A stretch of DNA of 64,000 bases, taken from NCBI GenBank assembly GCA_025210555.1, contig JAOARL010000014.1:1-64000 (forward strand), read 5' to 3'. Within the stretch, counting starts at the first letter, position 1. Every line of letters starts with the position of its first letter. Shown here piece by piece: positions 1 through 64,000 of this stretch. The notes beneath the pieces are model-generated. The model did no database searches, had not been told where the DNA came from, and was given only the letters and a program-made list of their open reading frames with translations. The position numbers were made by a program, and so were the translations under genes. The stretch is from Clostridia bacterium (GTDB lineage: Bacteria > Bacillota > Clostridia > Lachnospirales > JAOARL01).

Positions 1-39
1 ATTTCTTTTCTCATTCATGTTAATATTAATAAGACACAT
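1..39 (-). CDS. 5' end of a minus-strand gene, product unknown
   Basis: Reading the minus strand leftward, an ATG at 39-37 opens a frame that stays open for 13 codons to the window edge (MCLININMNEKRN). A GGAGG ribosome binding site lies at about 46-50 with suitable spacing. Nothing can be said about the product from 13 residues. The start codon and part of the ribosome binding site fall inside one arm of a long inverted repeat (31-47 with 85-102), so translation could be controlled by that structure. An alternative start is the ATG at codon 8. The call rests only on the ribosome binding site and the open frame. Confidence 0.4.
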   Translation of the reverse strand, partial: MCLININMNEKRN

Positions 40-107
40 AGTTAACCTCCAATGTTTTAGTTTAGTCGCTTACATTGTATCACAGGTTAAACTATGTGTC
101 TTTTTAT
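31..107. promoter_or_regulatory. Long inverted repeat (terminator or start-codon-sequestering leader)
   Basis: The arm at 31-47 is complementary to 85-102 over 17 bp with one bulged base, with a 37-nt loop. On the + strand the second arm runs into TTTTTAT and could terminate transcription. On the - strand the second arm to be transcribed contains the start codon and part of the GGAGG site of the gene at 39-1, so the same structure could block initiation of that gene. Which role applies cannot be decided here. Confidence 0.5.
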
Positions 108-167
108 ATGCCCTTTTGGACACTTAACTATTCTATTTATATAAAAGTTTGAATTTTCAGAAAATTA

Positions 168-196
168 TTGACGATTGATTTTAAATATAGTATAAT
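168..196 (+). promoter_or_regulatory. Sigma-A-type promoter for the acidic small protein gene
   Basis: TTGACG at 168-173 and TATAAT at 191-196 are separated by 17 bp. A TCAGAAAATTA element abuts the -35 box at 157-167 and is found in the same position at two other promoters in this window (11473 and 19307). Confidence 0.8.
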
Positions 197-226
197 GTAC
201 TTAAATATTTTTTTAGGAGGGGTATT

Positions 227-493
227 ATGGCATTTATGTTTGCGACTGATGGAGATGGGAAAAGAACAAGTGAAATTAAAAGAGTGACAGTACCTGAGGA
301 TAATATTCAAGATATAATTAAAGAAACGAAAGAAGAATTAATTGATAGTCCGGAAAACTTTGAAAAATTTGGTGAATTTTTAGGGGTTTTAGATCTTTTA
401 GGATTTAAAGAAGATGGAACTAGAAAAAAAGAAGCTCCAGAAGAAGCTCCAGAAGAAGCTCCAGAAGAAGCTCCAGAAGAAGAGCTAGAATAA
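227..493 (+). CDS. Small acidic protein with C-terminal APEE repeats
   Basis: An 88-residue protein of unknown function. The ATG follows an excellent AGGAGGGG ribosome binding site and a consensus-like promoter, so expression is probably high. Residues 1-65 are a mixed charged region; the tail (about residues 68-88) is four APEE units followed by a degenerate ELE end, encoded by near-perfect 12-bp DNA repeats (gaagctccagaa) that could vary in number by slippage. No signal peptide or membrane segment is visible. A terminator follows at 538-566, so it is probably a single-gene transcription unit. I recognise no family; the repetitive acidic tail may be a linker or disordered region. Confidence 0.75.
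   Translation: MAFMFATDGDGKRTSEIKRVTVPEDNIQDIIKETKEELIDSPENFEKFGEFLGVLDLLGFKEDGTRKKEAPEEAPEEAPEEAPEEELE
432..491 (+). repeat. 12-bp tandem repeat coding for APEE
   Basis: Four near-identical copies of gaagctccagaa followed by one degenerate copy, in frame within the 227-493 gene. Each unit adds four residues, so copy-number change would keep the frame. Confidence 0.7.
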
Positions 494-537
494 GAAATTT
501 ATAATTTATAGAGCTAATTTAATAATATTATTAGGAG

Positions 538-566
538 CACCTATTGAATATTTCAATGGGTGTTTT
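538..566 (+). terminator. Rho-independent terminator after the acidic protein gene
   Basis: An 11-bp stem (CACCTATTGAA with TTCAATGGGTG, one G-U pair) with a TAT loop, followed by TTTT. Confidence 0.75.
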
Positions 567-656
567 AAAATTGAAAAAAATAGTATAAAATTGATATAGA
601 TTAGGTATGAAAATTTTAATAAAGTTTGTATATAAATTGATATAGGAAGAGAGTGT

Positions 657-2450
657 ATGATGAAGAATATAAAAGATACTTCAAAAAGTTTAGTAAAGGT
701 TTTAAAAATTATGTGGAGTGCAGATAAAAAATCTAGCATTAAGTATTATTTAGTACTAGTATTAAAAATAATGTTACCAATAACACTTAGTTATTTACTG
801 AAAAATTTTGTTGATTATCTTACATTTAATAATGGCAAGTTGAATTTAAATTATGCAATTATGTTTTTGGGAAGCATATATCTTTTTTCATCAATAAACA
901 AATATATGTATTCAATTTACTATAAGCAGTATCTTGATTATATTATTAGAAACAAAGTGCAAAATGAAGTTATGTATAGATTTGTTACTAAGATATCAAG
1001 GCTTGATACATCACAACTTGAAGATTATAAAGTTCAAGATTTGATTACTAAAACAAATGATACAATGTTGTATCAGATACCACATATTATTGAAAATTTT
1101 ATGAACTTTGCAGTTGGATTAGTAACTTTTTTAGTTGTATTAGTAATTTTAATTCCTTATGGTATATGGATACCAGTAGTTTTAATGATTGTTAATATGC
1201 CTAAAATCATAAACAAAGCAAAGCTTGGAAGAGTATCTTATTCTATGTGGGGAATCAATTCTTCTAAAGCTAAGAGTCTTAATTATACTAGAAGCTTGCT
1301 AACAGATAAAATAGCTATTAGAGAATTGAAAATGTATAATGCTCTTGATAATATGTTGGCAAAAGTTAAAAATATACAAAAAGAGGTTTTTGAGTCTTAT
1401 GAAAAGCCTATAACAGAGTATAAGAAAAAAACATATTTAACAACTATTTTTGGATATATAATAATGTTTTTAATAATGACTTATTTTTTGCAAAGTCTTA
1501 TCGCTGGAAGTATTACATTAGGAACCTTTTTATTTTTAAGAGAGAATATTGAAAGATTTAATGAAGAAATAGAAAGTTTTTATAATTCTCTTACAGGAAT
1601 ACATACATGTTCTATTTATGCCAAAAGTTATTTTGATTTTTTAGATATAGAGCCAGTTATTAAGATTAGTGAGAATCCAATTAAGTTAGATATTACTAAT
1701 GGAATGGAAATAGAATTTGAAAATGTATGGTTTAAATATCCGCTTAGTGAAAGATGGGCACTTAAGGATGTGAGTTTTAAAATTAAAAGTGGAACAAACT
1801 TTGCTATTGTAGGTCAAAATGGAGCAGGAAAAAGCACAATAATAAAGCTTATCTATAGGATATATGATGTTACTAAAGGTAAAGTGCTCATAAATGGAGT
1901 AGATATTAAAAATTTAGATTTAGAATCACTAAATGAGAGTATAAGCATACTTTTTCAAGATTTTATATCATATCAGTTTACTGTTAAAGATAATATATGC
2001 ATGAGTACGTATGGTGAAGAAAGTAGCTCAAGAATGTTAAAATCCGCTCAATTAGCATGTGCAGATCAATTTGTAGAGAGCTTGCCTAATAAATTTGAAC
2101 AACAACTAGGAAAAAATTTTGAATCTGGAGAGGAATTATCAGGAGGACAATGGCAAAAACTAGCGATTTCAAGGGTGTTTTATAAAAAGGCGCCAGTACT
2201 AATAATGGATGAAGGAACTAGTAATATAGATGCAGAAACAGAGCATACTATATATAGTAATCTTATGAAAAATTATGAAGATAGAACTGTTGTAGTAATT
2301 GCACATAGATTTTCAGCAATAAAAAATGCGGATGAGATAATTGTTATGAAAGATGGCTGTTTAGCTGAGAAAGGTAATCATGATTCTTTAATTGAGCTTA
2401 ATGGAACATATAAGGACATGTATGAGTTGCAAGCTAATAATTATAGATAA
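657..2450 (+). CDS. ABC transporter, fused permease and ATPase (type IV exporter half)
   Basis: A 597-residue half-transporter. An N-terminal membrane domain with about six hydrophobic segments (roughly residues 20-310) is fused to a nucleotide-binding domain (about 350-597) with Walker A GQNGAGKST at 386-394, the ABC signature LSGGQ at 494-498, Walker B LIMDEGTSNID near 516 and the H-loop IAHR near 553. Such proteins act as homo- or heterodimers and usually export peptides, lipids or drugs; the substrate cannot be told from sequence. No partner half-transporter is adjacent, so a homodimer is plausible. Two ATG codons in a row (657 and 660) lie behind AGGAAGAG; either may be used. The next gene follows closely and may be co-transcribed. 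Confidence 0.9.
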   Translation: MMKNIKDTSKSLVKVLKIMWSADKKSSIKYYLVLVLKIMLPITLSYLLKNFVDYLTFNNGKLNLNYAIMFLGSIYLFSSINKYMYSIYYKQYLDYIIRNKVQNEVMYRFVTKISRLDTSQLEDYKVQDLITKTNDTMLYQIPHIIENFMNFAVGLVTFLVVLVILIPYGIWIPVVLMIVNMPKIINKAKLGRVSYSMWGINSSKAKSLNYTRSLLTDKIAIRELKMYNALDNMLAKVKNIQKEVFESYEKPITEYKKKTYLTTIFGYIIMFLIMTYFLQSLIAGSITLGTFLFLRENIERFNEEIESFYNSLTGIHTCSIYAKSYFDFLDIEPVIKISENPIKLDITNGMEIEFENVWFKYPLSERWALKDVSFKIKSGTNFAIVGQNGAGKSTIIKLIYRIYDVTKGKVLINGVDIKNLDLESLNESISILFQDFISYQFTVKDNICMSTYGEESSSRMLKSAQLACADQFVESLPNKFEQQLGKNFESGEELSGGQWQKLAISRVFYKKAPVLIMDEGTSNIDAETEHTIYSNLMKNYEDRTVVVIAHRFSAIKNADEIIVMKDGCLAEKGNHDSLIELNGTYKDMYELQANNYR

Positions 2451-2488
2451 GTTATATGATAAAAGTAAAGTTTTTAAAGGAGAAAAAA

Positions 2489-3355
2489 ATGTATACAAAA
2501 GTAGAATCTATTAATGAGATAATCATTGAAGCTGGTAAAATAGCACTTAAGTATTATCATGAAAATGTTAATATAAGTCATAAGAAAGATAATACATTAG
2601 TATCAAAGGTAGATATAGAGGTTGAAAAGTTTATATTAAAAAAAATAAACAAACTAGTTGATGGTGCTGTTTTTATTGGGGAAGAAATGGTTGAAAGTTT
2701 AAATGAAATTGAAAAGAAAAAAATGGCAGAAGAAGTTTTTGAAAATAATTATGTTTGGTCAGTTGATCCTATAGATGGAACTCATAATTATGCAACAAGA
2801 TATGGTGATTTTTCTATATCTATAGGACTGTTGAAAAAAAGTGGAAATAAAATGTTGCCATATTTGGGGGCTATTTATATTCCATTAAGGGATACATTGT
2901 TATATACAGATGGGTTAAAATCATATATAGTGTTTAACTCGTCTTTTGATAATGCTATAAAAAAAGAAATAAAAGTAGAGGCTTTTAGTGAAGAAGAACT
3001 TAATAGAGGTATTTTTATCACTAATGCAAAGAAAATTGAAAGTTACAATCCAAATAATCTTTGGAACTTAAGAATGCCAGGTGGTATGGTAATAGGATTA
3101 TCAGAAGTTGCTAAAGGCGGGGCGCTTGGCATGACGATAGAATATGAAAAAATTTGGGATATAGCAGCAGGACTTGCTATATGTAAAAATGCTGGAGTAG
3201 ATATATTTTCTTTAAAAGATAAGAGTATTAAAGACGGATTTACAATTAATGACTTTAAGTTTGAAGACAATTCAAACTGGAGCGTTGCAGAAAAATATTT
3301 AGTAGCTAGTAAGTTTACTAGAGATTATATTTTAGAAGAAGTTTTAAAGTCATAA
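2489..3355 (+). CDS. Inositol monophosphatase family protein
   Basis: A Mg2+-dependent phosphatase of the IMPase/FBPase/CysQ superfamily, 288 residues. Seen: the metal-binding GEE at 64-66, the DPIDGT signature at 93-98, and WDIAAG near residue 222. Family members hydrolyse inositol phosphates, 3'-phosphoadenosine phosphates or fructose bisphosphate, and the substrate here is not determinable. I chose the ATG at 2489 because AAAGGAG lies 6 nt upstream; the upstream in-frame start at 2456 has no such site. The gene begins within 40 bp of the ABC transporter stop and may share its transcript. Confidence 0.85.
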   Translation: MYTKVESINEIIIEAGKIALKYYHENVNISHKKDNTLVSKVDIEVEKFILKKINKLVDGAVFIGEEMVESLNEIEKKKMAEEVFENNYVWSVDPIDGTHNYATRYGDFSISIGLLKKSGNKMLPYLGAIYIPLRDTLLYTDGLKSYIVFNSSFDNAIKKEIKVEAFSEEELNRGIFITNAKKIESYNPNNLWNLRMPGGMVIGLSEVAKGGALGMTIEYEKIWDIAAGLAICKNAGVDIFSLKDKSIKDGFTINDFKFEDNSNWSVAEKYLVASKFTRDYILEEVLKS

Positions 3356-3394
3356 TACTAGTAGTTATAATAATTTAAGGTTGGTGTAAATAAA

Positions 3395-3946
3395 ATGATA
3401 AGAGCAAGTTTTATGCTTAGTAAAAAAGATTTAGAAAAATTTCAAAAGGTTCATTTAATGAATGTTAAAATTAGGGTTTATGGAATGGCAGTAGTTGTAA
3501 TGACATATTTATTAAATGAATTATTTAATGATATATATATGGATAGAACAACTAGCACTATATTGACTCTAATAGGAGTAGGTGTTTTTATAGCATTTAT
3601 AATGATTATAGAAAAAATTAGAAGAGAAGGAATAAATGCCTCAGATAAAAAATTAGATGAAGATATGGAATTAATATATGAATTTGATGATGAATATATT
3701 AGAATTATAGGAAGAAATAGCATTGTTAATTCAGATTCAAAAATAAAGTGGAGTTCATTATATAGAGTATTAGAATCAAGTGATTGCTATTATATGTATC
3801 AAAATAATAGTTCAGCATATATAGTTAAAAAAGATTCTATTGAAGCTTTAAAAGAAGAAGAGTTGGGAAATATGATAAGAGAAAAAATGGATGGTAAATA
3901 CAAAGATATTAGTAGTGGGAGTATGGATGAAAGAAATGGTATTTAA
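3395..3946 (+). CDS. YcxB-like membrane protein
   Basis: A 183-residue protein with two hydrophobic segments in the N-terminal third (about residues 28-45 and 56-72) and a soluble C-terminal part. The pattern of a beta-rich segment after the membrane hairpin, with an IKWSSLYRV motif near 118-126 followed by a Tyr-rich strand and IVKKDSI, matches the YcxB-like family, whose function is unknown. The start of the helicase gene overlaps its 3' end, suggesting translational coupling. Confidence 0.6.
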   Translation: MIRASFMLSKKDLEKFQKVHLMNVKIRVYGMAVVVMTYLLNELFNDIYMDRTTSTILTLIGVGVFIAFIMIIEKIRREGINASDKKLDEDMELIYEFDDEYIRIIGRNSIVNSDSKIKWSSLYRVLESSDCYYMYQNNSSAYIVKKDSIEALKEEELGNMIREKMDGKYKDISSGSMDERNGI

Positions 3947-5057
3947 AGATTTAAAGATTAATGAAAATATAATAAGGGCAGTAGCCGAAATGGGATATAA
4001 TGAACTTACAGAAATACAAAAGGACGTAATTGGACCTGTATTATCTGGAAGAGATGTAGTAGGACTTGCAAGTACAGGTACAGGAAAAACGGCAGCTTTT
4101 TCTATTCCTATAATAGATATGCTGTTAAAAGATAAAGAAAATAGCCAAGAGTATAATGCTATTAAAGCCTTAGTATTAACTCCAACAAGAGAACTTGCAA
4201 TACAAGTAGGGGAAGATATTGAAAGCTATGCTAAGTATATAGATATAAAAGCTGGAGCTATATATGGTGGAGTAACACCTAAAAGACACATTAAAGTTAT
4301 TAAAAGAGAACCCAATATATTAGTGGCTACTCCAGGTAGACTTTTAGATTTAATAGGAAAAGAAGCTATAGATTTAAGTAATGTAAGTATGCTAGTTATT
4401 GATGAAGCAGATAGAATGCTTGAAAAAGAAATGTTAAAAGACGTTAAGCAAATAATAAAAGAACTACCTAATAAGAAGCAGAACTTATTATTTTCAGCTA
4501 CAATGCCTAAAGAGATAGAAAAACTTGCTAATTCATTATTAAATAATGCAATTAAAGTAGAAGTAAAGGATAATATAAATAGTGATAATAAAATAAAAGA
4601 AGTAATATATCATGTAGATGAAACAATAAAAACAATGCTTCTTATTGATCTGTTAAAAGAAGAAGAATTTGAGTCTATATTAATATTTACTAGAACAAAG
4701 AAAAAGGCTGATAAGGTAAGTAAGGCCATAAATATAGCTAATATACCAGGTATGGTATCAAAAGCTATCCATAGTGATAAGAATCAATCTGAAAGAGAAA
4801 AAGCTATGGAAAAGTTTAAAGCTGGAGATGTTAAAATACTTGTAGCTACAGATATAGCAGCAAGGGGAATAGATGTAAAAGGTTTATCGCATGTTATAAA
4901 TATGAATGTTCCTAATGTACCTGAAACTTATATACATAGAATAGGAAGAACAGGAAGAGCTGGAAAAGAAGGTATAGCTATAACTTTTTGTAGTGACGAT
5001 GAAGAGGAATACTTAGATGGTATTACTAAAATGAGAGGTAATAATGATGGAAAGTAA
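3927..5057 (+). CDS. DEAD-box RNA helicase
   Basis: An ATP-dependent RNA helicase of about 376 residues, essentially just the two-domain core without the C-terminal extensions of CsdA/DbpA types. Motifs in order: STGTGKT (I, from about 49), PTRELA (Ia), TPGR (Ib), DEAD at 159-162, SATMP (III), ATDIAARGID (V) and HRIGRTGR (VI). Such proteins remodel RNA during ribosome assembly or mRNA decay. The ATG at 3927 has GGGAG at a fitting distance and overlaps the upstream gene by 20 bp; ATG 3936 is an alternative. The Nudix gene start overlaps its end by 14 bp, so all three are probably co-translated. Confidence 0.92.
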   Translation: MKEMVFKDLKINENIIRAVAEMGYNELTEIQKDVIGPVLSGRDVVGLASTGTGKTAAFSIPIIDMLLKDKENSQEYNAIKALVLTPTRELAIQVGEDIESYAKYIDIKAGAIYGGVTPKRHIKVIKREPNILVATPGRLLDLIGKEAIDLSNVSMLVIDEADRMLEKEMLKDVKQIIKELPNKKQNLLFSATMPKEIEKLANSLLNNAIKVEVKDNINSDNKIKEVIYHVDETIKTMLLIDLLKEEEFESILIFTRTKKKADKVSKAINIANIPGMVSKAIHSDKNQSEREKAMEKFKAGDVKILVATDIAARGIDVKGLSHVINMNVPNVPETYIHRIGRTGRAGKEGIAITFCSDDEEEYLDGITKMRGNNDGK

Positions 5058-5427
5058 AAAGATAGTAATAGGAATTGTAAAAAACGGTGAAGATGTTTTA
5101 ATTATAAAGAGGGCAAAAAAAGAACAAGATTTGATTTGGGGATTTCCAGGTGGAAAGATAGAGTTAGGTGAATTACCAGAAGAAGCTCTAGTGAGGGAAG
5201 TCAAGGAAGAAACTAATTTAGATTGCAGGATATTTAAATCAATAACTAAAAGAGCTCATCCCGTTCATGATATTGAAATTTTATCATATAGTTTAGAAGT
5301 TATTAGTGGTGAAATTAAAATTTTGAATATTAGTGAAATAGAAGAAGTTAAGTGGATTAATAAAAAGGATATTTCTAAGTATTTAAAAAATATAGATGAA
5401 AAAGTAATGGAAGAAGTATTAAGATAA
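5044..5427 (+). CDS. Nudix hydrolase
   Basis: A 127-residue Nudix (NUDT) domain protein, cleaving a nucleoside diphosphate linked to another moiety. The Nudix box is intact, G-x5-E-x7-RE-V-x-EE-x-x-L, at roughly residues 37-60 (GKIELGE ... REVKEETNL). Length is that of MutT-like single-domain enzymes, but substrate cannot be predicted. The gene overlaps the helicase by 14 bp, so it is probably translated by coupling. Two ATGs in a row (5044, 5047) are equivalent candidates. Confidence 0.88.
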   Translation: MMESKKIVIGIVKNGEDVLIIKRAKKEQDLIWGFPGGKIELGELPEEALVREVKEETNLDCRIFKSITKRAHPVHDIEILSYSLEVISGEIKILNISEIEEVKWINKKDISKYLKNIDEKVMEEVLR

Positions 5428-5451
5428 AAGTTTGAATAGAGGAGTTGTATT

Positions 5452-6780
5452 TTGAAAAGATTTTTAATTAGTTTATTAAACTTTGTAGTAAAGGTTATGT
5501 TTATAATAATATTTACATTTGAATGTGCGAGAGATTTTGAAACTAAAATATATGGAGATGTATATTTCACTGAGCATTTTTATATTGCAACTTTAGTAGG
5601 AATAGTATTTTGGTATTATATATATGCAATATTTGAAACAGTAGTTTTAAAAAATATACAGAAATTATTTAAAAGTGGTATAAAAAAAGTATGGGAATTT
5701 ATAAAAAGTAAAGAACATAATTTTATAGAAAAAATAATGAAGTGCCTTAAAGTAGTAATGGTAAGTATATATTTATTTTTCAAAAAGGATTTTTGGAAGA
5801 TAAAAGTAAATATTTTAGAATTATTTGTATTTATACTTATTGCAGTTGCTTTAATGGTAGCAGGAGAGTTTTATAAGTATTATGTTCCGAAAATGGAAGA
5901 TGTTGAGTATTCCACAATTGGTTTTACAGTAAGAAGTATGCCAGAATGTGAAGCTAATTATATGAATGAAGAAGATTATACAGGAAATTTTCCAATAGAA
6001 CATAAGAATAAAAAAATAATTGATAAAATTATAGCTATTAACAAGGCAATGTCATCTGAAAAGAGATATCAAAGGGAAAGGTTGGGTAACTTTGTTAAAA
6101 TAGGATATAAACTAAAAAATGGAATTGTAATTAATAGAAAATATCATATAGATATTATAAAACATACGAAAGTATTAAGTGATTTACACGATCTTGAAGA
6201 TTATAGGAAGATGGCATATAAGGTTTATACATATAAAGAAAATGATAATATGAGAGGACTTTTAATTAGTTATTACAATGATAAAGAAATTAAGTTAGAG
6301 GGATTAGATTTTAAAGGACTGTTAGATGCAGCGAAAAAAGACAATATGGAAAGGTCATATATTGACCTTGTAGTAGAAGCGAAAAGAAGAGGTCGTTTTT
6401 GGGTTTTTGTAGGTAAGAAAATAGTATCGATAGATATTTTTGATGAGGATAATAATGTTAACAAATGGCTTAAAGATAATAAGTTGTATAGTTATTATGA
6501 ATTAGATAAAAATAAGATAGATAACTTAATTTTATATGATTCAATAAAAAAGGAAAGAATACGAATTTATAATAAAGATGATATGAATTATATATTAGAT
6601 AACATGGTTATACCTAACTCATATATATATTCAAATGCAGAAAAAATTCACAAAAATTATTATGCAAATTATTATATAAGAATAACATATCAATATAAAA
6701 GTGGAGCCGGAGCTCATAATTATTGGTATATTGATAGATATAAAGTTAGAGGTATAAAAGATAGTAGTGATGAGGAATAA
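5452..6780 (+). CDS. Membrane protein of unknown function, three N-terminal membrane helices
   Basis: A 442-residue protein I do not recognise. Hydrophobic segments lie at about residues 4-22, 43-65 and 122-142; the remaining 300 residues are charged, Tyr- and Lys-rich and appear extracytoplasmic or cytoplasmic soluble sequence without a recognised motif. The start is a TTG with GGAG 7 nt upstream (5441-5444). It sits 25 bp after the Nudix gene and may belong to the same operon. A terminator hairpin follows at 6821-6850. Confidence 0.75.
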   Translation: MKRFLISLLNFVVKVMFIIIFTFECARDFETKIYGDVYFTEHFYIATLVGIVFWYYIYAIFETVVLKNIQKLFKSGIKKVWEFIKSKEHNFIEKIMKCLKVVMVSIYLFFKKDFWKIKVNILELFVFILIAVALMVAGEFYKYYVPKMEDVEYSTIGFTVRSMPECEANYMNEEDYTGNFPIEHKNKKIIDKIIAINKAMSSEKRYQRERLGNFVKIGYKLKNGIVINRKYHIDIIKHTKVLSDLHDLEDYRKMAYKVYTYKENDNMRGLLISYYNDKEIKLEGLDFKGLLDAAKKDNMERSYIDLVVEAKRRGRFWVFVGKKIVSIDIFDEDNNVNKWLKDNKLYSYYELDKNKIDNLILYDSIKKERIRIYNKDDMNYILDNMVIPNSYIYSNAEKIHKNYYANYYIRITYQYKSGAGAHNYWYIDRYKVRGIKDSSDEE

Positions 6781-6785
6781 AAATA

Positions 6786-6813
6786 TTGATTTAAAGAGTT
6801 ACTATGATAGAAT
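6786..6813 (+). promoter_or_regulatory. Promoter directly ahead of a terminator-like hairpin
   Basis: TTGATT at 6786-6791 and TAGAAT at 6808-6813, 16 bp apart. The expected start point (about 6820) coincides with the first base of the hairpin at 6821, so the transcript toward the MFS gene would begin with that hairpin. Confidence 0.45.
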
Positions 6814-6820
6814 AAAGTAG

Positions 6821-6850
6821 GCATAATTATAAGTTAATTATGCTTTTTTT
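6821..6850 (+). terminator. Terminator hairpin between the membrane protein and MFS genes
   Basis: A 9-bp stem GCATAATTA / TAATTATGC with a 5-nt loop and a T7 run. It can end the upstream transcript; because a promoter lies just before it, it could also attenuate the MFS transcript. Confidence 0.8.
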
Positions 6851-6874
6851 GTAAAAAAATATAGGAGATAAAAA

Positions 6875-8080
6875 ATGATAAAATCAAATATATGGAAAAT
6901 ATATGCAAAGAATTTTAGTGAAAACTTATTAATAGCATGGGCTGTACATAAATTGTACTTTACACAAGCATTAGGTATAACTATGCAAGAAATGGCTTAT
7001 TTTACACTGGCTATAACTATAGTTCATATTATCTTAGAAATTCCAAGTGGATTTATAGCAGATAAATTAGGATTAAAGAAAACACTTTTAGTGGCTAAGA
7101 CTATAAATATAGCAAGGATATATTTTTATATTAATGCAAAAGGTCTTTTAGATATTGTAATTGCTTATGCAATGTCATCAGTTGCATCTTCTCTAAAAAG
7201 TGGAGCAGAAGAGGCTATGATATATGAATCTCTAAAAGAGGAAAATAGAAAAGAACAATATGAAAAAGTTTTAGGTATGGCCAGCTTAGCTAAAGCAATT
7301 GGGTTTGGACTAGGAATATTTTTAGGTTCAATTATATTTAATGGCTATAATTATAGACAATTGTTTATAATCACATTAATACCTATGAGTATTTCATATA
7401 TACTTTTACTAATACAGAAAGAACCTGATATTGAAGAAAAAAAGGATTCTAGTAACTTGGAATTCAAAAAAGCTATAAAAGAGGCATTTAGAGAATTATT
7501 TTCTAGTAAGCAAATAGTGTTTGTAATAATATATAGCTTTATTGTAAAAGGAATTGTAAGAATTCTAGGACATTATGATGAATTGTATTTAATAGCACTT
7601 TCACTGCCTGTTGTCTATTGGGGAGTTATTAGAAATATATTTAATATATCTGAAGGAATTGGTGGAATCCTTTCTCAGAAATTAAAAGAGCGTTATGGAT
7701 ATAAAAATAATTTCACTGTTATAATAATCATTAGTAGTATATTACTCTATATATTTACTATGAATATAGGGTTAGCTACTATTTTAGTTATGAGTATATT
7801 ATTAATACTTGGTAATATAGGAATTACATTAACATCAGGATATATAAATGACAGAGTATCTTCAAAACTTAGAGCTACGACATTGTCTATTAAAAATTTA
7901 ATATTTTGGATATCATTTATAGGTTTTGATTTTATGTTTGGATTTATATCAGATAGGGAAGGTATTTTTATAGGTGCCAGATTTTTTGCAGTTATAGTAG
8001 CGATTTATATGATATATTATATGAGTTTTAAAAATAAAGTATTAGACAAAGAAAAAACAGTAGAAATGGAAAATATATAG
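6875..8080 (+). CDS. MFS transporter
   Basis: A 401-residue major facilitator superfamily protein with about 12 hydrophobic segments. The loop between segments 2 and 3 has the MFS signature-like stretch PSGFIADKLGLKK (about residues 56-68). Proteins of this look usually export drugs or metabolites by proton antiport, but no substrate is evident. It begins after AGGAG with good spacing. The MATE gene follows 16 bp downstream, so this is probably a two-gene efflux operon. Confidence 0.85.
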   Translation: MIKSNIWKIYAKNFSENLLIAWAVHKLYFTQALGITMQEMAYFTLAITIVHIILEIPSGFIADKLGLKKTLLVAKTINIARIYFYINAKGLLDIVIAYAMSSVASSLKSGAEEAMIYESLKEENRKEQYEKVLGMASLAKAIGFGLGIFLGSIIFNGYNYRQLFIITLIPMSISYILLLIQKEPDIEEKKDSSNLEFKKAIKEAFRELFSSKQIVFVIIYSFIVKGIVRILGHYDELYLIALSLPVVYWGVIRNIFNISEGIGGILSQKLKERYGYKNNFTVIIIISSILLYIFTMNIGLATILVMSILLILGNIGITLTSGYINDRVSSKLRATTLSIKNLIFWISFIGFDFMFGFISDREGIFIGARFFAVIVAIYMIYYMSFKNKVLDKEKTVEMENI

Positions 8081-8096
8081 ATAGTTTGGGGGGAAT

Positions 8097-9476
8097 ATGG
8101 GTAGAGATAAATATATTAAGGAAGTTACAAATATATCATCTCCAATAGTTGTTCAAGAATTAAGCTTAGCTACGATAGCTATGGTTGATGCTGCTATGAT
8201 AGCTAGGCTAGGTAAAGAGCAATTAGCAGGAATTGCAGTAACTAGACCAATACTATGGGTAATAGATGCTTTTATAGCATTTATAATAATAGGTTTGCTA
8301 TCGATATTATCGAGATCAGTTGGACGAAAACAATTTAAGGCTGCAAAAAAGATTTTTGCTAATGCAATTATACTTGGAATAGTTTTTTCATTAATATTCA
8401 CGGGTTTAATGCTAATTAGAATTGATTTAATACCTAAATTTATGGGAGTAAAAGATAATATTCTAGTGTATGCAAATATATATTTGACTTATATCGTAAT
8501 TAGTTTAATGTTTAGATATTTTATAAGAATTTCATCAACAGGAATATCAAGTTATGGGAACACTAAGATAGTTTCAAAAATAAATATAATTATAAATGTT
8601 CTTAATATAGTATTAAATTATTTTTTCATATTTGAAACTAAAACATTTTATTTAGGAGGCATTTATTATATTGTTCCAAGGTTGGGACTTGGAGTGTCTG
8701 GAGCTGCCATAGCTACACTATTATCTCAGATTGTTGGAGCAATAATATTTCTGATATATATTATAAAAAACAAATATATAGATTTAAGACAGTTTAAATT
8801 AGATAAAGAGGTTGTAGATCAAATGTTTAAAGTTGGTATACCTGCATCATTTGATGATACTTTATATTGCTTTGGGTATATTGTATGGTCAAAGTTACTT
8901 GTTGTTATAAACCCTATATTTTTATCAGTTTTTTATATAGTAGATTCTATAGAGGTGTTTTCTAACTCAATAGGTAGAGGTATTGCAAAAGGAACTGGAA
9001 TATTGATAGGTAAAAAAATAGGAGAGAAAGAAAAGAATAAGATTGGCAGTATTTTGCATTCGGGACTTAAAATCACAAGTTTAATTGGAGCAACATTTAC
9101 TCTTGTATTCATATTTTTTGGTAAAAATTTAGTTTATATAATGACCTCAGATTTTGAATTAATACCGCTTGCGACTATAGTTTACTTTTTTGTAGGTATT
9201 TACCAAATAGCATTTAATAGATCAATGATATATGAAGAAGCTTTAAGAGTTACAACAGCAACAAAAAGAACTTTTTTGATAAATATGATTGCTATGTATT
9301 GTATCAGAATTGGAAGTTTGAGCCTATGTATATATATTGGATGCAAAAATATTTATGCACTAGGTATATCTATGGTGTTGTTTCATTTTGTTAGGTATAG
9401 CATGTTCTGGTTGTCTATGAAACTTGAGTTTGATAAGTATGAGACAATCGCTGAAAATACTATTATAATTGAATGA
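8097..9476 (+). CDS. MATE family efflux transporter
   Basis: A 459-residue multidrug and toxin extrusion family protein with about 12 hydrophobic segments. The N-terminal half shows the MATE pattern IVVQELSLATIAMVDAAMI and a GKEQLAGIAV loop, as in NorM/DinF-type proteins that exchange Na+ or H+ for cationic compounds. A GGGGGG ribosome binding site precedes the ATG. It lies directly after the MFS gene and just ahead of the glycosylase-like gene. Confidence 0.87.
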   Translation: MGRDKYIKEVTNISSPIVVQELSLATIAMVDAAMIARLGKEQLAGIAVTRPILWVIDAFIAFIIIGLLSILSRSVGRKQFKAAKKIFANAIILGIVFSLIFTGLMLIRIDLIPKFMGVKDNILVYANIYLTYIVISLMFRYFIRISSTGISSYGNTKIVSKINIIINVLNIVLNYFFIFETKTFYLGGIYYIVPRLGLGVSGAAIATLLSQIVGAIIFLIYIIKNKYIDLRQFKLDKEVVDQMFKVGIPASFDDTLYCFGYIVWSKLLVVINPIFLSVFYIVDSIEVFSNSIGRGIAKGTGILIGKKIGEKEKNKIGSILHSGLKITSLIGATFTLVFIFFGKNLVYIMTSDFELIPLATIVYFFVGIYQIAFNRSMIYEEALRVTTATKRTFLINMIAMYCIRIGSLSLCIYIGCKNIYALGISMVLFHFVRYSMFWLSMKLEFDKYETIAENTIIIE

Positions 9477-9493
9477 GAGAGTAGTGTGATATT

Positions 9494-10069
9494 TTGAAAT
9501 TTGATGAACTTAAAAAATCAATATTAAAATGCAGAGAATGTGAAGAAAAATTTGGATTTAAACCAAACCCCGTTGTTCATGGTAAAGCTAAAACTAAAAT
9601 ATTTCAGATAAGTCAAGCTCCGTCAAAAAATGTTCATATGACGGGCAAACCATTTACAGATGCTAGCGGAAAGAAATTAGTAGAGCAGTGGTATGGAATA
9701 AGTTATGATAAATTTTATAATGAAGATAATTTTTATATAACTGCTTTAGCACATTGTTTCCCAGGTAAAACTAAGAGCGGCGGAGATAGATTGCCACCAT
9801 CTGTATGTACAAAAAAAGGGTTGATAAAAGAAATGGATGTAGTTGAAAAAGAACTTTATATAGTTATAGGAAGTAGGGCTGCTAAGTTTTTATTTCCAAA
9901 TGTAGATTTTAAAGAGTTAGTTATGAATACATATAAACTTGGTGATATTGATGTAATTGTTCTGACACATCCTTCACCACTTAATATAAAGTGGTTTAAA
10001 GATAACCCAGAGTTTTATGACTATAGATTAGAAGAGATAAGGCAAAGAGTGAAAGCTACAATAATTTGA
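9494..10069 (+). CDS. Uracil-DNA glycosylase superfamily protein with probable Fe-S cluster
   Basis: A 191-residue protein of the UDG superfamily. Four cysteines (C13, C16, C88, C105) are placed as the 4Fe-4S ligands of family 4/5 glycosylases, and the C-terminal HPSPLN motif (159-164) matches the family's DNA-intercalating loop. The motif A region reads QISQAPS at about 38-44 instead of the canonical GEAPG, so substrate range or activity may differ. It would excise uracil or a related base from DNA in the cytoplasm. The start is a TTG with a weak ribosome binding site after the MATE stop. A terminator-like hairpin lies at 10120. Confidence 0.75.
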   Translation: MKFDELKKSILKCRECEEKFGFKPNPVVHGKAKTKIFQISQAPSKNVHMTGKPFTDASGKKLVEQWYGISYDKFYNEDNFYITALAHCFPGKTKSGGDRLPPSVCTKKGLIKEMDVVEKELYIVIGSRAAKFLFPNVDFKELVMNTYKLGDIDVIVLTHPSPLNIKWFKDNPEFYDYRLEEIRQRVKATII

Positions 10070-10081
10070 TTGAAAATAACA

Positions 10082-10109
10082 TTGAATATTATCATGATTA
10101 TGATAAAAT
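10082..10109 (+). promoter_or_regulatory. Promoter directly ahead of a hairpin, for the APH-like gene
   Basis: TTGAAT at 10082-10087 and TAAAAT at 10104-10109, 16 bp apart. The predicted start lies about 4 nt before the hairpin at 10120, repeating the arrangement seen at 6786-6850. Confidence 0.5.
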
Positions 10110-10119
10110 AATATTAAAG

Positions 10120-10154
10120 AAAGATGTAGTTACTTATGTAAATGCGTCTTTTTT
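10120..10154 (+). terminator. Terminator-like hairpin
   Basis: AAAGATG pairs with CGTCTTT, extended inward by a second imperfect stem around a TTAT loop, followed by a T-run. It can terminate the glycosylase transcript or attenuate the APH-like gene. Confidence 0.65.
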
Positions 10155-10180
10155 TAGTATAAAAATATAGGAGGTATTTT

Positions 10181-11083
10181 ATGAATGGAGTATCTGTAAC
10201 TAATATTTTTGAAAGGATAATTGAAGTAGAAGAATTAAACAAAGGCTGGTCAGATGATAAGAAGTACATCGGAAAAGATGAATGTGGTAATAAATACTTA
10301 ATTAGAAAAAGCTCTTTGGAACTTAAAGAAATCAAAAGGGCGGAGTATGCCTACTTGAAGAAAGTAAGTGAACTTGATATAAATGTATCTAAGCCAATAG
10401 AGTATAAAGAAGATGATGAATATGTTTATATGTTGATAAGCTGGATAGATGGAGATGATGCAAGTGATGTAATTAAAACACTAAATCCAGAAAAGCAATA
10501 TAAGTTAGGGATAGTAGCAGGCAAGTATCTTAAAGATATACATACAATAAAGGCGGAGGTAACTAGTATTTGGGAAGAAAAATTTAATTATAAGATAGAT
10601 AAAAAAATCAGAAGGTATAGAGATGCAGACATAGAAGTTGAAGGCGCTGATATGCTAATAAAATACGTAGAAACCCATAGGTACCTTTTAAAAGGTAGAA
10701 AACAAAGTTTCCATCATGGAGATTATCATATAGCTAATATGATAATTAATGATAATAAAGAACTTGGGATAATAGATTTTAACAGATTTGATTTTGGAGA
10801 TCCTTGGGAGGAGTTCAATAGAATTGTATGGTCAGCACAAATTAGTGAAGAATTTGCAACGGGAACAATAAATGGTTATTTTAACAATAAAGTACCAAGT
10901 GACTTCTTCGAGCTTATGGCACTTTATATTGGAGTTAGTCAAATTGGTGGTTTGGTTTGGGGCTATGAATATAGTGAGTCTCAATATAAAGTCATACTAA
11001 AGTTATTTAAAGATGTTTTAAGTTGGTATGATAATTTTGAAAGAGTAGTGCCTAGTTGGTATAAGGGTATAATAAATTATTAG
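10181..11083 (+). CDS. Aminoglycoside phosphotransferase-like kinase
   Basis: A 300-residue small-molecule kinase of the APH/choline kinase fold. The catalytic loop HGDYHIAN has H179, D181 and N186, and the metal-binding IIDFNR has D199. APH-family members phosphorylate aminoglycosides, macrolides, homoserine or fructosamine; nothing here fixes the substrate, so antibiotic resistance should not be assumed. The ATG has ATAGGAGGT upstream. The pyrophosphatase gene starts 11 bp after the stop, so the pair is probably co-transcribed. Confidence 0.82.
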   Translation: MNGVSVTNIFERIIEVEELNKGWSDDKKYIGKDECGNKYLIRKSSLELKEIKRAEYAYLKKVSELDINVSKPIEYKEDDEYVYMLISWIDGDDASDVIKTLNPEKQYKLGIVAGKYLKDIHTIKAEVTSIWEEKFNYKIDKKIRRYRDADIEVEGADMLIKYVETHRYLLKGRKQSFHHGDYHIANMIINDNKELGIIDFNRFDFGDPWEEFNRIVWSAQISEEFATGTINGYFNNKVPSDFFELMALYIGVSQIGGLVWGYEYSESQYKVILKLFKDVLSWYDNFERVVPSWYKGIINY

Positions 11084-11094
11084 GAGTGGTGTAT

Positions 11095-11442
11095 ATGAAT
11101 ATTTTTGATTATATAGGAAAGACAATTGATATTGTAATGGATAGACCTTTGGGAAGTGAACATCCAAAGTTTAAATGGAGATACCCAGTTAATTATGGAT
11201 ATATACCAGATACTGTAAGTGGAGATGGTGAAGAAATAGATGTTTTCTTATTAGGCGTATTTGAATCAGTTAATAAATATGAGGGAAAATGCATTGCTGT
11301 TATTGAAAGAGAAGATGATAATGAGTATAAACTAGTAGCAGTACCTGAAGATAAGAAGTATAATAAAGATCAAATAGAAGTTTTAGTTGAATTTCAAGAA
11401 AGATTTTTTAATTCAAAAATAATTATGGAGCAGGACTTATAG
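11095..11442 (+). CDS. Inorganic pyrophosphatase-like protein (short form)
   Basis: A 115-residue protein related to family I soluble inorganic pyrophosphatases, which hydrolyse PPi to phosphate. Seen: the YPVNYGYIP motif (30-38) and DGEEIDV (44-50), corresponding to the catalytic aspartate cluster. The chain is much shorter than the usual 160-180 residues, ending after about three quarters of the barrel, as in a group of short clostridial homologues. The ATG at 11095 has GGAG 8 nt upstream; the GTG nine bases earlier overlaps that site. The stop codon lies within the loop of a terminator hairpin. Confidence 0.78.
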   Translation: MNIFDYIGKTIDIVMDRPLGSEHPKFKWRYPVNYGYIPDTVSGDGEEIDVFLLGVFESVNKYEGKCIAVIEREDDNEYKLVAVPEDKKYNKDQIEVLVEFQERFFNSKIIMEQDL

Positions 11443-11455
11443 TCTTGCTCTCTTT
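11428..11455 (+). terminator. Terminator overlapping the pyrophosphatase stop codon
   Basis: A 10-bp stem GAGCAGGACT / AGTCTTGCTC around a TAT loop, followed by TCTTT. The stop codon (11440-11442) lies in the hairpin. Confidence 0.75.
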
Positions 11456-11472
11456 GAATTATCAGAAAATTA

Positions 11473-11501
11473 TTGAAAAAGCGGATAGCAAATGATAAAA
11501 T
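11473..11501 (+). promoter_or_regulatory. Promoter for the GNAT operon, with conserved upstream element
   Basis: TTGAAA at 11473-11478 and TAAAAT at 11496-11501 with a 17-bp spacer. TCAGAAAATTA abuts the -35 box at 11462-11472. The stretch 11453-11476 matches 148-171 at 23 of 24 positions. Confidence 0.75.
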
Positions 11502-11529
11502 AGGGATAATAAAAATGGAGGTTAGTATT

Positions 11530-12201
11530 ATGAAAAATTATGAGCTTTTAAGTTCATTTTATAAAGATATTGGGGAACTAGGCATATATGAAGTTACTGA
11601 AAATGAAGAGTATTATACCATAAAAAGCGATAATAAAATCTGGCCTAAGTATGTGTTTCCTAAATTAGAGAATATAAATGCAGTGTGGAATCGAAGATTT
11701 GAAATAATGGAAAAAGAAGACCAAAATATTATATATCCAGATTTAAATAAAAATATAAATGATGTTCCACATATTATAGCAATGAGTCATAGTGGTGGTT
11801 TAGGAATTAGTGATTATAAATATAATGTTATTGAAGTTAAGAGTGAAGAAGACAAAGAAAAATTTTCTTATTTAAATGGTATATTTAATAAGGAAGAAAT
11901 AACAAATATGATAGAATCAAATAAATTTAAATTTTACTATATAGATGGAAACCCAGAACCATCAGCAGTGGCATTTACACATATCAAAGATAATAGAGCT
12001 AGCATTTATGGACTATACACTAATAAAGGTTGTAGGAAAATGGGTGTTGGTAGATGTATAATGGAATATATAATGGATGATATGTATAATAAGTATGGAA
12101 TAGAAGAGATACACTTACAGTCAACTGAAATGGGTTATAGTTTATATGAAAAACTAAGATATAAAGCTTTGTTTAATTATTATAAAATAAGGAGTAAATA
12201 A
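11530..12201 (+). CDS. GNAT family N-acetyltransferase
   Basis: A 223-residue protein. The C-terminal half (from about residue 105) has the GNAT fold: the acetyl-CoA loop GCRKMGVGRC (about 157-166) fits Q/RxxGxG/A, followed by a strand and the YEKLRYK segment typical of the C-terminal end. The N-terminal part is not recognised. It would transfer an acetyl group to an unknown amine. The ATG at 11530 has GGAGG at 11517-11521; the upstream in-frame start lies in the promoter and is rejected. Its TAA shares one base with the ATG of the next gene. Confidence 0.75.
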   Translation: MKNYELLSSFYKDIGELGIYEVTENEEYYTIKSDNKIWPKYVFPKLENINAVWNRRFEIMEKEDQNIIYPDLNKNINDVPHIIAMSHSGGLGISDYKYNVIEVKSEEDKEKFSYLNGIFNKEEITNMIESNKFKFYYIDGNPEPSAVAFTHIKDNRASIYGLYTNKGCRKMGVGRCIMEYIMDDMYNKYGIEEIHLQSTEMGYSLYEKLRYKALFNYYKIRSK

Positions 12202-12878
12202 TGAGTAGAAATTGTATATCATTTGTTTCAGCGCCAGCATCTGGCAAAGGAACAGCAATAAAAAATATGGAAGAATTAATGAAAGGTTTTGATATAAAGA
12301 CAATAGCAATAGGTGGATATATTAGAACACTAAAAAAAGAAGATAAGATACCTCAAGATCATAGAGAAATTAGTAAAGAAGAACTTAATAAGTTTATTTT
12401 TGAAAGAGTATCTCAAGATATAAATGAATATTATGAAGCATTAGGTGAAAGAGATAGCATTTTAGTGCTTGATAGTTTTCCGTTATATCCTTCACAATTT
12501 GCTATGTACGAAGATATACTAAAAGAATTTAATTTAAATGAATTAGGATGCGTAACACTTGAAGTGGATAAGGATGTATTAGTTGAAAGACAAAAGGGAA
12601 GACTGATATGTTCATCTTGCGATAATATTTACAACACAGCTATAGAAAGCAAGATGCCACCTGAAGAAGGTATTTGTGAATGCGGAGCAGAACTTGAAAA
12701 GAGAAAAGATGATAAAGACTTAGAAGTTATGATAGGTAGAATAGAGTCTTACTATAAGAAAGATAAAGTTATAATGGATTATTTTGAGGGGAAGAAGAAA
12801 CTTTTGAGAATAGATGGAAATGATGATGAGATGTTTATTGCTAAAGAAATTGTTAGTTATGTTAATAAAAATATATAA
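12201..12878 (+). CDS. Adenylate-kinase-like nucleoside monophosphate kinase, non-canonical
   Basis: A 225-residue P-loop protein laid out like adenylate kinase: P-loop APASGKGT (11-18), NMP-binding region, and a LID carrying a zinc-type cysteine set C137-x2-C140 and C159-x-C161 followed by KRKDDKD. Differences from true Adk: the usual GxPGxGKGT is APASGKGT and the DGFPR core is DSFPLYP at 91-97, so the arginine that contacts substrate is absent. It may phosphorylate another nucleotide or have altered specificity. Its position after a GNAT gene, with overlapping stop and start codons, is not the ribosomal-protein operon where adk normally sits. Confidence 0.7.
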   Translation: MSRNCISFVSAPASGKGTAIKNMEELMKGFDIKTIAIGGYIRTLKKEDKIPQDHREISKEELNKFIFERVSQDINEYYEALGERDSILVLDSFPLYPSQFAMYEDILKEFNLNELGCVTLEVDKDVLVERQKGRLICSSCDNIYNTAIESKMPPEEGICECGAELEKRKDDKDLEVMIGRIESYYKKDKVIMDYFEGKKKLLRIDGNDDEMFIAKEIVSYVNKNI

Positions 12879-12892
12879 AAGTTGGTGGTGTT

Positions 12893-13609
12893 ATGTATAT
12901 CAAAAGAAAAGATGGAATAGATATACCAGTAATCATTAATGGTGAAGGTAACAAGATAGTTATATTATGTCATGGCTTTGGTGGAAAAAAAGAAAGTAGT
13001 ACTAATAGGTTAGTTGGAGAAGAGTTTCAAAAACAAGGATATAAAGTTATAGCTTTTGATTTTACTGGACAAGGTGAACGGTTAGATGAGGGAGAAGAAA
13101 TAAGAGTTAAAAGTTGTCTTGAAGATTTAGATACAGTGATTAAATATTTTTCGAAAGAAGTAGAAGAAATAAGTTTATTTGGATCAAGTTTTGGTGGGTA
13201 TATGACACTTTTATATGCATCAAGAAATAATTGGAACAGAGGGAATATATATCTTAAGTCACCAGCATTAGAACTAAGTAATGTTTTGTGGAATATGCTA
13301 GGTGAAAAAGAGAAGATAATAATTACATCTAAGGGATATGGAGCGATAGTTCATAAAAATGGAAATGTCACAATATCATTAGCATTTTTAGATGAATTAA
13401 AAAGAATAGATATATATGAGGAGTTTAGTAAGAGTAATATAAAAGTTAAGATAGTTCATGGAGATGCAGATAAAACAGCTTTATACAAATGCTCTAAAAA
13501 ACTAGATCATGAAAATGAAGGTAGGGTGGAATTAAAACCTTCAGTAGATGGAGATCATTTTATGAAAAGAGTTGTGGATAAAGAGGCAATACTTAGTATT
13601 ATAAAATAG
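12893..13609 (+). CDS. Alpha/beta hydrolase
   Basis: A 238-residue cytoplasmic serine hydrolase. The nucleophile elbow GSSFG (97-101) places S99 as catalytic serine, CHGFGG (26-31) forms the oxyanion region, HGDADKT (189-195) holds the acid and DGDH (219-222) the histidine. Family members are esterases, lipases or acyltransferases; the substrate is unknown. It lies 14 bp after the kinase-like gene and 9 bp before a Nudix gene, in the same presumed operon. Confidence 0.85.
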   Translation: MYIKRKDGIDIPVIINGEGNKIVILCHGFGGKKESSTNRLVGEEFQKQGYKVIAFDFTGQGERLDEGEEIRVKSCLEDLDTVIKYFSKEVEEISLFGSSFGGYMTLLYASRNNWNRGNIYLKSPALELSNVLWNMLGEKEKIIITSKGYGAIVHKNGNVTISLAFLDELKRIDIYEEFSKSNIKVKIVHGDADKTALYKCSKKLDHENEGRVELKPSVDGDHFMKRVVDKEAILSIIK

Positions 13610-13618
13610 GAGGATACT

Positions 13619-14095
13619 ATGAGTTATATTTTAGAACTTAGAAATGCACTTAAAGAGGAATACAGACATATGCCTATAATACAGGTAGGTGCAGCGATTG
13701 TAGTAGCTAAAGGGAATGAAATATTACTTCAAAGAAGAACAGACAATGATAAGTGGGGACTTCCAGGAGGAGTTCAAGAGTTAAAAGAAAGTGTTAGAAC
13801 TAATGCAGTTAGAGAATTATATGAAGAAACTAATTTAATAACTAGAGAAGAGGACTTAATATTATTTGAAGTGTTTTCAGGATCATCTAGATATTCAAAA
13901 TATCCAAATGGAGATGAAGTATATAATAATACAACAGTGTTTGTTGTTAAAGAATATACAGGTGAACTTAAGTGTGATGAAGAAAGTAAAGAACTTAAAT
14001 TCTTTGATGTAGATAATCTTCCAGATGGAATGTTTGAAGATGAAAGAATAATGTTTGATACTTATATAGAGAAGTTAAAAGTTGGTTTAATATAA
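13619..14095 (+). CDS. Nudix hydrolase
   Basis: A 158-residue Nudix protein with an intact box G-x5-E-x7-RE-L-x-EE-x-x-L (GVQELKE ... RELYEETNL, about residues 49-72). The N-terminal extension ELRNALKEEYRHMPI before the Nudix fold resembles a group of clostridial MutT-like proteins. It is a second Nudix gene, not closely similar to that at 5044. It is preceded by AGGAGG and followed by a terminator. Confidence 0.87.
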   Translation: MSYILELRNALKEEYRHMPIIQVGAAIVVAKGNEILLQRRTDNDKWGLPGGVQELKESVRTNAVRELYEETNLITREEDLILFEVFSGSSRYSKYPNGDEVYNNTTVFVVKEYTGELKCDEESKELKFFDVDNLPDGMFEDERIMFDTYIEKLKVGLI

Positions 14096-14104
14096 GAAAG
14101 TATT

Positions 14105-14139
14105 AAAATAGTCAATATACTATATATAGGCTATTTTTT
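14105..14139 (+). terminator. Terminator after the Nudix gene
   Basis: A 9-bp stem AAAATAGTC / GGCTATTTT with a 15-nt loop, followed by T-rich sequence. Confidence 0.7.
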
Positions 14140-14188
14140 ATTAAATTATTATAATTTAAAAAATAATTAAAAAATTCTCTTATATCCT

Positions 14189-14217
14189 TTGACATACCCG
14201 GGGGCTATTGATATTAT
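14189..14217 (+). promoter_or_regulatory. Near-consensus promoter with a CCCGGGGG spacer
   Basis: TTGACA at 14189-14194, 17 bp, TATTAT at 14212-14217. The spacer holds ACCCGGGGG, a striking GC patch in AT-rich DNA. The start codon must lie downstream, at 14253. Confidence 0.8.
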
Positions 14218-14252
14218 TGTATGAGGAACAATTTATTTTAGGGGGACTTTTG

Positions 14253-15776
14253 ATGAGGGGAAATGAAACATTAGATTTAAATCGCAGTATTATTTTTGAA
14301 AAAGATCAATTAGAGAGACTTATAAATAAACATAAAAAAAGAAGATTTTTTGGGAAATTACCATTTTTCAGAAAAGGATATAAATTATTAACAGATACAA
14401 TTGAAGCTAAAAAGGAAATTATAGGTTCACTTGAAGATTTTATTGGTGTTAGAGAGAACACACATGAAGTTCTTGAAAGTGAAACAGAAACATTAACACC
14501 AAAAGGTAGCTTAATGGAAGGTATGCAAGATGATGTTAATCAAATGAGATTATCTAAAAAAGAATTAGAAGCTAGAATTGCAGATATAAAGAAAGTTAAT
14601 AAAGAAATTTTAGCGTTCCAAAAAGTAATAGCTGGAATACATGGTGACCATGTTAGAGATTCACTTGAGCAATCAAGAGATTCTAAAGCTCCAGATTATG
14701 TAGTTGAAGACTGGACACAAGGTAAACATGTAGTTGAGGATTATAATACAAAAATGCAAAAGGTTATAGATGTTTTAAATAAGCACTATATGAATAAAGA
14801 AAACAAATTACTTGCAAATGATGCTCTTAGAATAAATGAGAGTTTTATTGAGTACTTAAATAATAGTAAAGCGGCTAAAGTTATGAAAAGTTTAGTTGAT
14901 AAATGGTCTAAATATAAGAGTGGATATCTAACAAGAGAAAAGGTTTTAGTTAAAGGTGTAGAAAACACAACTAAAATGCTTAATGATATAGACATTAACT
15001 TGAATATTAATGATGAGAATTTAGCTAGTATTAAAGAAGTTATATCAAATAGAATTGTTATTGATAAGATTGATCATGAATTTAATGCTAAAGCTAATGA
15101 TGTAAAAAAAGAGTTTTTTAAAGAAGAAGTAGTTCAAGAAAGAGAACAAGTTATTGGTGAAACAATAACTAATCTTTCAAAAATGGTTATGACAAAAGAT
15201 GAACTTGTAAATGCACTAGATAATTTATTAGAGTTAACAGAAAGTGTTGGTATTGCATCAGCAGAGTTTGTTAATACTAAGAAAGTAGCTAGTACTATTA
15301 AGAAGCATATTAAAGCATCTAACGTTATGAAAACTATATTAAGTAATGATTTATCAGAAGAAGGTTTAATTGAAATGATAAAAGCTAAATATAGCATTCA
15401 TTTAGGTGATGAGATGCTTGTTGAAGTAACAGGTATAGCTAACATCAAAAAGATTATAACTAACAGTGGTAAGAGTATAATTGACAAATATTTAGCGGAA
15501 GAAGTTAAGAGACAATTAGAAGTACTTATGACTATTGAAGAAATGAAAGATAGAGTAATGGGAAGCGAAAGTGGAGACGAAAACTTATTAAGAATTGATC
15601 TTAAGGTTAATGGTCTTGACGAGCTTAACAAAAGACTTGCTGATTTGGATATAGCGTTATATGTTAAAAAATCAGAGCAAATTAAAGGTAAGTATGAAAT
15701 CTCAATTGATAATGCAGCAGTTGAAGCGGATATATCATTTGATATGGAAGAGGAAGAAGAACTTACAGCATCATAA
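14253..15776 (+). CDS. Large helical protein of unknown function
   Basis: A 507-residue protein, Lys/Glu/Asn rich, with long amphipathic helical stretches (about 70-130 and 270-420) suggesting coiled coil, a basic patch KHKKRRFFGKLPFFRK at about 26-41, and a very acidic tail MEEEEELTAS. No signal peptide, membrane helix or known motif is seen. I chose the ATG at 14253 because AGGGGGA lies 6 nt upstream and the promoter occupies the sequence before it. A strong promoter and own terminator suggest an abundant structural or binding protein. I do not recognise the family. It heads a block of unknown genes reaching 19.7 kb. Confidence 0.75.
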   Translation: MRGNETLDLNRSIIFEKDQLERLINKHKKRRFFGKLPFFRKGYKLLTDTIEAKKEIIGSLEDFIGVRENTHEVLESETETLTPKGSLMEGMQDDVNQMRLSKKELEARIADIKKVNKEILAFQKVIAGIHGDHVRDSLEQSRDSKAPDYVVEDWTQGKHVVEDYNTKMQKVIDVLNKHYMNKENKLLANDALRINESFIEYLNNSKAAKVMKSLVDKWSKYKSGYLTREKVLVKGVENTTKMLNDIDINLNINDENLASIKEVISNRIVIDKIDHEFNAKANDVKKEFFKEEVVQEREQVIGETITNLSKMVMTKDELVNALDNLLELTESVGIASAEFVNTKKVASTIKKHIKASNVMKTILSNDLSEEGLIEMIKAKYSIHLGDEMLVEVTGIANIKKIITNSGKSIIDKYLAEEVKRQLEVLMTIEEMKDRVMGSESGDENLLRIDLKVNGLDELNKRLADLDIALYVKKSEQIKGKYEISIDNAAVEADISFDMEEEEELTAS

Positions 15777-15777
15777 T

Positions 15778-15802
15778 AAAAAGGCATTTTAGGTGCTTTT
15801 TT
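15778..15802 (+). terminator. Terminator after the helical protein
   Basis: An 8-bp stem AAAAGGCA / TGCTTTTT with one G-U pair, T-run included in the 3' arm. Confidence 0.6.
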
Positions 15803-15835
15803 AGATTTTAAATAATTATAAAAGGAGTAGATAAA

Positions 15836-16153
15836 ATGTTTGATAGCCAATTTGGATTTGAAGACGAAATTAATGAATTAGGAAATGGAATAATAAGTAG
15901 AAGAGATGTATTAAGAGAACCACACAAAGTAACTGTAGAGATACCTACTGGAGATAATGAGTTTTTTGGCAATATTACTGTAAGGGTTAATATGAGAACA
16001 TCAGAAACAAGTATAAATGGTAAGAAATTTCCAAATTCAGCTGTTGCAAATCTTATAGATTATTATAGAGAGTATAATTGTGATGATGGTTATGAGCATA
16101 TCTTTGCAAAAGAAGACGAGGAAGAAACTACAGAGGCAGAAGTAGGAGAATAA
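15836..16153 (+). CDS. Small protein of unknown function with acidic tail
   Basis: A 105-residue protein starting at an ATG behind AAAGGAG. The middle (about 28-65) looks like beta strands (VTVEIPTG ... NITVRVNMRTSE), and the last 15 residues are strongly acidic. No known family. It lies between two terminators, though read-through from the 507-residue gene is possible; the shared acidic C-terminus hints that the two may be related in function. Confidence 0.65.
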   Translation: MFDSQFGFEDEINELGNGIISRRDVLREPHKVTVEIPTGDNEFFGNITVRVNMRTSETSINGKKFPNSAVANLIDYYREYNCDDGYEHIFAKEDEEETTEAEVGE

Positions 16154-16177
16154 TGTATTAATTTAATATTATATTTT

Positions 16178-16216
16178 AAAAGAGATTTAGAATGTTTATC
16201 CTAAATCTCTTTTTTA
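16178..16216 (+). terminator. Terminator after the small acidic-tail protein
   Basis: A perfect 13-bp stem of AAAAGAGATTTAG with its complement, 10-nt loop, followed by a T-run. Confidence 0.85.
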
Positions 16217-16317
16217 TTGTGAAAAATATAATGTAAAAAGTATGAAAATTAAGAAAAAGTATATGAAAAAAAGCTAAATGGTAGTATAATTATAGTAAGA
16301 GAGGATGGTGAATAAAT

Positions 16318-17811
16318 ATGAGCTTATTTAATAAAATAAAATATCATTATAATAATAAATTAATAGAGCAAGAGCCAACGCTAGATGATTTAGAAAAACT
16401 TTTTAATAATAAAGTTAAAGCTAAAATTTATTTGCCAGACATTGATATTGGAATAGGTAAGAACTTTATAGAAGTTGTTAAAGCTATAAAAGAATATACA
16501 AATATAAATGGAAAAGAGAAAGAAAATGAAATAGTATCTGCAATTTTAAATGCAGATAAAATAGGTTTTGATAACAAGATAGATGAACTTGGATTAGCAA
16601 ACGATGAAAGTATAAGAATAAACAAGAAAGAATTAATGAAATTAGGTAAGAGTGAAAATGAAAAGCAAGGATTAGTTATACAAACTCTTATTCATGAAAC
16701 ACTTCATTTTCTTTTCAAGCATTCAGGCGTTGATGAAAAATATGATGGGTTATTAGAAGGAATAGTAGAATATATGTCACTAGATATATTAAAAGAGCAT
16801 TTTGGAGATTTAGAGTATGATGATGTATCTACATATGATTATTATAAACACATTTTTAGTATATTCCCAGAAGGCATGATTAAAAAAATGTGTGTAGGAA
16901 TTTCAAATGAAACAATAATGGAAGTATATAAAACAAGTTTTAAAAACGAGAAAAACTTCGCAGGATTTATGGAAGGGTTAAATATTCTTAAGGATGAAGA
17001 AAGTAAGGAAGCTTTAAAAACTATTTTGGATATAGTTACAGATGAGTATAGTTATAAACTTATTAAGGGAATGCAAAGAAGAAGTGTAGATAAAGATTAT
17101 ATACAATCAGTTATAGAAGATGTTGAAAATTTTGTTGGGGCATCAAATGATATATATACTAAAGACAATATGTTTGAGAAACATTTTTGTGATGACTCAA
17201 AAGATATTATTCTAGGTAAAGTGGAAGCGGCAATAAATAGAAATAATATTAATGAGAGATTATATGACATTAATAAAAAATCATATGAAATGGAAAATGG
17301 AATTACAAAGGTAGAAAGAGAAACTGGTAGATTTATTAAAGGTTTAGATCAAGATGGAAACAATCTTGTAATTAAGACAGAAAAACTAGTTGGTAATATA
17401 AAAAGATACGAAGAAACTTTTGAAAAAGAGGACGGATCAACTATTGAGTATGTATATTACATGGATGAAGATGAAAATATATACCCAGCAAGTATAGATG
17501 CATATAATTATATGTTAATAGAAATAGAAAAAATGGGTGAAGAAGCAAAGGCTGCTTTTACCAAAAATGGATGCACAAATGAGTTTGATGGGATAGCAGA
17601 AGATATTGAAGAACTTGGAGCAGATATTGAAGTTAAACTTGAAGAGAATGAGAAGACAGATATCAATATTAGTGTAGAAATATTAAGTCTTAGAGAATCT
17701 AATATCATTAATGTCGCAGGTCTTGAATATAATATTGAAAATAAAATAGATATAGATTTTAAAGCAGATGAAATGATAAAAGAAGAAGAGGAAGTAGGAA
17801 GAGCATCTTAG
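16318..17811 (+). CDS. Putative zinc metallopeptidase-like protein (HExxH), family unknown
   Basis: A 497-residue cytoplasmic-looking protein with the metal-binding motif H126-E127-T-L-H130 in a predicted helix (TLIHETLHFLF) and a candidate third ligand E151 in EGIVEYM, the spacing expected of a gluzincin peptidase. The rest, including the C-terminal strand-rich part with YVYYMDEDENIYPA, is not recognised. Substrate unknown. It has no signal peptide, so it would act inside the cell. The next gene is a paralogue in which the motif is destroyed. The two have separate promoters and a terminator between them. Confidence 0.6.
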   Translation: MSLFNKIKYHYNNKLIEQEPTLDDLEKLFNNKVKAKIYLPDIDIGIGKNFIEVVKAIKEYTNINGKEKENEIVSAILNADKIGFDNKIDELGLANDESIRINKKELMKLGKSENEKQGLVIQTLIHETLHFLFKHSGVDEKYDGLLEGIVEYMSLDILKEHFGDLEYDDVSTYDYYKHIFSIFPEGMIKKMCVGISNETIMEVYKTSFKNEKNFAGFMEGLNILKDEESKEALKTILDIVTDEYSYKLIKGMQRRSVDKDYIQSVIEDVENFVGASNDIYTKDNMFEKHFCDDSKDIILGKVEAAINRNNINERLYDINKKSYEMENGITKVERETGRFIKGLDQDGNNLVIKTEKLVGNIKRYEETFEKEDGSTIEYVYYMDEDENIYPASIDAYNYMLIEIEKMGEEAKAAFTKNGCTNEFDGIAEDIEELGADIEVKLEENEKTDINISVEILSLRESNIINVAGLEYNIENKIDIDFKADEMIKEEEEVGRAS

Positions 17812-17826
17812 GATGCTCTTTTTTAT
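17799..17826 (+). terminator. Terminator overlapping the stop codon of the HExxH gene
   Basis: An 8-bp stem AGAGCATC / GATGCTCT with loop TTAG containing the stop codon, then a T-run. Confidence 0.85.
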
Positions 17827-17882
17827 TTTCCTTAATAATAGTTTATGATATAATAAGAAAAAGTGTATACGGTGGTGAATCT

Positions 17883-19253
17883 ATGAAAAACATGGAAATG
17901 AGAGATGGATTTAAGTACTATTTTAATAACAAAGTAATACAACAAGGGTGTACATGGCAAGAATTTAAAAGGTTATCAAAAAACTTTATAATTTCAAGCA
18001 TTTGCTTTCCGGATATAGATACTAGGATTAGGAAAGATGTAATTAATGCGCTTGAAATGTTAGTTAAGCACTATGATTTTGAAGAAGATATGGTTTCAAA
18101 ATACATGGCATATTATCCAAAAATATATGTAAATAATGGATTAAGTATTTATGGTCTTTTTAATGATGAGCATATAATAGTTAATAGAAGAAAACTTATT
18201 AAAAGTGGACTTGATAATTATAATAGGATTTTATTATCTGAATTGACTAGGATTTTAATTAATAGAAAAGATGAAGATGATAAAAATAGTGGTTTATATT
18301 ATGGAATAACGAATTATATTACTCAAGATATAATGGAGAAAGAATATGGAGTAATTAATCATAAGGATCCCTATAGCCACATATTTGGCTTGTTTGATAA
18401 AAACAAGCTAAAGAAAGTTCTAGTAGAAACATTTAATTCAGATGATGAAGAATTAAGTGAGGGGATATTTGGAGATATAATAGAGTCATTTAGAAATGAA
18501 AATAGTTATAATAAATTTTTAGATAGATTAAATGCTTTAAAAGAAGATGAAAGTGCTTCAAAATTAAGAGATGTACTTGATCTGGTAACTGAAGAGTTTG
18601 AGCATAAACTTCTATCAGCACTTAAAACAATACACACATTAAATGCTGAAAACGAAGAAACAATTAAGCATACAAAAAGAAATGTTGAAAATCATTTTGC
18701 TAAAACTAATGAGCTTTATGTAGATGGAAATTTATTTGATGATACTCTTTATAGTAGTGAAGATGCAAAAAGTAGTATTCTAAAAAAAGCAGAAGGTGTG
18801 GTTAATAAAAACAATATAAATAAATGCATAGATAATTGCGAAGTAGTTAAGTCATTTGATTATGATAAAGAAACTATGAAGGCAAAAATAAAGTTAGAAG
18901 GATTAACAGGAGCATATAGCTATTATCAGAAAGAATTTAAGTTAGCTGATGGTAGAGTTAATAGTTATGAATACTATATAGATGAAGAAGGTAACTTTAT
19001 GCCTAAGAATTTTGAATCATACGCACTGCTAAATGACACAGATGCATTTGATGAACTTGTTAAGGATAAGGAAGTATTAGTCAAATATGTAGATATAGAG
19101 TCAAAGGGATTAAATAGAGATATGGAAGTTAAACTTTCAAAAATGGATAAAGAATCTTTAACGGTAAATGTTGGAGAATATGAAATAGATGAAAGAGAAG
19201 CGATAGTTAGCGCTGGAAAAGAAATGGAAAATAATAAAGAGATTGAAGTTTAA
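17883..19253 (+). CDS. Paralogue of the HExxH protein lacking the catalytic motif
   Basis: A 456-residue protein that aligns by eye along its length with the preceding gene: KYYFNNKVIQQ with KYHYNNKLIEQ, ICFPDIDTRI with IYLPDIDIGI, DPYSHIFGLF with DYYKHIFSIF, and SYEYYIDEEGNFMP with EYVYYMDEDENIYP. At the position of HETLH it has SELTR (119-123), and the candidate third-ligand region reads GITNYIT in place of GIVEYMS. It should therefore not bind catalytic zinc. It may be a partner or pseudo-enzyme of its neighbour. Start ATG with GGTGG upstream; a TATAAT-like box lies about 30 bp before it. Confidence 0.65.
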   Translation: MKNMEMRDGFKYYFNNKVIQQGCTWQEFKRLSKNFIISSICFPDIDTRIRKDVINALEMLVKHYDFEEDMVSKYMAYYPKIYVNNGLSIYGLFNDEHIIVNRRKLIKSGLDNYNRILLSELTRILINRKDEDDKNSGLYYGITNYITQDIMEKEYGVINHKDPYSHIFGLFDKNKLKKVLVETFNSDDEELSEGIFGDIIESFRNENSYNKFLDRLNALKEDESASKLRDVLDLVTEEFEHKLLSALKTIHTLNAENEETIKHTKRNVENHFAKTNELYVDGNLFDDTLYSSEDAKSSILKKAEGVVNKNNINKCIDNCEVVKSFDYDKETMKAKIKLEGLTGAYSYYQKEFKLADGRVNSYEYYIDEEGNFMPKNFESYALLNDTDAFDELVKDKEVLVKYVDIESKGLNRDMEVKLSKMDKESLTVNVGEYEIDEREAIVSAGKEMENNKEIEV

Positions 19254-19306
19254 ACTTTAGTCTTTTTTTATATACAAAAATGTATTTTAAAAATTCAGAA
19301 AATATA

Positions 19307-19334
19307 TTGAAATAAATCAAATATATGATAAAAT
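19307..19334 (+). promoter_or_regulatory. Promoter with conserved TCAGAAAAT element
   Basis: TTGAAA at 19307-19312 and TAAAAT at 19329-19334, 16 bp apart, with TCAGAAAATATA abutting the -35 box, as at 168 and 11473. Confidence 0.65.
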
Positions 19335-19372
19335 TATTTTGTGACAATTAAATATATTTAGGAGGAATAGAA

Positions 19373-19699
19373 ATGAGTTCAAAGAATGATTTCACGGTAG
19401 TAACACCGAGCACTCATGACTGGGGAAATATATTAAATGAGTTCCAATCTAATGGAACTGATAAATATAAAAAATGTTCTAAGTCAGGCGTGTCATTATG
19501 TATGTGTAACGAGAAAGGTGAGAGGCTTGAAACAGCTAGGCAGTTTTTTGAAATCTTTACAGTAGAAGAAGTTTCAAAGGCTATGGAATTAGAACCAGAA
19601 AATTTAAATGCGGTTTTAGATGAATTTTCTAAAGATATAAAAGAGATTCATGAGAGAGAGCACCATGATCATGATAAAAGTACTTTTGTTATAGCATAA
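19373..19699 (+). CDS. Small protein of unknown function, cysteine- and histidine-bearing
   Basis: A 108-residue protein with a strong AGGAGG site. It holds three cysteines in CSKSGVSLCMC (residues 35-45) and a C-terminal HEREHHDHD cluster, so metal binding is conceivable but unproven. Its N-terminal half reads like a small alpha/beta domain and the rest is helical. No family recognised. It is transcribed from its own promoter and closed by a terminator before the ribosomal operon. Confidence 0.65.
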   Translation: MSSKNDFTVVTPSTHDWGNILNEFQSNGTDKYKKCSKSGVSLCMCNEKGERLETARQFFEIFTVEEVSKAMELEPENLNAVLDEFSKDIKEIHEREHHDHDKSTFVIA

Positions 19700-19709
19700 A
19701 ATATGTTTT

Positions 19710-19743
19710 AAAAGAGTGTATAAAAGGTTTGCACTCTTTTTTT
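19710..19743 (+). terminator. Terminator ahead of rpsB
   Basis: An 11-bp stem AAAAGAGTGTA / TGCACTCTTTT with one G-U pair, and a T-run. Its 3' arm overlaps the -35 box of the rpsB promoter. Confidence 0.8.
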
Positions 19744-19757
19744 ATTTGTGTTATAAT
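19729..19757 (+). promoter_or_regulatory. rpsB operon promoter
   Basis: TTGCAC at 19729-19734, 17 bp, TATAAT at 19752-19757. The -35 box is built from the 3' arm of the preceding terminator. Confidence 0.7.
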
Positions 19758-19763
19758 TGTCTT

Positions 19764-19873
19764 TGTGAATTCGCACGCGTTTGGATTTACTAAACTAGTG
19801 CCCAATGGGTGTTTAGTAAAGAGGAAGAAGGCGGAGGACAAAAAAACAAAAAAGAGAAGGGAAGTAGAGGAAT
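19764..19873 (+). promoter_or_regulatory. Structured rpsB leader, possible S2 autoregulation site
   Basis: The leader of about 110 nt has a strong hairpin at 19786-19820: TTTACTAAAC pairs perfectly with GTTTAGTAAA and CCC/GGG closes an inner stem around AAT. Ribosomal protein operons are often autoregulated through such 5' structures; S2 leaders are known in other bacteria. A GGCGGAGG stretch about 40 nt before the start and AGAGG just before it are possible alternative ribosome binding sites. Function is inferred. Confidence 0.5.
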
Positions 19874-20596
19874 ATGGCAAATATTTCAATGAAACAATTA
19901 CTAGAAGCTGGTGTACATTTCGGACACCAAACAAAAAGATGGAACCCAAAGATGAAGAAATACATCTTTACATCAAGAAATGATATTTATATCATTGACT
20001 TACAAAAAACAGTTAAGAAATTTGATGAGGCGTTTGAATTTATGAGAACTGCTGCATCTAATGGATCAAGCTTCATTTTTGTAGGAACTAAGAAGCAAGC
20101 TCAAGAATCAATGAAAGAGGCTGCTGAAAAATCAGGAATGTTCTATGTTAACCACAGATGGTTAGGTGGAATGTTAACAAACTTCAATACAATAGGACAA
20201 AGAATTAAGAGACTTAAAGAGTTAGAAGTTATGGCTCAAGATGGTACTTTTGAAGTATTACCTAAGAAAGAAGTTGCTAAATTAAACCATGAAATGGAAA
20301 AATTACAAAACACTTTAGGTGGAATTAAGACTATGAAGAAAGCGCCAGACGTAATGTTCGTAGTAGATCCAAAGAGAGAGCACAATGCAATCAAAGAAGC
20401 TAGAAAATTAGGAATGACTATCGTTGGTTTAGTTGATACAAACTGTGACCCAGACGAAGTTGATTACGTAATTCCAGCTAATGATGATGCAATCAGAGCT
20501 GTAAAATTATTATCTAATAGATTAGCTGAAGCTATTTTAGAAGGTAAGCAAGGACATGAAGAGAAAAAAGAAGAAGCTAAAGAAGAAACTAAGTAA
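19874..20596 (+). CDS. rpsB: 30S ribosomal protein S2
   Basis: A 240-residue S2 protein with the highly conserved opening [26 protein letters not shown], the [12 protein letters not shown] segment and PDVMFVVDP. The tail beyond residue 225 is Glu/Lys rich as usual. S2 joins the small subunit late and helps hold S1 or its equivalent. It opens the conserved rpsB-tsf-pyrH-frr-uppS order. Confidence 0.98.
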
Positions 20597-20645
20597 TTTT
20601 TAGCATAAAATATAAAATAAAATATATAATACGTGGAGGTATACA

Positions 20646-21539
20646 ATGGCTGTTACTGCAAGTATGGTAAAAGAATTAAGAGATATGACAGGAGCAGGAA
20701 TGCTTGACTGTAAAAAAGCATTAGTTGAGAACGATGGAAACATCGAGAAAGCTGTTGACTTTTTAAGAGAAAAAGGATTATCTAAAGCTGCAAAGAAAGC
20801 AGGAAGAATTGCTGCTGAAGGTTTAGTTAAAGTATTAATAGAAGGAAACAAAGGAACAGTAGTAGAAGTAAACAGTGAGACTGACTTCGTTGCTAAAAAC
20901 GAAGATTTCGTTAACTTTGTTGCTGATGTTGCTGAAAAAGCTAATAAAATGGAGAGTAATGACGTTGAAGCATTCTTAAATTCTGATTGGGATGGAAAGA
21001 CTGTTTCAGAAGTATTAACTTCAAAAATTGCTGTAATAGGAGAAAACTTAAGCATCAGAAGATTCGAAAACGTAACTTCTGAAGGTGTTTTAGAAAGCTA
21101 TATCCATGGTGGAGGAAAAATTGGTGTTTTAATTGAAATATTAAACGCTGATAATAACGACGCTGTTAAAGAAGCTGCTAAAAACATAGCTATGCAAGTA
21201 GCTGCTTTAAATCCTAAGTTCATAAGTAGAGAAGACGTAGATTCTGAATACATTGAACATGAAAGATCAATCTTAAAAGAGCAAGCTCTTCAAGAAGGAA
21301 AGCCAGCTAACATCGTTGATAAGATGGTAGAAGGAAGAGTTCAAAAATTATACAAAGAAGTATGTTTATTAGAGCAAGCATATGTTAAAGATGGAGACTT
21401 AACTGTTAAAGCTTACTTAGAGTCAGTTGCATCTGGTGCAACACTTGGTAAAGTAGTAAGATTCGAAACAGGTGAAGGTATCGAGAAAAAAGAAGAGAAC
21501 TTTGCAGACGAAGTTGCTAAACAAATTAAAGGTGAATAA
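20646..21539 (+). CDS. tsf: Elongation factor Ts
   Basis: A 297-residue EF-Ts, the nucleotide exchange factor for EF-Tu. The UBA-like N-terminus ([19 protein letters not shown]) and the [10 protein letters not shown] signature (about 75-85) are intact. The GGAGG site is well placed. Immediately behind the stop lies a GC-rich terminator with a UUCG tetraloop, so pyrH is either read through or separately promoted. Confidence 0.98.
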
Positions 21540-21544
21540 TAATT

Positions 21545-21571
21545 AAGAGGCGGCTTCGGTCGCCTCTTTTT
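21545..21571 (+). terminator. Terminator after tsf with UUCG tetraloop
   Basis: A 10-bp stem AAGAGGCGGC / GTCGCCTCTT closing a C-UUCG-G tetraloop, then T-rich sequence. Confidence 0.9.
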
Positions 21572-21591
21572 AATATTGGGGGAGTTTACGC

Positions 21592-22293
21592 ATGAGAGTT
21601 TTAATTAAATTAAGTGCTGAAGCATTAGCTGGAGAGAAGAAAAAAGGTTTTAATGAAGAGAATGCACTTGAAGTAGGAAATGAAATTAAAAAGTTAGTAG
21701 ATGAAGGCCATGAAGTTGCAATTGTTGTTGGAGCAGGAAATCTTTGGAGAGGTAGATCAAGTAGTAATAAGATGGATCAATTCAAAGCTCATCAAATAGG
21801 AATACTTGCAACTGTTATGAATGCTATGTATATGTCTGAGATTTTACATGAAATTGATGTTGATAATGAAGTTAACACTCCATTTGTTGTAGGAGATATT
21901 ACAAAAGTCTTTTTAAAAGATGAAGTTGTTGAAAATCTTAAAAAGGGTAAAGTAGTTATATTCGGTGGTGGACTAGGAAGACCTTACTTCTCATCTGATA
22001 CAGCAGCAGCTTTAAGATCAATTGAAATTGATTGTGATTTAGTATTATTTGCTAAAAATGTAGATGCTGTTTATGATAAAGATCCAAATGTTTATCCAGA
22101 TGCAAAGAAATATGATAAATTAACATATAGTGAAATGATAGAAAAGCAGCTTAAAGTTATAGATCTTACCGCGTCTATTCTTTGTGAAGAAAATGATGTT
22201 GAAATAAGACTATTTAATCTTAATAAAAAAGATGCTATAATAGATGCTGTAAACGGAAAAAATAATGGAACAATAATAAAAAAACAATTTTAG
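21592..22293 (+). CDS. pyrH: UMP kinase
   Basis: A 233-residue UMP kinase of the amino-acid-kinase fold, converting UMP to UDP. Seen: the N-terminal RVLIKLSAEALAG (the common version is KLSGEAL, so a Gly to Ala change at the phosphate loop), VVGAGNLWRGR, and SSDTAAALRSIEI in the UMP-binding region. Bacterial PyrH is a hexamer regulated by GTP and UTP. The position between tsf and frr is the standard one. Confidence 0.96.
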   Translation: MRVLIKLSAEALAGEKKKGFNEENALEVGNEIKKLVDEGHEVAIVVGAGNLWRGRSSSNKMDQFKAHQIGILATVMNAMYMSEILHEIDVDNEVNTPFVVGDITKVFLKDEVVENLKKGKVVIFGGGLGRPYFSSDTAAALRSIEIDCDLVLFAKNVDAVYDKDPNVYPDAKKYDKLTYSEMIEKQLKVIDLTASILCEENDVEIRLFNLNKKDAIIDAVNGKNNGTIIKKQF

Positions 22294-22302
22294 GGGGATT
22301 TT

Positions 22303-22860
22303 ATGAGTAGTGAAGTTTTAAATAAGTGTGAAGAAAAAATGGGTAAAACCGTTGCAAGCTTAGAAAATGAATACAAGATGATAAAAGCAGGAAGAGCTAA
22401 TGTTAATATTTTAGATAAGGTAAGATTTGAATATTATGGAACTGTAACACCTATTAGCCAAGTTGCTAATGTATCAGTTCCAGAAGCTAGATTATTAGAA
22501 ATTAAGCCTTGGGATGCTACTATATTAAAGGATCTTGAGAGAGCTATAAATGAAGCAAATTTAGGTATTTCACCTAATAATGATGGAAATGTTATAAGAC
22601 TTAACTTCCCAGCATTAACAGAAGATAAGAGAAAAGAAATTGCTAAAGATGTTAAAGCGATTGCTGAGAATTCAAAAGTAGCTGTTAGAAATAATAGAAG
22701 AGATGCTATGGATGATTTAAAGAAGCTTCAAAAAGATGGAGAAATAACAGAAGATGAATTAAAATCTGCAGAGAAGAATGTTCAAGATTTAACAGATAAA
22801 TTTGTTGCGAAAATTGAAGTAGTAATGGAAGATAAAGTTAAAGAGGTTACTACAGTATAA
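22303..22860 (+). CDS. frr: Ribosome recycling factor
   Basis: A 185-residue RRF that with EF-G splits post-termination ribosomes. The family hallmarks are present: LENEYKMIKAGRANVNILD, PISQVANVSVPEARLLEIKPWD and the KDGEITEDELK loop. Preceded by AGGGGGA. Its stop codon shares one base with the ATG of uppS. Confidence 0.97.
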   Translation: MSSEVLNKCEEKMGKTVASLENEYKMIKAGRANVNILDKVRFEYYGTVTPISQVANVSVPEARLLEIKPWDATILKDLERAINEANLGISPNNDGNVIRLNFPALTEDKRKEIAKDVKAIAENSKVAVRNNRRDAMDDLKKLQKDGEITEDELKSAEKNVQDLTDKFVAKIEVVMEDKVKEVTTV

Positions 22861-23552
22861 TGGAAAGTATGAAATTGCCTAAGCACATAGGAATTATTTT
22901 AGATGGTAATGGAAGATGGGCTAAAAGTAGAGGTAAAGCAAGGATAGAAGGACATAAACAAGGTCTTAAGACTCTTGAAAAAGTTGTAGAGCATGCAAGC
23001 GAGTTAAATATTAAATATTTAACTGTTTATGCATTTTCGACAGAGAATTGGAACAGACCAGAGGCAGAGGTTAATTTTTTGATGACAACTTTTGAAAAGT
23101 ATTTAAAAGATGCTATCAAAAAGTCAAATGACAGAGATGTGAAATTTAATATTTTAGGTTCAAGAGATAGATTAACTGAAAGTGCAGTTAAACTTATAGA
23201 TGAACTTGAAGAAAAAACTAAGAATAAAACAGGTATCACGTTTAATGTAGCAGTTAATTATGGTGGAAGAGATGAAATTGTAAGGGCTATTAAAAAAATT
23301 GATACTAGTGATATAGATGGTTTAACAATTGATGAGTTCAGTAACTATTTGGATACAGCTGGTATGCCAGATCCAGATTTGATTATAAGAACAAGTGGAG
23401 AATGTAGAGTAAGTGGATTTTTGCTATGGCAATTAGCGTATGCAGAGTTCTATTTTACAGATATACATTGGCCAGATTTTGATAAAGAAGAGCTTATTAA
23501 AGCAATAGATTCATATTCGAAAAGAGATAGAAGAATGGGATCTATTAAGTAA
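22860..23552 (+). CDS. uppS: Isoprenyl transferase (undecaprenyl diphosphate synthase)
   Basis: A 230-residue cis-prenyltransferase making undecaprenyl diphosphate for cell wall synthesis. The catalytic DGNGRWAK (15-22), NYGGRDEI and the RTSGE-R-SGFLLWQ region with the C-terminal WPDFD are all present. It is slightly shorter than the usual 240-250 residues. Start overlaps frr. The usual following genes cdsA and dxr are absent; rseP comes next. Confidence 0.95.
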   Translation: MESMKLPKHIGIILDGNGRWAKSRGKARIEGHKQGLKTLEKVVEHASELNIKYLTVYAFSTENWNRPEAEVNFLMTTFEKYLKDAIKKSNDRDVKFNILGSRDRLTESAVKLIDELEEKTKNKTGITFNVAVNYGGRDEIVRAIKKIDTSDIDGLTIDEFSNYLDTAGMPDPDLIIRTSGECRVSGFLLWQLAYAEFYFTDIHWPDFDKEELIKAIDSYSKRDRRMGSIK

Positions 23553-23570
23553 TGAAAGAAGGTGTAACTA

Positions 23571-24599
23571 GTGCAAATAATTATTGCAATGCTAGTATTT
23601 AGTATTATTATATTTATACATGAATTTGGGCATTTTATATTTGCTAGAATGAATGGTATAAGAGTAGAAGAGTTTGCGATAGGTATGGGACCAAAACTTT
23701 TCTCAAAGAAAAAGGGAGACACTCTCTATTCACTTAGAGCATTTCCAATTGGTGGGTTTTGCCAAATGATAGGAGAAGATGAAAATTCAGAAGATGAAGA
23801 TGCTTTTTGTAACAAAGGAGTCTTTGCAAGATTTCAAGTTCTTTTTGCAGGGGCGTTTATGAACCTTGTATTAGGATTTGTATTATTAGTAATTATTGGT
23901 ATTACAACAGGATATGCTACTTTAAAGGTAGAAAAAGTTTTAGATAATTCTAAAGCTAGTGTAGTTGGAATACAAGAAGGGGACACAGTAATAGCTATAA
24001 ATGATGTGAATTTAAATTCTTTTTCACAAATAAAAAATATAATGTTGTTTACTGAAAGAAATGATTATAAAATATCTCTTTTAAGAGATGGTGAAATTGT
24101 TGATGTTCCTGTTGAATTTAAGCAAAACGAACAAAAAATGTTAGGTATATTATCAGAAAGCAAGAAAGACTTTTTAGGTAGTATAACAAATGCATTTTAT
24201 TCTTTAATATATTTAATAGAATTGATATTATTATCTCTTAAGTACCTATTTGCTAAGTTATTAGCATTCCAAAGTGTATCTAAAGAGGTAGCTGGACCAG
24301 TTGGTATTATTGGTGCTATTGGAGCACAATACTCAGCAGGACTTAAAGCAGGAATTGAAGTTGCTATAAGTAACGTATTATATTTAACAGCTCTTTTAAG
24401 TATAAACTTAGGAGTAATTAACTTAATGCCATTCCCAGCACTTGATGGTGGAAGAATAGTAATGTTAGCTTTTGAAGGTATATTTAAAAAGCCAATTAAT
24501 CCTAAGGTTGAAGGAATAATTCATCTAACAGGATTTGTTATACTGATGGCACTAATGGCAGCAATAGTAATAAATGATATAGTAAAATTAGTTATGTAA
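23571..24599 (+). CDS. rseP: RIP metalloprotease (site-2 protease)
   Basis: A 342-residue intramembrane zinc protease. HEFGH at 17-21 in the first membrane helix and the NLMPFPALDGG motif near 283-293 supply the active site; a PDZ domain lies between (about 100-190). Such enzymes cleave anti-sigma factors and other membrane substrates. The GTG start at 23571 has a GAAGG-type site. An RsiV-like protein gene lies 2.2 kb downstream and could be a substrate, though that is only a suggestion. A terminator follows directly. Confidence 0.93.
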   Translation: MQIIIAMLVFSIIIFIHEFGHFIFARMNGIRVEEFAIGMGPKLFSKKKGDTLYSLRAFPIGGFCQMIGEDENSEDEDAFCNKGVFARFQVLFAGAFMNLVLGFVLLVIIGITTGYATLKVEKVLDNSKASVVGIQEGDTVIAINDVNLNSFSQIKNIMLFTERNDYKISLLRDGEIVDVPVEFKQNEQKMLGILSESKKDFLGSITNAFYSLIYLIELILLSLKYLFAKLLAFQSVSKEVAGPVGIIGAIGAQYSAGLKAGIEVAISNVLYLTALLSINLGVINLMPFPALDGGRIVMLAFEGIFKKPINPKVEGIIHLTGFVILMALMAAIVINDIVKLVM

Positions 24600-24603
24600 T
24601 ATG

Positions 24604-24630
24604 AAGTCAGCAGAAATGCTGGCTTTTTTT
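24604..24630 (+). terminator. Terminator after rseP
   Basis: A 9-bp stem AAGTCAGCA / TGCTGGCTT with a GAAA loop and a T7 run. Confidence 0.88.
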
Positions 24631-24741
24631 GTTTTACGTAAAAACAAAACACGTTAAATGAGGTTTTTTGAGAAAAAACATCAAAAAAATTGTTTTTAAA
24701 CTTGAAATGTGTAATAATATATATATATATGAGGTGATAAT

Positions 24742-26079
24742 ATGTTATTAGAATTTACAGTTGAAAATTTTCTATCATACAAGGGGAAAAATACATTAAG
24801 TATGATAGCAACTAAAGGCAAAGATAAAAAAGATATTCAAATAATTGAAGTGAAAGGTATTGAAATTCTTAAGAATGCAGCAATATATGGGGCAAATGCA
24901 TCTGGTAAAACTGCAATAATAGAGGCGGCTGTTTTCATGAAAGAGTTTATAATAAATTCTTCGAAACAAACTCAAGAAGGTGAGAATATATTTTACTACC
25001 CATTTAAGTTAAATACTGAGAGTATAAAGAAACCTTCTCTTTTTGAAATAATATTTGAACTTAATGATGTTGTTTATAGATATGGTTTTGAAGTTAATAG
25101 TGAAAATGTAGTTAGTGAATGGTTATTCGGGAGATATACTAGTAGAGAAAGCTTATTGTTTTTAAGAAAAGATGACAATGGAAAAGTAGAAGTTAAGATT
25201 GGTGCTAAATTTAAAGAGGGAAATAGAGTTTCTGAATTTGTTAGGAAAAATGCCTTAATGTTATCGGTATGCGCTCAATTTAATGGTGAAATTTCATCGA
25301 GTATTTTAAATTGGTTTTCTAATTTCAATATGATTATGACAGGTGACAAAAATGGTGAAAAAATATCATGGGACATTTTAGAAAACTTGGATGGAAAGTA
25401 TGATGAAGAGCAAAAAATGCTTATAAAATTAATCCAAAAAAGTGATTTTGGTATAAAAGAAATAAGTGTAAGGGAATCACAAGGACCTGATTTTAAAAAA
25501 TTTAAAGAATCATTAAACCCGAAACAAAAGAAAAATCTTGAAAATATGATAAGCGGACAACTTAAAGCGTTAGAAAATAGTGAGAGCTATAAAATAAATT
25601 TAAAGAACATTAATATTAAAACAGAACATGCAATATTTGATTCGGAAGGTAATCATGTAGAAAATATGACTTTTGAACTACTTGAAGAATCTCAAGGAAC
25701 AAAAAGAGTGTTTGAACTATTAGGTCCTATAATTTACACGCTTAAAAATAATGGTGTTTTGTTTATAGATGAAATTCAAAATAACATACATACAAAATTA
25801 TTAGTGGAACTAATTAAAACTTTAATGTGTAATAAGGCTGATTCAAGAGCACAGTTTATTTTTACAACGCATGATGTCAATTTTTTGAATTATGGATTAT
25901 TTAGAAGAGATCAATATTGGTTTGTAGAAAAGAATAAATATGGTGAATCTGAACTAACATCATTAGTAGACTTTGATGAGCATGTAAGAAAAGATGCTAA
26001 TATATATAAAGATTATTTGAGAGGAAGATATGGAGCTATACCGTATACTAAGTTAGGTGATAGTTATGGGGAGTGCTAA
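24742..26079 (+). CDS. AAA family ATPase of an RloA/AbiLi-like defence pair
   Basis: A 445-residue ATPase of the AAA_15/AAA_21 (OLD/ABC-like) group. Walker A GANASGKT at 50-57, a signature-like EESQGTKR near 312, Walker B LFIDEI with D343-E344, and an H-loop-like TTHD in IFTTHDVNFL. The N-terminus EFTVENFLSYKGKNTLSM is the typical start of these proteins. Paired with RloB, it resembles the AbiL abortive-infection system and relates more distantly to PARIS-like ATPase/effector pairs. It is inserted where core genes normally follow rseP, between two terminators, and may be horizontally acquired. It overlaps the next gene. Confidence 0.8.
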   Translation: MLLEFTVENFLSYKGKNTLSMIATKGKDKKDIQIIEVKGIEILKNAAIYGANASGKTAIIEAAVFMKEFIINSSKQTQEGENIFYYPFKLNTESIKKPSLFEIIFELNDVVYRYGFEVNSENVVSEWLFGRYTSRESLLFLRKDDNGKVEVKIGAKFKEGNRVSEFVRKNALMLSVCAQFNGEISSSILNWFSNFNMIMTGDKNGEKISWDILENLDGKYDEEQKMLIKLIQKSDFGIKEISVRESQGPDFKKFKESLNPKQKKNLENMISGQLKALENSESYKINLKNINIKTEHAIFDSEGNHVENMTFELLEESQGTKRVFELLGPIIYTLKNNGVLFIDEIQNNIHTKLLVELIKTLMCNKADSRAQFIFTTHDVNFLNYGLFRRDQYWFVEKNKYGESELTSLVDFDEHVRKDANIYKDYLRGRYGAIPYTKLGDSYGEC

Positions 26080-26716
26080 TCTGCATCATAAGAAAAAAAC
26101 TGGCAGATTGGGTAGAACTAGAAAAAAGAAAAGTATATTACCATATATATTGATAGTATGCGAAGGTGAAAAAACGGAGCCAAATTATTTTGGATGGTAT
26201 AAAAATAAATGCAGACAAGAAGTAAATGTAGAGATATATGGAGAAGGTAAAAATACATCTAGCTTAATTGAAAAAGCTAATGAAATTAAAAAGAAAAAAG
26301 AACGGAAAGAAGATATAGTATTTGATGATGTTTGGTGCGTATTTGATAAGGATAGTTTTGAAAAAGAACAGTATAATAAGGCATTTGAACTTTGTGAAAA
26401 CTATGGGTTTAAATATGCATATAGTAATGAGTGTTTCGAATTATGGTATTTATTACATTTTAATTATTATAATTCAGCAATGGGAAGAAATGATATATAT
26501 GATAAGTTGAATAAGCTATTTAAAGAATCATACGGAATGAAATATGGCAAAAATTCTAAGGATATGTTTGAAACTTTGAGAGATAGACAAGGGAAAGCTA
26601 TAAGTAATGCAAAAAAACTTCTTGCTACTAAAACAGATGATTTTATGATATGGAATAGAAATCCAACAACGACTGTATTTGAATTGGTAGAAGAATTAAA
26701 TAAGTATTTAAAATGA
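26066..26716 (+). CDS. RloB-family protein (AbiLii-like)
   Basis: A 216-residue protein of the RloB family, recognised by the basic N-terminus, the ILIVCEGEKTEPNYF signature (about 29-43) and FDKDSF (about 93-98), which together look like the acidic motifs of a Toprim-like nuclease fold. In AbiL-type systems RloB is the likely effector and the ATPase the sensor or inhibitor. The ATG at 26066 has AGG 8 nt upstream and the gene overlaps the ATPase by 14 bp. A terminator follows immediately. Anti-phage function is inferred from family, not shown. Confidence 0.82.
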   Translation: MGSANLHHKKKTGRLGRTRKKKSILPYILIVCEGEKTEPNYFGWYKNKCRQEVNVEIYGEGKNTSSLIEKANEIKKKKERKEDIVFDDVWCVFDKDSFEKEQYNKAFELCENYGFKYAYSNECFELWYLLHFNYYNSAMGRNDIYDKLNKLFKESYGMKYGKNSKDMFETLRDRQGKAISNAKKLLATKTDDFMIWNRNPTTTVFELVEELNKYLK

Positions 26717-26745
26717 TACCAGCATGACTGCTGGTATTATTTTAA
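26714..26745 (+). terminator. Terminator after the RloB gene
   Basis: A perfect 9-bp stem ATACCAGCA / TGCTGGTAT with a TGAC loop and T-rich tail. Confidence 0.8.
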
Positions 26746-26750
26746 TAAAT

Positions 26751-26779
26751 TTGTAAATACTTAAGTACTTAAGTAGGAT
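26751..26779 (+). promoter_or_regulatory. Promoter with an 18-bp palindromic operator candidate
   Basis: TTGTAA at 26751-26756 and TAGGAT at 26774-26779, 17 bp apart. The perfect palindrome TACTTAAGTACTTAAGTA fills 26758-26775, that is, the whole spacer. A dimeric repressor bound there would block RNA polymerase. It stands before the RsiV-like gene and the efflux genes behind it. Confidence 0.6.
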
Positions 26780-26802
26780 ACTATTTTACTAGAGGTGATT
26801 AT

Positions 26803-27432
26803 ATGAAAAATATTATATTAACATTTATGATTTTATTGGTAGGTACACTTTTTTTCTTTTTAGGAACTAAGGGAAATCCAGAAATTAAAACAAGTAAAAT
26901 TATAGAAGAGAGTGAAATGCTTTATGTTAATTTTAATATTCCAAAGGTTGTAGGAGTAAAAAAAGACATAGAAGAAAAAATTAATTTAAAGATAAGATCG
27001 GATGTTGATGAGTTTAGAAAGTCAGTAGAAGCATTTGCGATTCCAGAAGAAGGAATAGAAATAGAGTACTCAGCTACTGTTGATTATGTATATGGAAATA
27101 TAGAAGATAACAAAGTTAGTTTAGTTTTAGACTTTACTAGTTATACAGGTGGAGCTCATGACAATACTAATAGAGTTACGTATAACTATGATGTAGAAAC
27201 AGGCGAAGAATTAAAACTAGATATGGTAACAGAAAAACCATTTGAGACTATAAAGGAAGATATAGAAAAGAAGATAGAGAGCGAAAAAGAAAAATATTTT
27301 GAAGGTACAGAAATAGTTATAGATAATAGTTCTATGTTCTATTTAAGAGATAACAAGATAATTATATATTATAATCAATATGACATAGCTCCATATGCAG
27401 CAGGAATAATAGAATTTGAAGTGAAAGAGTAG
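26803..27432 (+). CDS. RsiV-like protein (DUF4163/DUF3298)
   Basis: A 209-residue protein with an N-terminal hydrophobic signal or anchor (residues 1-21), so it acts outside the cytoplasmic membrane. The middle has the GGAHDNTNRVTYNYD stretch and the C-terminus the IAPYAAGIIEF signature of DUF3298, as in the RsiV anti-sigma factor domain that binds lysozyme in Bacillus. No cytoplasmic anti-sigma domain is present, so it is a stand-alone version. It is followed by a terminator and then the RND genes. Confidence 0.75.
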   Translation: MKNIILTFMILLVGTLFFFLGTKGNPEIKTSKIIEESEMLYVNFNIPKVVGVKKDIEEKINLKIRSDVDEFRKSVEAFAIPEEGIEIEYSATVDYVYGNIEDNKVSLVLDFTSYTGGAHDNTNRVTYNYDVETGEELKLDMVTEKPFETIKEDIEKKIESEKEKYFEGTEIVIDNSSMFYLRDNKIIIYYNQYDIAPYAAGIIEFEVKE

Positions 27433-27448
27433 CGATACTCTTTTTTTT
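27424..27448 (+). terminator. Terminator overlapping the stop of the RsiV-like gene
   Basis: An 8-bp stem AAAGAGTA / TACTCTTT with loop GCGA and a long T-run; the stop codon lies in the hairpin. Confidence 0.85.
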
Positions 27449-27498
27449 AATGTATTATATAGTTAAGAAAAAATTAATAAAAATTTAAGGAGTGGGTT

Positions 27499-30400
27499 AT
27501 GGATAAAAATAATATACCAGAACTTAATATAGAGAAAAATATATTTGGGAAATGGGCTAATTTTTTTATAGAAAAATACAAGGTAGCATTTTTGCTAATA
27601 TTTATGCTTGGAATAATGGGGTTAATGTCATTTAGCGTCTTGCCAAGAGAATTACAGCCAGAGGTTGTACTTCCATATGGATATGTAATGACACCTTATC
27701 CAGGAGCATCACCTGAAGAGGTTGAAAGCTTAGTAACAGATAAAATAGAAGAAAAACTTGAGGGGCTTGATAAGGTAAAACTTATATCCTCATATTCAGC
27801 ATTTGGTGCTTCTATGGTATTTGTAGAGTTTGAAGTAGATAAAGACAAAGATGAAATAACATCTGATATTACAGAGGTTTTAGCAGGTATTGAAAGATCA
27901 TTGCCAGATGATGCTGAAAGTCCTTTAATATCTAATATTAGGACTAATAATCAGCCTATAATGGTTATAAACCTAGCTGGTAATTATGACAAGGTAAAAC
28001 TTAAAGAATATGCTGAGAATATTAAAAGGGAACTTGAAAGAAACAAAGAAATTGGAGAAGTTGATATAATAGGTGGACTTGAAAGAGAAATAATTGTAGA
28101 AGTTTCGCCAGAAGTATTAAATCACTATGGAATTTCACTTGATATGATAGGGGCAGCTGTTAGAAATTCAAATGTGAATTTTGCAGGCGGAGATATTGTA
28201 CTTGATGAAAAAAGATATAGTATAAGAACAGTTGGAGAATTTGAAGAAGTTGAAGATATAGGAAATGTTATTGTTAAATATGTAGATAACAAACCACTAT
28301 TACTTAAAGATATAGCAGAGGTAAAGGATTCTTATAAAGAAATAACATCTTATTCAAGACTCGGGCAAGGTTATAAAGATGGTAAAATAACAGTTAATGA
28401 TACAATTGCTATAACTGTTAGAAAGAAAGACAAAGGTGACATTATAGGGGCAGCTAACAAGGCTCATAAAACATTGGATGCAATAAGAGGTACAGCTTAT
28501 CCAGAAGATTTAACTGTTTCAAAAAGTGGAGAATTATCAACATACATTGAGGATCAATTAGGAGCAGCAGTTAATAACTCTAAATCAGGACTTTTAATAG
28601 TAATAGTAGTATTATTCTTATTTATTGGTTTTAGAGAAGCTTTAGTTGTTTCATTAGCTATACCAATGTCGATATTTATATCGCTAATACTTATGCATAA
28701 GACAGGAATGACATTTAATGTAATATCATTATTTGCCTTGATACTTGCAATAGGTATGCTTGTAGATAACGGTATAGTAATCATGGAAAATATAGATAGA
28801 TTAAGGGATAAGGGACTTAGTCCAAAAGAAGCTGCAAAAGTTGGTACAAATCAGATTGCACCAGCAGTTGCATCAGCAACGCTAACAACAATTGCGGCAT
28901 TTGTTCCATTATTTTTTACTAGTGGAATGATGGGAGAATTTATTAAGGATATACCAAGAACAGTTATATTTGCTATTGGATCATCATTCTTTGTAGCAGT
29001 TACAATAACTCCTTCAATATCATCTAAACTTTTAAAAGGTAAGAAGATGAAAGAGTTAAGACCAGTTGCAAAAATATTATCTATAGTGACAGTGTTTATA
29101 CTTTCACTGTATGCATTTGCAGATACAGAAACAGGTATGTTTACAAATCTGTCATGGGCATTTAGTGTAATATTCTCTGGACTAATGTTTATGAAATTAT
29201 TTATGGCAAAAAAAGGTGAAACAGATCATTTTATAATAAGAAGATATGAAAAGTTTTTAGGGTGGGTAATAACAAAACTATGGAGAAAACTTTTAGTAAT
29301 ATTTACAGCTATTATTGCTTTATTACTTTCTTTTAGTTTAGTATTAACTGGCAAGCTTAAAGTTAATATGTTCTCGGCAACAGATCAAAAGTTTTTATAT
29401 GTAGAGATAGAACTTGTTAAAGGGTCAAAAGTTTCAGAGACACTTGAGATTACGAAACAGGTTGAAAAAATACTTGAGAAACAGACAGAGGTAGAAAGTA
29501 TTGTTTCAAATGTAGGTATAACAGGAGCAGATTCACTTGATTCATTTACAGTAGGATCTGGTGGAGAACAAAATAAAGCTAGAATAACAGTTAACTTAAC
29601 TGAAGAAGATAAAAGAGATATAACTAGTATAGAAATAGCAGACAGTATAAGAGACGATGTAAAAGGAATAAAAGGAGCTAAAATTACCGTAGATGAATTA
29701 AGAGAAGGACCACCATCAGGTAAGCCTATAAATATAAAATTCAAAGGTAATGATTTAGACGAGTTAAAAGTTACAGTAAAAGAAGCAACAGAAGTTTTAA
29801 AGAGTATTGAAGGTGTTATAGAGGTTACTAATTCAGTGCAATCAGTTTACCCAGAAGTTAAGGTTAAGATAGATGGACTTAAGGCTGCTAATTATGGACT
29901 TAATGATATGAACATAGCAATAGCCATGAGAAACTGGATTAATGGTTATGAAATAACTAAGTATAGAAAGAATCAAGAAGAGATAGATGTAGTTGTAAGA
30001 CTTAAAGGTAAAGAACTTGAGTCAGTTAAAGACTTAGAAAAACTTTATTTTACAAATATGGCAGGTCAACAAATTAGATTTGACCAAATTGGTGAGATTG
30101 TAGAGAGTGTTAGTACATCTTCTATATCTCATGAAGATGGAGATAGAATAGTTTCTATGAGTTCTAATTTAGAAGATGGTTATAATGCAGTAGAAGTAAC
30201 AAGACAAGTAAGAGAAAAGCTAGAGGAGAAGGAATTGCCAGAAGATATAGAAGTTATATATAGTGGAGACTTCCAAGATGTTCAAGAAACATTTGCAAAT
30301 ATGATGGCTAATGCTCTTATAGCAGTATTTTTAGTTTATATAATACTAGTAGTACAGTTTAATTCATTAGGACAGCCATTTATGATAATATTTACATTAT

Positions 30401-30792
30401 TCTTAGCACTTATAGGTGTAATGCCAGGTCTGTACATAACAGGTAACGAATTTGGATTTGTTGCATTTGTTGGGGTAGTAGCGCTTGTAGGGATCGTTGT
30501 AAATGATGCAATAGTACTTGTTGACTATGCCAATTATTTAAGAAGAGAAGGTTATGAAATGAAAGAGGCTCTTCTTATAACAGGTAAATCAAGATTTATG
30601 CCAGTTATGGCAACTACAATAACAACAGTTGGTGGAATACTTCCATTAACATTAAAAGATGAGTTTTTTGAACCACTTGGGTATACATTAATATTTGGGC
30701 TTAGTGTTGCAACGATGCTTACATTAATAGTAATACCTACAATGTATTCATTTGGTAGAAAAGGAGTGATAGTTAGTGAAGAAAATAATTAG
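27499..30792 (+). CDS. RND family efflux permease (AcrB/SwrC type)
   Basis: A 1097-residue resistance-nodulation-division transporter with the 12-helix plan: one helix at the N-terminus, a large extracytoplasmic loop, helices 2-6 (about 350-540), a second loop and helices 8-12 (about 925-1090). ALILAIGMLVDNGIVIMENIDR near helix 4 contains the Asp of the proton relay and VVALVGIVVNDAIVLVDYAN is its C-terminal counterpart. Such pumps expel lipophilic compounds. No outer-membrane channel gene is nearby, as in monoderm SwrC/YerP-type pumps. The adaptor gene overlaps its end by 17 bp. Confidence 0.93.
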   Translation: MDKNNIPELNIEKNIFGKWANFFIEKYKVAFLLIFMLGIMGLMSFSVLPRELQPEVVLPYGYVMTPYPGASPEEVESLVTDKIEEKLEGLDKVKLISSYSAFGASMVFVEFEVDKDKDEITSDITEVLAGIERSLPDDAESPLISNIRTNNQPIMVINLAGNYDKVKLKEYAENIKRELERNKEIGEVDIIGGLEREIIVEVSPEVLNHYGISLDMIGAAVRNSNVNFAGGDIVLDEKRYSIRTVGEFEEVEDIGNVIVKYVDNKPLLLKDIAEVKDSYKEITSYSRLGQGYKDGKITVNDTIAITVRKKDKGDIIGAANKAHKTLDAIRGTAYPEDLTVSKSGELSTYIEDQLGAAVNNSKSGLLIVIVVLFLFIGFREALVVSLAIPMSIFISLILMHKTGMTFNVISLFALILAIGMLVDNGIVIMENIDRLRDKGLSPKEAAKVGTNQIAPAVASATLTTIAAFVPLFFTSGMMGEFIKDIPRTVIFAIGSSFFVAVTITPSISSKLLKGKKMKELRPVAKILSIVTVFILSLYAFADTETGMFTNLSWAFSVIFSGLMFMKLFMAKKGETDHFIIRRYEKFLGWVITKLWRKLLVIFTAIIALLLSFSLVLTGKLKVNMFSATDQKFLYVEIELVKGSKVSETLEITKQVEKILEKQTEVESIVSNVGITGADSLDSFTVGSGGEQNKARITVNLTEEDKRDITSIEIADSIRDDVKGIKGAKITVDELREGPPSGKPINIKFKGNDLDELKVTVKEATEVLKSIEGVIEVTNSVQSVYPEVKVKIDGLKAANYGLNDMNIAIAMRNWINGYEITKYRKNQEEIDVVVRLKGKELESVKDLEKLYFTNMAGQQIRFDQIGEIVESVSTSSISHEDGDRIVSMSSNLEDGYNAVEVTRQVREKLEEKELPEDIEVIYSGDFQDVQETFANMMANALIAVFLVYIILVVQFNSLGQPFMIIFTLFLALIGVMPGLYITGNEFGFVAFVGVVALVGIVVNDAIVLVDYANYLRREGYEMKEALLITGKSRFMPVMATTITTVGGILPLTLKDEFFEPLGYTLIFGLSVATMLTLIVIPTMYSFGRKGVIVSEENN

Positions 30793-31888
30793 TTTAATGC
30801 TTTTGATTATACTTGCTACAGGATGTAGCAAGGAAGGTTCAAAAGATGAAATAAAGGTAGAGGGACCTAAAAAGATATATGCTGAAGTAGGTATGCTAGA
30901 AAAAGAAGAATTTATAAATAAAGCTAACTTTTCAGCTAAGCTTGAGCCGTATGAGAAAGTTACTCTTAATGCTAAAGTTAGTGGAGATTTAGAGTTAATG
31001 AAAAAAGACATTGGCGATAGCGTAAAAGTTGATGAAACAATTGCTAAAATAGAAGAGGTTAACTTCTCAATAGCCCATAAAATTGCTAAATCTAGTGTTA
31101 ATTCAGCAGTTAATGGAATGAAATCAAGTAAAATAAGCTTAGATAAAGCAAAAATTGATTTTGATAGAGATAGAAAACTTTATGAAGAAGAAATAATATC
31201 AAAAGATGCTTTTGAAAGGTCAGAGAATAGCTACGAATTAGCAAAAAACAACTATGCAACAGCAGTTACAGGAGTTGAAAGTGCTAAAAATAATTTAAGA
31301 TTAGCTGATGAAAACTGGGCTAATGCATATATTAAATCACCTATAGCAGGTAAGATTAGTTATAAGGGAGCTTCTGTTGGTGAGAGCCTTAATCCTGGAA
31401 TGAAGGTTTATGAAGTTATAGATGATACTAAACTTTATGCAGTACTTGGAGTAACTGATAAATATATAAATATGCTTAGTGAAAAAAGCGTTGTAGTATG
31501 TAGATTTGGAAATATTGCAAAAGCAGGTAAAGTTACTAATATAAATCCTGTTATGAATGAATCAAATGGTACATATGAAGTGAAAGTTCTTATAGATAAT
31601 GAAGATGGTCTTCTTAAAAGTGGAATGCTAGTTGATGTTAAAATCAATTTAGAAAAACCACAAATGCTATATTCTGTTCCAAAAGATATCGTTCTTTTTG
31701 AAGGAGAGAGTAAGTATATATTTACAGTTTTAAAAGACAGAACAGTTAAAAGAACTGATATAACAGTTAAGTATGAAAATGGCGAAAAATTTGGAATTTT
31801 AGAAGAATTAGAAGGTATAAATGTAATTAAAAAATTAGATCCAAAAATTAAGGAAAATGTTAAAGTTACATTTGAAAATGAAGAGTAA
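30776..31888 (+). CDS. RND efflux adaptor lipoprotein (membrane fusion protein)
   Basis: A 370-residue lipoprotein with signal peptide and lipobox LATGC (Cys17 is the lipidated residue). The body follows the HlyD/AcrA plan: a first half-lipoyl strand region, an alpha-helical hairpin (about 100-180), the second lipoyl half with KSPIAGKISYKGASVGE, and a beta-barrel end. It connects to the permease encoded by the overlapping gene. The GTG start has GGAG 9 nt upstream. The 6S-like RNA promoter begins in its last codons. Confidence 0.9.
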   Translation: MKKIISLMLLIILATGCSKEGSKDEIKVEGPKKIYAEVGMLEKEEFINKANFSAKLEPYEKVTLNAKVSGDLELMKKDIGDSVKVDETIAKIEEVNFSIAHKIAKSSVNSAVNGMKSSKISLDKAKIDFDRDRKLYEEEIISKDAFERSENSYELAKNNYATAVTGVESAKNNLRLADENWANAYIKSPIAGKISYKGASVGESLNPGMKVYEVIDDTKLYAVLGVTDKYINMLSEKSVVVCRFGNIAKAGKVTNINPVMNESNGTYEVKVLIDNEDGLLKSGMLVDVKINLEKPQMLYSVPKDIVLFEGESKYIFTVLKDRTVKRTDITVKYENGEKFGILEELEGINVIKKLDPKIKENVKVTFENEE

Positions 31889-31900
31889 ATTTGGTATAAT
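31872..31900 (+). promoter_or_regulatory. Promoter of the 6S-like RNA
   Basis: TTGAAA at 31872-31877, 17 bp, TATAAT at 31895-31900. The -35 box lies inside the end of the adaptor gene. Confidence 0.8.
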
Positions 31901-31906
31901 AAACAC

Positions 31907-32121
31907 ATAGAAAATTACTGAGATGTTCGGGCAAATTGTATTTTTGAACCTACATGACATTAAAGGGAATTCAATATCTTAGAGCGGATGACAAGCCTCG
32001 TTATAGTGGACTTCAGAAGCTTTATTGAGAGTACCCACCTAGCTTGAGCTAGGTGTCAAAAATACAATAAATCGGCATTTTGGTTTTAACTCAACAGAAA
32101 GCCACTTCGGTGGCTTTTTTT
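31907..32121 (+). ncRNA. ssrS: 6S RNA-like non-coding RNA
   Basis: A noncoding transcript of about 210 nt between a near-consensus promoter and a strong terminator. The 5' part holds CTGAGATGTTCG, matching the start of 6S RNA as known from other bacteria. A 13-bp long-range stem joins ATTGTATTTTTGA (31935-31947) to TCAAAAATACAAT (32056-32068), and CACCTAGC/GCTAGGTG forms a small hairpin at 32036-32055 on the 3' side of the central region, as in Firmicute 6S RNAs. 6S RNA binds housekeeping RNA polymerase in stationary phase. No open frame covers the region. Identity is from memory of the family, not from a covariance search. Confidence 0.7.
32098..32121 (+). terminator. Terminator of the 6S-like RNA
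   Basis: AAAGCCAC / GTGGCTTT with a TTCG loop and a T-run. Confidence 0.88.
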
Positions 32122-32171
32122 CTTTGTAAAAATAAGGTATAAATGTTATAATTTTCACGGAGGGGTAAGAC

Positions 32172-33131
32172 ATGAATAAAATTGGAATAGATTTTGATAT
32201 TAATAAAATGTACGACCTTAGTGAAAAAGAAATTAGAGAGTATGTAAGACATTTAGCATACCTTGGAGTTAGAAGATTAGACTTCTTTTATAGTATGTTT
32301 TTAGAGCCTGAACATGTAGGTGTAAAAGATATAGTTATTGATGAAGTAAAGAAAAATGATATAAAGGTTTCAATCCATTCACTACCAGTTGATGGAATGT
32401 GGCTTACATATAGAAATAGAGTAAAGATGGAAGAAGGACTTGAGGCACATAAAAAAGCTTTATATGAGCTTAGAGTTCAGCTTGAAAAATATGGAATTAA
32501 TTATGAAGTTCCAATAGTATTCCATAGTGGATATTATGATGATATTGATAAAGAAGAGTTGTTTAAGTTAAACATTGAGTTTTATACAGAGCTTGCAAAG
32601 GAAGCTAAAAATTATGATTTCTTAATACTAGCTGAGACATTATCTTATAATCATCCACATGTAAAAGTTATTGGTAATAACTGGGAGGATATAGAAAGAT
32701 TATGTGATGAAATCCCTCATGAGAATTTTGGTATATGCTGGGATATGGGGCATACTCATCTTAACTATACAGAGCATGGGTCAGATATGCTACCAAATGA
32801 GAAGATTGCAAAGAGAATTAAGCATACTCACATACATAGAGTTTTAAATGGAACTTTATATGGACATTCGCTCCATAGATATGCGCATAATATAGAATTT
32901 GAAGAAGGGAAAGATCATGGTTTCTTAATGGATGATAATTTCCAAGATGAAGAAATAAAGTGGTTAGTAGAAAACAACTATAACTATGCATATAGCTTAG
33001 AGTTAGCATATAACCTACTACTTGAGCATAATGTTAATTATGATAAAGTGTTTGATAGTGTAAAAATACTAAATAGAAGAGTTAATAAATTTAAAAACGA
33101 TAAACATGTAATAAGCATTATGAATAGCTAA
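32172..33131 (+). CDS. Sugar phosphate isomerase/epimerase family protein (TIM barrel)
   Basis: A 319-residue protein of the xylose-isomerase-like TIM-barrel group. Metal-ligand candidates appear in order on barrel strands: H69 in SIHSLP, H118 in VFHSG, E154 in LAETL, D191 with H194 in WDMGHTH, H217 in HTHIHR and a late Glu in YSLELAY. Members include sugar epimerases and endonuclease IV relatives; the precise substrate is not recognisable. The ATG has GGAGGGG upstream. Its last 63 bp overlap the convergent minus-strand DUF1294 gene. Confidence 0.75.
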   Translation: MNKIGIDFDINKMYDLSEKEIREYVRHLAYLGVRRLDFFYSMFLEPEHVGVKDIVIDEVKKNDIKVSIHSLPVDGMWLTYRNRVKMEEGLEAHKKALYELRVQLEKYGINYEVPIVFHSGYYDDIDKEELFKLNIEFYTELAKEAKNYDFLILAETLSYNHPHVKVIGNNWEDIERLCDEIPHENFGICWDMGHTHLNYTEHGSDMLPNEKIAKRIKHTHIHRVLNGTLYGHSLHRYAHNIEFEEGKDHGFLMDDNFQDEEIKWLVENNYNYAYSLELAYNLLLEHNVNYDKVFDSVKILNRRVNKFKNDKHVISIMNS

Positions 33132-33338
33132 TGCTAAAAATATTGTTATTTTAAATTTAAGTTTTTGTGTTTTATGTCTAAAATGTTTAGATCCAAAGTA
33201 AGCTCCAAAAGGGCCAAGGATAGTAAACAATATTAATGAGTTTTCAGATATACGGTAAAGCTTTTTTTTAGCAAGGTATTTATCAATACCATAGTATGTA
33301 AATGAAAATAAATTTAAAAATAAGATTATATAAAACAT
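33069..33338 (-). CDS. DUF1294 family membrane protein
   Basis: An 89-residue membrane protein, one of the few minus-strand genes here. It has three hydrophobic segments and the family hallmarks YYGIDKYLAKKKLYRISE, LGPFGAYFGSKHFRHKT (FrHKT motif) and a final helix. Function unknown. The ATG at 33338 follows AAAGGAG; the in-frame ATG five codons upstream lies ahead of that site. The 3' end overlaps the end of the epimerase-like gene. Confidence 0.8.
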   Translation of the reverse strand: MFYIILFLNLFSFTYYGIDKYLAKKKLYRISENSLILFTILGPFGAYFGSKHFRHKTQKLKFKITIFLALAIHNAYYMFIVFKFINSSI

Positions 33339-33391
33339 AATGACTCCTTTCAATTAATAAAAAAATTATAACATAAAGGGAGCAGTTGTAA

Positions 33392-34522
33392 ATGAATATA
33401 ATGTTTTTAACTGGTGGAGGTGACTACGCGGGAGCAAAGACTCATCTTCTTAATATAACTAAAGAACTTAAAGATAACGTTAATTTAAATGTTGTTTGTT
33501 TTAACGACGGAGAATTTTACAGAGCAGCTAAAGATATGGAGATACCAGTTACTTTGATAGATCAAAAAGTGCGCTTTGACATAAGTGTTTTAATTGATCT
33601 TTATAAAGCTATTAGAGAGCATAAACCAGACATTATTCATTGTCATGGAGCCAAACCTAATTGGTGGATGTTCTTTATAAGGTTCTTTAGTAGAGCTAAA
33701 AGTGTAACTACTATACATAGTGATTACAGAAGAGATTTTGAAGATAATAAATATAAACATATATATTATACTTTCTTAAATTCATTTGCACTTAGGTTTT
33801 TTAAAAACTTCATAGCAGTATCAGATGAATTCAAAGATATGCTAGAGCAAAGAGGGTTTGGAAAAAAGAATATATACGTAATATACAATTGTATAAATGA
33901 AAAAGACGTGAAAATAGAAGGAATAAGTAGAGAAGAGGCTTTAACTAGAAGAAATATGGATGTAGGGCTAGCTAAGAAGAAATGTGTAGGAATCCTTGCA
34001 AGACTTGAAAAAGTTAAAGGAGTAGACGTATTTATAAATGGGGCTGAAGAACTACTTAAGATGAGAGATGATGTGCATTTCTTTATAGCGGGGGACGGAA
34101 CTCAAAGGAAAGAGCTTGAAAAGCTTATAGAATCAAAAGGTTTAAATGAGAATATAACAATGATAGGGTTTACACATAAGCCATTTGATTTTATAAATAT
34201 TTTGGACGTTAATACTTTAACATCTCATAGTGAGAGCTTCCCATACTCACTACTTGAAGGTGCAATGCTTAAGAAAAGAACAGTTGCAGCTAACGTAGGT
34301 GGAGTTAAAAATTTAATAAAAGATGATGAAACAGGAGAGCTTTTTAAAGCAGGGGATGCAAAAGATTTTGCAAAAAAAGTTGATAGAGTTTTAAATAGTG
34401 ATACCAATTATGGTGAAAATCTATATAAATATACTAAAGAAAATTTCTCGGAGAAAGCAATGCTAAAAATGCATATGGATATTTATAGCAGCATTTTGGA
34501 GGGAAAAGATGGAAAAAAATAA
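33392..34522 (+). CDS. Glycosyltransferase family 4 protein
   Basis: A 376-residue GT-B fold glycosyltransferase. The N-terminal GGGDYAGAKTHLLNI and the C-terminal donor site with GILARLEKVKGVD, FIAGDGTQRKEL and the ESFPYSLLE motif (E-x7-E) are typical of GT4. It transfers a sugar from a nucleotide donor to a growing glycan on the cytoplasmic face. It is followed, with a 14-bp overlap, by a MurJ-like flippase and further on by an O-antigen-ligase-like protein, so it likely builds a surface glycan. Confidence 0.9.
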   Translation: MNIMFLTGGGDYAGAKTHLLNITKELKDNVNLNVVCFNDGEFYRAAKDMEIPVTLIDQKVRFDISVLIDLYKAIREHKPDIIHCHGAKPNWWMFFIRFFSRAKSVTTIHSDYRRDFEDNKYKHIYYTFLNSFALRFFKNFIAVSDEFKDMLEQRGFGKKNIYVIYNCINEKDVKIEGISREEALTRRNMDVGLAKKKCVGILARLEKVKGVDVFINGAEELLKMRDDVHFFIAGDGTQRKELEKLIESKGLNENITMIGFTHKPFDFINILDVNTLTSHSESFPYSLLEGAMLKKRTVAANVGGVKNLIKDDETGELFKAGDAKDFAKKVDRVLNSDTNYGENLYKYTKENFSEKAMLKMHMDIYSSILEGKDGKK

Positions 34523-36005
34523 AATTATTAAAACTATCTTTTCAGTAATAACAATACTCTTATTTGCTAAAGTATTAGGGCTTTTAAGAGATATATTGGT
34601 AGCAGTTAACCTTGGTACTAACTATGAAGCGGATGCTTATTCTATGGCAACTAATATAACAGTAATACTATTTATTAGTTATGGTGGAAGTATAGTTAAC
34701 TCGAGTATACCAGTATTATCTAAATATCATGATAATAAGGAAAAGATTTTTGAAAAGGCTAATAAACTAATAAGTAATATACTAATAATATCAATAGTAT
34801 TATGTTTCTTAGGAGTAGCTTTCTCAGAAATTTATACAAGGTTTATAGCAAGTGGATTTGATGATAAAACATTTTTGTTAACATCAGACCTTGTTAAAAT
34901 ACTTTTTCCTAGCATAATATTTACGACAACTATATATATTTATATAGCTATGCTGCAAATATTTGATAAGTTTAAGTTAGCATCGATAACAAGTATTCCA
35001 TACAACTTATTAGTTATTGGATATGTAGTGTTTTTCTTAAAAGACTATGGAGTATATGGATTAGCAGTAGCTACAGTGTTAGGATGGTTTATGCAAATAT
35101 GTATACAACTACCGTATCTTAAGATAAAAGAAAAATATAAGTTTAGATTAGATGTAGACTTTAAAGATGAAGATGTTAAAAGATTTAATAAGATAATAGT
35201 ACCAATGCTTATAACAGCAATGGCATATACAGTAAATATCTTGGTAGATAAATACTTAGCATCATCACTTGGAGAGGGTGCAGTAGCAAGTCTTGACTAT
35301 GCTTATAAATTTTACTTTGCTATAAGTACAACTGTAGTTATTGGAATAACATCGGTAATATACCCAAATCTATCTAAGATAGTTAAGGAAAAAGATAAAT
35401 TTATAAAACTTATAAAAGGATCTTTTAATGTAATTACATATGCATTTTTATTTTTAATTATATGTATGTATTTTTACTCAGAACCTATTGTAGAGTTTAT
35501 ATATAAGAGGAATAACATAACATCAGATGATGTTAAGGTTATAGCAGCTGTATTTAGTATGTACTCAGTAGGAATATTAGGATTTGCTATTAATGATTTC
35601 TTTAGTAAAGTACTATTTGCAGTTGAGAAAGAAAAAGTGGCGATGAAAGTTTCAATACTTTCAGTAGCTCTTAATGTAGTTCTTAATATAATATTAGTTA
35701 ATGTTTATGGAATATATGGACTAGCTCTTGCAACAGCAATAGCTGTTAGCATAAGTGGTTTAGTATTTATCTTAGTAACTAACAAATATGTTGAAGGATT
35801 ACATATATTTGAGGATAAAATATCAATTATAAAGATGATAATAATATTTGCTATAACATTTATAGCATCAATATACATTAAAGATATGATATTAGTAGAG
35901 AATTTAATATTAAAGACAGTTATGTACGGAATTATAGCTGGATTAATATATATTTTAGCAACGATTTTAGTAAGATTAAAAATATTTAAGAAAGAAGGAA
36001 TGTAA
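34509..36005 (+). CDS. murJ: Lipid II flippase MurJ-like (MviN family)
   Basis: A 498-residue membrane protein of the MOP superfamily with 13-14 hydrophobic segments. The beginning IFSVITILLFAKVLGLLRDILVAVNLG and the conserved region around LPYLKIKEKYKF agree with the MurJ/MviN family that flips lipid-linked precursors. Because it sits in a polysaccharide locus rather than with mur genes, it may instead move a surface-glycan precursor. It overlaps the glycosyltransferase by 14 bp and is 2 bp from the DUF4330 gene. Confidence 0.85.
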   Translation: MEKNKIIKTIFSVITILLFAKVLGLLRDILVAVNLGTNYEADAYSMATNITVILFISYGGSIVNSSIPVLSKYHDNKEKIFEKANKLISNILIISIVLCFLGVAFSEIYTRFIASGFDDKTFLLTSDLVKILFPSIIFTTTIYIYIAMLQIFDKFKLASITSIPYNLLVIGYVVFFLKDYGVYGLAVATVLGWFMQICIQLPYLKIKEKYKFRLDVDFKDEDVKRFNKIIVPMLITAMAYTVNILVDKYLASSLGEGAVASLDYAYKFYFAISTTVVIGITSVIYPNLSKIVKEKDKFIKLIKGSFNVITYAFLFLIICMYFYSEPIVEFIYKRNNITSDDVKVIAAVFSMYSVGILGFAINDFFSKVLFAVEKEKVAMKVSILSVALNVVLNIILVNVYGIYGLALATAIAVSISGLVFILVTNKYVEGLHIFEDKISIIKMIIIFAITFIASIYIKDMILVENLILKTVMYGIIAGLIYILATILVRLKIFKKEGM

Positions 36006-36007
36006 AA

Positions 36008-36502
36008 ATGAAAATTATGAATGAAAAAGGAAAATTATTTGGATTAATTAATGTAATAGATTTATTTTTCTTATTAGCAGTAATAGCAATGGTATTTGTT
36101 GTTAGTACAAAGCTTGGAGGAAAAGCAGGATTTGAAAAGAAAGCAACAGTTAACTATGATATAGAAGTGAAGGTTAAAGGTGTTTTACCAGAGATAGCAG
36201 AGAAGTTAGAAGTTGGAGATGTAATGCTAGAGAACTCAGTTAACAAAAAAGTGGGAACAGTTAAGTCTATAGAAAAAGTAGAAGCAGAAAAAGAAGTAAC
36301 TACTGCTGATGGTGAGATAAAATTAGCTAAGGTTCCAGGAAGATATGATATTAAAGTAACACTTGAAGGATCAGCTATATTTGATAAAACAAGAGGACTT
36401 TTAATAGGAAGTAAAGATTTCCAAATTGGAAATAGTATTATAATTAAATCTAAATCTGTAATTTTCGTAGGTAACGTATCAAACTTAGAGATTAAAGAGT
36501 AA
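36008..36502 (+). CDS. DUF4330 family protein
   Basis: A 164-residue membrane-anchored protein. The opening NEKGKLFGLINVIDLFFLL with its hydrophobic segment (about 14-35) is the hallmark of DUF4330; the rest is an extracytoplasmic beta-rich domain. The family's function is unknown but it recurs next to O-antigen-ligase-like and MurJ-like genes in Firmicutes, as here. Its stop codon shares a base with the next start, so expression is coupled. Confidence 0.82.
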   Translation: MKIMNEKGKLFGLINVIDLFFLLAVIAMVFVVSTKLGGKAGFEKKATVNYDIEVKVKGVLPEIAEKLEVGDVMLENSVNKKVGTVKSIEKVEAEKEVTTADGEIKLAKVPGRYDIKVTLEGSAIFDKTRGLLIGSKDFQIGNSIIIKSKSVIFVGNVSNLEIKE

Positions 36503-37980
36503 TGATGAATATAATAAAAAATTCGCTTATATATAGATTTATAATTAGTATTTTTAATATTTATAAAAATAGTTTTATATTTACTATTATAAGTAAGTTT
36601 AGTAATTTTTTAAGAAATTCGTTTGAAAAAAGTTTTTTATGTAAACAAATTACAGATGAAAAAAGGTATCAAAATAGTTTTGTATACAAGACTATAAAAG
36701 CAGGAGTAGAGTTAAAGCTTAAAATATTTAACAAGATAGGTTATGTATATAGTGAAAGTGTTTTATATAAAGTTTTAAAAGGTAGTTTTATCCTTAAGAA
36801 TGCAAGAGTACTAGGAACTCTTTTAGTATTATTTGCGCTAGGAATATTTGAATTTCTACCTTTTGCAATTATATATGTATTAGTGTTACTTTATTCACTA
36901 TTTGAGCTTTCAGCAGAAGGTAAGCTTAAGTATATTAGTACAAATATATATTTTGCGTTTATGCTATATGCGATAGCGACAATCGTATTTTCATTAAGTT
37001 CATATGATATGAAGAATAGTATTGTATATGCAGCATTTAACTTATTTACAATGTCATTTATTCTTATCGGATATATGATAAATAATAAAAAAGAATTAGA
37101 AAAAGTACTAACAGGATTTAGTATATCTATAATAGGACTTGGAATATATTCTGTATATCAGTTCCTATTTGTAGATACTAGTAAACTTGGATGGGTAGAT
37201 GACAAACTAAATCCAGAAATATCTACTAGAGTATTTGCGACTATGGGTAATCCAAATCAGTTTGCAGAGTATTTAGTATTAGCATTACCAATACTAATAG
37301 CATTATTCTTTGCAGCAAAGAAAATGTCTACTAAGGCTATAACATTTGTAGCTGTGGGTGCTGGTCTAGTATCACTAGTTCTAACTTATTCAAGAGCAGG
37401 ATATTTAGCATTCTTTGTAGGGGCATTAGTATTTGTACTTTGCCTTAAAATGGAAGTATTATTCTCAGGAGTATTAGTTTTACCATTAGCATTAATGGTA
37501 CTGCCTAAGTCAATGCTTTCAAGAATAGCTACTATAGGTAATATGAAAGATACTTCAGTTACATATAGAGTAGATATATGGGAAGCTGCTACTAGAATGA
37601 TAAATGAGCACTTTTATACCGGTATTGGATATAGTGCTAAGACGTTTGAACTACTTTATCCATACTACAGAGGATGGGCGCCAGTTGCATCGCATGCACA
37701 CAATTCATTCCTCGAAACTTTTGTAGAAATGGGAGTAATAGGATTTATAATATTCCTTTTCCTTAACTACACTATAGTAAAAGAATTTATAAGTGGAATA
37801 ATAAATGCTAAAACAGAGTATACTAAAATAATGCTAGCAGGGTGCCTTGCATCATTTACGGGAATACTTTGCCATAGCATGTTTGAACATACATGGTTCT
37901 ACTGGAGAAATTTAGTTCTTATATGGGTAGTTGTAGGTATAGGATTAGCAGTTATAAAATTTGATAGAGAAACTAACTAA
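36502..37980 (+). CDS. O-antigen ligase family membrane protein
   Basis: A 492-residue polytopic protein with about 10-12 membrane helices from residue 105 on. The Wzy_C-type region is marked by TYSRAGYLAFFVG, a periplasmic-type loop with WEAATRMINEHFYTGIG, and HNSFLETFVEMG with the conserved His. It would polymerise or ligate glycans outside the membrane. The first 100 residues carry imperfect repeats of the type NSxxYKxI that I cannot explain. The stop codon lies within a terminator stem. Confidence 0.85.
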   Translation: MMNIIKNSLIYRFIISIFNIYKNSFIFTIISKFSNFLRNSFEKSFLCKQITDEKRYQNSFVYKTIKAGVELKLKIFNKIGYVYSESVLYKVLKGSFILKNARVLGTLLVLFALGIFEFLPFAIIYVLVLLYSLFELSAEGKLKYISTNIYFAFMLYAIATIVFSLSSYDMKNSIVYAAFNLFTMSFILIGYMINNKKELEKVLTGFSISIIGLGIYSVYQFLFVDTSKLGWVDDKLNPEISTRVFATMGNPNQFAEYLVLALPILIALFFAAKKMSTKAITFVAVGAGLVSLVLTYSRAGYLAFFVGALVFVLCLKMEVLFSGVLVLPLALMVLPKSMLSRIATIGNMKDTSVTYRVDIWEAATRMINEHFYTGIGYSAKTFELLYPYYRGWAPVASHAHNSFLETFVEMGVIGFIIFLFLNYTIVKEFISGIINAKTEYTKIMLAGCLASFTGILCHSMFEHTWFYWRNLVLIWVVVGIGLAVIKFDRETN

Positions 37981-38001
37981 CATAGAAATATGTTAGTTTT
38001 T
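37975..38001 (+). terminator. Terminator overlapping the stop of the ligase-like gene
   Basis: A perfect 10-bp stem AACTAACATA / TATGTTAGTT with a GAAA loop and T-rich tail. Confidence 0.87.
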
Positions 38002-38071
38002 GTTTTATATATTGAAATATTCTGAAAATAGGAGTAAGATTATACTAGTATATAAAAATGGAGTGATTATA

Positions 38072-38545
38072 ATGAATTCAGAAAAACTTTATAAAATGAT
38101 ATGTGAGAAAAAAGGAGAATATGCTCATCTTGTAGATTTAAAAGAAGAGTTAGAAACTGATGAAAAAGAAGACAGAGTTCTTCCTATTGCAGCTCTTATG
38201 TTTGGAGCAAGTTATGTTTTAAGCGGTAGTGGAGCAGCTGTTATAGGTGGTATAGCTACATCAACATTAGGAGTAGCTAAAGAAACATTTAATTATATTA
38301 AAGAACAGAGACTTGAAAAAAGGTTTAATAGGTTTGATAAAGAAGAAAAAGACTTAGTTGAAAGATATGTAGAAAAGCAACTAGATAATAATAATGTAAC
38401 AGGACCTTGTAGCATTGTTGGTTTTGATGGAGAAACACTAGCTGAGATAACTACAGGAATAGTTCGTGATGATGATGCGACATTTTATGGAAAAACATTT
38501 TTAACAAATGAATTAGCAAATAATAGTTTTGAAATAACAGTATAG
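38072..38545 (+). CDS. Small protein of unknown function with glycine-rich hydrophobic segment
   Basis: A 157-residue protein. The segment PIAALMFGASYVLSGSGAAVIGGIATSTLG (about 41-70) is hydrophobic and small-residue rich, like a membrane hairpin or glycine-zipper. The C-terminal third (GPCSIVGFDGETLAEITTGIVRDDDATFYGKTFLT) resembles the end of the next gene. I chose the ATG at 38072 for its GGAG site; the upstream in-frame starts lack one. Function unknown. Confidence 0.65.
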   Translation: MNSEKLYKMICEKKGEYAHLVDLKEELETDEKEDRVLPIAALMFGASYVLSGSGAAVIGGIATSTLGVAKETFNYIKEQRLEKRFNRFDKEEKDLVERYVEKQLDNNNVTGPCSIVGFDGETLAEITTGIVRDDDATFYGKTFLTNELANNSFEITV

Positions 38546-38561
38546 ACAGGAGTATATTTTT

Positions 38562-38900
38562 ATGAATAGACTATATAAGTATTTGAAGCAACTTGAAATA
38601 TCAGATAAAAAGCTTGAAAAACTTAATATAAAAAATGAGAATGTTTATAATGCAGATTTAAGACAAAAAGTTATAACAGAAAATCTTGCTAATACCAATA
38701 TAAGTGGTGAGTTTACTTTTTTAGATATTAATGCTATGCCAATAGGATATGTTTATGAGGTTAATGAAGGTATTACATATGGAAAGGTATTATATACTGA
38801 TTGCAAATTAGATAAAAAATTTGCAGCAGATCAAGATGGCATTATATTTGAAGAAAAAATAAATATAGATAATAATAGAGAGGACCTATACAAAATGTAG
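38562..38900 (+). CDS. Small protein of unknown function, related to its upstream neighbour
   Basis: A 112-residue soluble protein. Residues 49-85 (GEFTFLDINAMPIGYVYEVNEGITYGKVLYT) match by eye the C-terminal part of the preceding protein, with a shared pattern G-x-x-x-x-x-D followed by xGKxx(Y/F)T. The hydrophobic segment of the neighbour is missing here. The two are probably paralogous modules in one operon, 16 bp apart. A terminator overlaps its stop. Confidence 0.6.
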   Translation: MNRLYKYLKQLEISDKKLEKLNIKNENVYNADLRQKVITENLANTNISGEFTFLDINAMPIGYVYEVNEGITYGKVLYTDCKLDKKFAADQDGIIFEEKINIDNNREDLYKM

Positions 38901-38911
38901 GTTCTCTTTTT
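38877..38911 (+). terminator. Terminator overlapping the stop of the small protein gene
   Basis: A 10-bp stem AGAGGACCTA / TAGGTTCTCT with one G-U pair, 11-nt loop, T-run. The stop codon starts the 3' arm. Confidence 0.82.
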
Positions 38912-38981
38912 GCATATTGTAATCATTATAAAGTTGAAATTAATATATATGAGTAGTAAAATATATGTTGAGGTGATTAGA

Positions 38982-40598
38982 ATGAAAGTTGTTATCATAG
39001 GAGGAGTAGCAGTAGGGGCATCAGTTGCTACAAATCTAAGAAGAATGAATGAAGAAATAGAAATAGTTATCCTTGAAAAAGGTAAATATATATCATATGC
39101 CAATTGTGGACTTCCATATTATATTGGTGGAGTAATAAAAGAAAAGAGTGCTCTTGAAGTTGTAACAAAAGAGCAAATGGCACATAAGTTTAATGTCGAT
39201 GTAAGGATTTTAAATGAAGTTATAGACATAGATGTAGAGAAAAAGATGGTTAAGGTCTTAAATAGAGAAACAGGTAGTGAATATGAAGAGTCATTTGATA
39301 AGCTAGTTGTATCTCCAGGAGCTAATCCTATAGTTCCAAATATTGAAGGTAAAGATTTGGAAAATGTATTTACTCTTAGAACTATACCTGATACATATGC
39401 TATTAAAGATTATGCAGATAGAGAAGATGTTAAGTCAGCTCTAGTAATAGGAGCAGGGTATATTGGAATAGAAGTTGCAGAGAATTTAAGACATCAAGGA
39501 CTTAATGTAACTATAGTTGAAAAAGCAGAAAGTATATTAGGGGTATTTGATGAAGATATATCAGTATTTGCTAAAAATGAGCTTGTTAAAAATGGTATAG
39601 ATATTTTAACAGAAGCAGAAGTTTCAAAGATAGAAAGTGATAGAGCATTACTATCTAATGGATTAGAAGTTAAAGCTGATATGGTTATAATGGCAATAGG
39701 GGTTAAACCAGAGGTAGGATTTTTAAAAGGGAAGATAGAGATAGGTAATACAGGTGGAATATTAGTTGATAAAAATCTTAAGACTAGTAATGAAGATATA
39801 TATGCTGGAGGAGACGCTATTGAGACTAGACATTTTATAACAGGTGAGAAATCACTTATCCCACTTGCTGGACCTGCAAACAAACATGGTAAGATTATTG
39901 CTCAGAATATTCTAGGAAGTGATGCTGAGTATAAGGGTAGTTTAGGTTCATCAGTACTAAAGGTATTTAATTATACATTAGCATCAGTAGGAGTTAATGA
40001 GAAAACACTTAAAAGATTAGGTGTGAAATATAATGTAGTATTATCACATCTTAAGAGCCATGCTGGATATTATCCAGGAGCTAGTCCAGTTCATCTAAAA
40101 CTTATTTTTGATGATAATGGAAAGATACTTGGAGCTCAGGCAGCAGGAATAGATATGGTAGAAAAAAGAATAGATGTAATAGCGACTGCTATTAAACTTG
40201 GAGCTAAAGTAAGTGATTTAGAAGAATTAGAACTTACATACGCACCACCTTATTCATCAGCCAAAGATCCAGTTAACTTAGCAGGAAGCATGGCTAACAA
40301 TGTTGTAGAAGGAGAACTTAAAACAATAAATGTTAGTGAATTAACAGATGAATATGTTATAGTAGACGTTAGAGAAAAAATGGAATTAATGTTTGGTATG
40401 ATAGATGGAGCTATGCATGTTCCGTTAAGTGAGTTTAGAAATAGATTTAATGAAATACCAAAAGATAAAAAAGTTGTTTTATACTGTGCTATAGGCGGAA
40501 GATCTTATACTGCATATAGAATACTTAAGAACAATGGATACGAAAGTATTTTTAACCTTAATGGAGGTTACTTAACATATACTTTAATTAAAAACTAA
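38982..40598 (+). CDS. CoA-disulfide reductase fused to a rhodanese domain
   Basis: A 538-residue flavoprotein. The N-terminal FAD Rossmann fold begins VVIIGGVAVGASVA; the redox cysteine C42 in YANCGLPYYIGG is the single active-site Cys of CoA-disulfide reductase and NADH-oxidase relatives. A second Rossmann motif VIGAGYIGIEVAEN binds NAD(P)H. The C-terminal rhodanese domain (about 445-538) has its own catalytic Cys502 in CAIGGRS. Such fusions handle CoA disulfide, persulfide or polysulfide and protect against oxygen. The ATG at 38982 has GAGG upstream. It is followed 13 bp later by hemerythrin, another oxygen-related protein. Confidence 0.88.
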   Translation: MKVVIIGGVAVGASVATNLRRMNEEIEIVILEKGKYISYANCGLPYYIGGVIKEKSALEVVTKEQMAHKFNVDVRILNEVIDIDVEKKMVKVLNRETGSEYEESFDKLVVSPGANPIVPNIEGKDLENVFTLRTIPDTYAIKDYADREDVKSALVIGAGYIGIEVAENLRHQGLNVTIVEKAESILGVFDEDISVFAKNELVKNGIDILTEAEVSKIESDRALLSNGLEVKADMVIMAIGVKPEVGFLKGKIEIGNTGGILVDKNLKTSNEDIYAGGDAIETRHFITGEKSLIPLAGPANKHGKIIAQNILGSDAEYKGSLGSSVLKVFNYTLASVGVNEKTLKRLGVKYNVVLSHLKSHAGYYPGASPVHLKLIFDDNGKILGAQAAGIDMVEKRIDVIATAIKLGAKVSDLEELELTYAPPYSSAKDPVNLAGSMANNVVEGELKTINVSELTDEYVIVDVREKMELMFGMIDGAMHVPLSEFRNRFNEIPKDKKVVLYCAIGGRSYTAYRILKNNGYESIFNLNGGYLTYTLIKN

Positions 40599-40611
40599 TG
40601 GAGGGGTAAAT

Positions 40612-41037
40612 ATGTTTGAATGGAAAGATGACTATTCAACAGGGGTTGTTGCAATTGATAATCAACACAAAAAACTACTTGAAATAGGAGGAGAGCTTTA
40701 CGGGATAGTAAAAGATATGAAGCAAAATGAAGATGTAGATAATTTTGATACTATATCAGATATTCTGGAAGAGTTAGAGAACTATACAGTAGAACATTTT
40801 AGCTATGAAGAAAAATTAATGGAAGAAAATGGATATGATGATCTTAATGCACATAAGATGCATCATGCAGCTTTTGTAGCTAAAATACAAGAATTAAGAG
40901 CTAAGGATATTGATGAAAATCAATCAGCATTTTTACTTGATATGGTAGAGTTTGTTGCTGACTGGATTGTTAATCATATAATGAAAGTGGATAGTAAATA
41001 TAAAGTACTATTTGCATTAAAAGGCTTAGCAGACTAG
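40612..41037 (+). CDS. Bacteriohemerythrin
   Basis: A 141-residue O2-binding di-iron protein. All seven ligands of the family are in place: H19, H62, E66, H81, H85, H122 and D127. In anaerobes such proteins bind or sense oxygen and may deliver it to detoxifying enzymes. It shares an operon with the CoA-disulfide reductase-rhodanese gene. The ATG has GGAGGGG upstream. Confidence 0.93.
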   Translation: MFEWKDDYSTGVVAIDNQHKKLLEIGGELYGIVKDMKQNEDVDNFDTISDILEELENYTVEHFSYEEKLMEENGYDDLNAHKMHHAAFVAKIQELRAKDIDENQSAFLLDMVEFVADWIVNHIMKVDSKYKVLFALKGLAD

Positions 41038-41055
41038 ACGCAGGGTATAAATACA

Positions 41056-41130
41056 ACTAAAGCAGTCCCATTACGTACAAAAAAACACCAGTATGTATAA
41101 AGTAATGATAAAATCACCTAAAGAGGTGAG
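41056..41130 (+). promoter_or_regulatory. Intergenic region with inverted repeats before the XRE gene
   Basis: CATTACGTAC and GTATGTATAAAGTAATG form a spaced inverted repeat, and TAAAAT about 30 bp before the start could be a -10 box. The repeats may be the regulator's own operator. No clear -35 box is seen. Confidence 0.35.
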
Positions 41131-41136
41131 GAATCA

Positions 41137-41463
41137 ATGACTTTTGGAGAGCGATTAACATTTTTAAGAGAAGAAAAGGGTAAGAAGAGAAAAGAGCTAG
41201 CTGAAGAAATGAACCTTTCATATTCGACTATATCAAAATATGAAAGTGATGAAAGATTTCCCGATAAGGAAATGCTCATTAAATTAGCTGATTATTTTTC
41301 ATGTTCAGTAGATTACTTAATTGCAAGGACCGATATTAGAAGATGCTTCAAAGAGTTAAAGGGAGAATACTTAGTTGTAGCTAAAGAGCTTGAGGAAAGC
41401 AAAATTAATCCTAAGGATATTAAAGCCTTTCTTGAACTTGCTAAAAATATGAAAAAAAGATAA
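41137..41463 (+). CDS. XRE family transcriptional regulator
   Basis: A 108-residue DNA-binding protein. The helix-turn-helix occupies residues 5-60 (RLTFLREEKGKKRKELAEEMNLSYSTISKYESDERFPDKEMLIKLADYF), followed by SVDYLIARTD as in phage-repressor-like proteins, and a short helical tail. It probably acts as a dimer. Its target is unknown; autoregulation is suggested by the inverted repeats ahead of it. The GAGG site is good and the stop lies at the base of a terminator. Confidence 0.88.
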   Translation: MTFGERLTFLREEKGKKRKELAEEMNLSYSTISKYESDERFPDKEMLIKLADYFSCSVDYLIARTDIRRCFKELKGEYLVVAKELEESKINPKDIKAFLELAKNMKKR

Positions 41464-41488
41464 AATCGTCTTAGGGCGATTTTTTTTG
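41462..41488 (+). terminator. Terminator after the XRE gene
   Basis: An 8-bp stem AAATCGTC / GGCGATTT with loop TTAG and a T8 run; overlaps the stop codon. Confidence 0.85.
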
Positions 41489-41498
41489 AGGAGAAAAT

Positions 41499-43604
41499 AT
41501 GAGAGATGTAGAAATTTTAGCACCAGCAGGAAATATAGATAACTTTTATGCAGCGGTTAATTCAGGATGTAACGCTGTTTATTTAGGTGGAAAAGATTTC
41601 AATGCTAGAAAAAGAGCTGGTAATTTTACAAATGAAGAGCTTAAAGAAGCTATAGAGTATGCTCATCTTAGAGATGTGCAGGTGTTTCTAACAGTTAATA
41701 CACTATATAATAATGATGAGATAGAGAATATATTTAAGTTCTTAGATGAAGTATACATGATGGGAATAGATGCCTTTATAGTTCAAGATATAGGTTTTTA
41801 TTCACTTGCAAAAGAAAGATATAAAGAAGTTGAGTTCCATGCAAGTACTCAAATGACAGCTCATAGTTTAGAAGATGTATTGTACTTAGAAGAGCTAGGA
41901 TTTGATAGAGTTGTTTTATCAAGAGAGTTAACTCTTAATCAAATAAAGGAAATAACTACTAAGACAAATGTAGATATAGAGTGTTTTGTGCACGGTGCAT
42001 TATGTATGAGTTATTCAGGAATATGCTACATGAGCTCATTTATAGGAGATAGAAGTGGTAATAGAGGAGATTGTGCTCAGCCATGTAGAATGAAGTATTC
42101 TATTAAGCAAGGAGATAAGCTTATACATAAGGATAAATATTTGCTTAGTCTTAAGGATTTAAATACTCTTGAAATAATAGATGATTTAATAGAGGCTGGT
42201 ATTAAGTCTTTGAAGATAGAAGGAAGACTTAAAAGTAAAGAATATACAGCAGGTGTTGTATCAATATATAGAAAGAATGTAGATAAAATAGATGCTGATA
42301 TAAATAAAGATATGGATACTCTTAAGCAGCTATTTAGCAGAGGAGATCAAACAAAAGGATATTATCTTGATAGAAAAGATATGATAAATAGAGAAATAGG
42401 AAAACATGTTGGGTTAGTTATAGGTAAAAGTATAGGGAAAGATAAAGTAGAGCTTATCAAAGAGATAAAAAAAGGTGATAAGGTAGCTTATTTTAAGAAT
42501 GGAAAGACAGAAGGATTTGAATCTGATAGAGACTATCCAGTAGGAATAAATAAGTTCAGTAACGTTAATTTAACTGATGTTATAAATATTTATAAGACAA
42601 AGGATAAAGCTTTAACTAAAACATTAACTAATTTAAAAGATAATTATAAAATGGATATCAATATAAATTTTTATGCAGATAAAGATAATGTTAGCATAAC
42701 TTTATATAATGATAAGTATTCTATATCTGAAAGTATAAAAAATAATACTTTTGATAAGGCATTAGATAAGGAAAGACTTGAGCAGCAGCTAAGAAAGTTT
42801 GGATCTACTTCATTTAGAGTTGTAAATATGGATATAGAAGGTGAAGCTGTATTAGTATCTATAAAAGAAATAAATGAATTAAGAAGACTAGCAGCAGAGA
42901 AACTTAAAGAAGAAGTGCTTAAGATAAATAGAAGTATAAGTAATACTCATATAGAAAAGTATACAGAAGGAAAAGTGAACAAGACTACAAGTGTTCTTGT
43001 AAAAGATATAGATCAATACAATATAGTTAAGAAGTTTAAAGATATAGATAAAATATATGTAGAAGGTTTTATTCCAGAAGATAAAGAAGTATATTATGTA
43101 CTTCCAATGATAGATAAAGTATCATCAGAGAAAGCAATATTAGAAGTAAAAGATAAGGTAAAAGGTTTTGTTGTAAGGACATATGGACAGTTTAAAATAT
43201 GTAGAGACAACAATATTGATAACATAGTTCTTGATTACACTTTTAACATATATAACAATGAATCTGCAAGGTTTTATAAAGATTATATAGTAACAGAAAG
43301 TGTGGAAAACAAGGGTATAATAGGAGAAAATGTTGAAACTATTGTGTATGGAAAAATTAAAGTTATGACAATGAATCAATGTATATCTGGAACATGTGAT
43401 AAATCTAGTAATAAATATACCTTAGTTGATAGGATGAATGAAGAATATATATTAGAAGCAGATTGTAAGAATTGTATAAATTATATATATTCTAGAAATA
43501 ATATAAATAGCAAGAAAGAGAAAGGATATATTAGATATAATTTTTCTTTTGAAACACCAAAAGAAATAAGAGATATATTGATTTCTCATGGGTATGTGTT
43601 ATAA
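41499..43604 (+). CDS. U32 family peptidase / RNA hydroxylase-type protein
   Basis: A 701-residue protein of the U32 family. The N-terminal TIM-barrel-like part starts EILAPAGN and contains the GKDFNARKRAGNF stretch; a cysteine cluster at about 163-200 (FVHGALCMSYSGIC ... NRGDCAQPCR) can hold an Fe-S centre, as in RlhA and TrhP, which hydroxylate 23S rRNA or tRNA. A DUF3656-like middle with SRGDQTKGYYLDR follows, and a further Cys set (CISGTC, CKNC) is near the end. Peptidase activity is historical; RNA modification is the better guess. Cyclophilin follows. Confidence 0.85.
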   Translation: MRDVEILAPAGNIDNFYAAVNSGCNAVYLGGKDFNARKRAGNFTNEELKEAIEYAHLRDVQVFLTVNTLYNNDEIENIFKFLDEVYMMGIDAFIVQDIGFYSLAKERYKEVEFHASTQMTAHSLEDVLYLEELGFDRVVLSRELTLNQIKEITTKTNVDIECFVHGALCMSYSGICYMSSFIGDRSGNRGDCAQPCRMKYSIKQGDKLIHKDKYLLSLKDLNTLEIIDDLIEAGIKSLKIEGRLKSKEYTAGVVSIYRKNVDKIDADINKDMDTLKQLFSRGDQTKGYYLDRKDMINREIGKHVGLVIGKSIGKDKVELIKEIKKGDKVAYFKNGKTEGFESDRDYPVGINKFSNVNLTDVINIYKTKDKALTKTLTNLKDNYKMDININFYADKDNVSITLYNDKYSISESIKNNTFDKALDKERLEQQLRKFGSTSFRVVNMDIEGEAVLVSIKEINELRRLAAEKLKEEVLKINRSISNTHIEKYTEGKVNKTTSVLVKDIDQYNIVKKFKDIDKIYVEGFIPEDKEVYYVLPMIDKVSSEKAILEVKDKVKGFVVRTYGQFKICRDNNIDNIVLDYTFNIYNNESARFYKDYIVTESVENKGIIGENVETIVYGKIKVMTMNQCISGTCDKSSNKYTLVDRMNEEYILEADCKNCINYIYSRNNINSKKEKGYIRYNFSFETPKEIRDILISHGYVL

Positions 43605-43630
43605 TTTTTTTATAGGTTTGGAGGAATTTT

Positions 43631-44287
43631 ATGAAGAAAATAATAAAGATAGCATTAATAATTTTCATATTTATGCTTATATGGAAAAATAGATATTTAG
43701 TACTTAATAGAAATTTTGATCAGTTAAGACATGCTGTTGAAGGTGAAGAAGTACTTGTTATGAATACAATATATGGTGAGCTTAAGTTTAGATTGTTTGA
43801 AAAAGAAGCTCCAAAAGCTGTTAATGTAATAAGAGAAAGAGTAAAGAGTGGATATTATAGTGATATGCCAATACATAGAGTTGAAAGAAGATTTATTATT
43901 CAAACTGGTAAGTTAGATAAGCTAGTTTATGGTAAAAAAGAAAATCCAAGAAGAGATTTTAGTGATGAAGCGAATAATAAAGCACACCACTTTAGAGGAG
44001 CATTAGCTTTTGAAAATAGTGATACTAAAAATCAAGGTGAGATATTCATAGTTGATGGTAAGAAGCCAAAGACTAAAGATGATTTATCTGGTTATGATAG
44101 TCATATTGAGAAGGCTTATAGAGAAAGAGGAGGTCTTCCAAAACTTGATGGAAAGTCTACTGTTTTTGCCCAATTATATGATAGTGATGATGTTCTAAAT
44201 AGAATTTCAAAGATTAGAGTTATGGGTGGATGGAAGCCAGAGTTTGAGTTTAAAATTATTGGTGCTAAAATAGAAAAAATTAAATAA
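43631..44287 (+). CDS. Cyclophilin-type peptidyl-prolyl isomerase, membrane anchored
   Basis: A 218-residue PPIase with an N-terminal hydrophobic segment (residues 2-20) that exports or anchors it, so it would assist folding outside the cytoplasm. The core has IYGELKFRLFEKEAPKAV, the MPIHRVERRFIIQTG strand pair and GALAFENSDTKNQGEIFIV; the catalytic Arg lies in HRV. The sequence between the motif blocks is longer than in the minimal domain. The tRNA operon promoter begins just after its stop. Confidence 0.85.
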   Translation: MKKIIKIALIIFIFMLIWKNRYLVLNRNFDQLRHAVEGEEVLVMNTIYGELKFRLFEKEAPKAVNVIRERVKSGYYSDMPIHRVERRFIIQTGKLDKLVYGKKENPRRDFSDEANNKAHHFRGALAFENSDTKNQGEIFIVDGKKPKTKDDLSGYDSHIEKAYRERGGLPKLDGKSTVFAQLYDSDDVLNRISKIRVMGGWKPEFEFKIIGAKIEKIK

Positions 44288-44293
44288 ATATTG

Positions 44294-44322
44294 TTGACAT
44301 TAATATTTAATTTTGATATATT
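44294..44322 (+). promoter_or_regulatory. tRNA operon promoter
   Basis: TTGACA at 44294-44299, exactly 17 bp, TATATT at 44317-44322; the first tRNA begins 19 bp later. Confidence 0.85.
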
Positions 44323-44340
44323 ATTAATGCGGTAAATCGC

Positions 44341-44422
44341 GGAGGGGTTCCCGAGTGGCCAAAGGGGGCAGACTGTAAATCTGTTGCATCTTGCTTCGAA
44401 GGTTCAAATCCTTCTCCCTCCA
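44341..44422 (+). tRNA. tRNA-Tyr (GTA)
   Basis: Acceptor stem GGAGGGG / TCCCTCC with discriminator A, long variable arm as expected for bacterial tRNA-Tyr, T arm GGTTCAAATCC, anticodon GTA at 44375-44377. CCA is not encoded. Confidence 0.95.
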
Positions 44423-44429
44423 TTTACCT

Positions 44430-44515
44430 GCCGAAGTGGCGGAACTGGCAGACGCACAGGACTTAAAATCCTGCGGTCTTGATTGACCGTACCGGTTCGA
44501 TTCCGGTCTTCGGCA
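44430..44515 (+). tRNA. tRNA-Leu (TAA)
   Basis: Acceptor stem GCCGAAG / CTTCGGC with discriminator A, anticodon TAA at 44464-44466 in the stem CAGGA/TCCTG, long variable arm, T arm CCGGTTCGATTCCGG. Confidence 0.95.
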
Positions 44516-44518
44516 TAT

Positions 44519-44589
44519 GCGGGTGTAGTTCAATGGTAGAACGTCAGCCTTCCAAGCTGATCACGTGGGTTCGATTCCCATCACCCGCT
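44519..44589 (+). tRNA. tRNA-Gly (TCC)
   Basis: Acceptor stem GCGGGTG / CACCCGC with discriminator T, anticodon TCC at 44551-44553, T arm GTGGGTTCGATTCCCAT. Confidence 0.95.
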
Positions 44590-44601
44590 CTTTTTATACA
44601 C

Positions 44602-44673
44602 GCGTGAGTGGCTCAGTGGTAGAGCATCTCGTTGCCAACGAGAGGGTCGCGGGTTCAAGTCCCGTCTCACGCT
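44602..44673 (+). tRNA. tRNA-Gly (GCC), target of integration
   Basis: Acceptor stem GCGTGAG / CTCACGC with discriminator T, anticodon GCC at 44634-44636 in TCTCG/CGAGA. Its 3' half (from the anticodon loop on) is repeated at 47007 and 49260, showing that this gene is the attachment site for the units downstream. Confidence 0.95.
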
Positions 44674-44675
44674 TA
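44632..44675 (+). repeat. Attachment-site core copy A, within tRNA-Gly(GCC)
   Basis: The 44-bp 3' half of tRNA-Gly(GCC), from TTGCC of the anticodon loop to CGCTTA. Copies B (47007-47050) and C (49260-49303) differ at two positions each. Confidence 0.85.
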
Positions 44676-44723
44676 GAGTAGTAAGGGTTGTAGCGATTGT
44701 GAGTTTTTGAAAAAGCAAAAACT

Positions 44724-44741
44724 TCTAACCTAAATCTAACC
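44724..44741 (+). other. Paired TCTAACC sites, element 1 left end
   Basis: TCTAACC at 44724-44730 and 44735-44741, 11 bp apart start to start. The same pair in the same spacing recurs at 46953, 47100 (variant TCCAACC/TCTAACG) and 49133 (variant TCTAATC/TCTAACC). Spacing near one helical turn fits arm-type binding sites of a tyrosine recombinase. Confidence 0.55.
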
Positions 44742-44745
44742 ATGG

Positions 44746-44778
44746 ACAACATATTTCTAACGAATATGTTGTTTTTTT
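44746..44778 (+). terminator. Terminator of the tRNA operon, supplied by element 1
   Basis: A perfect 10-bp stem ACAACATATT / AATATGTTGT with loop TCTAACG and a T7 run. Repeated at 47122-47154 in element 2. Confidence 0.85.
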
Positions 44779-44936
44779 GTGTCTAAAAATATTGTAAATA
44801 AAAGCAAAGTGTGAATTGCAAAGCTCGTTTTATACGAGATACTAAAAAATGTTTGATTGCTCTTTTTTAAATGAACATTAAGCTGTATAATTATATAAAG
44901 TACTAGGCGAGGGTAATAAAATTTGAGGAGGATAAT

Positions 44937-45098
44937 ATGGTTAAATGTAAAAATTGTGGTAGAGAAGTAGAGCCACATAGAGAATTTAGTATGTTTTGGT
45001 TTGTTGTTTTCATACTATTATTCTTTCCATTAGCTATAATGCAAATAATTATAGCGCCTAAAACTAAGTGCCCAGCTTGTGGCAAGAAAGTATATTAA
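44937..45098 (+). CDS. Zinc-ribbon peptide with one membrane segment
   Basis: A 53-residue protein. CKNC at residues 4-7 and CPAC at 44-47 form a split zinc ribbon flanking one hydrophobic helix (about 20-40). The ATG follows GAGGAGG. Such zinc-ribbon/membrane peptides are common but without assigned function. First cargo gene of element 1. Confidence 0.65.
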   Translation: MVKCKNCGREVEPHREFSMFWFVVFILLFFPLAIMQIIIAPKTKCPACGKKVY

Positions 45099-45127
45099 TT
45101 ATAATAAGATTAGAAAGAAGGACAGCT

Positions 45128-45310
45128 ATGATAAGTGTTAAATTTCAGAATGAAGATGGTACAATTAATGTTGCAAAAGAAGTAAATGATGAGTTACTGA
45201 AAAGAATAATGAATGCAAATATGAAGATAATATATAAGGGCGAAGAATATTTTGTGGTAAGCTCAGGATTCGATATAACAACAGGAAAAGTTATTGCTTG
45301 GATTGAATAA
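45128..45310 (+). CDS. Small protein of unknown function
   Basis: A 60-residue protein starting at ATG 45128 with AAGGA upstream. It reads as a small beta-rich domain (MISVKFQNEDGTINV ... GEEYFVVSSGFDITTGKVIAWIE). The longer in-frame version from 45068 overlaps the zinc-ribbon gene and is less likely. No family recognised. Part of the element 1 cargo. Confidence 0.5.
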   Translation: MISVKFQNEDGTINVAKEVNDELLKRIMNANMKIIYKGEEYFVVSSGFDITTGKVIAWIE

Positions 45311-45314
45311 CAAA

Positions 45315-45446
45315 ATGATAGGGTTGTTATTTGGGCTGTTATTATTAGTTATGTTGTTAATGGTGGCAGAGATTGTAAAAGGAGTAGTATTGGTAATACC
45401 AATATTAGTTGTTTTGATATTAATAAAAGCATTCACGATTAAATAA
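45315..45446 (+). CDS. Hydrophobic 43-residue peptide
   Basis: ATG 45315 to TAA 45446 encodes a very hydrophobic peptide (IGLLFGLLLLVMLLMVAEI, then VVLVIPILVVLILIKAF), two membrane segments around a single Glu/Lys turn. It begins 4 bp after the preceding stop, so re-initiation could drive it; no separate ribosome binding site is visible. Small double-membrane peptides next to ATPases can be toxins or defence effectors; that is only a possibility here. Confidence 0.45.
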   Translation: MIGLLFGLLLLVMLLMVAEIVKGVVLVIPILVVLILIKAFTIK

Positions 45447-45482
45447 TTAAGTGATTTTAAAGTTATTTCAAAAAACAAACTC

Positions 45483-45516
45483 GAAAAAGTGGCATAGAAT
45501 TCAATGCTGCTTTTTC
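45483..45516 (+). terminator. Probable terminator before the KAP gene
   Basis: A 13-bp stem GAAAAAGTGGCAT / ATGCTGCTTTTTC with two G-U pairs and an 8-nt loop; the T-run is inside the 3' arm. Confidence 0.5.
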
Positions 45517-45575
45517 AATATATAGTACAAAAGCTTAATAATATAGATAGAACTTTAAAATAAAGGGAGGTTTTT

Positions 45576-46943
45576 ATGGCAAAAAGTACATCGTTTAAAG
45601 ATGACAAATTAAGAAGGGAAAATTTTGCAAATCAACTTAGTAAAATTATAATTAAAAGTAGAGAGTATAAATTAAATGATTCTTTAGTTATTGCATTAGA
45701 TTCAGGTTGGGGAACAGGGAAAACAACTTTTATTGATATGTGGAGTAATAATTTGGAAAAGAATAATGAATTATTATGTTTGAAATATAATGCCTGGGAG
45801 CATGATGATTGGAATTCAGCTTTAGTTACAATAATACATGAACTAACAGGAGTACTTAATGACAAAACACTAAAAACAGGATTAAAGAAAGCAGGAAATA
45901 AAGTCTACAGAACAATGAGAGTTGCGGGTACTAAAATCACCAAAGATATTTCTTTTGGACTAATAGAAAAGTGTACAGGGATAAATGTTGCAAATTTAGG
46001 TGAGGAAATTATTAATGAGCTCAAAAATGAAGGTGAAAATTCAATTTTAGATGATTATAAAAAATATGTTGACTCAAAATCATCATTTAAGAAGGTTTTA
46101 GAAAAAATTTCTAAAGAAAAAAAATTAGTTATTTTTATAGATGAGTTAGATAGATGTAGACCTAATTATGCGATTGAGGTTTTAGAGACTATAAAGCATC
46201 TTTTTGACATAGAGAATCTTGTTTTTGTAGTAAGTTTGGATATGCAACAATTAAGTCATTCCATAGCTACAATATATGGAAATGATATGGACTCTGCGGG
46301 ATATTTAAGACGTTTTTTTGATATGCACGTAAAAATACCTGCTCCTGAAACGAGAGAATACTTAGATGTATTAATTGAAAAAAATAAAATTGATATTAAT
46401 GGAAATTTGACGGAAAAAATAGAGTATATATTTTCGGCTTTAAGAATGACGCTCAGAGACATGGATATACTAATGAAGAATATGAAAATTTTAATAGATG
46501 TAGTTTTAGAAGATAGTACTGGAGATAAAATGAATGAATTATATATTTTTATGATGAGCCTAAAATATAAAGAACCACGAGTTTATAATATGTATTTCGA
46601 TGAAAGTGTATCGCATAATGATTTTGCTAAAGAGATTAATAAGTTTAAAGTTAGTGAAAATATTCAAGAAGAAATTATAGGAAAGAGAAGTATATATTTA
46701 GATAGATCGCCATTAAGTATGGATGAGACTAATAGCATTTTAAGTTATGATGAAAATTCAAAAAGAATAATCATAAAAAGAGATAATGGTTTAGCAGTTA
46801 GTTTAGATTTGATTACATTTTTAAATGACAAAAAATTAAATAGGATTATGAGTTCAAAAGAAGTAAAAAACAATCCCTTGATATTGGGAATGAAGGTATC
46901 AAAATTTATAGAGAGAAAAATTGAATTATTTGATATAAACTAA
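45576..46943 (+). CDS. KAP family P-loop NTPase
   Basis: A 455-residue ATPase of the KAP family (STAND-related). Walker A GWGTGKTT at 44-51, YNAWEHDD after it, Walker B FIDELDRC with D189-E190, and the following NYAIEVLETIKHLF ... VFVVSLD, which is characteristic of KAP proteins. The usual inserted membrane helices are not obvious. KAP NTPases are recurrent in anti-phage defence and phage exclusion. It fills most of element 1 and has its own GGGAGG site. Partner or effector is unknown; the small membrane peptides upstream are candidates. Confidence 0.85.
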   Translation: MAKSTSFKDDKLRRENFANQLSKIIIKSREYKLNDSLVIALDSGWGTGKTTFIDMWSNNLEKNNELLCLKYNAWEHDDWNSALVTIIHELTGVLNDKTLKTGLKKAGNKVYRTMRVAGTKITKDISFGLIEKCTGINVANLGEEIINELKNEGENSILDDYKKYVDSKSSFKKVLEKISKEKKLVIFIDELDRCRPNYAIEVLETIKHLFDIENLVFVVSLDMQQLSHSIATIYGNDMDSAGYLRRFFDMHVKIPAPETREYLDVLIEKNKIDINGNLTEKIEYIFSALRMTLRDMDILMKNMKILIDVVLEDSTGDKMNELYIFMMSLKYKEPRVYNMYFDESVSHNDFAKEINKFKVSENIQEEIIGKRSIYLDRSPLSMDETNSILSYDENSKRIIIKRDNGLAVSLDLITFLNDKKLNRIMSSKEVKNNPLILGMKVSKFIERKIELFDIN

Positions 46944-46952
46944 AATTAAACT

Positions 46953-46970
46953 TCTAACCTTTTTCTAACC
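46953..46970 (+). other. Paired TCTAACC sites, element 1 right end
   Basis: TCTAACC at 46953-46959 and 46964-46970, followed by CCAGAGAGT, 37 bp before attachment copy B. The same layout precedes copy C at 49133-49150. Confidence 0.55.
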
Positions 46971-47006
46971 CCAGAGAGTGCACTAGCTGCTTGTCACCGA
47001 ACCACA

Positions 47007-47050
47007 TTGCCAACGAGAGGGTCGCGGGTTCAAGTACCGTCTCGCGCTTA
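47007..47050 (+). repeat. Attachment-site core copy B (tRNA-Gly 3' half)
   Basis: A 44-bp copy of the 3' half of tRNA-Gly(GCC) with a C to A change in the T loop region (CAAGTACCG) and one acceptor-stem change. The tRNA 5' half is missing, so this is not a functional tRNA. Confidence 0.85.
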
Positions 47051-47099
47051 GTAAAATCAAAGGGTGTAGTGATTTTTGGGTTTTGCAAAAACAAAAACT

Positions 47100-47117
47100 T
47101 CCAACCTAAATCTAACG
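47100..47117 (+). other. Paired heptamer sites, element 2 left end
   Basis: TCCAACC at 47100-47106 and TCTAACG at 47111-47117, same 11-bp spacing and same position relative to the terminator as in element 1. Confidence 0.5.
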
Positions 47118-47121
47118 GTAG

Positions 47122-47154
47122 ACAACATATTTCTAACGAATATGTTGTTTTTTT
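47122..47154 (+). terminator. Copy of the tRNA-operon terminator in element 2
   Basis: Identical stem ACAACATATT / AATATGTTGT and loop TCTAACG to 44746-44778. It suggests every element carries the terminator that replaces that of the disrupted tRNA operon. Confidence 0.8.
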
Positions 47155-47333
47155 GTTTTTTATCAGAATGGTGTATAAAGATGCAAAAAAGTGATAAGGT
47201 TAAAATCGAGAATTAATGATAAAGAAAATATGAATATAGAAGCAAAAAAAGTGAACAGAAATTTGACTTGTTCAAAAAAGGAGCGTATATTTAACAAAGA
47301 GAATATTATTACTAATAAACATTATCATGAAGT

Positions 47334-47882
47334 TTGGGGTGTGGATATTTTATATCAAATAAATTGTTTGAAAAAGTATTAGAAAGAGAGTTTGTAAAAT
47401 TAAGAGAAGAAGCAATAGAACTAAGAAGAGAGATTAAAGAAGAATTAAATGAAAGAGGAATGCTAAGAAGCAGTTATGCTATAAATTCTATTTACAAAGA
47501 ATTAGGCAAGTTCATTGAAGGGAAAATAGAAAGGTATATTGTAAGTTTAAGAGAATTAAAAGTAAATAATATATATAGTAAGAGGAAAATAAAAAAGTCA
47601 TATGATTTAATAATAGAAGATTATAAGACATATGTAAAAGAAATACTTGATGACTGTAAAAAAGATCTTAAAAAGATGAGAATGTCGGAAGGTGATTATG
47701 AGAATCTAATAGAGAATGGTGAAGAGAGAGTAAAATCTTTAAGTAAAGATTTAAATAGTCAAGTTGATATTTTAAGTGAATTACTATCAGATTTAGGTGT
47801 TAAATATGCTAAGAGTGCAAGTTTTATAGCTGCAATTGCGCTTTTGGTTTCAATTTTGGCATTATGTGGGTTAATAAAATAA
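47334..47882 (+). CDS. Coiled-coil protein with C-terminal membrane anchor
   Basis: About 182 residues, nearly all helix-forming and Lys/Glu rich (coiled coil from about 10 to 150), ending in a single hydrophobic segment SFIAAIALLVSILALCGLI. It would be a tail-anchored membrane protein with its body in the cytoplasm. The TTG at 47334 has no clear ribosome binding site, so the true start is uncertain and could lie a few codons inside. It ends 19 bp before the AbiF-like gene and is probably co-transcribed. No family recognised; a third component of the module or an independent effector is possible. Confidence 0.6.
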   Translation: MGCGYFISNKLFEKVLEREFVKLREEAIELRREIKEELNERGMLRSSYAINSIYKELGKFIEGKIERYIVSLRELKVNNIYSKRKIKKSYDLIIEDYKTYVKEILDDCKKDLKKMRMSEGDYENLIENGEERVKSLSKDLNSQVDILSELLSDLGVKYAKSASFIAAIALLVSILALCGLIK

Positions 47883-47901
47883 AAGTGGGAGGATTGTAAC
47901 A

Positions 47902-48882
47902 GTGGTTAAAGGATTTAAAACATACGATATGCAAATAGAATATTTGAGGAAAGAAAAAAACATAATATGTGACACATTGAATGATAGGGATATTTTAGTT
48001 AAGTATGGATATTTTAATGTGGTTAATGGATATAAAATGCCATTTGTTGCAAGTAAAGACGAAAATGGAAATCATACATATGTAAAAGGTGTTAGAATAG
48101 CAGATATATTAGAAGTTAAATTGTTCGATGATGAATTAAGACATGTGCTATTTAAAAATATTACTAAAGTTGAGGCGGAAGTTAGAACAGTTGCGGCATA
48201 TGCTTTTGATTTATCTAATGAAAAAGATAATAAAAATTGGCAAGATAATTCAGCTTATGATGATGAGTATTTTGAAGTGAAAAAAATCGTAGAGGTAGTT
48301 AAGTCTTTAATGAGTGAAGTTAGTACTTCAAGAAGTAATTACTTGAGACACTATCAAGAAAAGCACAGTACAATACCTACATGGATACTAGTTAAGGTTA
48401 TTAATTTTAATACATTTATAGACTTTCTTAATATTACTCGAAAAGATGTTAAGGATTCAATTTGTGATTTGTATGGACTAAAGAATAGAAAAGATTATTC
48501 GGATTATAAATTATTACAAGGAAGTCTACATTGGATTAGAAAAATAAGAAACGCTTGTGGGCATAATGAGAGAGTGTATGACATGCAAATGGGTGGTAGA
48601 ATAGATTTAAAATATTTTGATACACTTCCAAAGACTTATTCAGTTAAGCGAGGTCAAAATAAAACGATGCTAGATTTACTTGTATATATGAGATATTATT
48701 TAAGTGATGATGATTATATAAGAATGCTAGAGGAAATTGAAGGGTTATTAAGAGGCTTAGAGGAAAAAATTGAGAAGTATGCATTTGAAATTATTAGAAG
48801 TAAAATGGGAATAAAGTCACTTGGACATTTTGAAGAATTTAAAAAATTAAAAAAAGAAATAAAATATTGTGATTTTTGTTGA
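47902..48882 (+). CDS. AbiF/AbiD-type (Abi_2 family) HEPN protein
   Basis: A 326-residue protein of the Abi_2 family of abortive-infection proteins. The family pattern is clear: an N-terminal LNDRDILVKYGYFNVVNGY, the middle RHYQEKHSTIPTW (149-161) and the HEPN motif R216-N-A-C-G-H221 in WIRKIRNACGHNERVYD. R-x4-H is the ribonuclease signature of HEPN domains, also found in Cas13. The GTG start has GGGAGG 9 nt upstream. The stop codon overlaps the -35 box of the first of two small RNAs. In this family the protein is the toxic RNase and an adjacent RNA can be the antitoxin or guide-like partner; activity here is inferred. Confidence 0.85.
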   Translation: MVKGFKTYDMQIEYLRKEKNIICDTLNDRDILVKYGYFNVVNGYKMPFVASKDENGNHTYVKGVRIADILEVKLFDDELRHVLFKNITKVEAEVRTVAAYAFDLSNEKDNKNWQDNSAYDDEYFEVKKIVEVVKSLMSEVSTSRSNYLRHYQEKHSTIPTWILVKVINFNTFIDFLNITRKDVKDSICDLYGLKNRKDYSDYKLLQGSLHWIRKIRNACGHNERVYDMQMGGRIDLKYFDTLPKTYSVKRGQNKTMLDLLVYMRYYLSDDDYIRMLEEIEGLLRGLEEKIEKYAFEIIRSKMGIKSLGHFEEFKKLKKEIKYCDFC

Positions 48883-48906
48883 CTATTATAAAAAAGGTGT
48901 TAAAAT
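48879..48906 (+). promoter_or_regulatory. Promoter of small RNA copy 1
   Basis: TTGACT at 48879-48884 (overlapping the abiF stop codon) and TAAAAT at 48901-48906, 16 bp apart. The start point would fall at about 48913, the first base of the conserved 60-nt repeat. Confidence 0.75.
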
Positions 48907-48912
48907 AAATAG

Positions 48913-48972
48913 ACAGAGATATCCCATGGACTTGGGATGAAGAATCGTTTCCGTAGGGAGGCGATTTTTTTA
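48913..48972 (+). ncRNA. AbiF-associated small RNA, copy 1
   Basis: A 60-nt unit with a promoter ending just before it and a terminator ending it. Hairpin 1: ATCCCA (48921-48926) pairs with TGGGAT (48933-48938) around TGGACT. Linker GAAG. Hairpin 2 is the terminator: AATCGTTTCC pairs with GGAGGCGATT around a short loop, then T7. A C-rich 5' arm and G-rich 3' arm in a short stem recalls Cas13 repeat hairpins. It differs from copy 2 only at two loop bases, so structure is conserved. No start codon or frame is present. Confidence 0.75.
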
Positions 48973-49021
48973 TGTAAATCTATAGAAGGGATGAGTTGAT
49001 TTTTTTAAATAAAAATGTTAG

Positions 49022-49027
49022 TATACT
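49022..49027 (+). promoter_or_regulatory. -10 box of small RNA copy 2
   Basis: TATACT at 49022-49027 lies just ahead of the conserved repeat. The only TTGAtt candidate (48996) is 20 bp away, too far for a standard promoter, so the -35 box is weak or absent. Confidence 0.45.
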
Positions 49028-49030
49028 TAT

Positions 49031-49090
49031 ACAGAGATATCCCATGAACTTGGGATGAAGAATCGTTTCCATAGGGAGGCGATTTTTTTA
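49031..49090 (+). ncRNA. AbiF-associated small RNA, copy 2
   Basis: 58 of 60 bases equal copy 1. The two differences are G to A in the loop of hairpin 1 (TGAACT) and G to A in the loop of the terminator hairpin; both stems are unchanged. It starts 118 bp after copy 1. The sequence between copies is not conserved. Confidence 0.72.
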
Positions 49091-49132
49091 TTTTAAATTA
49101 TAGTAATTAGGTGCTAAAAAGATTGTAAAGTT

Positions 49133-49150
49133 TCTAATCTTTTTCTAACC
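49133..49150 (+). other. Paired heptamer sites, element 2 right end
   Basis: TCTAATC at 49133-49139 and TCTAACC at 49144-49150, followed by TTAGAGAGT, paralleling 46953-46979. Confidence 0.5.
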
Positions 49151-49259
49151 TTAGAGAGTATTTTAGATGCCACTTAACTTGTGGATAAAGTGATTAAAAC
49201 CCTTGAAATATGGTAAGAGAGTACGAAAGAGTATGTTATCTGCTTGTCACTGAACCACA

Positions 49260-49303
49260 TTGCCAACGAGAGGGTAGCGGGTTCAAGTCCCGTCTCGCGC
49301 TTA
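49260..49303 (+). repeat. Attachment-site core copy C (tRNA-Gly 3' half)
   Basis: A 44-bp copy differing from copy A by GTCG to GTAG and one acceptor-stem base. Beyond it a degenerate version of the tRNA terminator (ATAACATATT ... GTGTTAT, 49339-49375) remains, suggesting this is the original chromosomal right junction. Confidence 0.82.
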
Positions 49304-49475
49304 ATACTTTTTATATCAAACATAAGAAATGATTTAGATAACATATTTAATACAAATGTGTTATTTTTTATAATTTTTAATAAAACGAAAGTAGTTAAGT
49401 ATATTTAAAATAACTTGATGAATAGAAATGGTTTATAGTATTATGATTAATATAATATTTAATTGGAGCGATAAC

Positions 49476-50144
49476 ATGGAAAAAATAAGATTGGAAAATT
49501 TAGTAGAAAAGATTGTTGAAAATAGTTGTGGTAAATATAAATTCATTACAATTTCAGGTAATGGAGCTGCTGGGAAAACCTTTTTAAGTAAAGCTATAGT
49601 TAAAGAAATTGAATCTAATGGGGAAAATGGTAATTTTTTCTCAATGGATGATTTTATGGTAGATATGCAGTTAAGAAATATGAGTGTTACTGAGTGGGAA
49701 TGTAATGGGGAATTGTTTAAAGGAAGGTATACATCATGTATTAGAGGGTCATATTTTTTAAGAAGTGTAGAATCTATTATGCACACACTGAGATTAGGCA
49801 TGGATTGCTACATGAAACCTGAAAAAGAAGATATGAAATTACTTAAAGGTAATGCTAAAGTTACTGTTATTGAAGGTATAGCTAGTGTTTTTTTAGAAAA
49901 TAATAAAGATATACTAAAAGTATTTGTCGAATGTGATATGGATGTTGAACTTGATAGAAGATTACAAAGAGATAAAATAATTTATACAGCAGAGAAAATA
50001 AGAAATGATTTTGAAGAAAGGAATAGTCAATTTATATTTAATATAATGCCTCATAAGGAAGAGCATGATTTAATATTAAAAAGCAATTCTGATTTTACAT
50101 ATAGCATAGAAAAAGATATAAAAAAAATTTGTTTAGAAGGATAG
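49476..50144 (+). CDS. Uridine-kinase-like P-loop protein
   Basis: A 222-residue P-loop kinase. The P-loop is GNGAAGKT at 28-35, FFSMDDFM follows at the position of the substrate-binding DDFY of uridine kinases, and VTVIEGIASVF with DRRLQRD completes the pattern. It would phosphorylate a nucleoside or related compound. The ATG at 49476 has GGAG 7 nt upstream; the earlier in-frame start lacks one. It is the first gene right of the tRNA-derived units and its terminator is related to that of the small RNAs. Confidence 0.7.
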   Translation: MEKIRLENLVEKIVENSCGKYKFITISGNGAAGKTFLSKAIVKEIESNGENGNFFSMDDFMVDMQLRNMSVTEWECNGELFKGRYTSCIRGSYFLRSVESIMHTLRLGMDCYMKPEKEDMKLLKGNAKVTVIEGIASVFLENNKDILKVFVECDMDVELDRRLQRDKIIYTAEKIRNDFEERNSQFIFNIMPHKEEHDLILKSNSDFTYSIEKDIKKICLEG

Positions 50145-50183
50145 AAAATCTTTATACATTAAAAAGAATATAATTGATTTGAG

Positions 50184-50212
50184 AATCGTTTCCAAGTGGA
50201 GGCGATTTTTTT
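50184..50212 (+). terminator. Terminator homologous to the small-RNA terminators
   Basis: AATCGTTTCC / GGAGGCGATT with loop AAGT and a T7 run: the same two arms as the terminators at 48942 and 49051, but without the upstream CCCA/TGGG hairpin. Confidence 0.85.
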
Positions 50213-50359
50213 GTTTTTAATTATTTAATAGTAAGTTGAAAAAGGTTAATACTTTTATTATTATTAAATTAGTTAAATAAGATATTTATTATGATTTCCA
50301 ATGATAGATTCATTAATGCACTTAGGATATATTAAGATAAAGAAAGGATCATATATTAT

Positions 50360-50986
50360 ATGTTAGATGTTAAAGAGTTTTGTAAAGATATAAGAGCTGG
50401 TAATATTAAAACATTAAATGCTACTAAGATAGAATTAGTTGAAATTTTATGTGGAAAAATTAAGGACTTAAATATAACAGATAAAACATCAAAATATGTT
50501 TCAAAAGATGAAGTTACGGGAGAGATTATAATTCATACTTTTGAAGGTGGATTTAAGTATAATGATATAGATAGAGTTTTAGTTTTTAGAATATTAAAAG
50601 GTGCGATTTATGATGAGTTTGGAGGGCTCCATTTATATGCAATTTCTGAAGAAAAAGCAAATGAATTGCTTGATAATAAAATAACATTAGATAGTGTAGA
50701 AGAAAGCGTTAAAAATGATATTATAGAATTAGCAGAAGCTTTTTGTGATAATAAATATTCAGTAGTTAAAACTGATAAAGTTGAAAAGAAAGTATTAGAA
50801 GTAACAGGAGAAATGCTAGATGATGGAAAAACTAAAATGTCATATTTATCATCATGGGGAGAGTTAGCTTTTGCAGAGTTAGGTGATTATATTATAATTG
50901 AAGATGAAAATAATGATAAAATATATACAGTAACTAGAAATAGTTTTGATAAAACATATAGAATAAGTAGAAGTCTAAAATGTTAA
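50360..50986 (+). CDS. Protein of unknown function
   Basis: A 208-residue soluble protein I do not recognise. The N-terminal half is mixed alpha/beta with GGFKYNDIDRVLVFRILKGA; the C-terminal part (about 140-208) looks strand-rich. It starts at ATG 50360 with a poorly placed AAAGGA upstream. The nucleotidyltransferase-like gene follows 20 bp later, so they may form a pair. Confidence 0.6.
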   Translation: MLDVKEFCKDIRAGNIKTLNATKIELVEILCGKIKDLNITDKTSKYVSKDEVTGEIIIHTFEGGFKYNDIDRVLVFRILKGAIYDEFGGLHLYAISEEKANELLDNKITLDSVEESVKNDIIELAEAFCDNKYSVVKTDKVEKKVLEVTGEMLDDGKTKMSYLSSWGELAFAELGDYIIIEDENNDKIYTVTRNSFDKTYRISRSLKC

Positions 50987-51006
50987 GATTAAACTGAAGG
51001 AGTATT

Positions 51007-51423
51007 ATGAATAAGTTAAAATATTTAAAAGAACTAGATGAATTAAAACTAAATATAAATGATTATGCTATAGGTGGAAGTGGGCCTCTAGTAATAAGAG
51101 GACTAAAAGAATCTAATAGAGATATAGATATTTTAGTTAATAATAAAGTTTGGAATGAGTTAAGTAATAAACTAGAAATTTTGGAAATAGAAATTAATAA
51201 AAAGCTTGTTAAATACATTCAATATAAGAATATTGCTATATTAAATTCTGTTCAGGGGTTTGAAGATAGTGAAATTGAAAAGGTTATAGATAGGGCAGAT
51301 ATAATTGAAGGGTATAGTTTTGTAAGTTTAGAAGACACAATAATATGTAAAAAGAGTTCAGGTAGAGAAAAAGACTTAAAACAAGTAGATAAGATTAAAG
51401 AATATATTCTTAAAGATAATTGA
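51007..51423 (+). CDS. Nucleotidyltransferase-fold protein
   Basis: A 138-residue protein with the minimal nucleotidyltransferase signature: GGSGPL at 23-28 and R38-D-I-D41-I-L-V, the two aspartates that hold metal. REKDLKQVDKI near the end matches the region after the core in MNT/AbiEii-like proteins. It has no HEPN partner of the MNT-HEPN toxin-antitoxin type next to it, though the unknown gene before it could be a partner. A weak terminator follows. Confidence 0.6.
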   Translation: MNKLKYLKELDELKLNINDYAIGGSGPLVIRGLKESNRDIDILVNNKVWNELSNKLEILEIEINKKLVKYIQYKNIAILNSVQGFEDSEIEKVIDRADIIEGYSFVSLEDTIICKKSSGREKDLKQVDKIKEYILKDN

Positions 51424-51454
51424 GGGGCTAAAAAATAAAAAGTCTCTTTTTTTA
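51423..51454 (+). terminator. Weak terminator
   Basis: AGGGGCT / AGTCTCT, 7 bp with two G-U pairs, 11-nt loop and a T-run. Confidence 0.5.
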
Positions 51455-51490
51455 TTGGAATGATAAAAACAAATAATTTGGGGAGTAAAT

Positions 51491-51589
51491 TTAGGCAGTT
51501 TAAATTTTATTAGTGTTGCCTAATAATTGATATGGTTTAATAAGTATAAAAAAATTGTAGAATTTGATAATATTACTTATAAGTAATAT
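51491..51589. promoter_or_regulatory. Intergenic inverted repeats before the XRE gene
   Basis: TTAGGCA (51491-51497) and TGCCTAA (51517-51523) form one inverted repeat; ATATTACTTATAAGTAATAT at 51570-51589 is a perfect 20-bp palindrome. The latter is a plausible operator of the XRE regulator encoded 100 bp on. No gene is seen in 51455-51691. Confidence 0.4.
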
Positions 51590-51691
51590 CGTGGAATGGA
51601 ATAATTCAAATTTATATTCTATGAGAATAAAAGGGAGTAAAAATATATATGTTTATCTAAGGAAAGATATAATGTATTAGGAGAGGATATT

Positions 51692-52008
51692 ATGAATGAT
51701 AAAAGGTTAGTTGATCCCCAGGAATGGATTAATCAAAATTATGATGATGTGTTTGAGTTAGATGATTTATTATATGAAATATCTATGAAGATATTTGATG
51801 AAAGAATAAGAAGAGGTTTAAATCAAAAAGAATTTGCAAATTTGCTTGGTGTAAATCAATCTATGGTTTCAAAATTAGAGAGTGGAGAATACAATCCATC
51901 TATAAAGCAATTATATAAAATATCAAAAAACTTGATTTAAGATTAACTATAATTTTAGGTGGAAATAAAAATATTTATAAAAATGAAGAATGTTTAAATA
52001 TAGATTAA
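51692..52008 (+). CDS. XRE family regulator, complete only through a -1 frameshift
   Basis: The zero frame (51692-51940) encodes 82 residues: an N-terminal WINQNYDDVFELDDLLYEIS extension and an HTH (about 34-82, NQKEFANLLGVNQSMVSKLESGEYNPSIKQLYKIS) and stops at TAA 51938. At 51925-51931 the in-phase heptamer A-AAA-AAC precedes the stop. A -1 shift there continues with LDLRLTIILGGNKNIYKNEE and five further residues to TAA 52006-52008, the kind of tail such regulators have, and this stop lies in a terminator loop as at many genes here. It is either programmed frameshifting, a one-base deletion, or an assembly error. Confidence 0.65.
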
Positions 52009-52028
52009 CATAATAGTCTATATTTTTT
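51996..52028 (+). terminator. Terminator after the XRE gene
   Basis: A 9-bp stem AAATATAGA / TCTATATTT, 12-nt loop and a T-run. The -1-frame stop codon (52006-52008) lies in the loop. Confidence 0.8.
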
Positions 52029-52093
52029 TGTCAAATAATATCAATTTTTTTATTAAAGAGGTAAAATAGTATTTAGTTTTGGAGGTGTTAGAT

Positions 52094-52900
52094 GTGTTAA
52101 CTATGAAAAGCAGAAAAGATATAGAGAGAATGAAGAAATACCATAGAACGGGTGATATGATTAATTTATTGACTTACTTTCCTGAATTAAGTCCTATAAA
52201 AGATTTAACTATTATAGAAAATGAAAAAGATTATTATGAAAACATAGATTATTGTAGTGGCTTAAAAGCACAAAGAAATGATACATTAAGAAGCAAACCA
52301 TCTATGAAAAGTATAGAAGGAAAAGGACATGGCATTAATATATTGGATGTTATTGAAAAGGTGAAAAATATTGATAAAGATGGTGTGGTTGTTCTTTTTA
52401 ACTTAACAAACAAGCCTAGTGAAAGATATGATAGATATGCAGGTATATCAGTAGGTGTTAGTGTTGGTAGGGGAGTTTACATAGATGCCGTTTCAAAGGG
52501 ATTTGACGGAAGGGAAGTTTCTAAAGGTTTGGATGTACATGAAAGGTATTATATTCCGTGGTTTGATATTAAGCTATTAAATATACAAAAACTAAAAGAG
52601 TATAGAACATATTTAATATCAACTGATAAATATGTTGAGAGTAGATCTAAAAGGTTAGAATTTTTAAAGTCAGTAGGTATAGATGAAAAAGTAGCATTAA
52701 AAGAAGTGCCAGAAGTATATGAAGAAATACCAGAATTTATATGGGAAGATGTACTCAAAAAAATACTTAAAAGGTTATTAGTATTAGAAGCTGAGCTGAA
52801 AATGTTTGGCTTTACAGAGTTTGCAATAAGTGGACATACTGAAGGCAAATGCTTTATGCCGTGGCAAATGTTTGATAAGAGTAGATATAATTTTAAATAA
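52094..52900 (+). CDS. Protein of unknown function
   Basis: A 268-residue soluble protein from GTG 52094, which has GGAGG 8 nt upstream; TTG 52079 overlaps that site and ATG 52103 lies too far away. It carries a conserved-looking core GISVGVSVGRGVYIDAVSKGFDGREVSKGLDVHERYYIPWFD (about 115-156) and a C-terminal helical region. I do not recognise a family. A 9-bp inverted repeat follows the stop. Confidence 0.6.
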   Translation: MLTMKSRKDIERMKKYHRTGDMINLLTYFPELSPIKDLTIIENEKDYYENIDYCSGLKAQRNDTLRSKPSMKSIEGKGHGINILDVIEKVKNIDKDGVVVLFNLTNKPSERYDRYAGISVGVSVGRGVYIDAVSKGFDGREVSKGLDVHERYYIPWFDIKLLNIQKLKEYRTYLISTDKYVESRSKRLEFLKSVGIDEKVALKEVPEVYEEIPEFIWEDVLKKILKRLLVLEAELKMFGFTEFAISGHTEGKCFMPWQMFDKSRYNFK

Positions 52901-52909
52901 CTTGTTATT

Positions 52910-52936
52910 AATTATAGCTATGCTATAATTCTTTTA
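52910..52936. promoter_or_regulatory. Inverted repeat before the DMT transporter gene
   Basis: AATTATAGC-TAT-GCTATAATT is a perfect 9-bp inverted repeat followed by CTTTTA. It can be a terminator of the upstream gene; it also contains a TATAAT that could serve as -10 box for the transporter. Confidence 0.5.
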
Positions 52937-52955
52937 GAAAAGGAGTGAAGTTGAC

Positions 52956-53852
52956 TTGAATATTATAAAAGATTATAAGTATGAATTAATGGTTATTATG
53001 GCAATAACATTTAGCCTTATGGCAACTGTTATAGTTAAATTGCTTGATGAGGTTTCGTTTATAGAAAAACTGTTTTTCTGTTATATGACAGTATTAATAG
53101 TAACAGTCATTAATATAAAAAGAAAAAAGATAAGTGTTAAAACTAATGTTAAGAAAAAGCATTTTGTTAGGGCAGTATTAGGGATTATGTCATTAGGTAC
53201 TTTTTATTATGTAGCTCCACATATGGAGCTTACAGATATAACAGCCCTTGATTATGTATATCCACTTTTTATATTACTTAACACATTTGAATTGCATAAA
53301 GAAAAGATAAAGAAAAATTATTTAGGTATATTATTTATGTCGCTTGTAGGAGCAGTACTTATTATAAATCCGAAGCTTAATAGTGAGATGATATATATTG
53401 GTATAAGTTTAGTAGCAATATATATACAATCTTTTATACCTATATATTTAAATGAACTTAAGAAAACAGAAAAGACAGAAGTAATACTATTTTATTACTC
53501 ATTAACATCAGTATTAGTATTTGGACCAATGTTTATACTAAACTTTAAGCCAATGAGCCTTAAAACTATAATAGGATTAATAATGATAGGTATTTGTACA
53601 TCATTATTCCAATATTTAAATACAACATCATATAAGTATTTAGAAATGAATGTTATAAGTATATATAAAAACTTAAGAATAGTTATAGCAACTATATTTG
53701 CAGTAGTAGTATTTAAACAGGAAATAGTATTACAAGAAATGGTTGGAATAATGCTTATAGTAGCAGGCGTTTTGCTAAGTTTTAAATTTAATCATCACGT
53801 AAGTGAAGATAAGGAAAAACTAAAAGCAAACACAAGCAATGCACTTAGATAA
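52956..53852 (+). CDS. DMT superfamily (EamA-type) transporter
   Basis: A 298-residue membrane protein with about ten hydrophobic segments in two five-helix halves, the EamA/DME plan. Such proteins export metabolites such as amino acids or purines; no substrate is indicated. The second half shows the typical YLEMNVISIYKNLRIVIATIFAVVVFKQE, matching the C-terminal EamA repeat. TTG start with GGAG upstream. The stop codon forms the loop of a terminator. Confidence 0.85.
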   Translation: MNIIKDYKYELMVIMAITFSLMATVIVKLLDEVSFIEKLFFCYMTVLIVTVINIKRKKISVKTNVKKKHFVRAVLGIMSLGTFYYVAPHMELTDITALDYVYPLFILLNTFELHKEKIKKNYLGILFMSLVGAVLIINPKLNSEMIYIGISLVAIYIQSFIPIYLNELKKTEKTEVILFYYSLTSVLVFGPMFILNFKPMSLKTIIGLIMIGICTSLFQYLNTTSYKYLEMNVISIYKNLRIVIATIFAVVVFKQEIVLQEMVGIMLIVAGVLLSFKFNHHVSEDKEKLKANTSNALR

Positions 53853-53869
53853 TCTAAGTGTATTTTTTG
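53839..53869 (+). terminator. Terminator with the stop codon in its loop
   Basis: An 11-bp stem ATGCACTTAGA / TCTAAGTGTAT around TAA, the transporter stop, followed by T6. Confidence 0.87.
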
Positions 53870-53880
53870 TTCGAAATTGT

Positions 53881-53918
53881 TTGACAATTCAATATAAAGG
53901 GTGTTATTATTGATAACA
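53881..53918 (+). promoter_or_regulatory. Promoter with TGTTAT/ATAACA operator candidate
   Basis: TTGACA at 53881-53886 and TATTAT at 53905-53910, 18 bp apart. The inverted repeat TGTTAT-TATTG-ATAACA (53902-53918) covers the -10 box. Confidence 0.6.
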
Positions 53919-53942
53919 ATATTACTAAAATGGAGGTAAAGT

Positions 53943-54332
53943 ATGGGAACAATAAAAAACATAATAAAAATGTTTGGACGAAACAGTACAGGAGATATTA
54001 ATCAAGATTTAGACAAAATAGCAGAAGGATTAAGTGGTAGCGTGCTTTTTCTTGAGCCTATTGAAAAAGACTTAGAAGAACATTTTATAGATAATTATGG
54101 ATTAGAGAAGTATAATGGTATTAATCCTACGTATACAAAAGTAGAAGAAACTAAATATGGATTTATTCCAATGGTAAATAGAGAAGATGAGGTAGCTGGA
54201 TATGTAGTAGAGAAGCTAACAGGTGAAAAACTTAATCTTGATTATGTAGAATCAAAGGTTTCTGCTAATGAGGCAGGTATTGTTTTAGAATTTAATAAGT
54301 TAGTATCAGAAAAACTTACAGGGGAGAAGTAA
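53943..54332 (+). CDS. Small acidic protein of unknown function
   Basis: A 129-residue soluble protein with the strong GGAGG site at 53932. It contains two copies of the short phrase EKLTGEK (about 88-94 and 123-129), the second being the C-terminus. No known motif. It is transcribed from an apparently regulated promoter together with the next gene, 51 bp away. Confidence 0.65.
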   Translation: MGTIKNIIKMFGRNSTGDINQDLDKIAEGLSGSVLFLEPIEKDLEEHFIDNYGLEKYNGINPTYTKVEETKYGFIPMVNREDEVAGYVVEKLTGEKLNLDYVESKVSANEAGIVLEFNKLVSEKLTGEK

Positions 54333-54383
54333 ATATTAAATGATAAAGTATTTTCTTTAAGTATTTTATAAAGGAGTGGAAAT

Positions 54384-54893
54384 ATGAAAGAAGAAAAAAG
54401 TATTAATGGTGACTTAATGGAATTTGTTAAAGGTGTTCATATAAATGAACCAACTTTACTAAGAGTAGAACCAATAGTTAATGCTATTTTAAACGATCAT
54501 GGAAAAGAAATTTCAAAAGAAGTAGGGGCTAGCCAAGTATATTCAGGTAATGCTGAAACAGTTGTATGGCCAGTTAAAGATGAAGATGAGGTTATTAGAG
54601 ACGCAGTTATAGGGTTTAATGATTTAAAGAAAATAGAGTTTCAACTTATGCCTTTGATAGAAAATGAGAATGCTTCTTTGGAAGAAATTGAAGAGGCAAG
54701 AGATGAACTGCTTGCAAGATACAAAGATATCTTAGATGTTGAAGAAGACAAAGAAAGAGATATATTTAAGGCTTTTGGATATGAAACAAAAAATGGTCCT
54801 ACATATAGAAAAAACCATATAGCAGTTACTAATAGAAGAGATAAAAAAAGGCTGTTTAAGAAAGAAAATAATAATGTTGCAATAGGTTTATAA
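54384..54893 (+). CDS. Protein of unknown function
   Basis: A 169-residue soluble, mostly helical protein with an acidic middle (about 70-125) and a basic end (RKNHIAVTNRRDKKRLFKKE). AAGGAGTGG precedes the ATG. No family recognised. The charge split could mean nucleic-acid or protein binding, but nothing more specific can be said. Confidence 0.65.
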   Translation: MKEEKSINGDLMEFVKGVHINEPTLLRVEPIVNAILNDHGKEISKEVGASQVYSGNAETVVWPVKDEDEVIRDAVIGFNDLKKIEFQLMPLIENENASLEEIEEARDELLARYKDILDVEEDKERDIFKAFGYETKNGPTYRKNHIAVTNRRDKKRLFKKENNNVAIGL

Positions 54894-54916
54894 ATTATTA
54901 AGTTAATAGAAATTTA

Positions 54917-54938
54917 AGAAAGGCGTAAGCCTTTTTTA
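54917..54938 (+). terminator. Terminator after 54893
   Basis: AAAGGC / GCCTTT with loop GTAA, extended by a G-U and A-U pair, then a T-run. Confidence 0.7.
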
Positions 54939-54984
54939 ATTGTATACAAAGTAGTTTATGCTATAATTGAGTTGAGGTGATTTG

Positions 54985-55572
54985 ATGGAGGCTAAAGGAA
55001 GTATACTAGATGATGAACTATTTGTTTTTCTAAAAGAAAATGACATAGAAAGTCATAGAAATTTTGTTATACAAATTAATGATATAATACACTGCTTTAC
55101 AGATGAAATACTTAGAAAAGTACTAGTAAGGGAAGCTGCTATACCATATGATTTACATGGACAAGTTAAACTTTTATATTCTCTTGGAGTGCTTAGTGCA
55201 TTTGATAAAAATGAACTATACATATTAAATGGTGTTAGAAATAAATTTGCGCATAACTATAAACTAAAAGATATATCACCTGAGTTCTTTGAAGGAAGCA
55301 AATTATTTAAATCTATTGATGAAGGTATTAGGGCTAGTGCCGAGAATTTTATAAGCAAAAAGCCAGAGATGAAAGGTAAAATAACAGATGCACTTATATT
55401 TGAATCAATACTTAGAACATATGCATATGACATAATATTTGTTATGAAAGATATAAGAGACAATAAGCTTGTTAAGTTAAAGGCATGTGAAAAAAGAGAT
55501 GTTAAAGATTATTTAGGCCATATGGATGATTGGAATAAACTTATGGGAAGTGCAAAAAGAATAAATATATAG
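54985..55572 (+). CDS. MltR/HEPN-like protein with an R-x4-H motif
   Basis: A 195-residue helical protein. LLYSLGVLSAFDKNELYILNGVRNKFAHNY (about 63-92) matches the core of MltR-type proteins (ALGLI then IRNxFAH), and R85-N-K-F-A-H90 fits the HEPN R-x4-H motif. It may be a regulator, as MltR is, or a stand-alone HEPN protein; no antitoxin-like partner is adjacent. ATG 54985 has GAGG 7 nt upstream; the TTG one codon earlier is an alternative. Confidence 0.55.
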   Translation: MEAKGSILDDELFVFLKENDIESHRNFVIQINDIIHCFTDEILRKVLVREAAIPYDLHGQVKLLYSLGVLSAFDKNELYILNGVRNKFAHNYKLKDISPEFFEGSKLFKSIDEGIRASAENFISKKPEMKGKITDALIFESILRTYAYDIIFVMKDIRDNKLVKLKACEKRDVKDYLGHMDDWNKLMGSAKRINI

Positions 55573-55631
55573 AAATAATATAAGTTATAGTATATAATAA
55601 ATTTGAAAGAAAACTAGGAGGAGAAATAGAT

Positions 55632-56024
55632 ATGACAGATAAGTTAAACGTAAGTATGATTTTATGTAAAGAAGTAGAAGTTAAAGATGGAGCATTACTT
55701 TCTATAAAAGGATTATTTGAAAGTATTGATGAAGAAAACTTAGATAGCCCAGTAGAGGTTGTTATGAATATTAGTTCTATTCAATTAGATCCAACAAAAT
55801 TAGTTATTAAAATAGCTAAGAAAGAAGAAGAAGGATTAGTTACTAGACCTTTCCAAACTTATGAAGTAAAAGGAACAGTTGATAGAATGTATGGATTTAA
55901 ACTTAAAAAAGAAGATTTAAAAGGTAAAGGTTTCTATAGTTTATTAGTATATGCAGCTGAAGATGCTGAGAAGATAGATACTGAAAAAGATTTAAAATTA
56001 GTAAAGAGATTTTCTGTAAAATAG
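55632..56024 (+). CDS. Protein of unknown function (possibly DUF6941-like)
   Basis: A 130-residue protein that reads as a beta sandwich: VSMILCKEVEVKDGALLSIKGLFESI, then a Pro-bearing strand region and paired strands to the end. The opening, with a Cys followed by a GLFESI turn, recalls DUF6941, which has no known function; the match is from memory and weak. AGGAGGAG precedes the ATG. The stop codon lies in a terminator stem. Confidence 0.5.
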   Translation: MTDKLNVSMILCKEVEVKDGALLSIKGLFESIDEENLDSPVEVVMNISSIQLDPTKLVIKIAKKEEEGLVTRPFQTYEVKGTVDRMYGFKLKKEDLKGKGFYSLLVYAAEDAEKIDTEKDLKLVKRFSVK

Positions 56025-56053
56025 AGCGAATTTTTTCGCTTTATTTTTTTGTT
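56019..56053 (+). terminator. Terminator overlapping the stop of the 55632 gene
   Basis: A 12-bp stem AAATAGAGCGAA / TTCGCTTTATTT with one G-U pair, loop TTTT, then a T-run. Confidence 0.85.
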
Positions 56054-56119
56054 TAAATATTATAGTACTGCTAGAAAATATATGATAAAATATTTATATA
56101 ATTTTTTAGGGGGAACTTA

Positions 56120-57199
56120 ATGAGACTTGTAAATATTAATGAATTATCTGGAAATGAAATTGTTGCCAAAACAATTATAGATGATAAATTTAGACAACTT
56201 ATAGTAAAAGGTACTAGATATAGATCATCTTTTAATAAAAAATTAGAAGAATTAGGTATCGGTAGAATATATATAGATGATGAAATATCTGATGGAGTAG
56301 AAGTTGAAGACATTATATCGGACTCAACTAGACTTAACGCGCAAATTTTAGTTGGGAAGCAACTTAAAAAGTTTGAGTCAAGTAATCAGATCTCTGTTAA
56401 TGAATTTTCAAAAGTTGCAGGAGATATAGTTGATGAAATAATGAATTCAAGAGACGTTATTTATGACTTGCAGGATATTAAAATAAATGATAACTATACA
56501 TTCCAACATTGTGTTAATGTATGTGTTCTTGCAGTTCTTACTGCTGTTAAGCTTGGAGTTCCAAGGGACAAGATTAAAAAAATGGCTATTGGATGTTTAC
56601 TACATGACTTTGGTAAAGTTCAAATTCCAAATGAAATATTAAACAAGCCAGGAAAATTAACTGCTGATGAATATGAAGAAGTTAAGAAACATCCAATATA
56701 TGGATATGAAGCTTTCACTGAAATAGCACCGATATCAAGAATAGTAATACTTATGCACCATGAAAGATTAGATGGGTCAGGTTATCCTCTTGGTAAAACA
56801 AGTGAAGAAATCTATGATCTAGCTAAAATTTGTGCTGTGTGTGATGTTTTTGATGCTATGACGTCTGAAAGACCTTATAAGAAACCGGTTCCGATTCCTG
56901 AAACATTAAAGCTTATGAGAGCAATGGCTGGAAAACATTTAGATAAGAGAATACTAGATGTGTTTATGGAAAATATTGCTGTTTATCCAGTAGGATCAAT
57001 AGTAGTACTTAATAATGGTTTGGTTGGGATTATTAAGAAAAATAACAAGTCAAATATGTTAAAACCAAAACTAAAAATTATATATGATGCTAAGAAGCAT
57101 ATAAAAATAAATCATGATTTAGATCTTCTAGATAATCCTAAACTTGAGATTAAGAAGACAGTTACGATAGATAAAGAAGGAAACTTTAAATTAGATTAG
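56120..57199 (+). CDS. HD-GYP domain protein (cyclic-di-GMP phosphodiesterase type)
   Basis: A 359-residue protein. The HD-GYP domain (about 125-295) has H130, H162-D163 in LLHDFGK, H191, H213-H214 and the DGSGYP signature at 218-223, so the metal site is complete. Such domains hydrolyse cyclic di-GMP to GMP. The first 110 residues are an unknown N-terminal module and the last 65 a small C-terminal domain (PVGSIVVLNNGLVGII) also seen in other Firmicute HD-GYP proteins. The secreted NAGPA-type gene begins 10 bp later. Confidence 0.9.
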   Translation: MRLVNINELSGNEIVAKTIIDDKFRQLIVKGTRYRSSFNKKLEELGIGRIYIDDEISDGVEVEDIISDSTRLNAQILVGKQLKKFESSNQISVNEFSKVAGDIVDEIMNSRDVIYDLQDIKINDNYTFQHCVNVCVLAVLTAVKLGVPRDKIKKMAIGCLLHDFGKVQIPNEILNKPGKLTADEYEEVKKHPIYGYEAFTEIAPISRIVILMHHERLDGSGYPLGKTSEEIYDLAKICAVCDVFDAMTSERPYKKPVPIPETLKLMRAMAGKHLDKRILDVFMENIAVYPVGSIVVLNNGLVGIIKKNNKSNMLKPKLKIIYDAKKHIKINHDLDLLDNPKLEIKKTVTIDKEGNFKLD

Positions 57200-57209
57200 T
57201 GGTGAATAT

Positions 57210-59858
57210 ATGAAAAAATTACTTTTAATATTAGCACTATGCATAATGACTCAGGATATCCAAGCATATACTGAGTTTTCTTCTATTGAAGATAAGATAG
57301 AGCTAAGAGATGGAATAGAATATACAAAAAAAGAATTGTATACAAAAGAAGGGTTTATTGATTTTCATATTATAAAAATTGATAAGCATGGTAAATATGA
57401 AATAGAAAACATAGTGTCAAAGGATATAGCAGGAGCAAAAAAGAGATTAACAGATCTTGCTAATGAAAATGATTCAATACTTGCAATAAATGCAGAGTTT
57501 TTTAACACTAAAGCAAATCCTACAAATATGTTAGGTGCAAATATTGAAAATGGAAGTCTGAAATATGGAACAACTGGATTAAATGTAGGGCAAAATAAGT
57601 TTGGAGCAGTGGCTATTAGAAATGGAAGCTACAACTTAGAATATCCAACATTTTCTTTAAGTTTAATTAAAAATGAAAATGAAAAAATAGTGCTATCAGC
57701 ATATAACCAATTTGAAGCATTTGGTGGACTTGTATATGGTACTTATGAATATATAAAAGATACAAAGATGCTTGATGAAAAGCATAAGAACATACATAAG
57801 ATTTTGATTGAAGATGGTAAGGTTAAATCTAAGCATGGAATTGCCGAAAATGTAATACTGAAAGAAGGACAAAGTATAATACTTTTCAACAACCCTGCTA
57901 AAGATATCTACAACTTAGGGGATAAAGTGAAGCTTCATGTGGATACAAATATAAATTTAGTAGAAATTAGAAAAATGTTTATGGGAGCTTCAAAAATAAT
58001 TGAGAATGGTAATGTTAAAACAGATGGACTAATTATAACAGGAAGACACCCAAGAAGTTTATTAGGATATAATGAAAATTCAATATATCTAATAGCAGTA
58101 GATGGAAGAAGAAAAAGTATTGGAATAAGACATAGTGAGCTTGGAGAATTTCTTAAAGAGGAAAATATATTTAATGCAATTGCACTTGATGGTGGAGGAT
58201 CTTCAACATTAGTACACAGAAACGGTTTTGGGGAGTATGATGTATTAAATACTCTTTCAGGTACTAGTGAAAGAAGTATACCATCTGCTATAGCAATAAC
58301 TACTAAAAACAAGGAAATAGGAACTGTAAGAGAATTAGACATAGTAGTTCCAAAAGAAAATATATTAATTGGAGAAAAAATTAAAATTGATATATTAGCC
58401 AAAGATAAAAATGGTAATAGCGTAGCTATGGAGAAAGAAGAAATTAAAATTTCAACTAGTGGAATGGAAGTTAAAAAAGATGGTTTATATTTAACTCCTA
58501 TGAAGTCAGGTAAGTTGAAAATAAAGGTTTCATATAAAGGTAGAAAAGAAGAAAAAATAGTTCTTATATCAGATGATATTGTAAAGATAGAAACAGAAGA
58601 TAAGTTAGTACATTTAGGATTTTTTGAAGAAGATGACTTTATAGTATATGCATATAACTCAAATGGTGAAAAAGCGATAATTGATACAGATGTACTTGAT
58701 ATATCAATTGAAAGAAAAGTAGGAGAAGTAAAAGATAATTTAATTAAATCAAATGATGAATTAACTCAAACAATAGGAAGTATTAGATATAAAGATGCTA
58801 TGACACATTTTGTGTTTAGAACAGGATATAAGGAAAAAGAGATAGATTCTTTTGAAAGAGAAGAAGATATAAATTTTGAAATATATAAAGTAGGAACCGA
58901 GGGTAAAGCTAGATATAGTAATACATCATATAAGGGAAGAAAAGCAATAAAGCTTGATTATTCTTTTGAAAATAATGGAAATAGAACGCAAGCTGCTTAT
59001 GTAGATTTTGTTAAACCGATAGATATAGAAGGAGAGCCAAGATCACTTAGTCTTAGAATAAAAGGTGACAATTCTGGAAATATAATAAGAGGTAAATACT
59101 TAGATGCAGAAGGAAATCTTGGAATAATTACATTTACTAAAAATGTAGACTTTAGTAGTTATAAAAGAATATCAGGAATGATAGATGAGGGAACTAAGTA
59201 TCCTATAAAGTTTAAAAAAATATATGTAATAAGTAATAGTGTTGATGATCATATGGAAGGAAGACTATACTTTGATGATTTAAGAGCAGAGTATAAATAT
59301 GACTTTGAAAGTATAAATGCACCAGAAGATAAAGAAAAGGCAGATGAACTTAATAAGCTAATAGATACAGATGATAAATATGTTGTCCTAGGAAATGAAA
59401 GAGAAAAGAAAACTTATTTAGATTATCTTGTATCAAAGAAACAAAATAAAGATAAAGAAGAATTTAAAGATATAAAAGAAGAGAATGATGCATTTAAATA
59501 TATAGAATTAATATTTAGCACAAACAAGTTAAGTGATATGGAAGATGATAAAGTTATAGAGTTATTTAACATGCTAGACAATGAAGAGTTAAAGAATATA
59601 ATTATTAACTCAAATATTAGCATAGATGATATAAGCTATAATGAAAAAGAATTTATATTAAAGAAGATTAAAAGCATAGACAAAAATGTGTTCTGGATAA
59701 AAAAGGAAGCAGAAGAAAGTTATGTTAATAGATACGGTAAACTTAGAAATATGGGAATAAAGAAAGTAATAGAAAAAAATGATGATTTTAATTATATATT
59801 GTTTACAATAGATGATGATAAAAATCTTAATTACTATTATGAAAAGCTTAGTAAATAA
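57210..59858 (+). CDS. Secreted phosphodiester glycosidase family protein (NAGPA domain)
   Basis: An 882-residue exported protein with signal peptide KKLLLILALCIMTQDIQA. The NAGPA/DUF2233 domain (about 60-370) shows AINAEFFN near 90 and the conserved ALDGGGSSTLV near 326-336. Then comes a BIG2-like Ig domain (about 372-455), a jelly-roll, carbohydrate-binding-like domain (about 555-695) and a Lys-rich helical tail. NAGPA relatives cleave GlcNAc-phosphodiesters or modify wall polysaccharide. It heads a tightly packed envelope operon with an FAD oxidoreductase, DUF5693 and CsaB. Confidence 0.83.
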   Translation: MKKLLLILALCIMTQDIQAYTEFSSIEDKIELRDGIEYTKKELYTKEGFIDFHIIKIDKHGKYEIENIVSKDIAGAKKRLTDLANENDSILAINAEFFNTKANPTNMLGANIENGSLKYGTTGLNVGQNKFGAVAIRNGSYNLEYPTFSLSLIKNENEKIVLSAYNQFEAFGGLVYGTYEYIKDTKMLDEKHKNIHKILIEDGKVKSKHGIAENVILKEGQSIILFNNPAKDIYNLGDKVKLHVDTNINLVEIRKMFMGASKIIENGNVKTDGLIITGRHPRSLLGYNENSIYLIAVDGRRKSIGIRHSELGEFLKEENIFNAIALDGGGSSTLVHRNGFGEYDVLNTLSGTSERSIPSAIAITTKNKEIGTVRELDIVVPKENILIGEKIKIDILAKDKNGNSVAMEKEEIKISTSGMEVKKDGLYLTPMKSGKLKIKVSYKGRKEEKIVLISDDIVKIETEDKLVHLGFFEEDDFIVYAYNSNGEKAIIDTDVLDISIERKVGEVKDNLIKSNDELTQTIGSIRYKDAMTHFVFRTGYKEKEIDSFEREEDINFEIYKVGTEGKARYSNTSYKGRKAIKLDYSFENNGNRTQAAYVDFVKPIDIEGEPRSLSLRIKGDNSGNIIRGKYLDAEGNLGIITFTKNVDFSSYKRISGMIDEGTKYPIKFKKIYVISNSVDDHMEGRLYFDDLRAEYKYDFESINAPEDKEKADELNKLIDTDDKYVVLGNEREKKTYLDYLVSKKQNKDKEEFKDIKEENDAFKYIELIFSTNKLSDMEDDKVIELFNMLDNEELKNIIINSNISIDDISYNEKEFILKKIKSIDKNVFWIKKEAEESYVNRYGKLRNMGIKKVIEKNDDFNYILFTIDDDKNLNYYYEKLSK

Positions 59859-59872
59859 ATAAGGGGTAAAGC

Positions 59873-61672
59873 ATGCATAAAAAAATAATACTTCTAGTAG
59901 CTATATGCATATTGTCGGTTTTAAGTGCTTTTAAAGCTGGTGGAGAAGACAAGAAAGTTACTATAGAAGACATGAAAATTGAAAAGGAATTTGACATAAT
60001 AGTTTTTGGTACGGATCCTGAAGGAATTGCAGCAGCAGTATCAGCTTCAAGATTAGATCAAAAAGTTCTTTTGGTGGATAAAAGAGAAAGACTTGGTGGA
60101 TTATTTACATTAGGTGGATTAAATAGTTTAGATATGAATTATAATCCAGAAAAAGAACTTCTAACAAAAGGATTATTTGAAGAATTCTTTAAAAGAGTAG
60201 ATGAAAAGACTTCATTTAATACTCATTTAGCAGAAAAAGCGTTTAATGATATGGTAAATGAGGAAAAGAATATAACTTTACTTTTGGGTAAAGAAATTCA
60301 AAAGATTGAAGTTAAAGAAAATAAGATAGAGCATATTAAGTATAAAGATGATCCAATTTTATACAAAGCTAAGGTATATATAGATACTACTCAAGATGGG
60401 GATATTGCGTATTTAACAGGTGTTCCATATACAACAGGAATGGAAGATGCAGGTGTTAAAGGAAGAAAACAAGTTGCTACTTTGGTATTTGAAGTAGCAG
60501 GAGTTGATTATGAGAAGATATATAAACATTTAAGAGCTGATGGCGATTATCATACAGGAGCTGATGAAACTTCAGCTTGGGGGTTCTTAAATGAAATGAA
60601 AGGTTATAAAAGTTTAAGTGATAGAATTAGATTAAGAGGACTTAATATAGGTAAAGAAGATGATGGTAAAGTTCTTATAAATGCAATGCATATATTTGGA
60701 GTAGACCCACTCAGTGAAAAGTCAAAAAGTGAAGCAATAGAACTTGCTAAAACAGAGCTTGTATATGTAATTGAATATATGAGAGAAAATATTGTAGGAT
60801 TTGAAAACGCATATTTATCAAAAACAATGGAAGAGTTATATATAAGAGAAAGTAGACATATAGATGGTGAATATAAGTTAACTATAAATGATGTATTAGA
60901 GAATAAAAACTTTGATGATAAGATAGCATTAGGTTCATATCCTATTGATATTCAGCCTACTTCAATACATGACTGGGGAACAGTTATAGGAACACCAAAA
61001 ACTTATAGTATACCTATAAGATGTATTGTTCCAAAGAAAATTGAAAACTTACTTGTAGCAAGTAGAGCTTCAAGCTATACATCATTAGCTCATGGAACAA
61101 CTAGAGTAGTTCCAGTAGGAATGGTAGTTGCAGAAGCAGCATCAGTAACGGCTTTTGTTTCTATATATGATGAAATTTCACTTAGAGACCTTGCATATAG
61201 TAAGGAGCATATAAGTAAGGTTCAGGAAATACTTAAACTTCAAGGTGCAAACTTAAATGAATTCAGTTATCCATCTGAATATGATTATCATTGGACAATT
61301 GAAGGAACTAGAATGATGTTTGAAAAAGGATTTGTATCAGGTGGATATTCAAATGATTATAAACTTGGAAATAAAATGAAATATAATGAATTTGAAAATC
61401 TTTTTAGAAACTTCAGTAAGTATGTGTATGGTAGAAAGTTAAATACTCAGTTTGTAGTAGCTAATAACAAGTTTGATTTTGTAGAAAAAGATGTGATAGC
61501 TAGTATACTTACTACTTTTGCAGAAAACAAGAAAGAAAACTTTGAGTATTTATATAAAAATGGATATATTAAAGAAGTAACATACAATAAGCTAAAAAAC
61601 AAAAATAAACTTTTGAAAGCAGAAGTATATATGATGGTTAAAGAGTTTGCAGATTATCTAGGAGTTGATTAG
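59873..61672 (+). CDS. Exported FAD-dependent oxidoreductase
   Basis: A 599-residue flavoprotein of the FAD_oxidored group with an N-terminal hydrophobic export signal (residues 4-22). The Rossmann motif FGTDPEGIAAAVSASRLDQKV (about 45-65) replaces the common GxGxxG with GTDPEG, and LGGLFTLGGLNSLD follows. C-terminal segments SRASSYTSLAHGTTRVVPVGMV carry the second FAD contact. The reaction is unknown. It recurs beside DUF5693 and CsaB in Firmicutes and is probably linked to secondary cell-wall polymer synthesis. It overlaps the next gene by 8 bp. Confidence 0.82.
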   Translation: MHKKIILLVAICILSVLSAFKAGGEDKKVTIEDMKIEKEFDIIVFGTDPEGIAAAVSASRLDQKVLLVDKRERLGGLFTLGGLNSLDMNYNPEKELLTKGLFEEFFKRVDEKTSFNTHLAEKAFNDMVNEEKNITLLLGKEIQKIEVKENKIEHIKYKDDPILYKAKVYIDTTQDGDIAYLTGVPYTTGMEDAGVKGRKQVATLVFEVAGVDYEKIYKHLRADGDYHTGADETSAWGFLNEMKGYKSLSDRIRLRGLNIGKEDDGKVLINAMHIFGVDPLSEKSKSEAIELAKTELVYVIEYMRENIVGFENAYLSKTMEELYIRESRHIDGEYKLTINDVLENKNFDDKIALGSYPIDIQPTSIHDWGTVIGTPKTYSIPIRCIVPKKIENLLVASRASSYTSLAHGTTRVVPVGMVVAEAASVTAFVSIYDEISLRDLAYSKEHISKVQEILKLQGANLNEFSYPSEYDYHWTIEGTRMMFEKGFVSGGYSNDYKLGNKMKYNEFENLFRNFSKYVYGRKLNTQFVVANNKFDFVEKDVIASILTTFAENKKENFEYLYKNGYIKEVTYNKLKNKNKLLKAEVYMMVKEFADYLGVD

Positions 61673-61673
61673 T

Positions 61674-63374
61674 ATGAAAAAAATATTATATGCTTTAATA
61701 GCAGTATTTTTCGTAGTATCTTTATCAAACGTATTTAATAAGGTTGATTATGAAAAAAACAAAGAATACAAATTTGTATTAGAGTATAATGATTTTAAAA
61801 AAATAAGGGATGAAGATGTTGTTTCAACTCTTTTTGAAAAGGGAATAGGTGTTTTATACAAAGAAAAAAACATTTATAACTTAGTAGCGGAAGGTAAAGC
61901 TAAAATTATAAAAGAAATTGATTTTGACAAAGATTTTTACAAGACTGGAAATTGGTACTTAGAATTTGCTAATAAGGAACTTGCTGATAGAGCCTTAAAA
62001 TATATGAGCAAAAAAATAGATGTTAAAATAGTAGATGAAAATATAGTTGAATTTGCTAGATTTGATGCTAATGATGTTATGGCTACATATATTGGATTTG
62101 GAAATGAGGTTTATGAGGATGCAAAAACATCTGAAGTGTTAATATCAAATCATTATGATGAAGATGTAATAAATGAAGCTAAAAAGATTAAAGGGCTTGA
62201 TACTTTTTACTTTATAGTTAATCAAAATAAGATAGAAGAAAAGATTGATATAGAAGATTATAATTTAGGTCTTATAGAGTTCTACAAAAATAATGATTTA
62301 GCTATTCTTAAAAGTGATATAAATTATAAAGAACTTATAAGGATGCATAGACTAAGGGATGATGAAGTATCTAAATATGATAAAAATAATTTAATTGCTA
62401 GATATGAATTAGCTGTTAAAGAAAGAAATGTTAAAACAATATATCATAAGATTAATTTCAAAGATGAAAATTATATAGAAACAATAAATGATTTTATTGA
62501 TAGGATGGATGAATCAGGGTACAAGTTGGTAAGTGAAATATCAGATAGAAACTTAACGACCAGCAATAATGTTAAATATTTAATTGCTCTTATAATGATT
62601 GCTATAACATATTTATTAGTTGAAAGTGTAAAAATTAACGATTTGGTAAAAGGAGCCTTAATTGCTTTAGTAGGAATAGCTATATTATTATCTAAAAGTG
62701 TTTTAGCTTTATATGTAGCAGTAGTTGGTCCTCTATATGTAATTAGTATATTAGATGATAAAGAGGTAAAAAGTTTAGTTAAAGCTGTATTTGTTTCAGT
62801 TATGCTTGGATCTATGATTCAAAGTTTATTAGTGGATATTTATTATATAAATGAAGTGTTTATATTTAGAGGGATAAAGTTATCATTTGTGCTTCCATTT
62901 ATACTAGTAGCAATATATGAATTTATGAAAATGAATGAATTTAACATAAAAAAGACTTATGAAGAAACAAAAGAACTTCTAAATAAAAATGTAAAAGTTA
63001 TTTATATTGCACTTGGAGTAGTAGCTATATCTATATTAGCTATTATGTTACTTAGAAGTGGTAATTCTAATTTAGCAACAGCATTTGAACTTAAGCTTAG
63101 AGTCTTAATAACTAACATATTAGGGGTTAGACCAAGATTTAAGGAAGTTGCATTAGCATATCCTCTATTAGTATTTGCAATTAAGTATGGTAAAAACTAT
63201 TACCTAAAAGTATTTGCAGCTCTTGTACCAATATCAATAATAAATACATTCTGCCACATATATACACCTTATATGGTATCGCTTCAAAGAACAATTTTGG
63301 GAGCAATAATAGGTGTAATTGTAGGGCTTGTATGTTATAATATTTTTGAATTTATAAAAAGGAGAGTATTATGA
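61674..63374 (+). CDS. DUF5693 family membrane protein
   Basis: A 566-residue protein. One N-terminal hydrophobic segment, an extracytoplasmic domain of about 280 residues, then about eight membrane helices (from about 305 on). The arrangement and place before csaB identify DUF5693, of unknown function. ATG 61674 has AGGAG-like sequence upstream, within the end of the FAD gene; an in-frame start at 61665 is also possible. Its stop overlaps the csaB start (ATGA). Confidence 0.82.
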   Translation: MKKILYALIAVFFVVSLSNVFNKVDYEKNKEYKFVLEYNDFKKIRDEDVVSTLFEKGIGVLYKEKNIYNLVAEGKAKIIKEIDFDKDFYKTGNWYLEFANKELADRALKYMSKKIDVKIVDENIVEFARFDANDVMATYIGFGNEVYEDAKTSEVLISNHYDEDVINEAKKIKGLDTFYFIVNQNKIEEKIDIEDYNLGLIEFYKNNDLAILKSDINYKELIRMHRLRDDEVSKYDKNNLIARYELAVKERNVKTIYHKINFKDENYIETINDFIDRMDESGYKLVSEISDRNLTTSNNVKYLIALIMIAITYLLVESVKINDLVKGALIALVGIAILLSKSVLALYVAVVGPLYVISILDDKEVKSLVKAVFVSVMLGSMIQSLLVDIYYINEVFIFRGIKLSFVLPFILVAIYEFMKMNEFNIKKTYEETKELLNKNVKVIYIALGVVAISILAIMLLRSGNSNLATAFELKLRVLITNILGVRPRFKEVALAYPLLVFAIKYGKNYYLKVFAALVPISIINTFCHIYTPYMVSLQRTILGAIIGVIVGLVCYNIFEFIKRRVL

Positions 63375-64000
63375 AAAAAATTGTAATCTCAGGATACTAT
63401 GGTTTTGACAATGCTGGAGACGAAGCAATTTTATATTCAATAGTTGAAAGTTTTAAAGATGAATATGAGATTACTGTTTTAAGTAATAATCCAGAAAAGA
63501 CAAAAAAAGATTATGGTGTTAAAAGTGTAGATAGATGGAATATACTAAAGGTAACTAAAGCTATAAGAGAATCAGACTTGTTAATAAGTGGTGGTGGAAG
63601 TTTACTTCAAGATGCTACTAGTATTAAAAATGTTACATATTATTTAGCGGTTATTAAAATAGCACAGGTGCATGGAAAAAAAGTAGTTGTGTTTTCACAA
63701 GGCGTTGGGCCAGTTAATAAGAAGATAAATAGACATTTCATAAATAAGACATTAAACAAAGTAGACAAAGTTTTTGTAAGAGATGAAAATTCCAAGAAGC
63801 TTTTATTAAAATTTGGTATTGATCCATATTTAGTTGTAACATCAGTTGATCCGGTAATAAAGGTTGAAAAGAACCAGAATAGGGTTGCAAGAGGAAAAGA
63901 AATTCTTTCAGATTTTACAGTTGAAGATAAAAAAACTATACTTATAAGTGTTAGAGATTGGCATTTTAAAAATAAAAGTTTGTTTGTTGAAAATATAACT
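63371..64000 (+). CDS. csaB: Polysaccharide pyruvyl transferase CsaB (partial, cut by window end)
   Basis: The first 210 codons, open to the window edge. KIVISGYYGFDNAGDEAIL is the diagnostic start of CsaB, followed by SGGGSLLQD and VVVFSQGVGPV. CsaB adds ketal pyruvate to secondary cell-wall polysaccharide, which then binds S-layer-homology domains. The start overlaps the DUF5693 stop (ATGA), so translation is coupled. Its presence argues for a Gram-positive-type host with SLH-anchored surface proteins. Confidence 0.93.
   Translation, partial: MKKIVISGYYGFDNAGDEAILYSIVESFKDEYEITVLSNNPEKTKKDYGVKSVDRWNILKVTKAIRESDLLISGGGSLLQDATSIKNVTYYLAVIKIAQVHGKKVVVFSQGVGPVNKKINRHFINKTLNKVDKVFVRDENSKKLLLKFGIDPYLVVTSVDPVIKVEKNQNRVARGKEILSDFTVEDKKTILISVRDWHFKNKSLFVENIT

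Follow-up and report, generated by a model that had tools for sequence, protein, structure and literature searches.

The window, a 64,000-nt stretch of DNA analysed here as a whole, carries an abiF gene that is followed by two nearly identical small RNA genes, and the locus raises the question of how these RNAs relate to the HEPN ribonuclease encoded beside them. We consider it likely that they belong to a type III-like toxin-antitoxin or abortive-infection module, in which a 3'-encoded, self-promoted RNA antitoxin would neutralise AbiF.

An abiF gene followed by two RNA genes

The features on which the following analyses are based are listed below.

47902..48882, + strand: abiF, Abi_2/AbiF HEPN ribonuclease of 326 aa, putative toxin (Pfam, PADLOC, phmmer, AlphaFold2 model)
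48547..48564, + strand: HEPN catalytic motif R216-N-A-C-G-H221
48879..48906, + strand: promoter of RNA copy 1, -35 TTGACT (48879-48884, overlapping the abiF stop), 16-nt spacer, -10 TAAAAT (48901-48906), from sequence
48913..48970, + strand: RNA copy 1, leader ACAGAGAT, hairpin 1 (48921-48938), GAAG, terminator hairpin and T-run; covariance model R1, 57.0 bits
48996..49024, + strand: promoter of RNA copy 2, -35 TTGATT, 17-nt spacer, -10 TAGTAT, from sequence
49031..49088, + strand: RNA copy 2, with the anatomy of copy 1; covariance model R1, 59.0 bits

The abiF product was assigned to Abi_2 by Pfam (E = 2.4e-38; 132.7 bits, above the curated cut-off of 25.6) and to AbiD by PADLOC (1.3e-39), and phmmer matched it to PbAbiF of structure 8vz6, a dimer with bound ncRNA (7.6e-11), with the HEPN motifs aligned. 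A PDB fold search with the AlphaFold2 model (pLDDT 90) returned 8vz6 as the single match at E ≤ 0.001 (E = 1.5e-8; TM 0.67/0.73) and revealed no significant likeness to Cas13, for which the best match had an E value of 0.71. The initial annotation had named R216-x4-H221 together with RHYQEKH; the former is the catalytic motif, with R216, N217 and H221 invariant in 34 AbiFs, whereas the R of RHYQEKH (residues 149-155) is not conserved.

Each of the two 58-nt RNA genes downstream of abiF has its own promoter and terminator, as had been proposed, and the rest of the initial description of the locus was also confirmed, including the unit starts, the hairpin 1 stem (ATCCCA/TGGGAT), the GAAG linker, the terminator with its T-run, and the abiF stop codon TGA (48880-48882) inside the -35 box of the first RNA promoter. 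Direct comparison bore out that the units start 118 bp apart (48913 and 49031) and differ at two positions, both in hairpin loops, and the promoter of copy 2 is closer in sequence to the clade consensus than that of copy 1. Both RNAs are predicted to fold stably (z = -5.0 and -5.6 for copies 1 and 2; none of 200 shuffles equally stable). Across the genome of 1.56 Mb, the whole unit is confined to the abiF locus. One more copy of the terminator hairpin, the third of three genome-wide, lies at 50184-50210, where the same sequence terminates the neighbouring kinase gene; since this copy lacks hairpin 1, AbiF specificity is limited to the GAGA-hairpin 1-GAAR part.

The surrounding region (44674-49301) consists of two tandem integrase-less islands after a tRNA-Gly(GCC) gene (44602-44673), each of which is closed by a duplicate of the 3' half of the tRNA (about 47003-47048 and 49256-49301) and has TTCTAAC repeats near its ends. 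The first island carries a KAP NTPase gene (45576-46943, PDC-S20), and the other carries orf182, abiF and the RNAs. Similar islands were seen at a tmRNA gene (812-1157) in locus L131 (G000:C5:32500-50000), where the 3' end of that gene occurs again at 15630-15651, similar stretches lie at 1150-1297 and 4422-4567, TTCTAAC-type arms are present, and a single tyrosine integrase (8074-9153) is encoded along with KAP-like NTPases.

One AbiF clade and its downstream RNA

An initial scan of the genome contigs with a single AbiF protein as query gave no match. The first six related AbiFs found (about 40-44% identity) all had the same RNA downstream, and we then ran the covariance-model search that the initial annotation had suggested, using model R1, built from eight sequences, on 34 genome loci, 7 viral loci, Lachnospira eligens and the window. 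The RNA was present in all 38 testable clade loci, defined as those with an abiF extending well past the HEPN motif and enough downstream sequence, in each case on the abiF strand, at 32-230 nt (median 72) downstream of the gene, so the proposed association passed this search. Matches to R1 were strong in the great majority of these loci, three scored E values of 0.002-0.004 (L046, L050 and L068), and one RNA was recognised by eye (L067). The clade loci include near-duplicates (L051/L053, L047/L071 and L083/L084), and four of the 38 have a frameshifted abiF (L073, L074, L076 and L077), which may reflect assembly error. Two loci were placed outside the 38 because their sequence ends too early (L075 and L081). 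At L072, whose AbiF is disrupted immediately behind the HEPN motif, no RNA was found in >1 kb downstream.

The comparison of these loci also revealed the conserved parts of the RNA gene. A -35 and a -10 element at fixed spacing precede 35 of the 38 abiF-linked RNA genes, compared with 1.9% of random positions in phage loci. Hairpin 1 covaries strongly, with 98.2% of cells paired and 34 double-sided changes (10.8 in shuffles, 0-8 in slid controls), counted in alignments that were fitted to the model structure and include the near-duplicate loci. In the AbiF tree, the proteins accompanied by the downstream RNA group on a single branch (SH-aLRT 100, 27/27 rows). The RNA is thus real and linked to AbiF. 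The other candidate partner, orf182 (47334-47882), is not conserved beside other AbiFs, and no conserved element was seen upstream of abiF within the clade except at L064, where a U2-type RNA (see below) lies directly upstream of abiF (1761-1801) in addition to the usual downstream RNA.

Being small, structured, independently transcribed and adjacent to a toxin gene, the RNA might be taken for an antisense (type I) regulator of abiF mRNA. We regard this as extremely unlikely, given that the RNA and abiF do not overlap and that its pairing with the start region of its own abiF has an energy no better than that of swapped pairs (-16.1 versus -16.4). The tandem copies had also been read as a repeat-array-like arrangement, a reading that did not survive the comparison: none of the 37 other loci has a second copy, and the locus in the window holds no repeat-spacer array, just two separate promoter-to-terminator units and no further copies. 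The same evidence bears on the view that AbiF uses the RNA in the manner of Cas13, as a guide or trigger sensor for recognising a target RNA. Such a role would accord with the published kinship of AbiF and Cas13 (PMC12373285; PMC12737573) and with the strict pairing of the RNA with its AbiF clade, but we judge it very unlikely, as the conserved GAGA, hairpin 1 and GAAA run straight into the terminator and leave no spacer-like variable segment, there is a single RNA per locus outside the window, and the fold match to Cas13 is not significant.

We further examined more distant AbiF lineages and found the window-type RNA at none of 29 loci. At 22 of 28 distant loci from the same order or class, another RNA-like element with promoter- and terminator-like features lies directly upstream of abiF, and by motif these elements fall into three types (U1 = 14, U2 = 5 and U3 = 3), none of which matched Rfam at gathering scores. 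The motifs, from loci L017-L044, are AGTGATC...GAAGCC for U1, CTCCGGTGTCCTTCGGG for U2 and GCGTACGACGCCCTGGCC for U3. Together with the downstream RNA of the window clade, this distribution suggests that AbiF lineages tend to own separate RNAs. The window RNA is not a member of Rfam family RF03085, whose covariance model gave no match to it even at E ≤ 10; the positive control phiC2 was matched, and it was the sole match across the AbiF loci searched. Rfam skipping-rope RNAs lie near two AbiF loci (L016, 1065-1134; L023, 1186-1269), possibly by coincidence.

RNA copies without an adjacent toxin in bacteria and phages

To survey the RNA beyond abiF loci, we searched 392 genomes from the order and 397 from Lachnospiraceae with model R2 and counted places at E ≤ 1e-3; two weak matches in the order (L095, 31.5 bits; L096, 29.8 bits) were left out as instances of this RNA. 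The matches adjoined abiF in thirteen genomes and abiF fragments at two places (L116 and L120). At seven bacterial places (L090, L097, L114, L117, L119, L122 and G038), the examined flank (up to 1.5 kb, shorter at contig ends) contained no abiF. Among these, G038 has three identical RNA copies, counted once, and no Abi_2 at all, L097 is the second copy in its genome and lies after tuf, and L117 carries a U2-type RNA as well (E = 4e-12). According to the initial annotation, units scattered without abiF would count against the antitoxin idea. Solitary copies do exist, but within the 38 testable clade loci every AbiF that extends well past the HEPN motif was accompanied by the RNA; an RNA seen without toxin, together with the lack of any intact toxin seen without RNA, fits an antitoxin, and hence the solitary copies do not overturn the idea.

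Viral contigs were searched with a pattern for the RNA core, which matched 12 contigs. The reversed pattern matched none, and chance matches were accordingly rejected as their source. AbiF is present in two of the 12, while a search for Abi_2 in the other ten (L135 and L137-L145), several of which are fragments, gave no match anywhere on the contigs. A terminator-like hairpin, a feature outside the search pattern, directly follows GAAA in all ten toxin-less contigs, whereas none of these ten copies passes the promoter test passed by 35/38 abiF-linked copies. In three contigs (L137, L140 and L142) a late-type regulator (phrog_36) stands on one side of the RNA and terminase genes on the other, and in L138 the RNA is two genes ahead of a terminase small subunit gene. 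The copies in L143 and L145 have the upstream gene no more than a few bases away and a head maturation protease-like gene as a neighbour, and those in L135 and L139 adjoin an integrase gene. The leader that separates late regulator from terminase in L137 holds a U2-type RNA as well, downstream of the window-type copy (E = 3.1e-6). Two more patterns for 4-base-loop variants, one of them one base too long, found nothing on viral contigs.

These places without an adjacent AbiF (seven bacterial, ten viral), four of them viral copies near late-regulator or terminase genes, would also fit an AbiF-independent role, in which the RNA would serve the phage or host in its own right and simply hitchhike beside AbiF. 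We consider this very unlikely, because it accompanies every testable AbiF of the clade, without exception on the same strand and downstream of the gene, and tracks a single AbiF clade. For the viral copies, a phage RNA mimic is a known means of escape from ToxIN (phiTE, PMC3475682), and it is possible, with confidence somewhat short of even, that phages carry AbiF antitoxin RNAs with no recognisable promoter as decoys that would disarm AbiF; the two RNA types in L137 would then look like a collection of antitoxins against several AbiFs. Alternatively, the viral RNAs may be leftover prophage cargo or have an unrelated leader function. The solitary phage copies may thus point to a testable arms race, with phages disarming AbiF by making its antitoxin.

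Proposed mode of action and comparison with known systems

The antitoxin reading, which we favour as probable, can be phrased as a sequence of steps. AbiF would act as a dimeric HEPN RNase whose free form slows or stops growth, as characterised AbiFs suggest. Transcription from a dedicated promoter immediately behind abiF would yield a small RNA that folds into a short hairpin bordered by conserved GAGA and GAAA, together with a terminator hairpin, and that, again by analogy with characterised AbiFs, would bind the protein and keep it inactive. The mechanism is most likely direct RNA binding that blocks the HEPN dimer (PMC12373285; PMC12737573). A falling RNA supply, for example during phage takeover, might then free AbiF to cut RNA, and the second copy in the window probably raises the antitoxin dose.

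The type III-like antitoxin inferred in the initial annotation is supported in the form of AbiF plus a dedicated structured RNA with strict co-occurrence in the clade. Like ToxIN and AbiQ, which are type III systems, the module would pair an RNase toxin with a dedicated small RNA, and as in such systems the putative toxin was seen with the RNA in all 38 testable clade loci while the RNA is sometimes found alone. The ToxIN/AbiQ antitoxin, however, is upstream of and co-transcribed with its toxin and consists of multiple repeats in one transcript that are cleaved into units, whereas the RNA gene here is downstream in all clade loci, mostly self-promoted (35/38), and has one unit per locus, or two separate units in the window. 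The ToxIN/AbiQ toxin fold is unrelated to AbiF.

The locus also resembles AbiFCd/RCd22 of C. difficile (PLoS Genet 2025, PMC12373285), which likewise combines an Abi_2 HEPN protein, with an R-x4-H essential there, and an adjacent structured RNA with a sigma-A promoter and terminator. AbiFCd is toxic but loses its toxicity when R202/H207 is mutated, and it is neutralised by an ncRNA that it binds (PMC12373285). RCd22 (Rfam RF03085) is encoded upstream, is co-transcribed and has two motifs per transcript, and both binding and neutralisation were shown (PMC12373285); the window RNA is instead downstream, self-promoted, limited to one hairpin 1 unit per transcript and without a match to RF03085, and its own promoter implies that abiF is not under an upstream attenuator as in RCd22. 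With PbAbiF-AbiFr (Zilberzwige-Tal et al., Cell 2025), as represented by 8vz6 and by the accounts in PMC12373285 and PMC12737573, the protein shares the AbiF fold and an aligned HEPN motif.

The link between AbiF, adjacent ncRNAs and Cas13 that the initial annotation had mentioned does exist in the literature (PMC12373285; PMC12737573). Cas13 and type VI CRISPR share HEPN RNase chemistry and a proposed ancestry with AbiF, but the present locus lacks both a CRISPR array and spacers, each chain carries a single HEPN motif, and the fold match is not significant. We provisionally conclude that the kind of system, AbiF plus RNA, is already known and that the novelty lies in a clade with a distinct downstream RNA, which is provisionally new as an RNA class and may already sit in the models of Zilberzwige-Tal et al. 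2025. These findings add an AbiF clade with a distinct, compact, 3'-encoded RNA partner, and the finding that the RNA partner and its position vary between AbiF clades is relevant to the question of how a Cas13 guide could have arisen from an RNA antitoxin.
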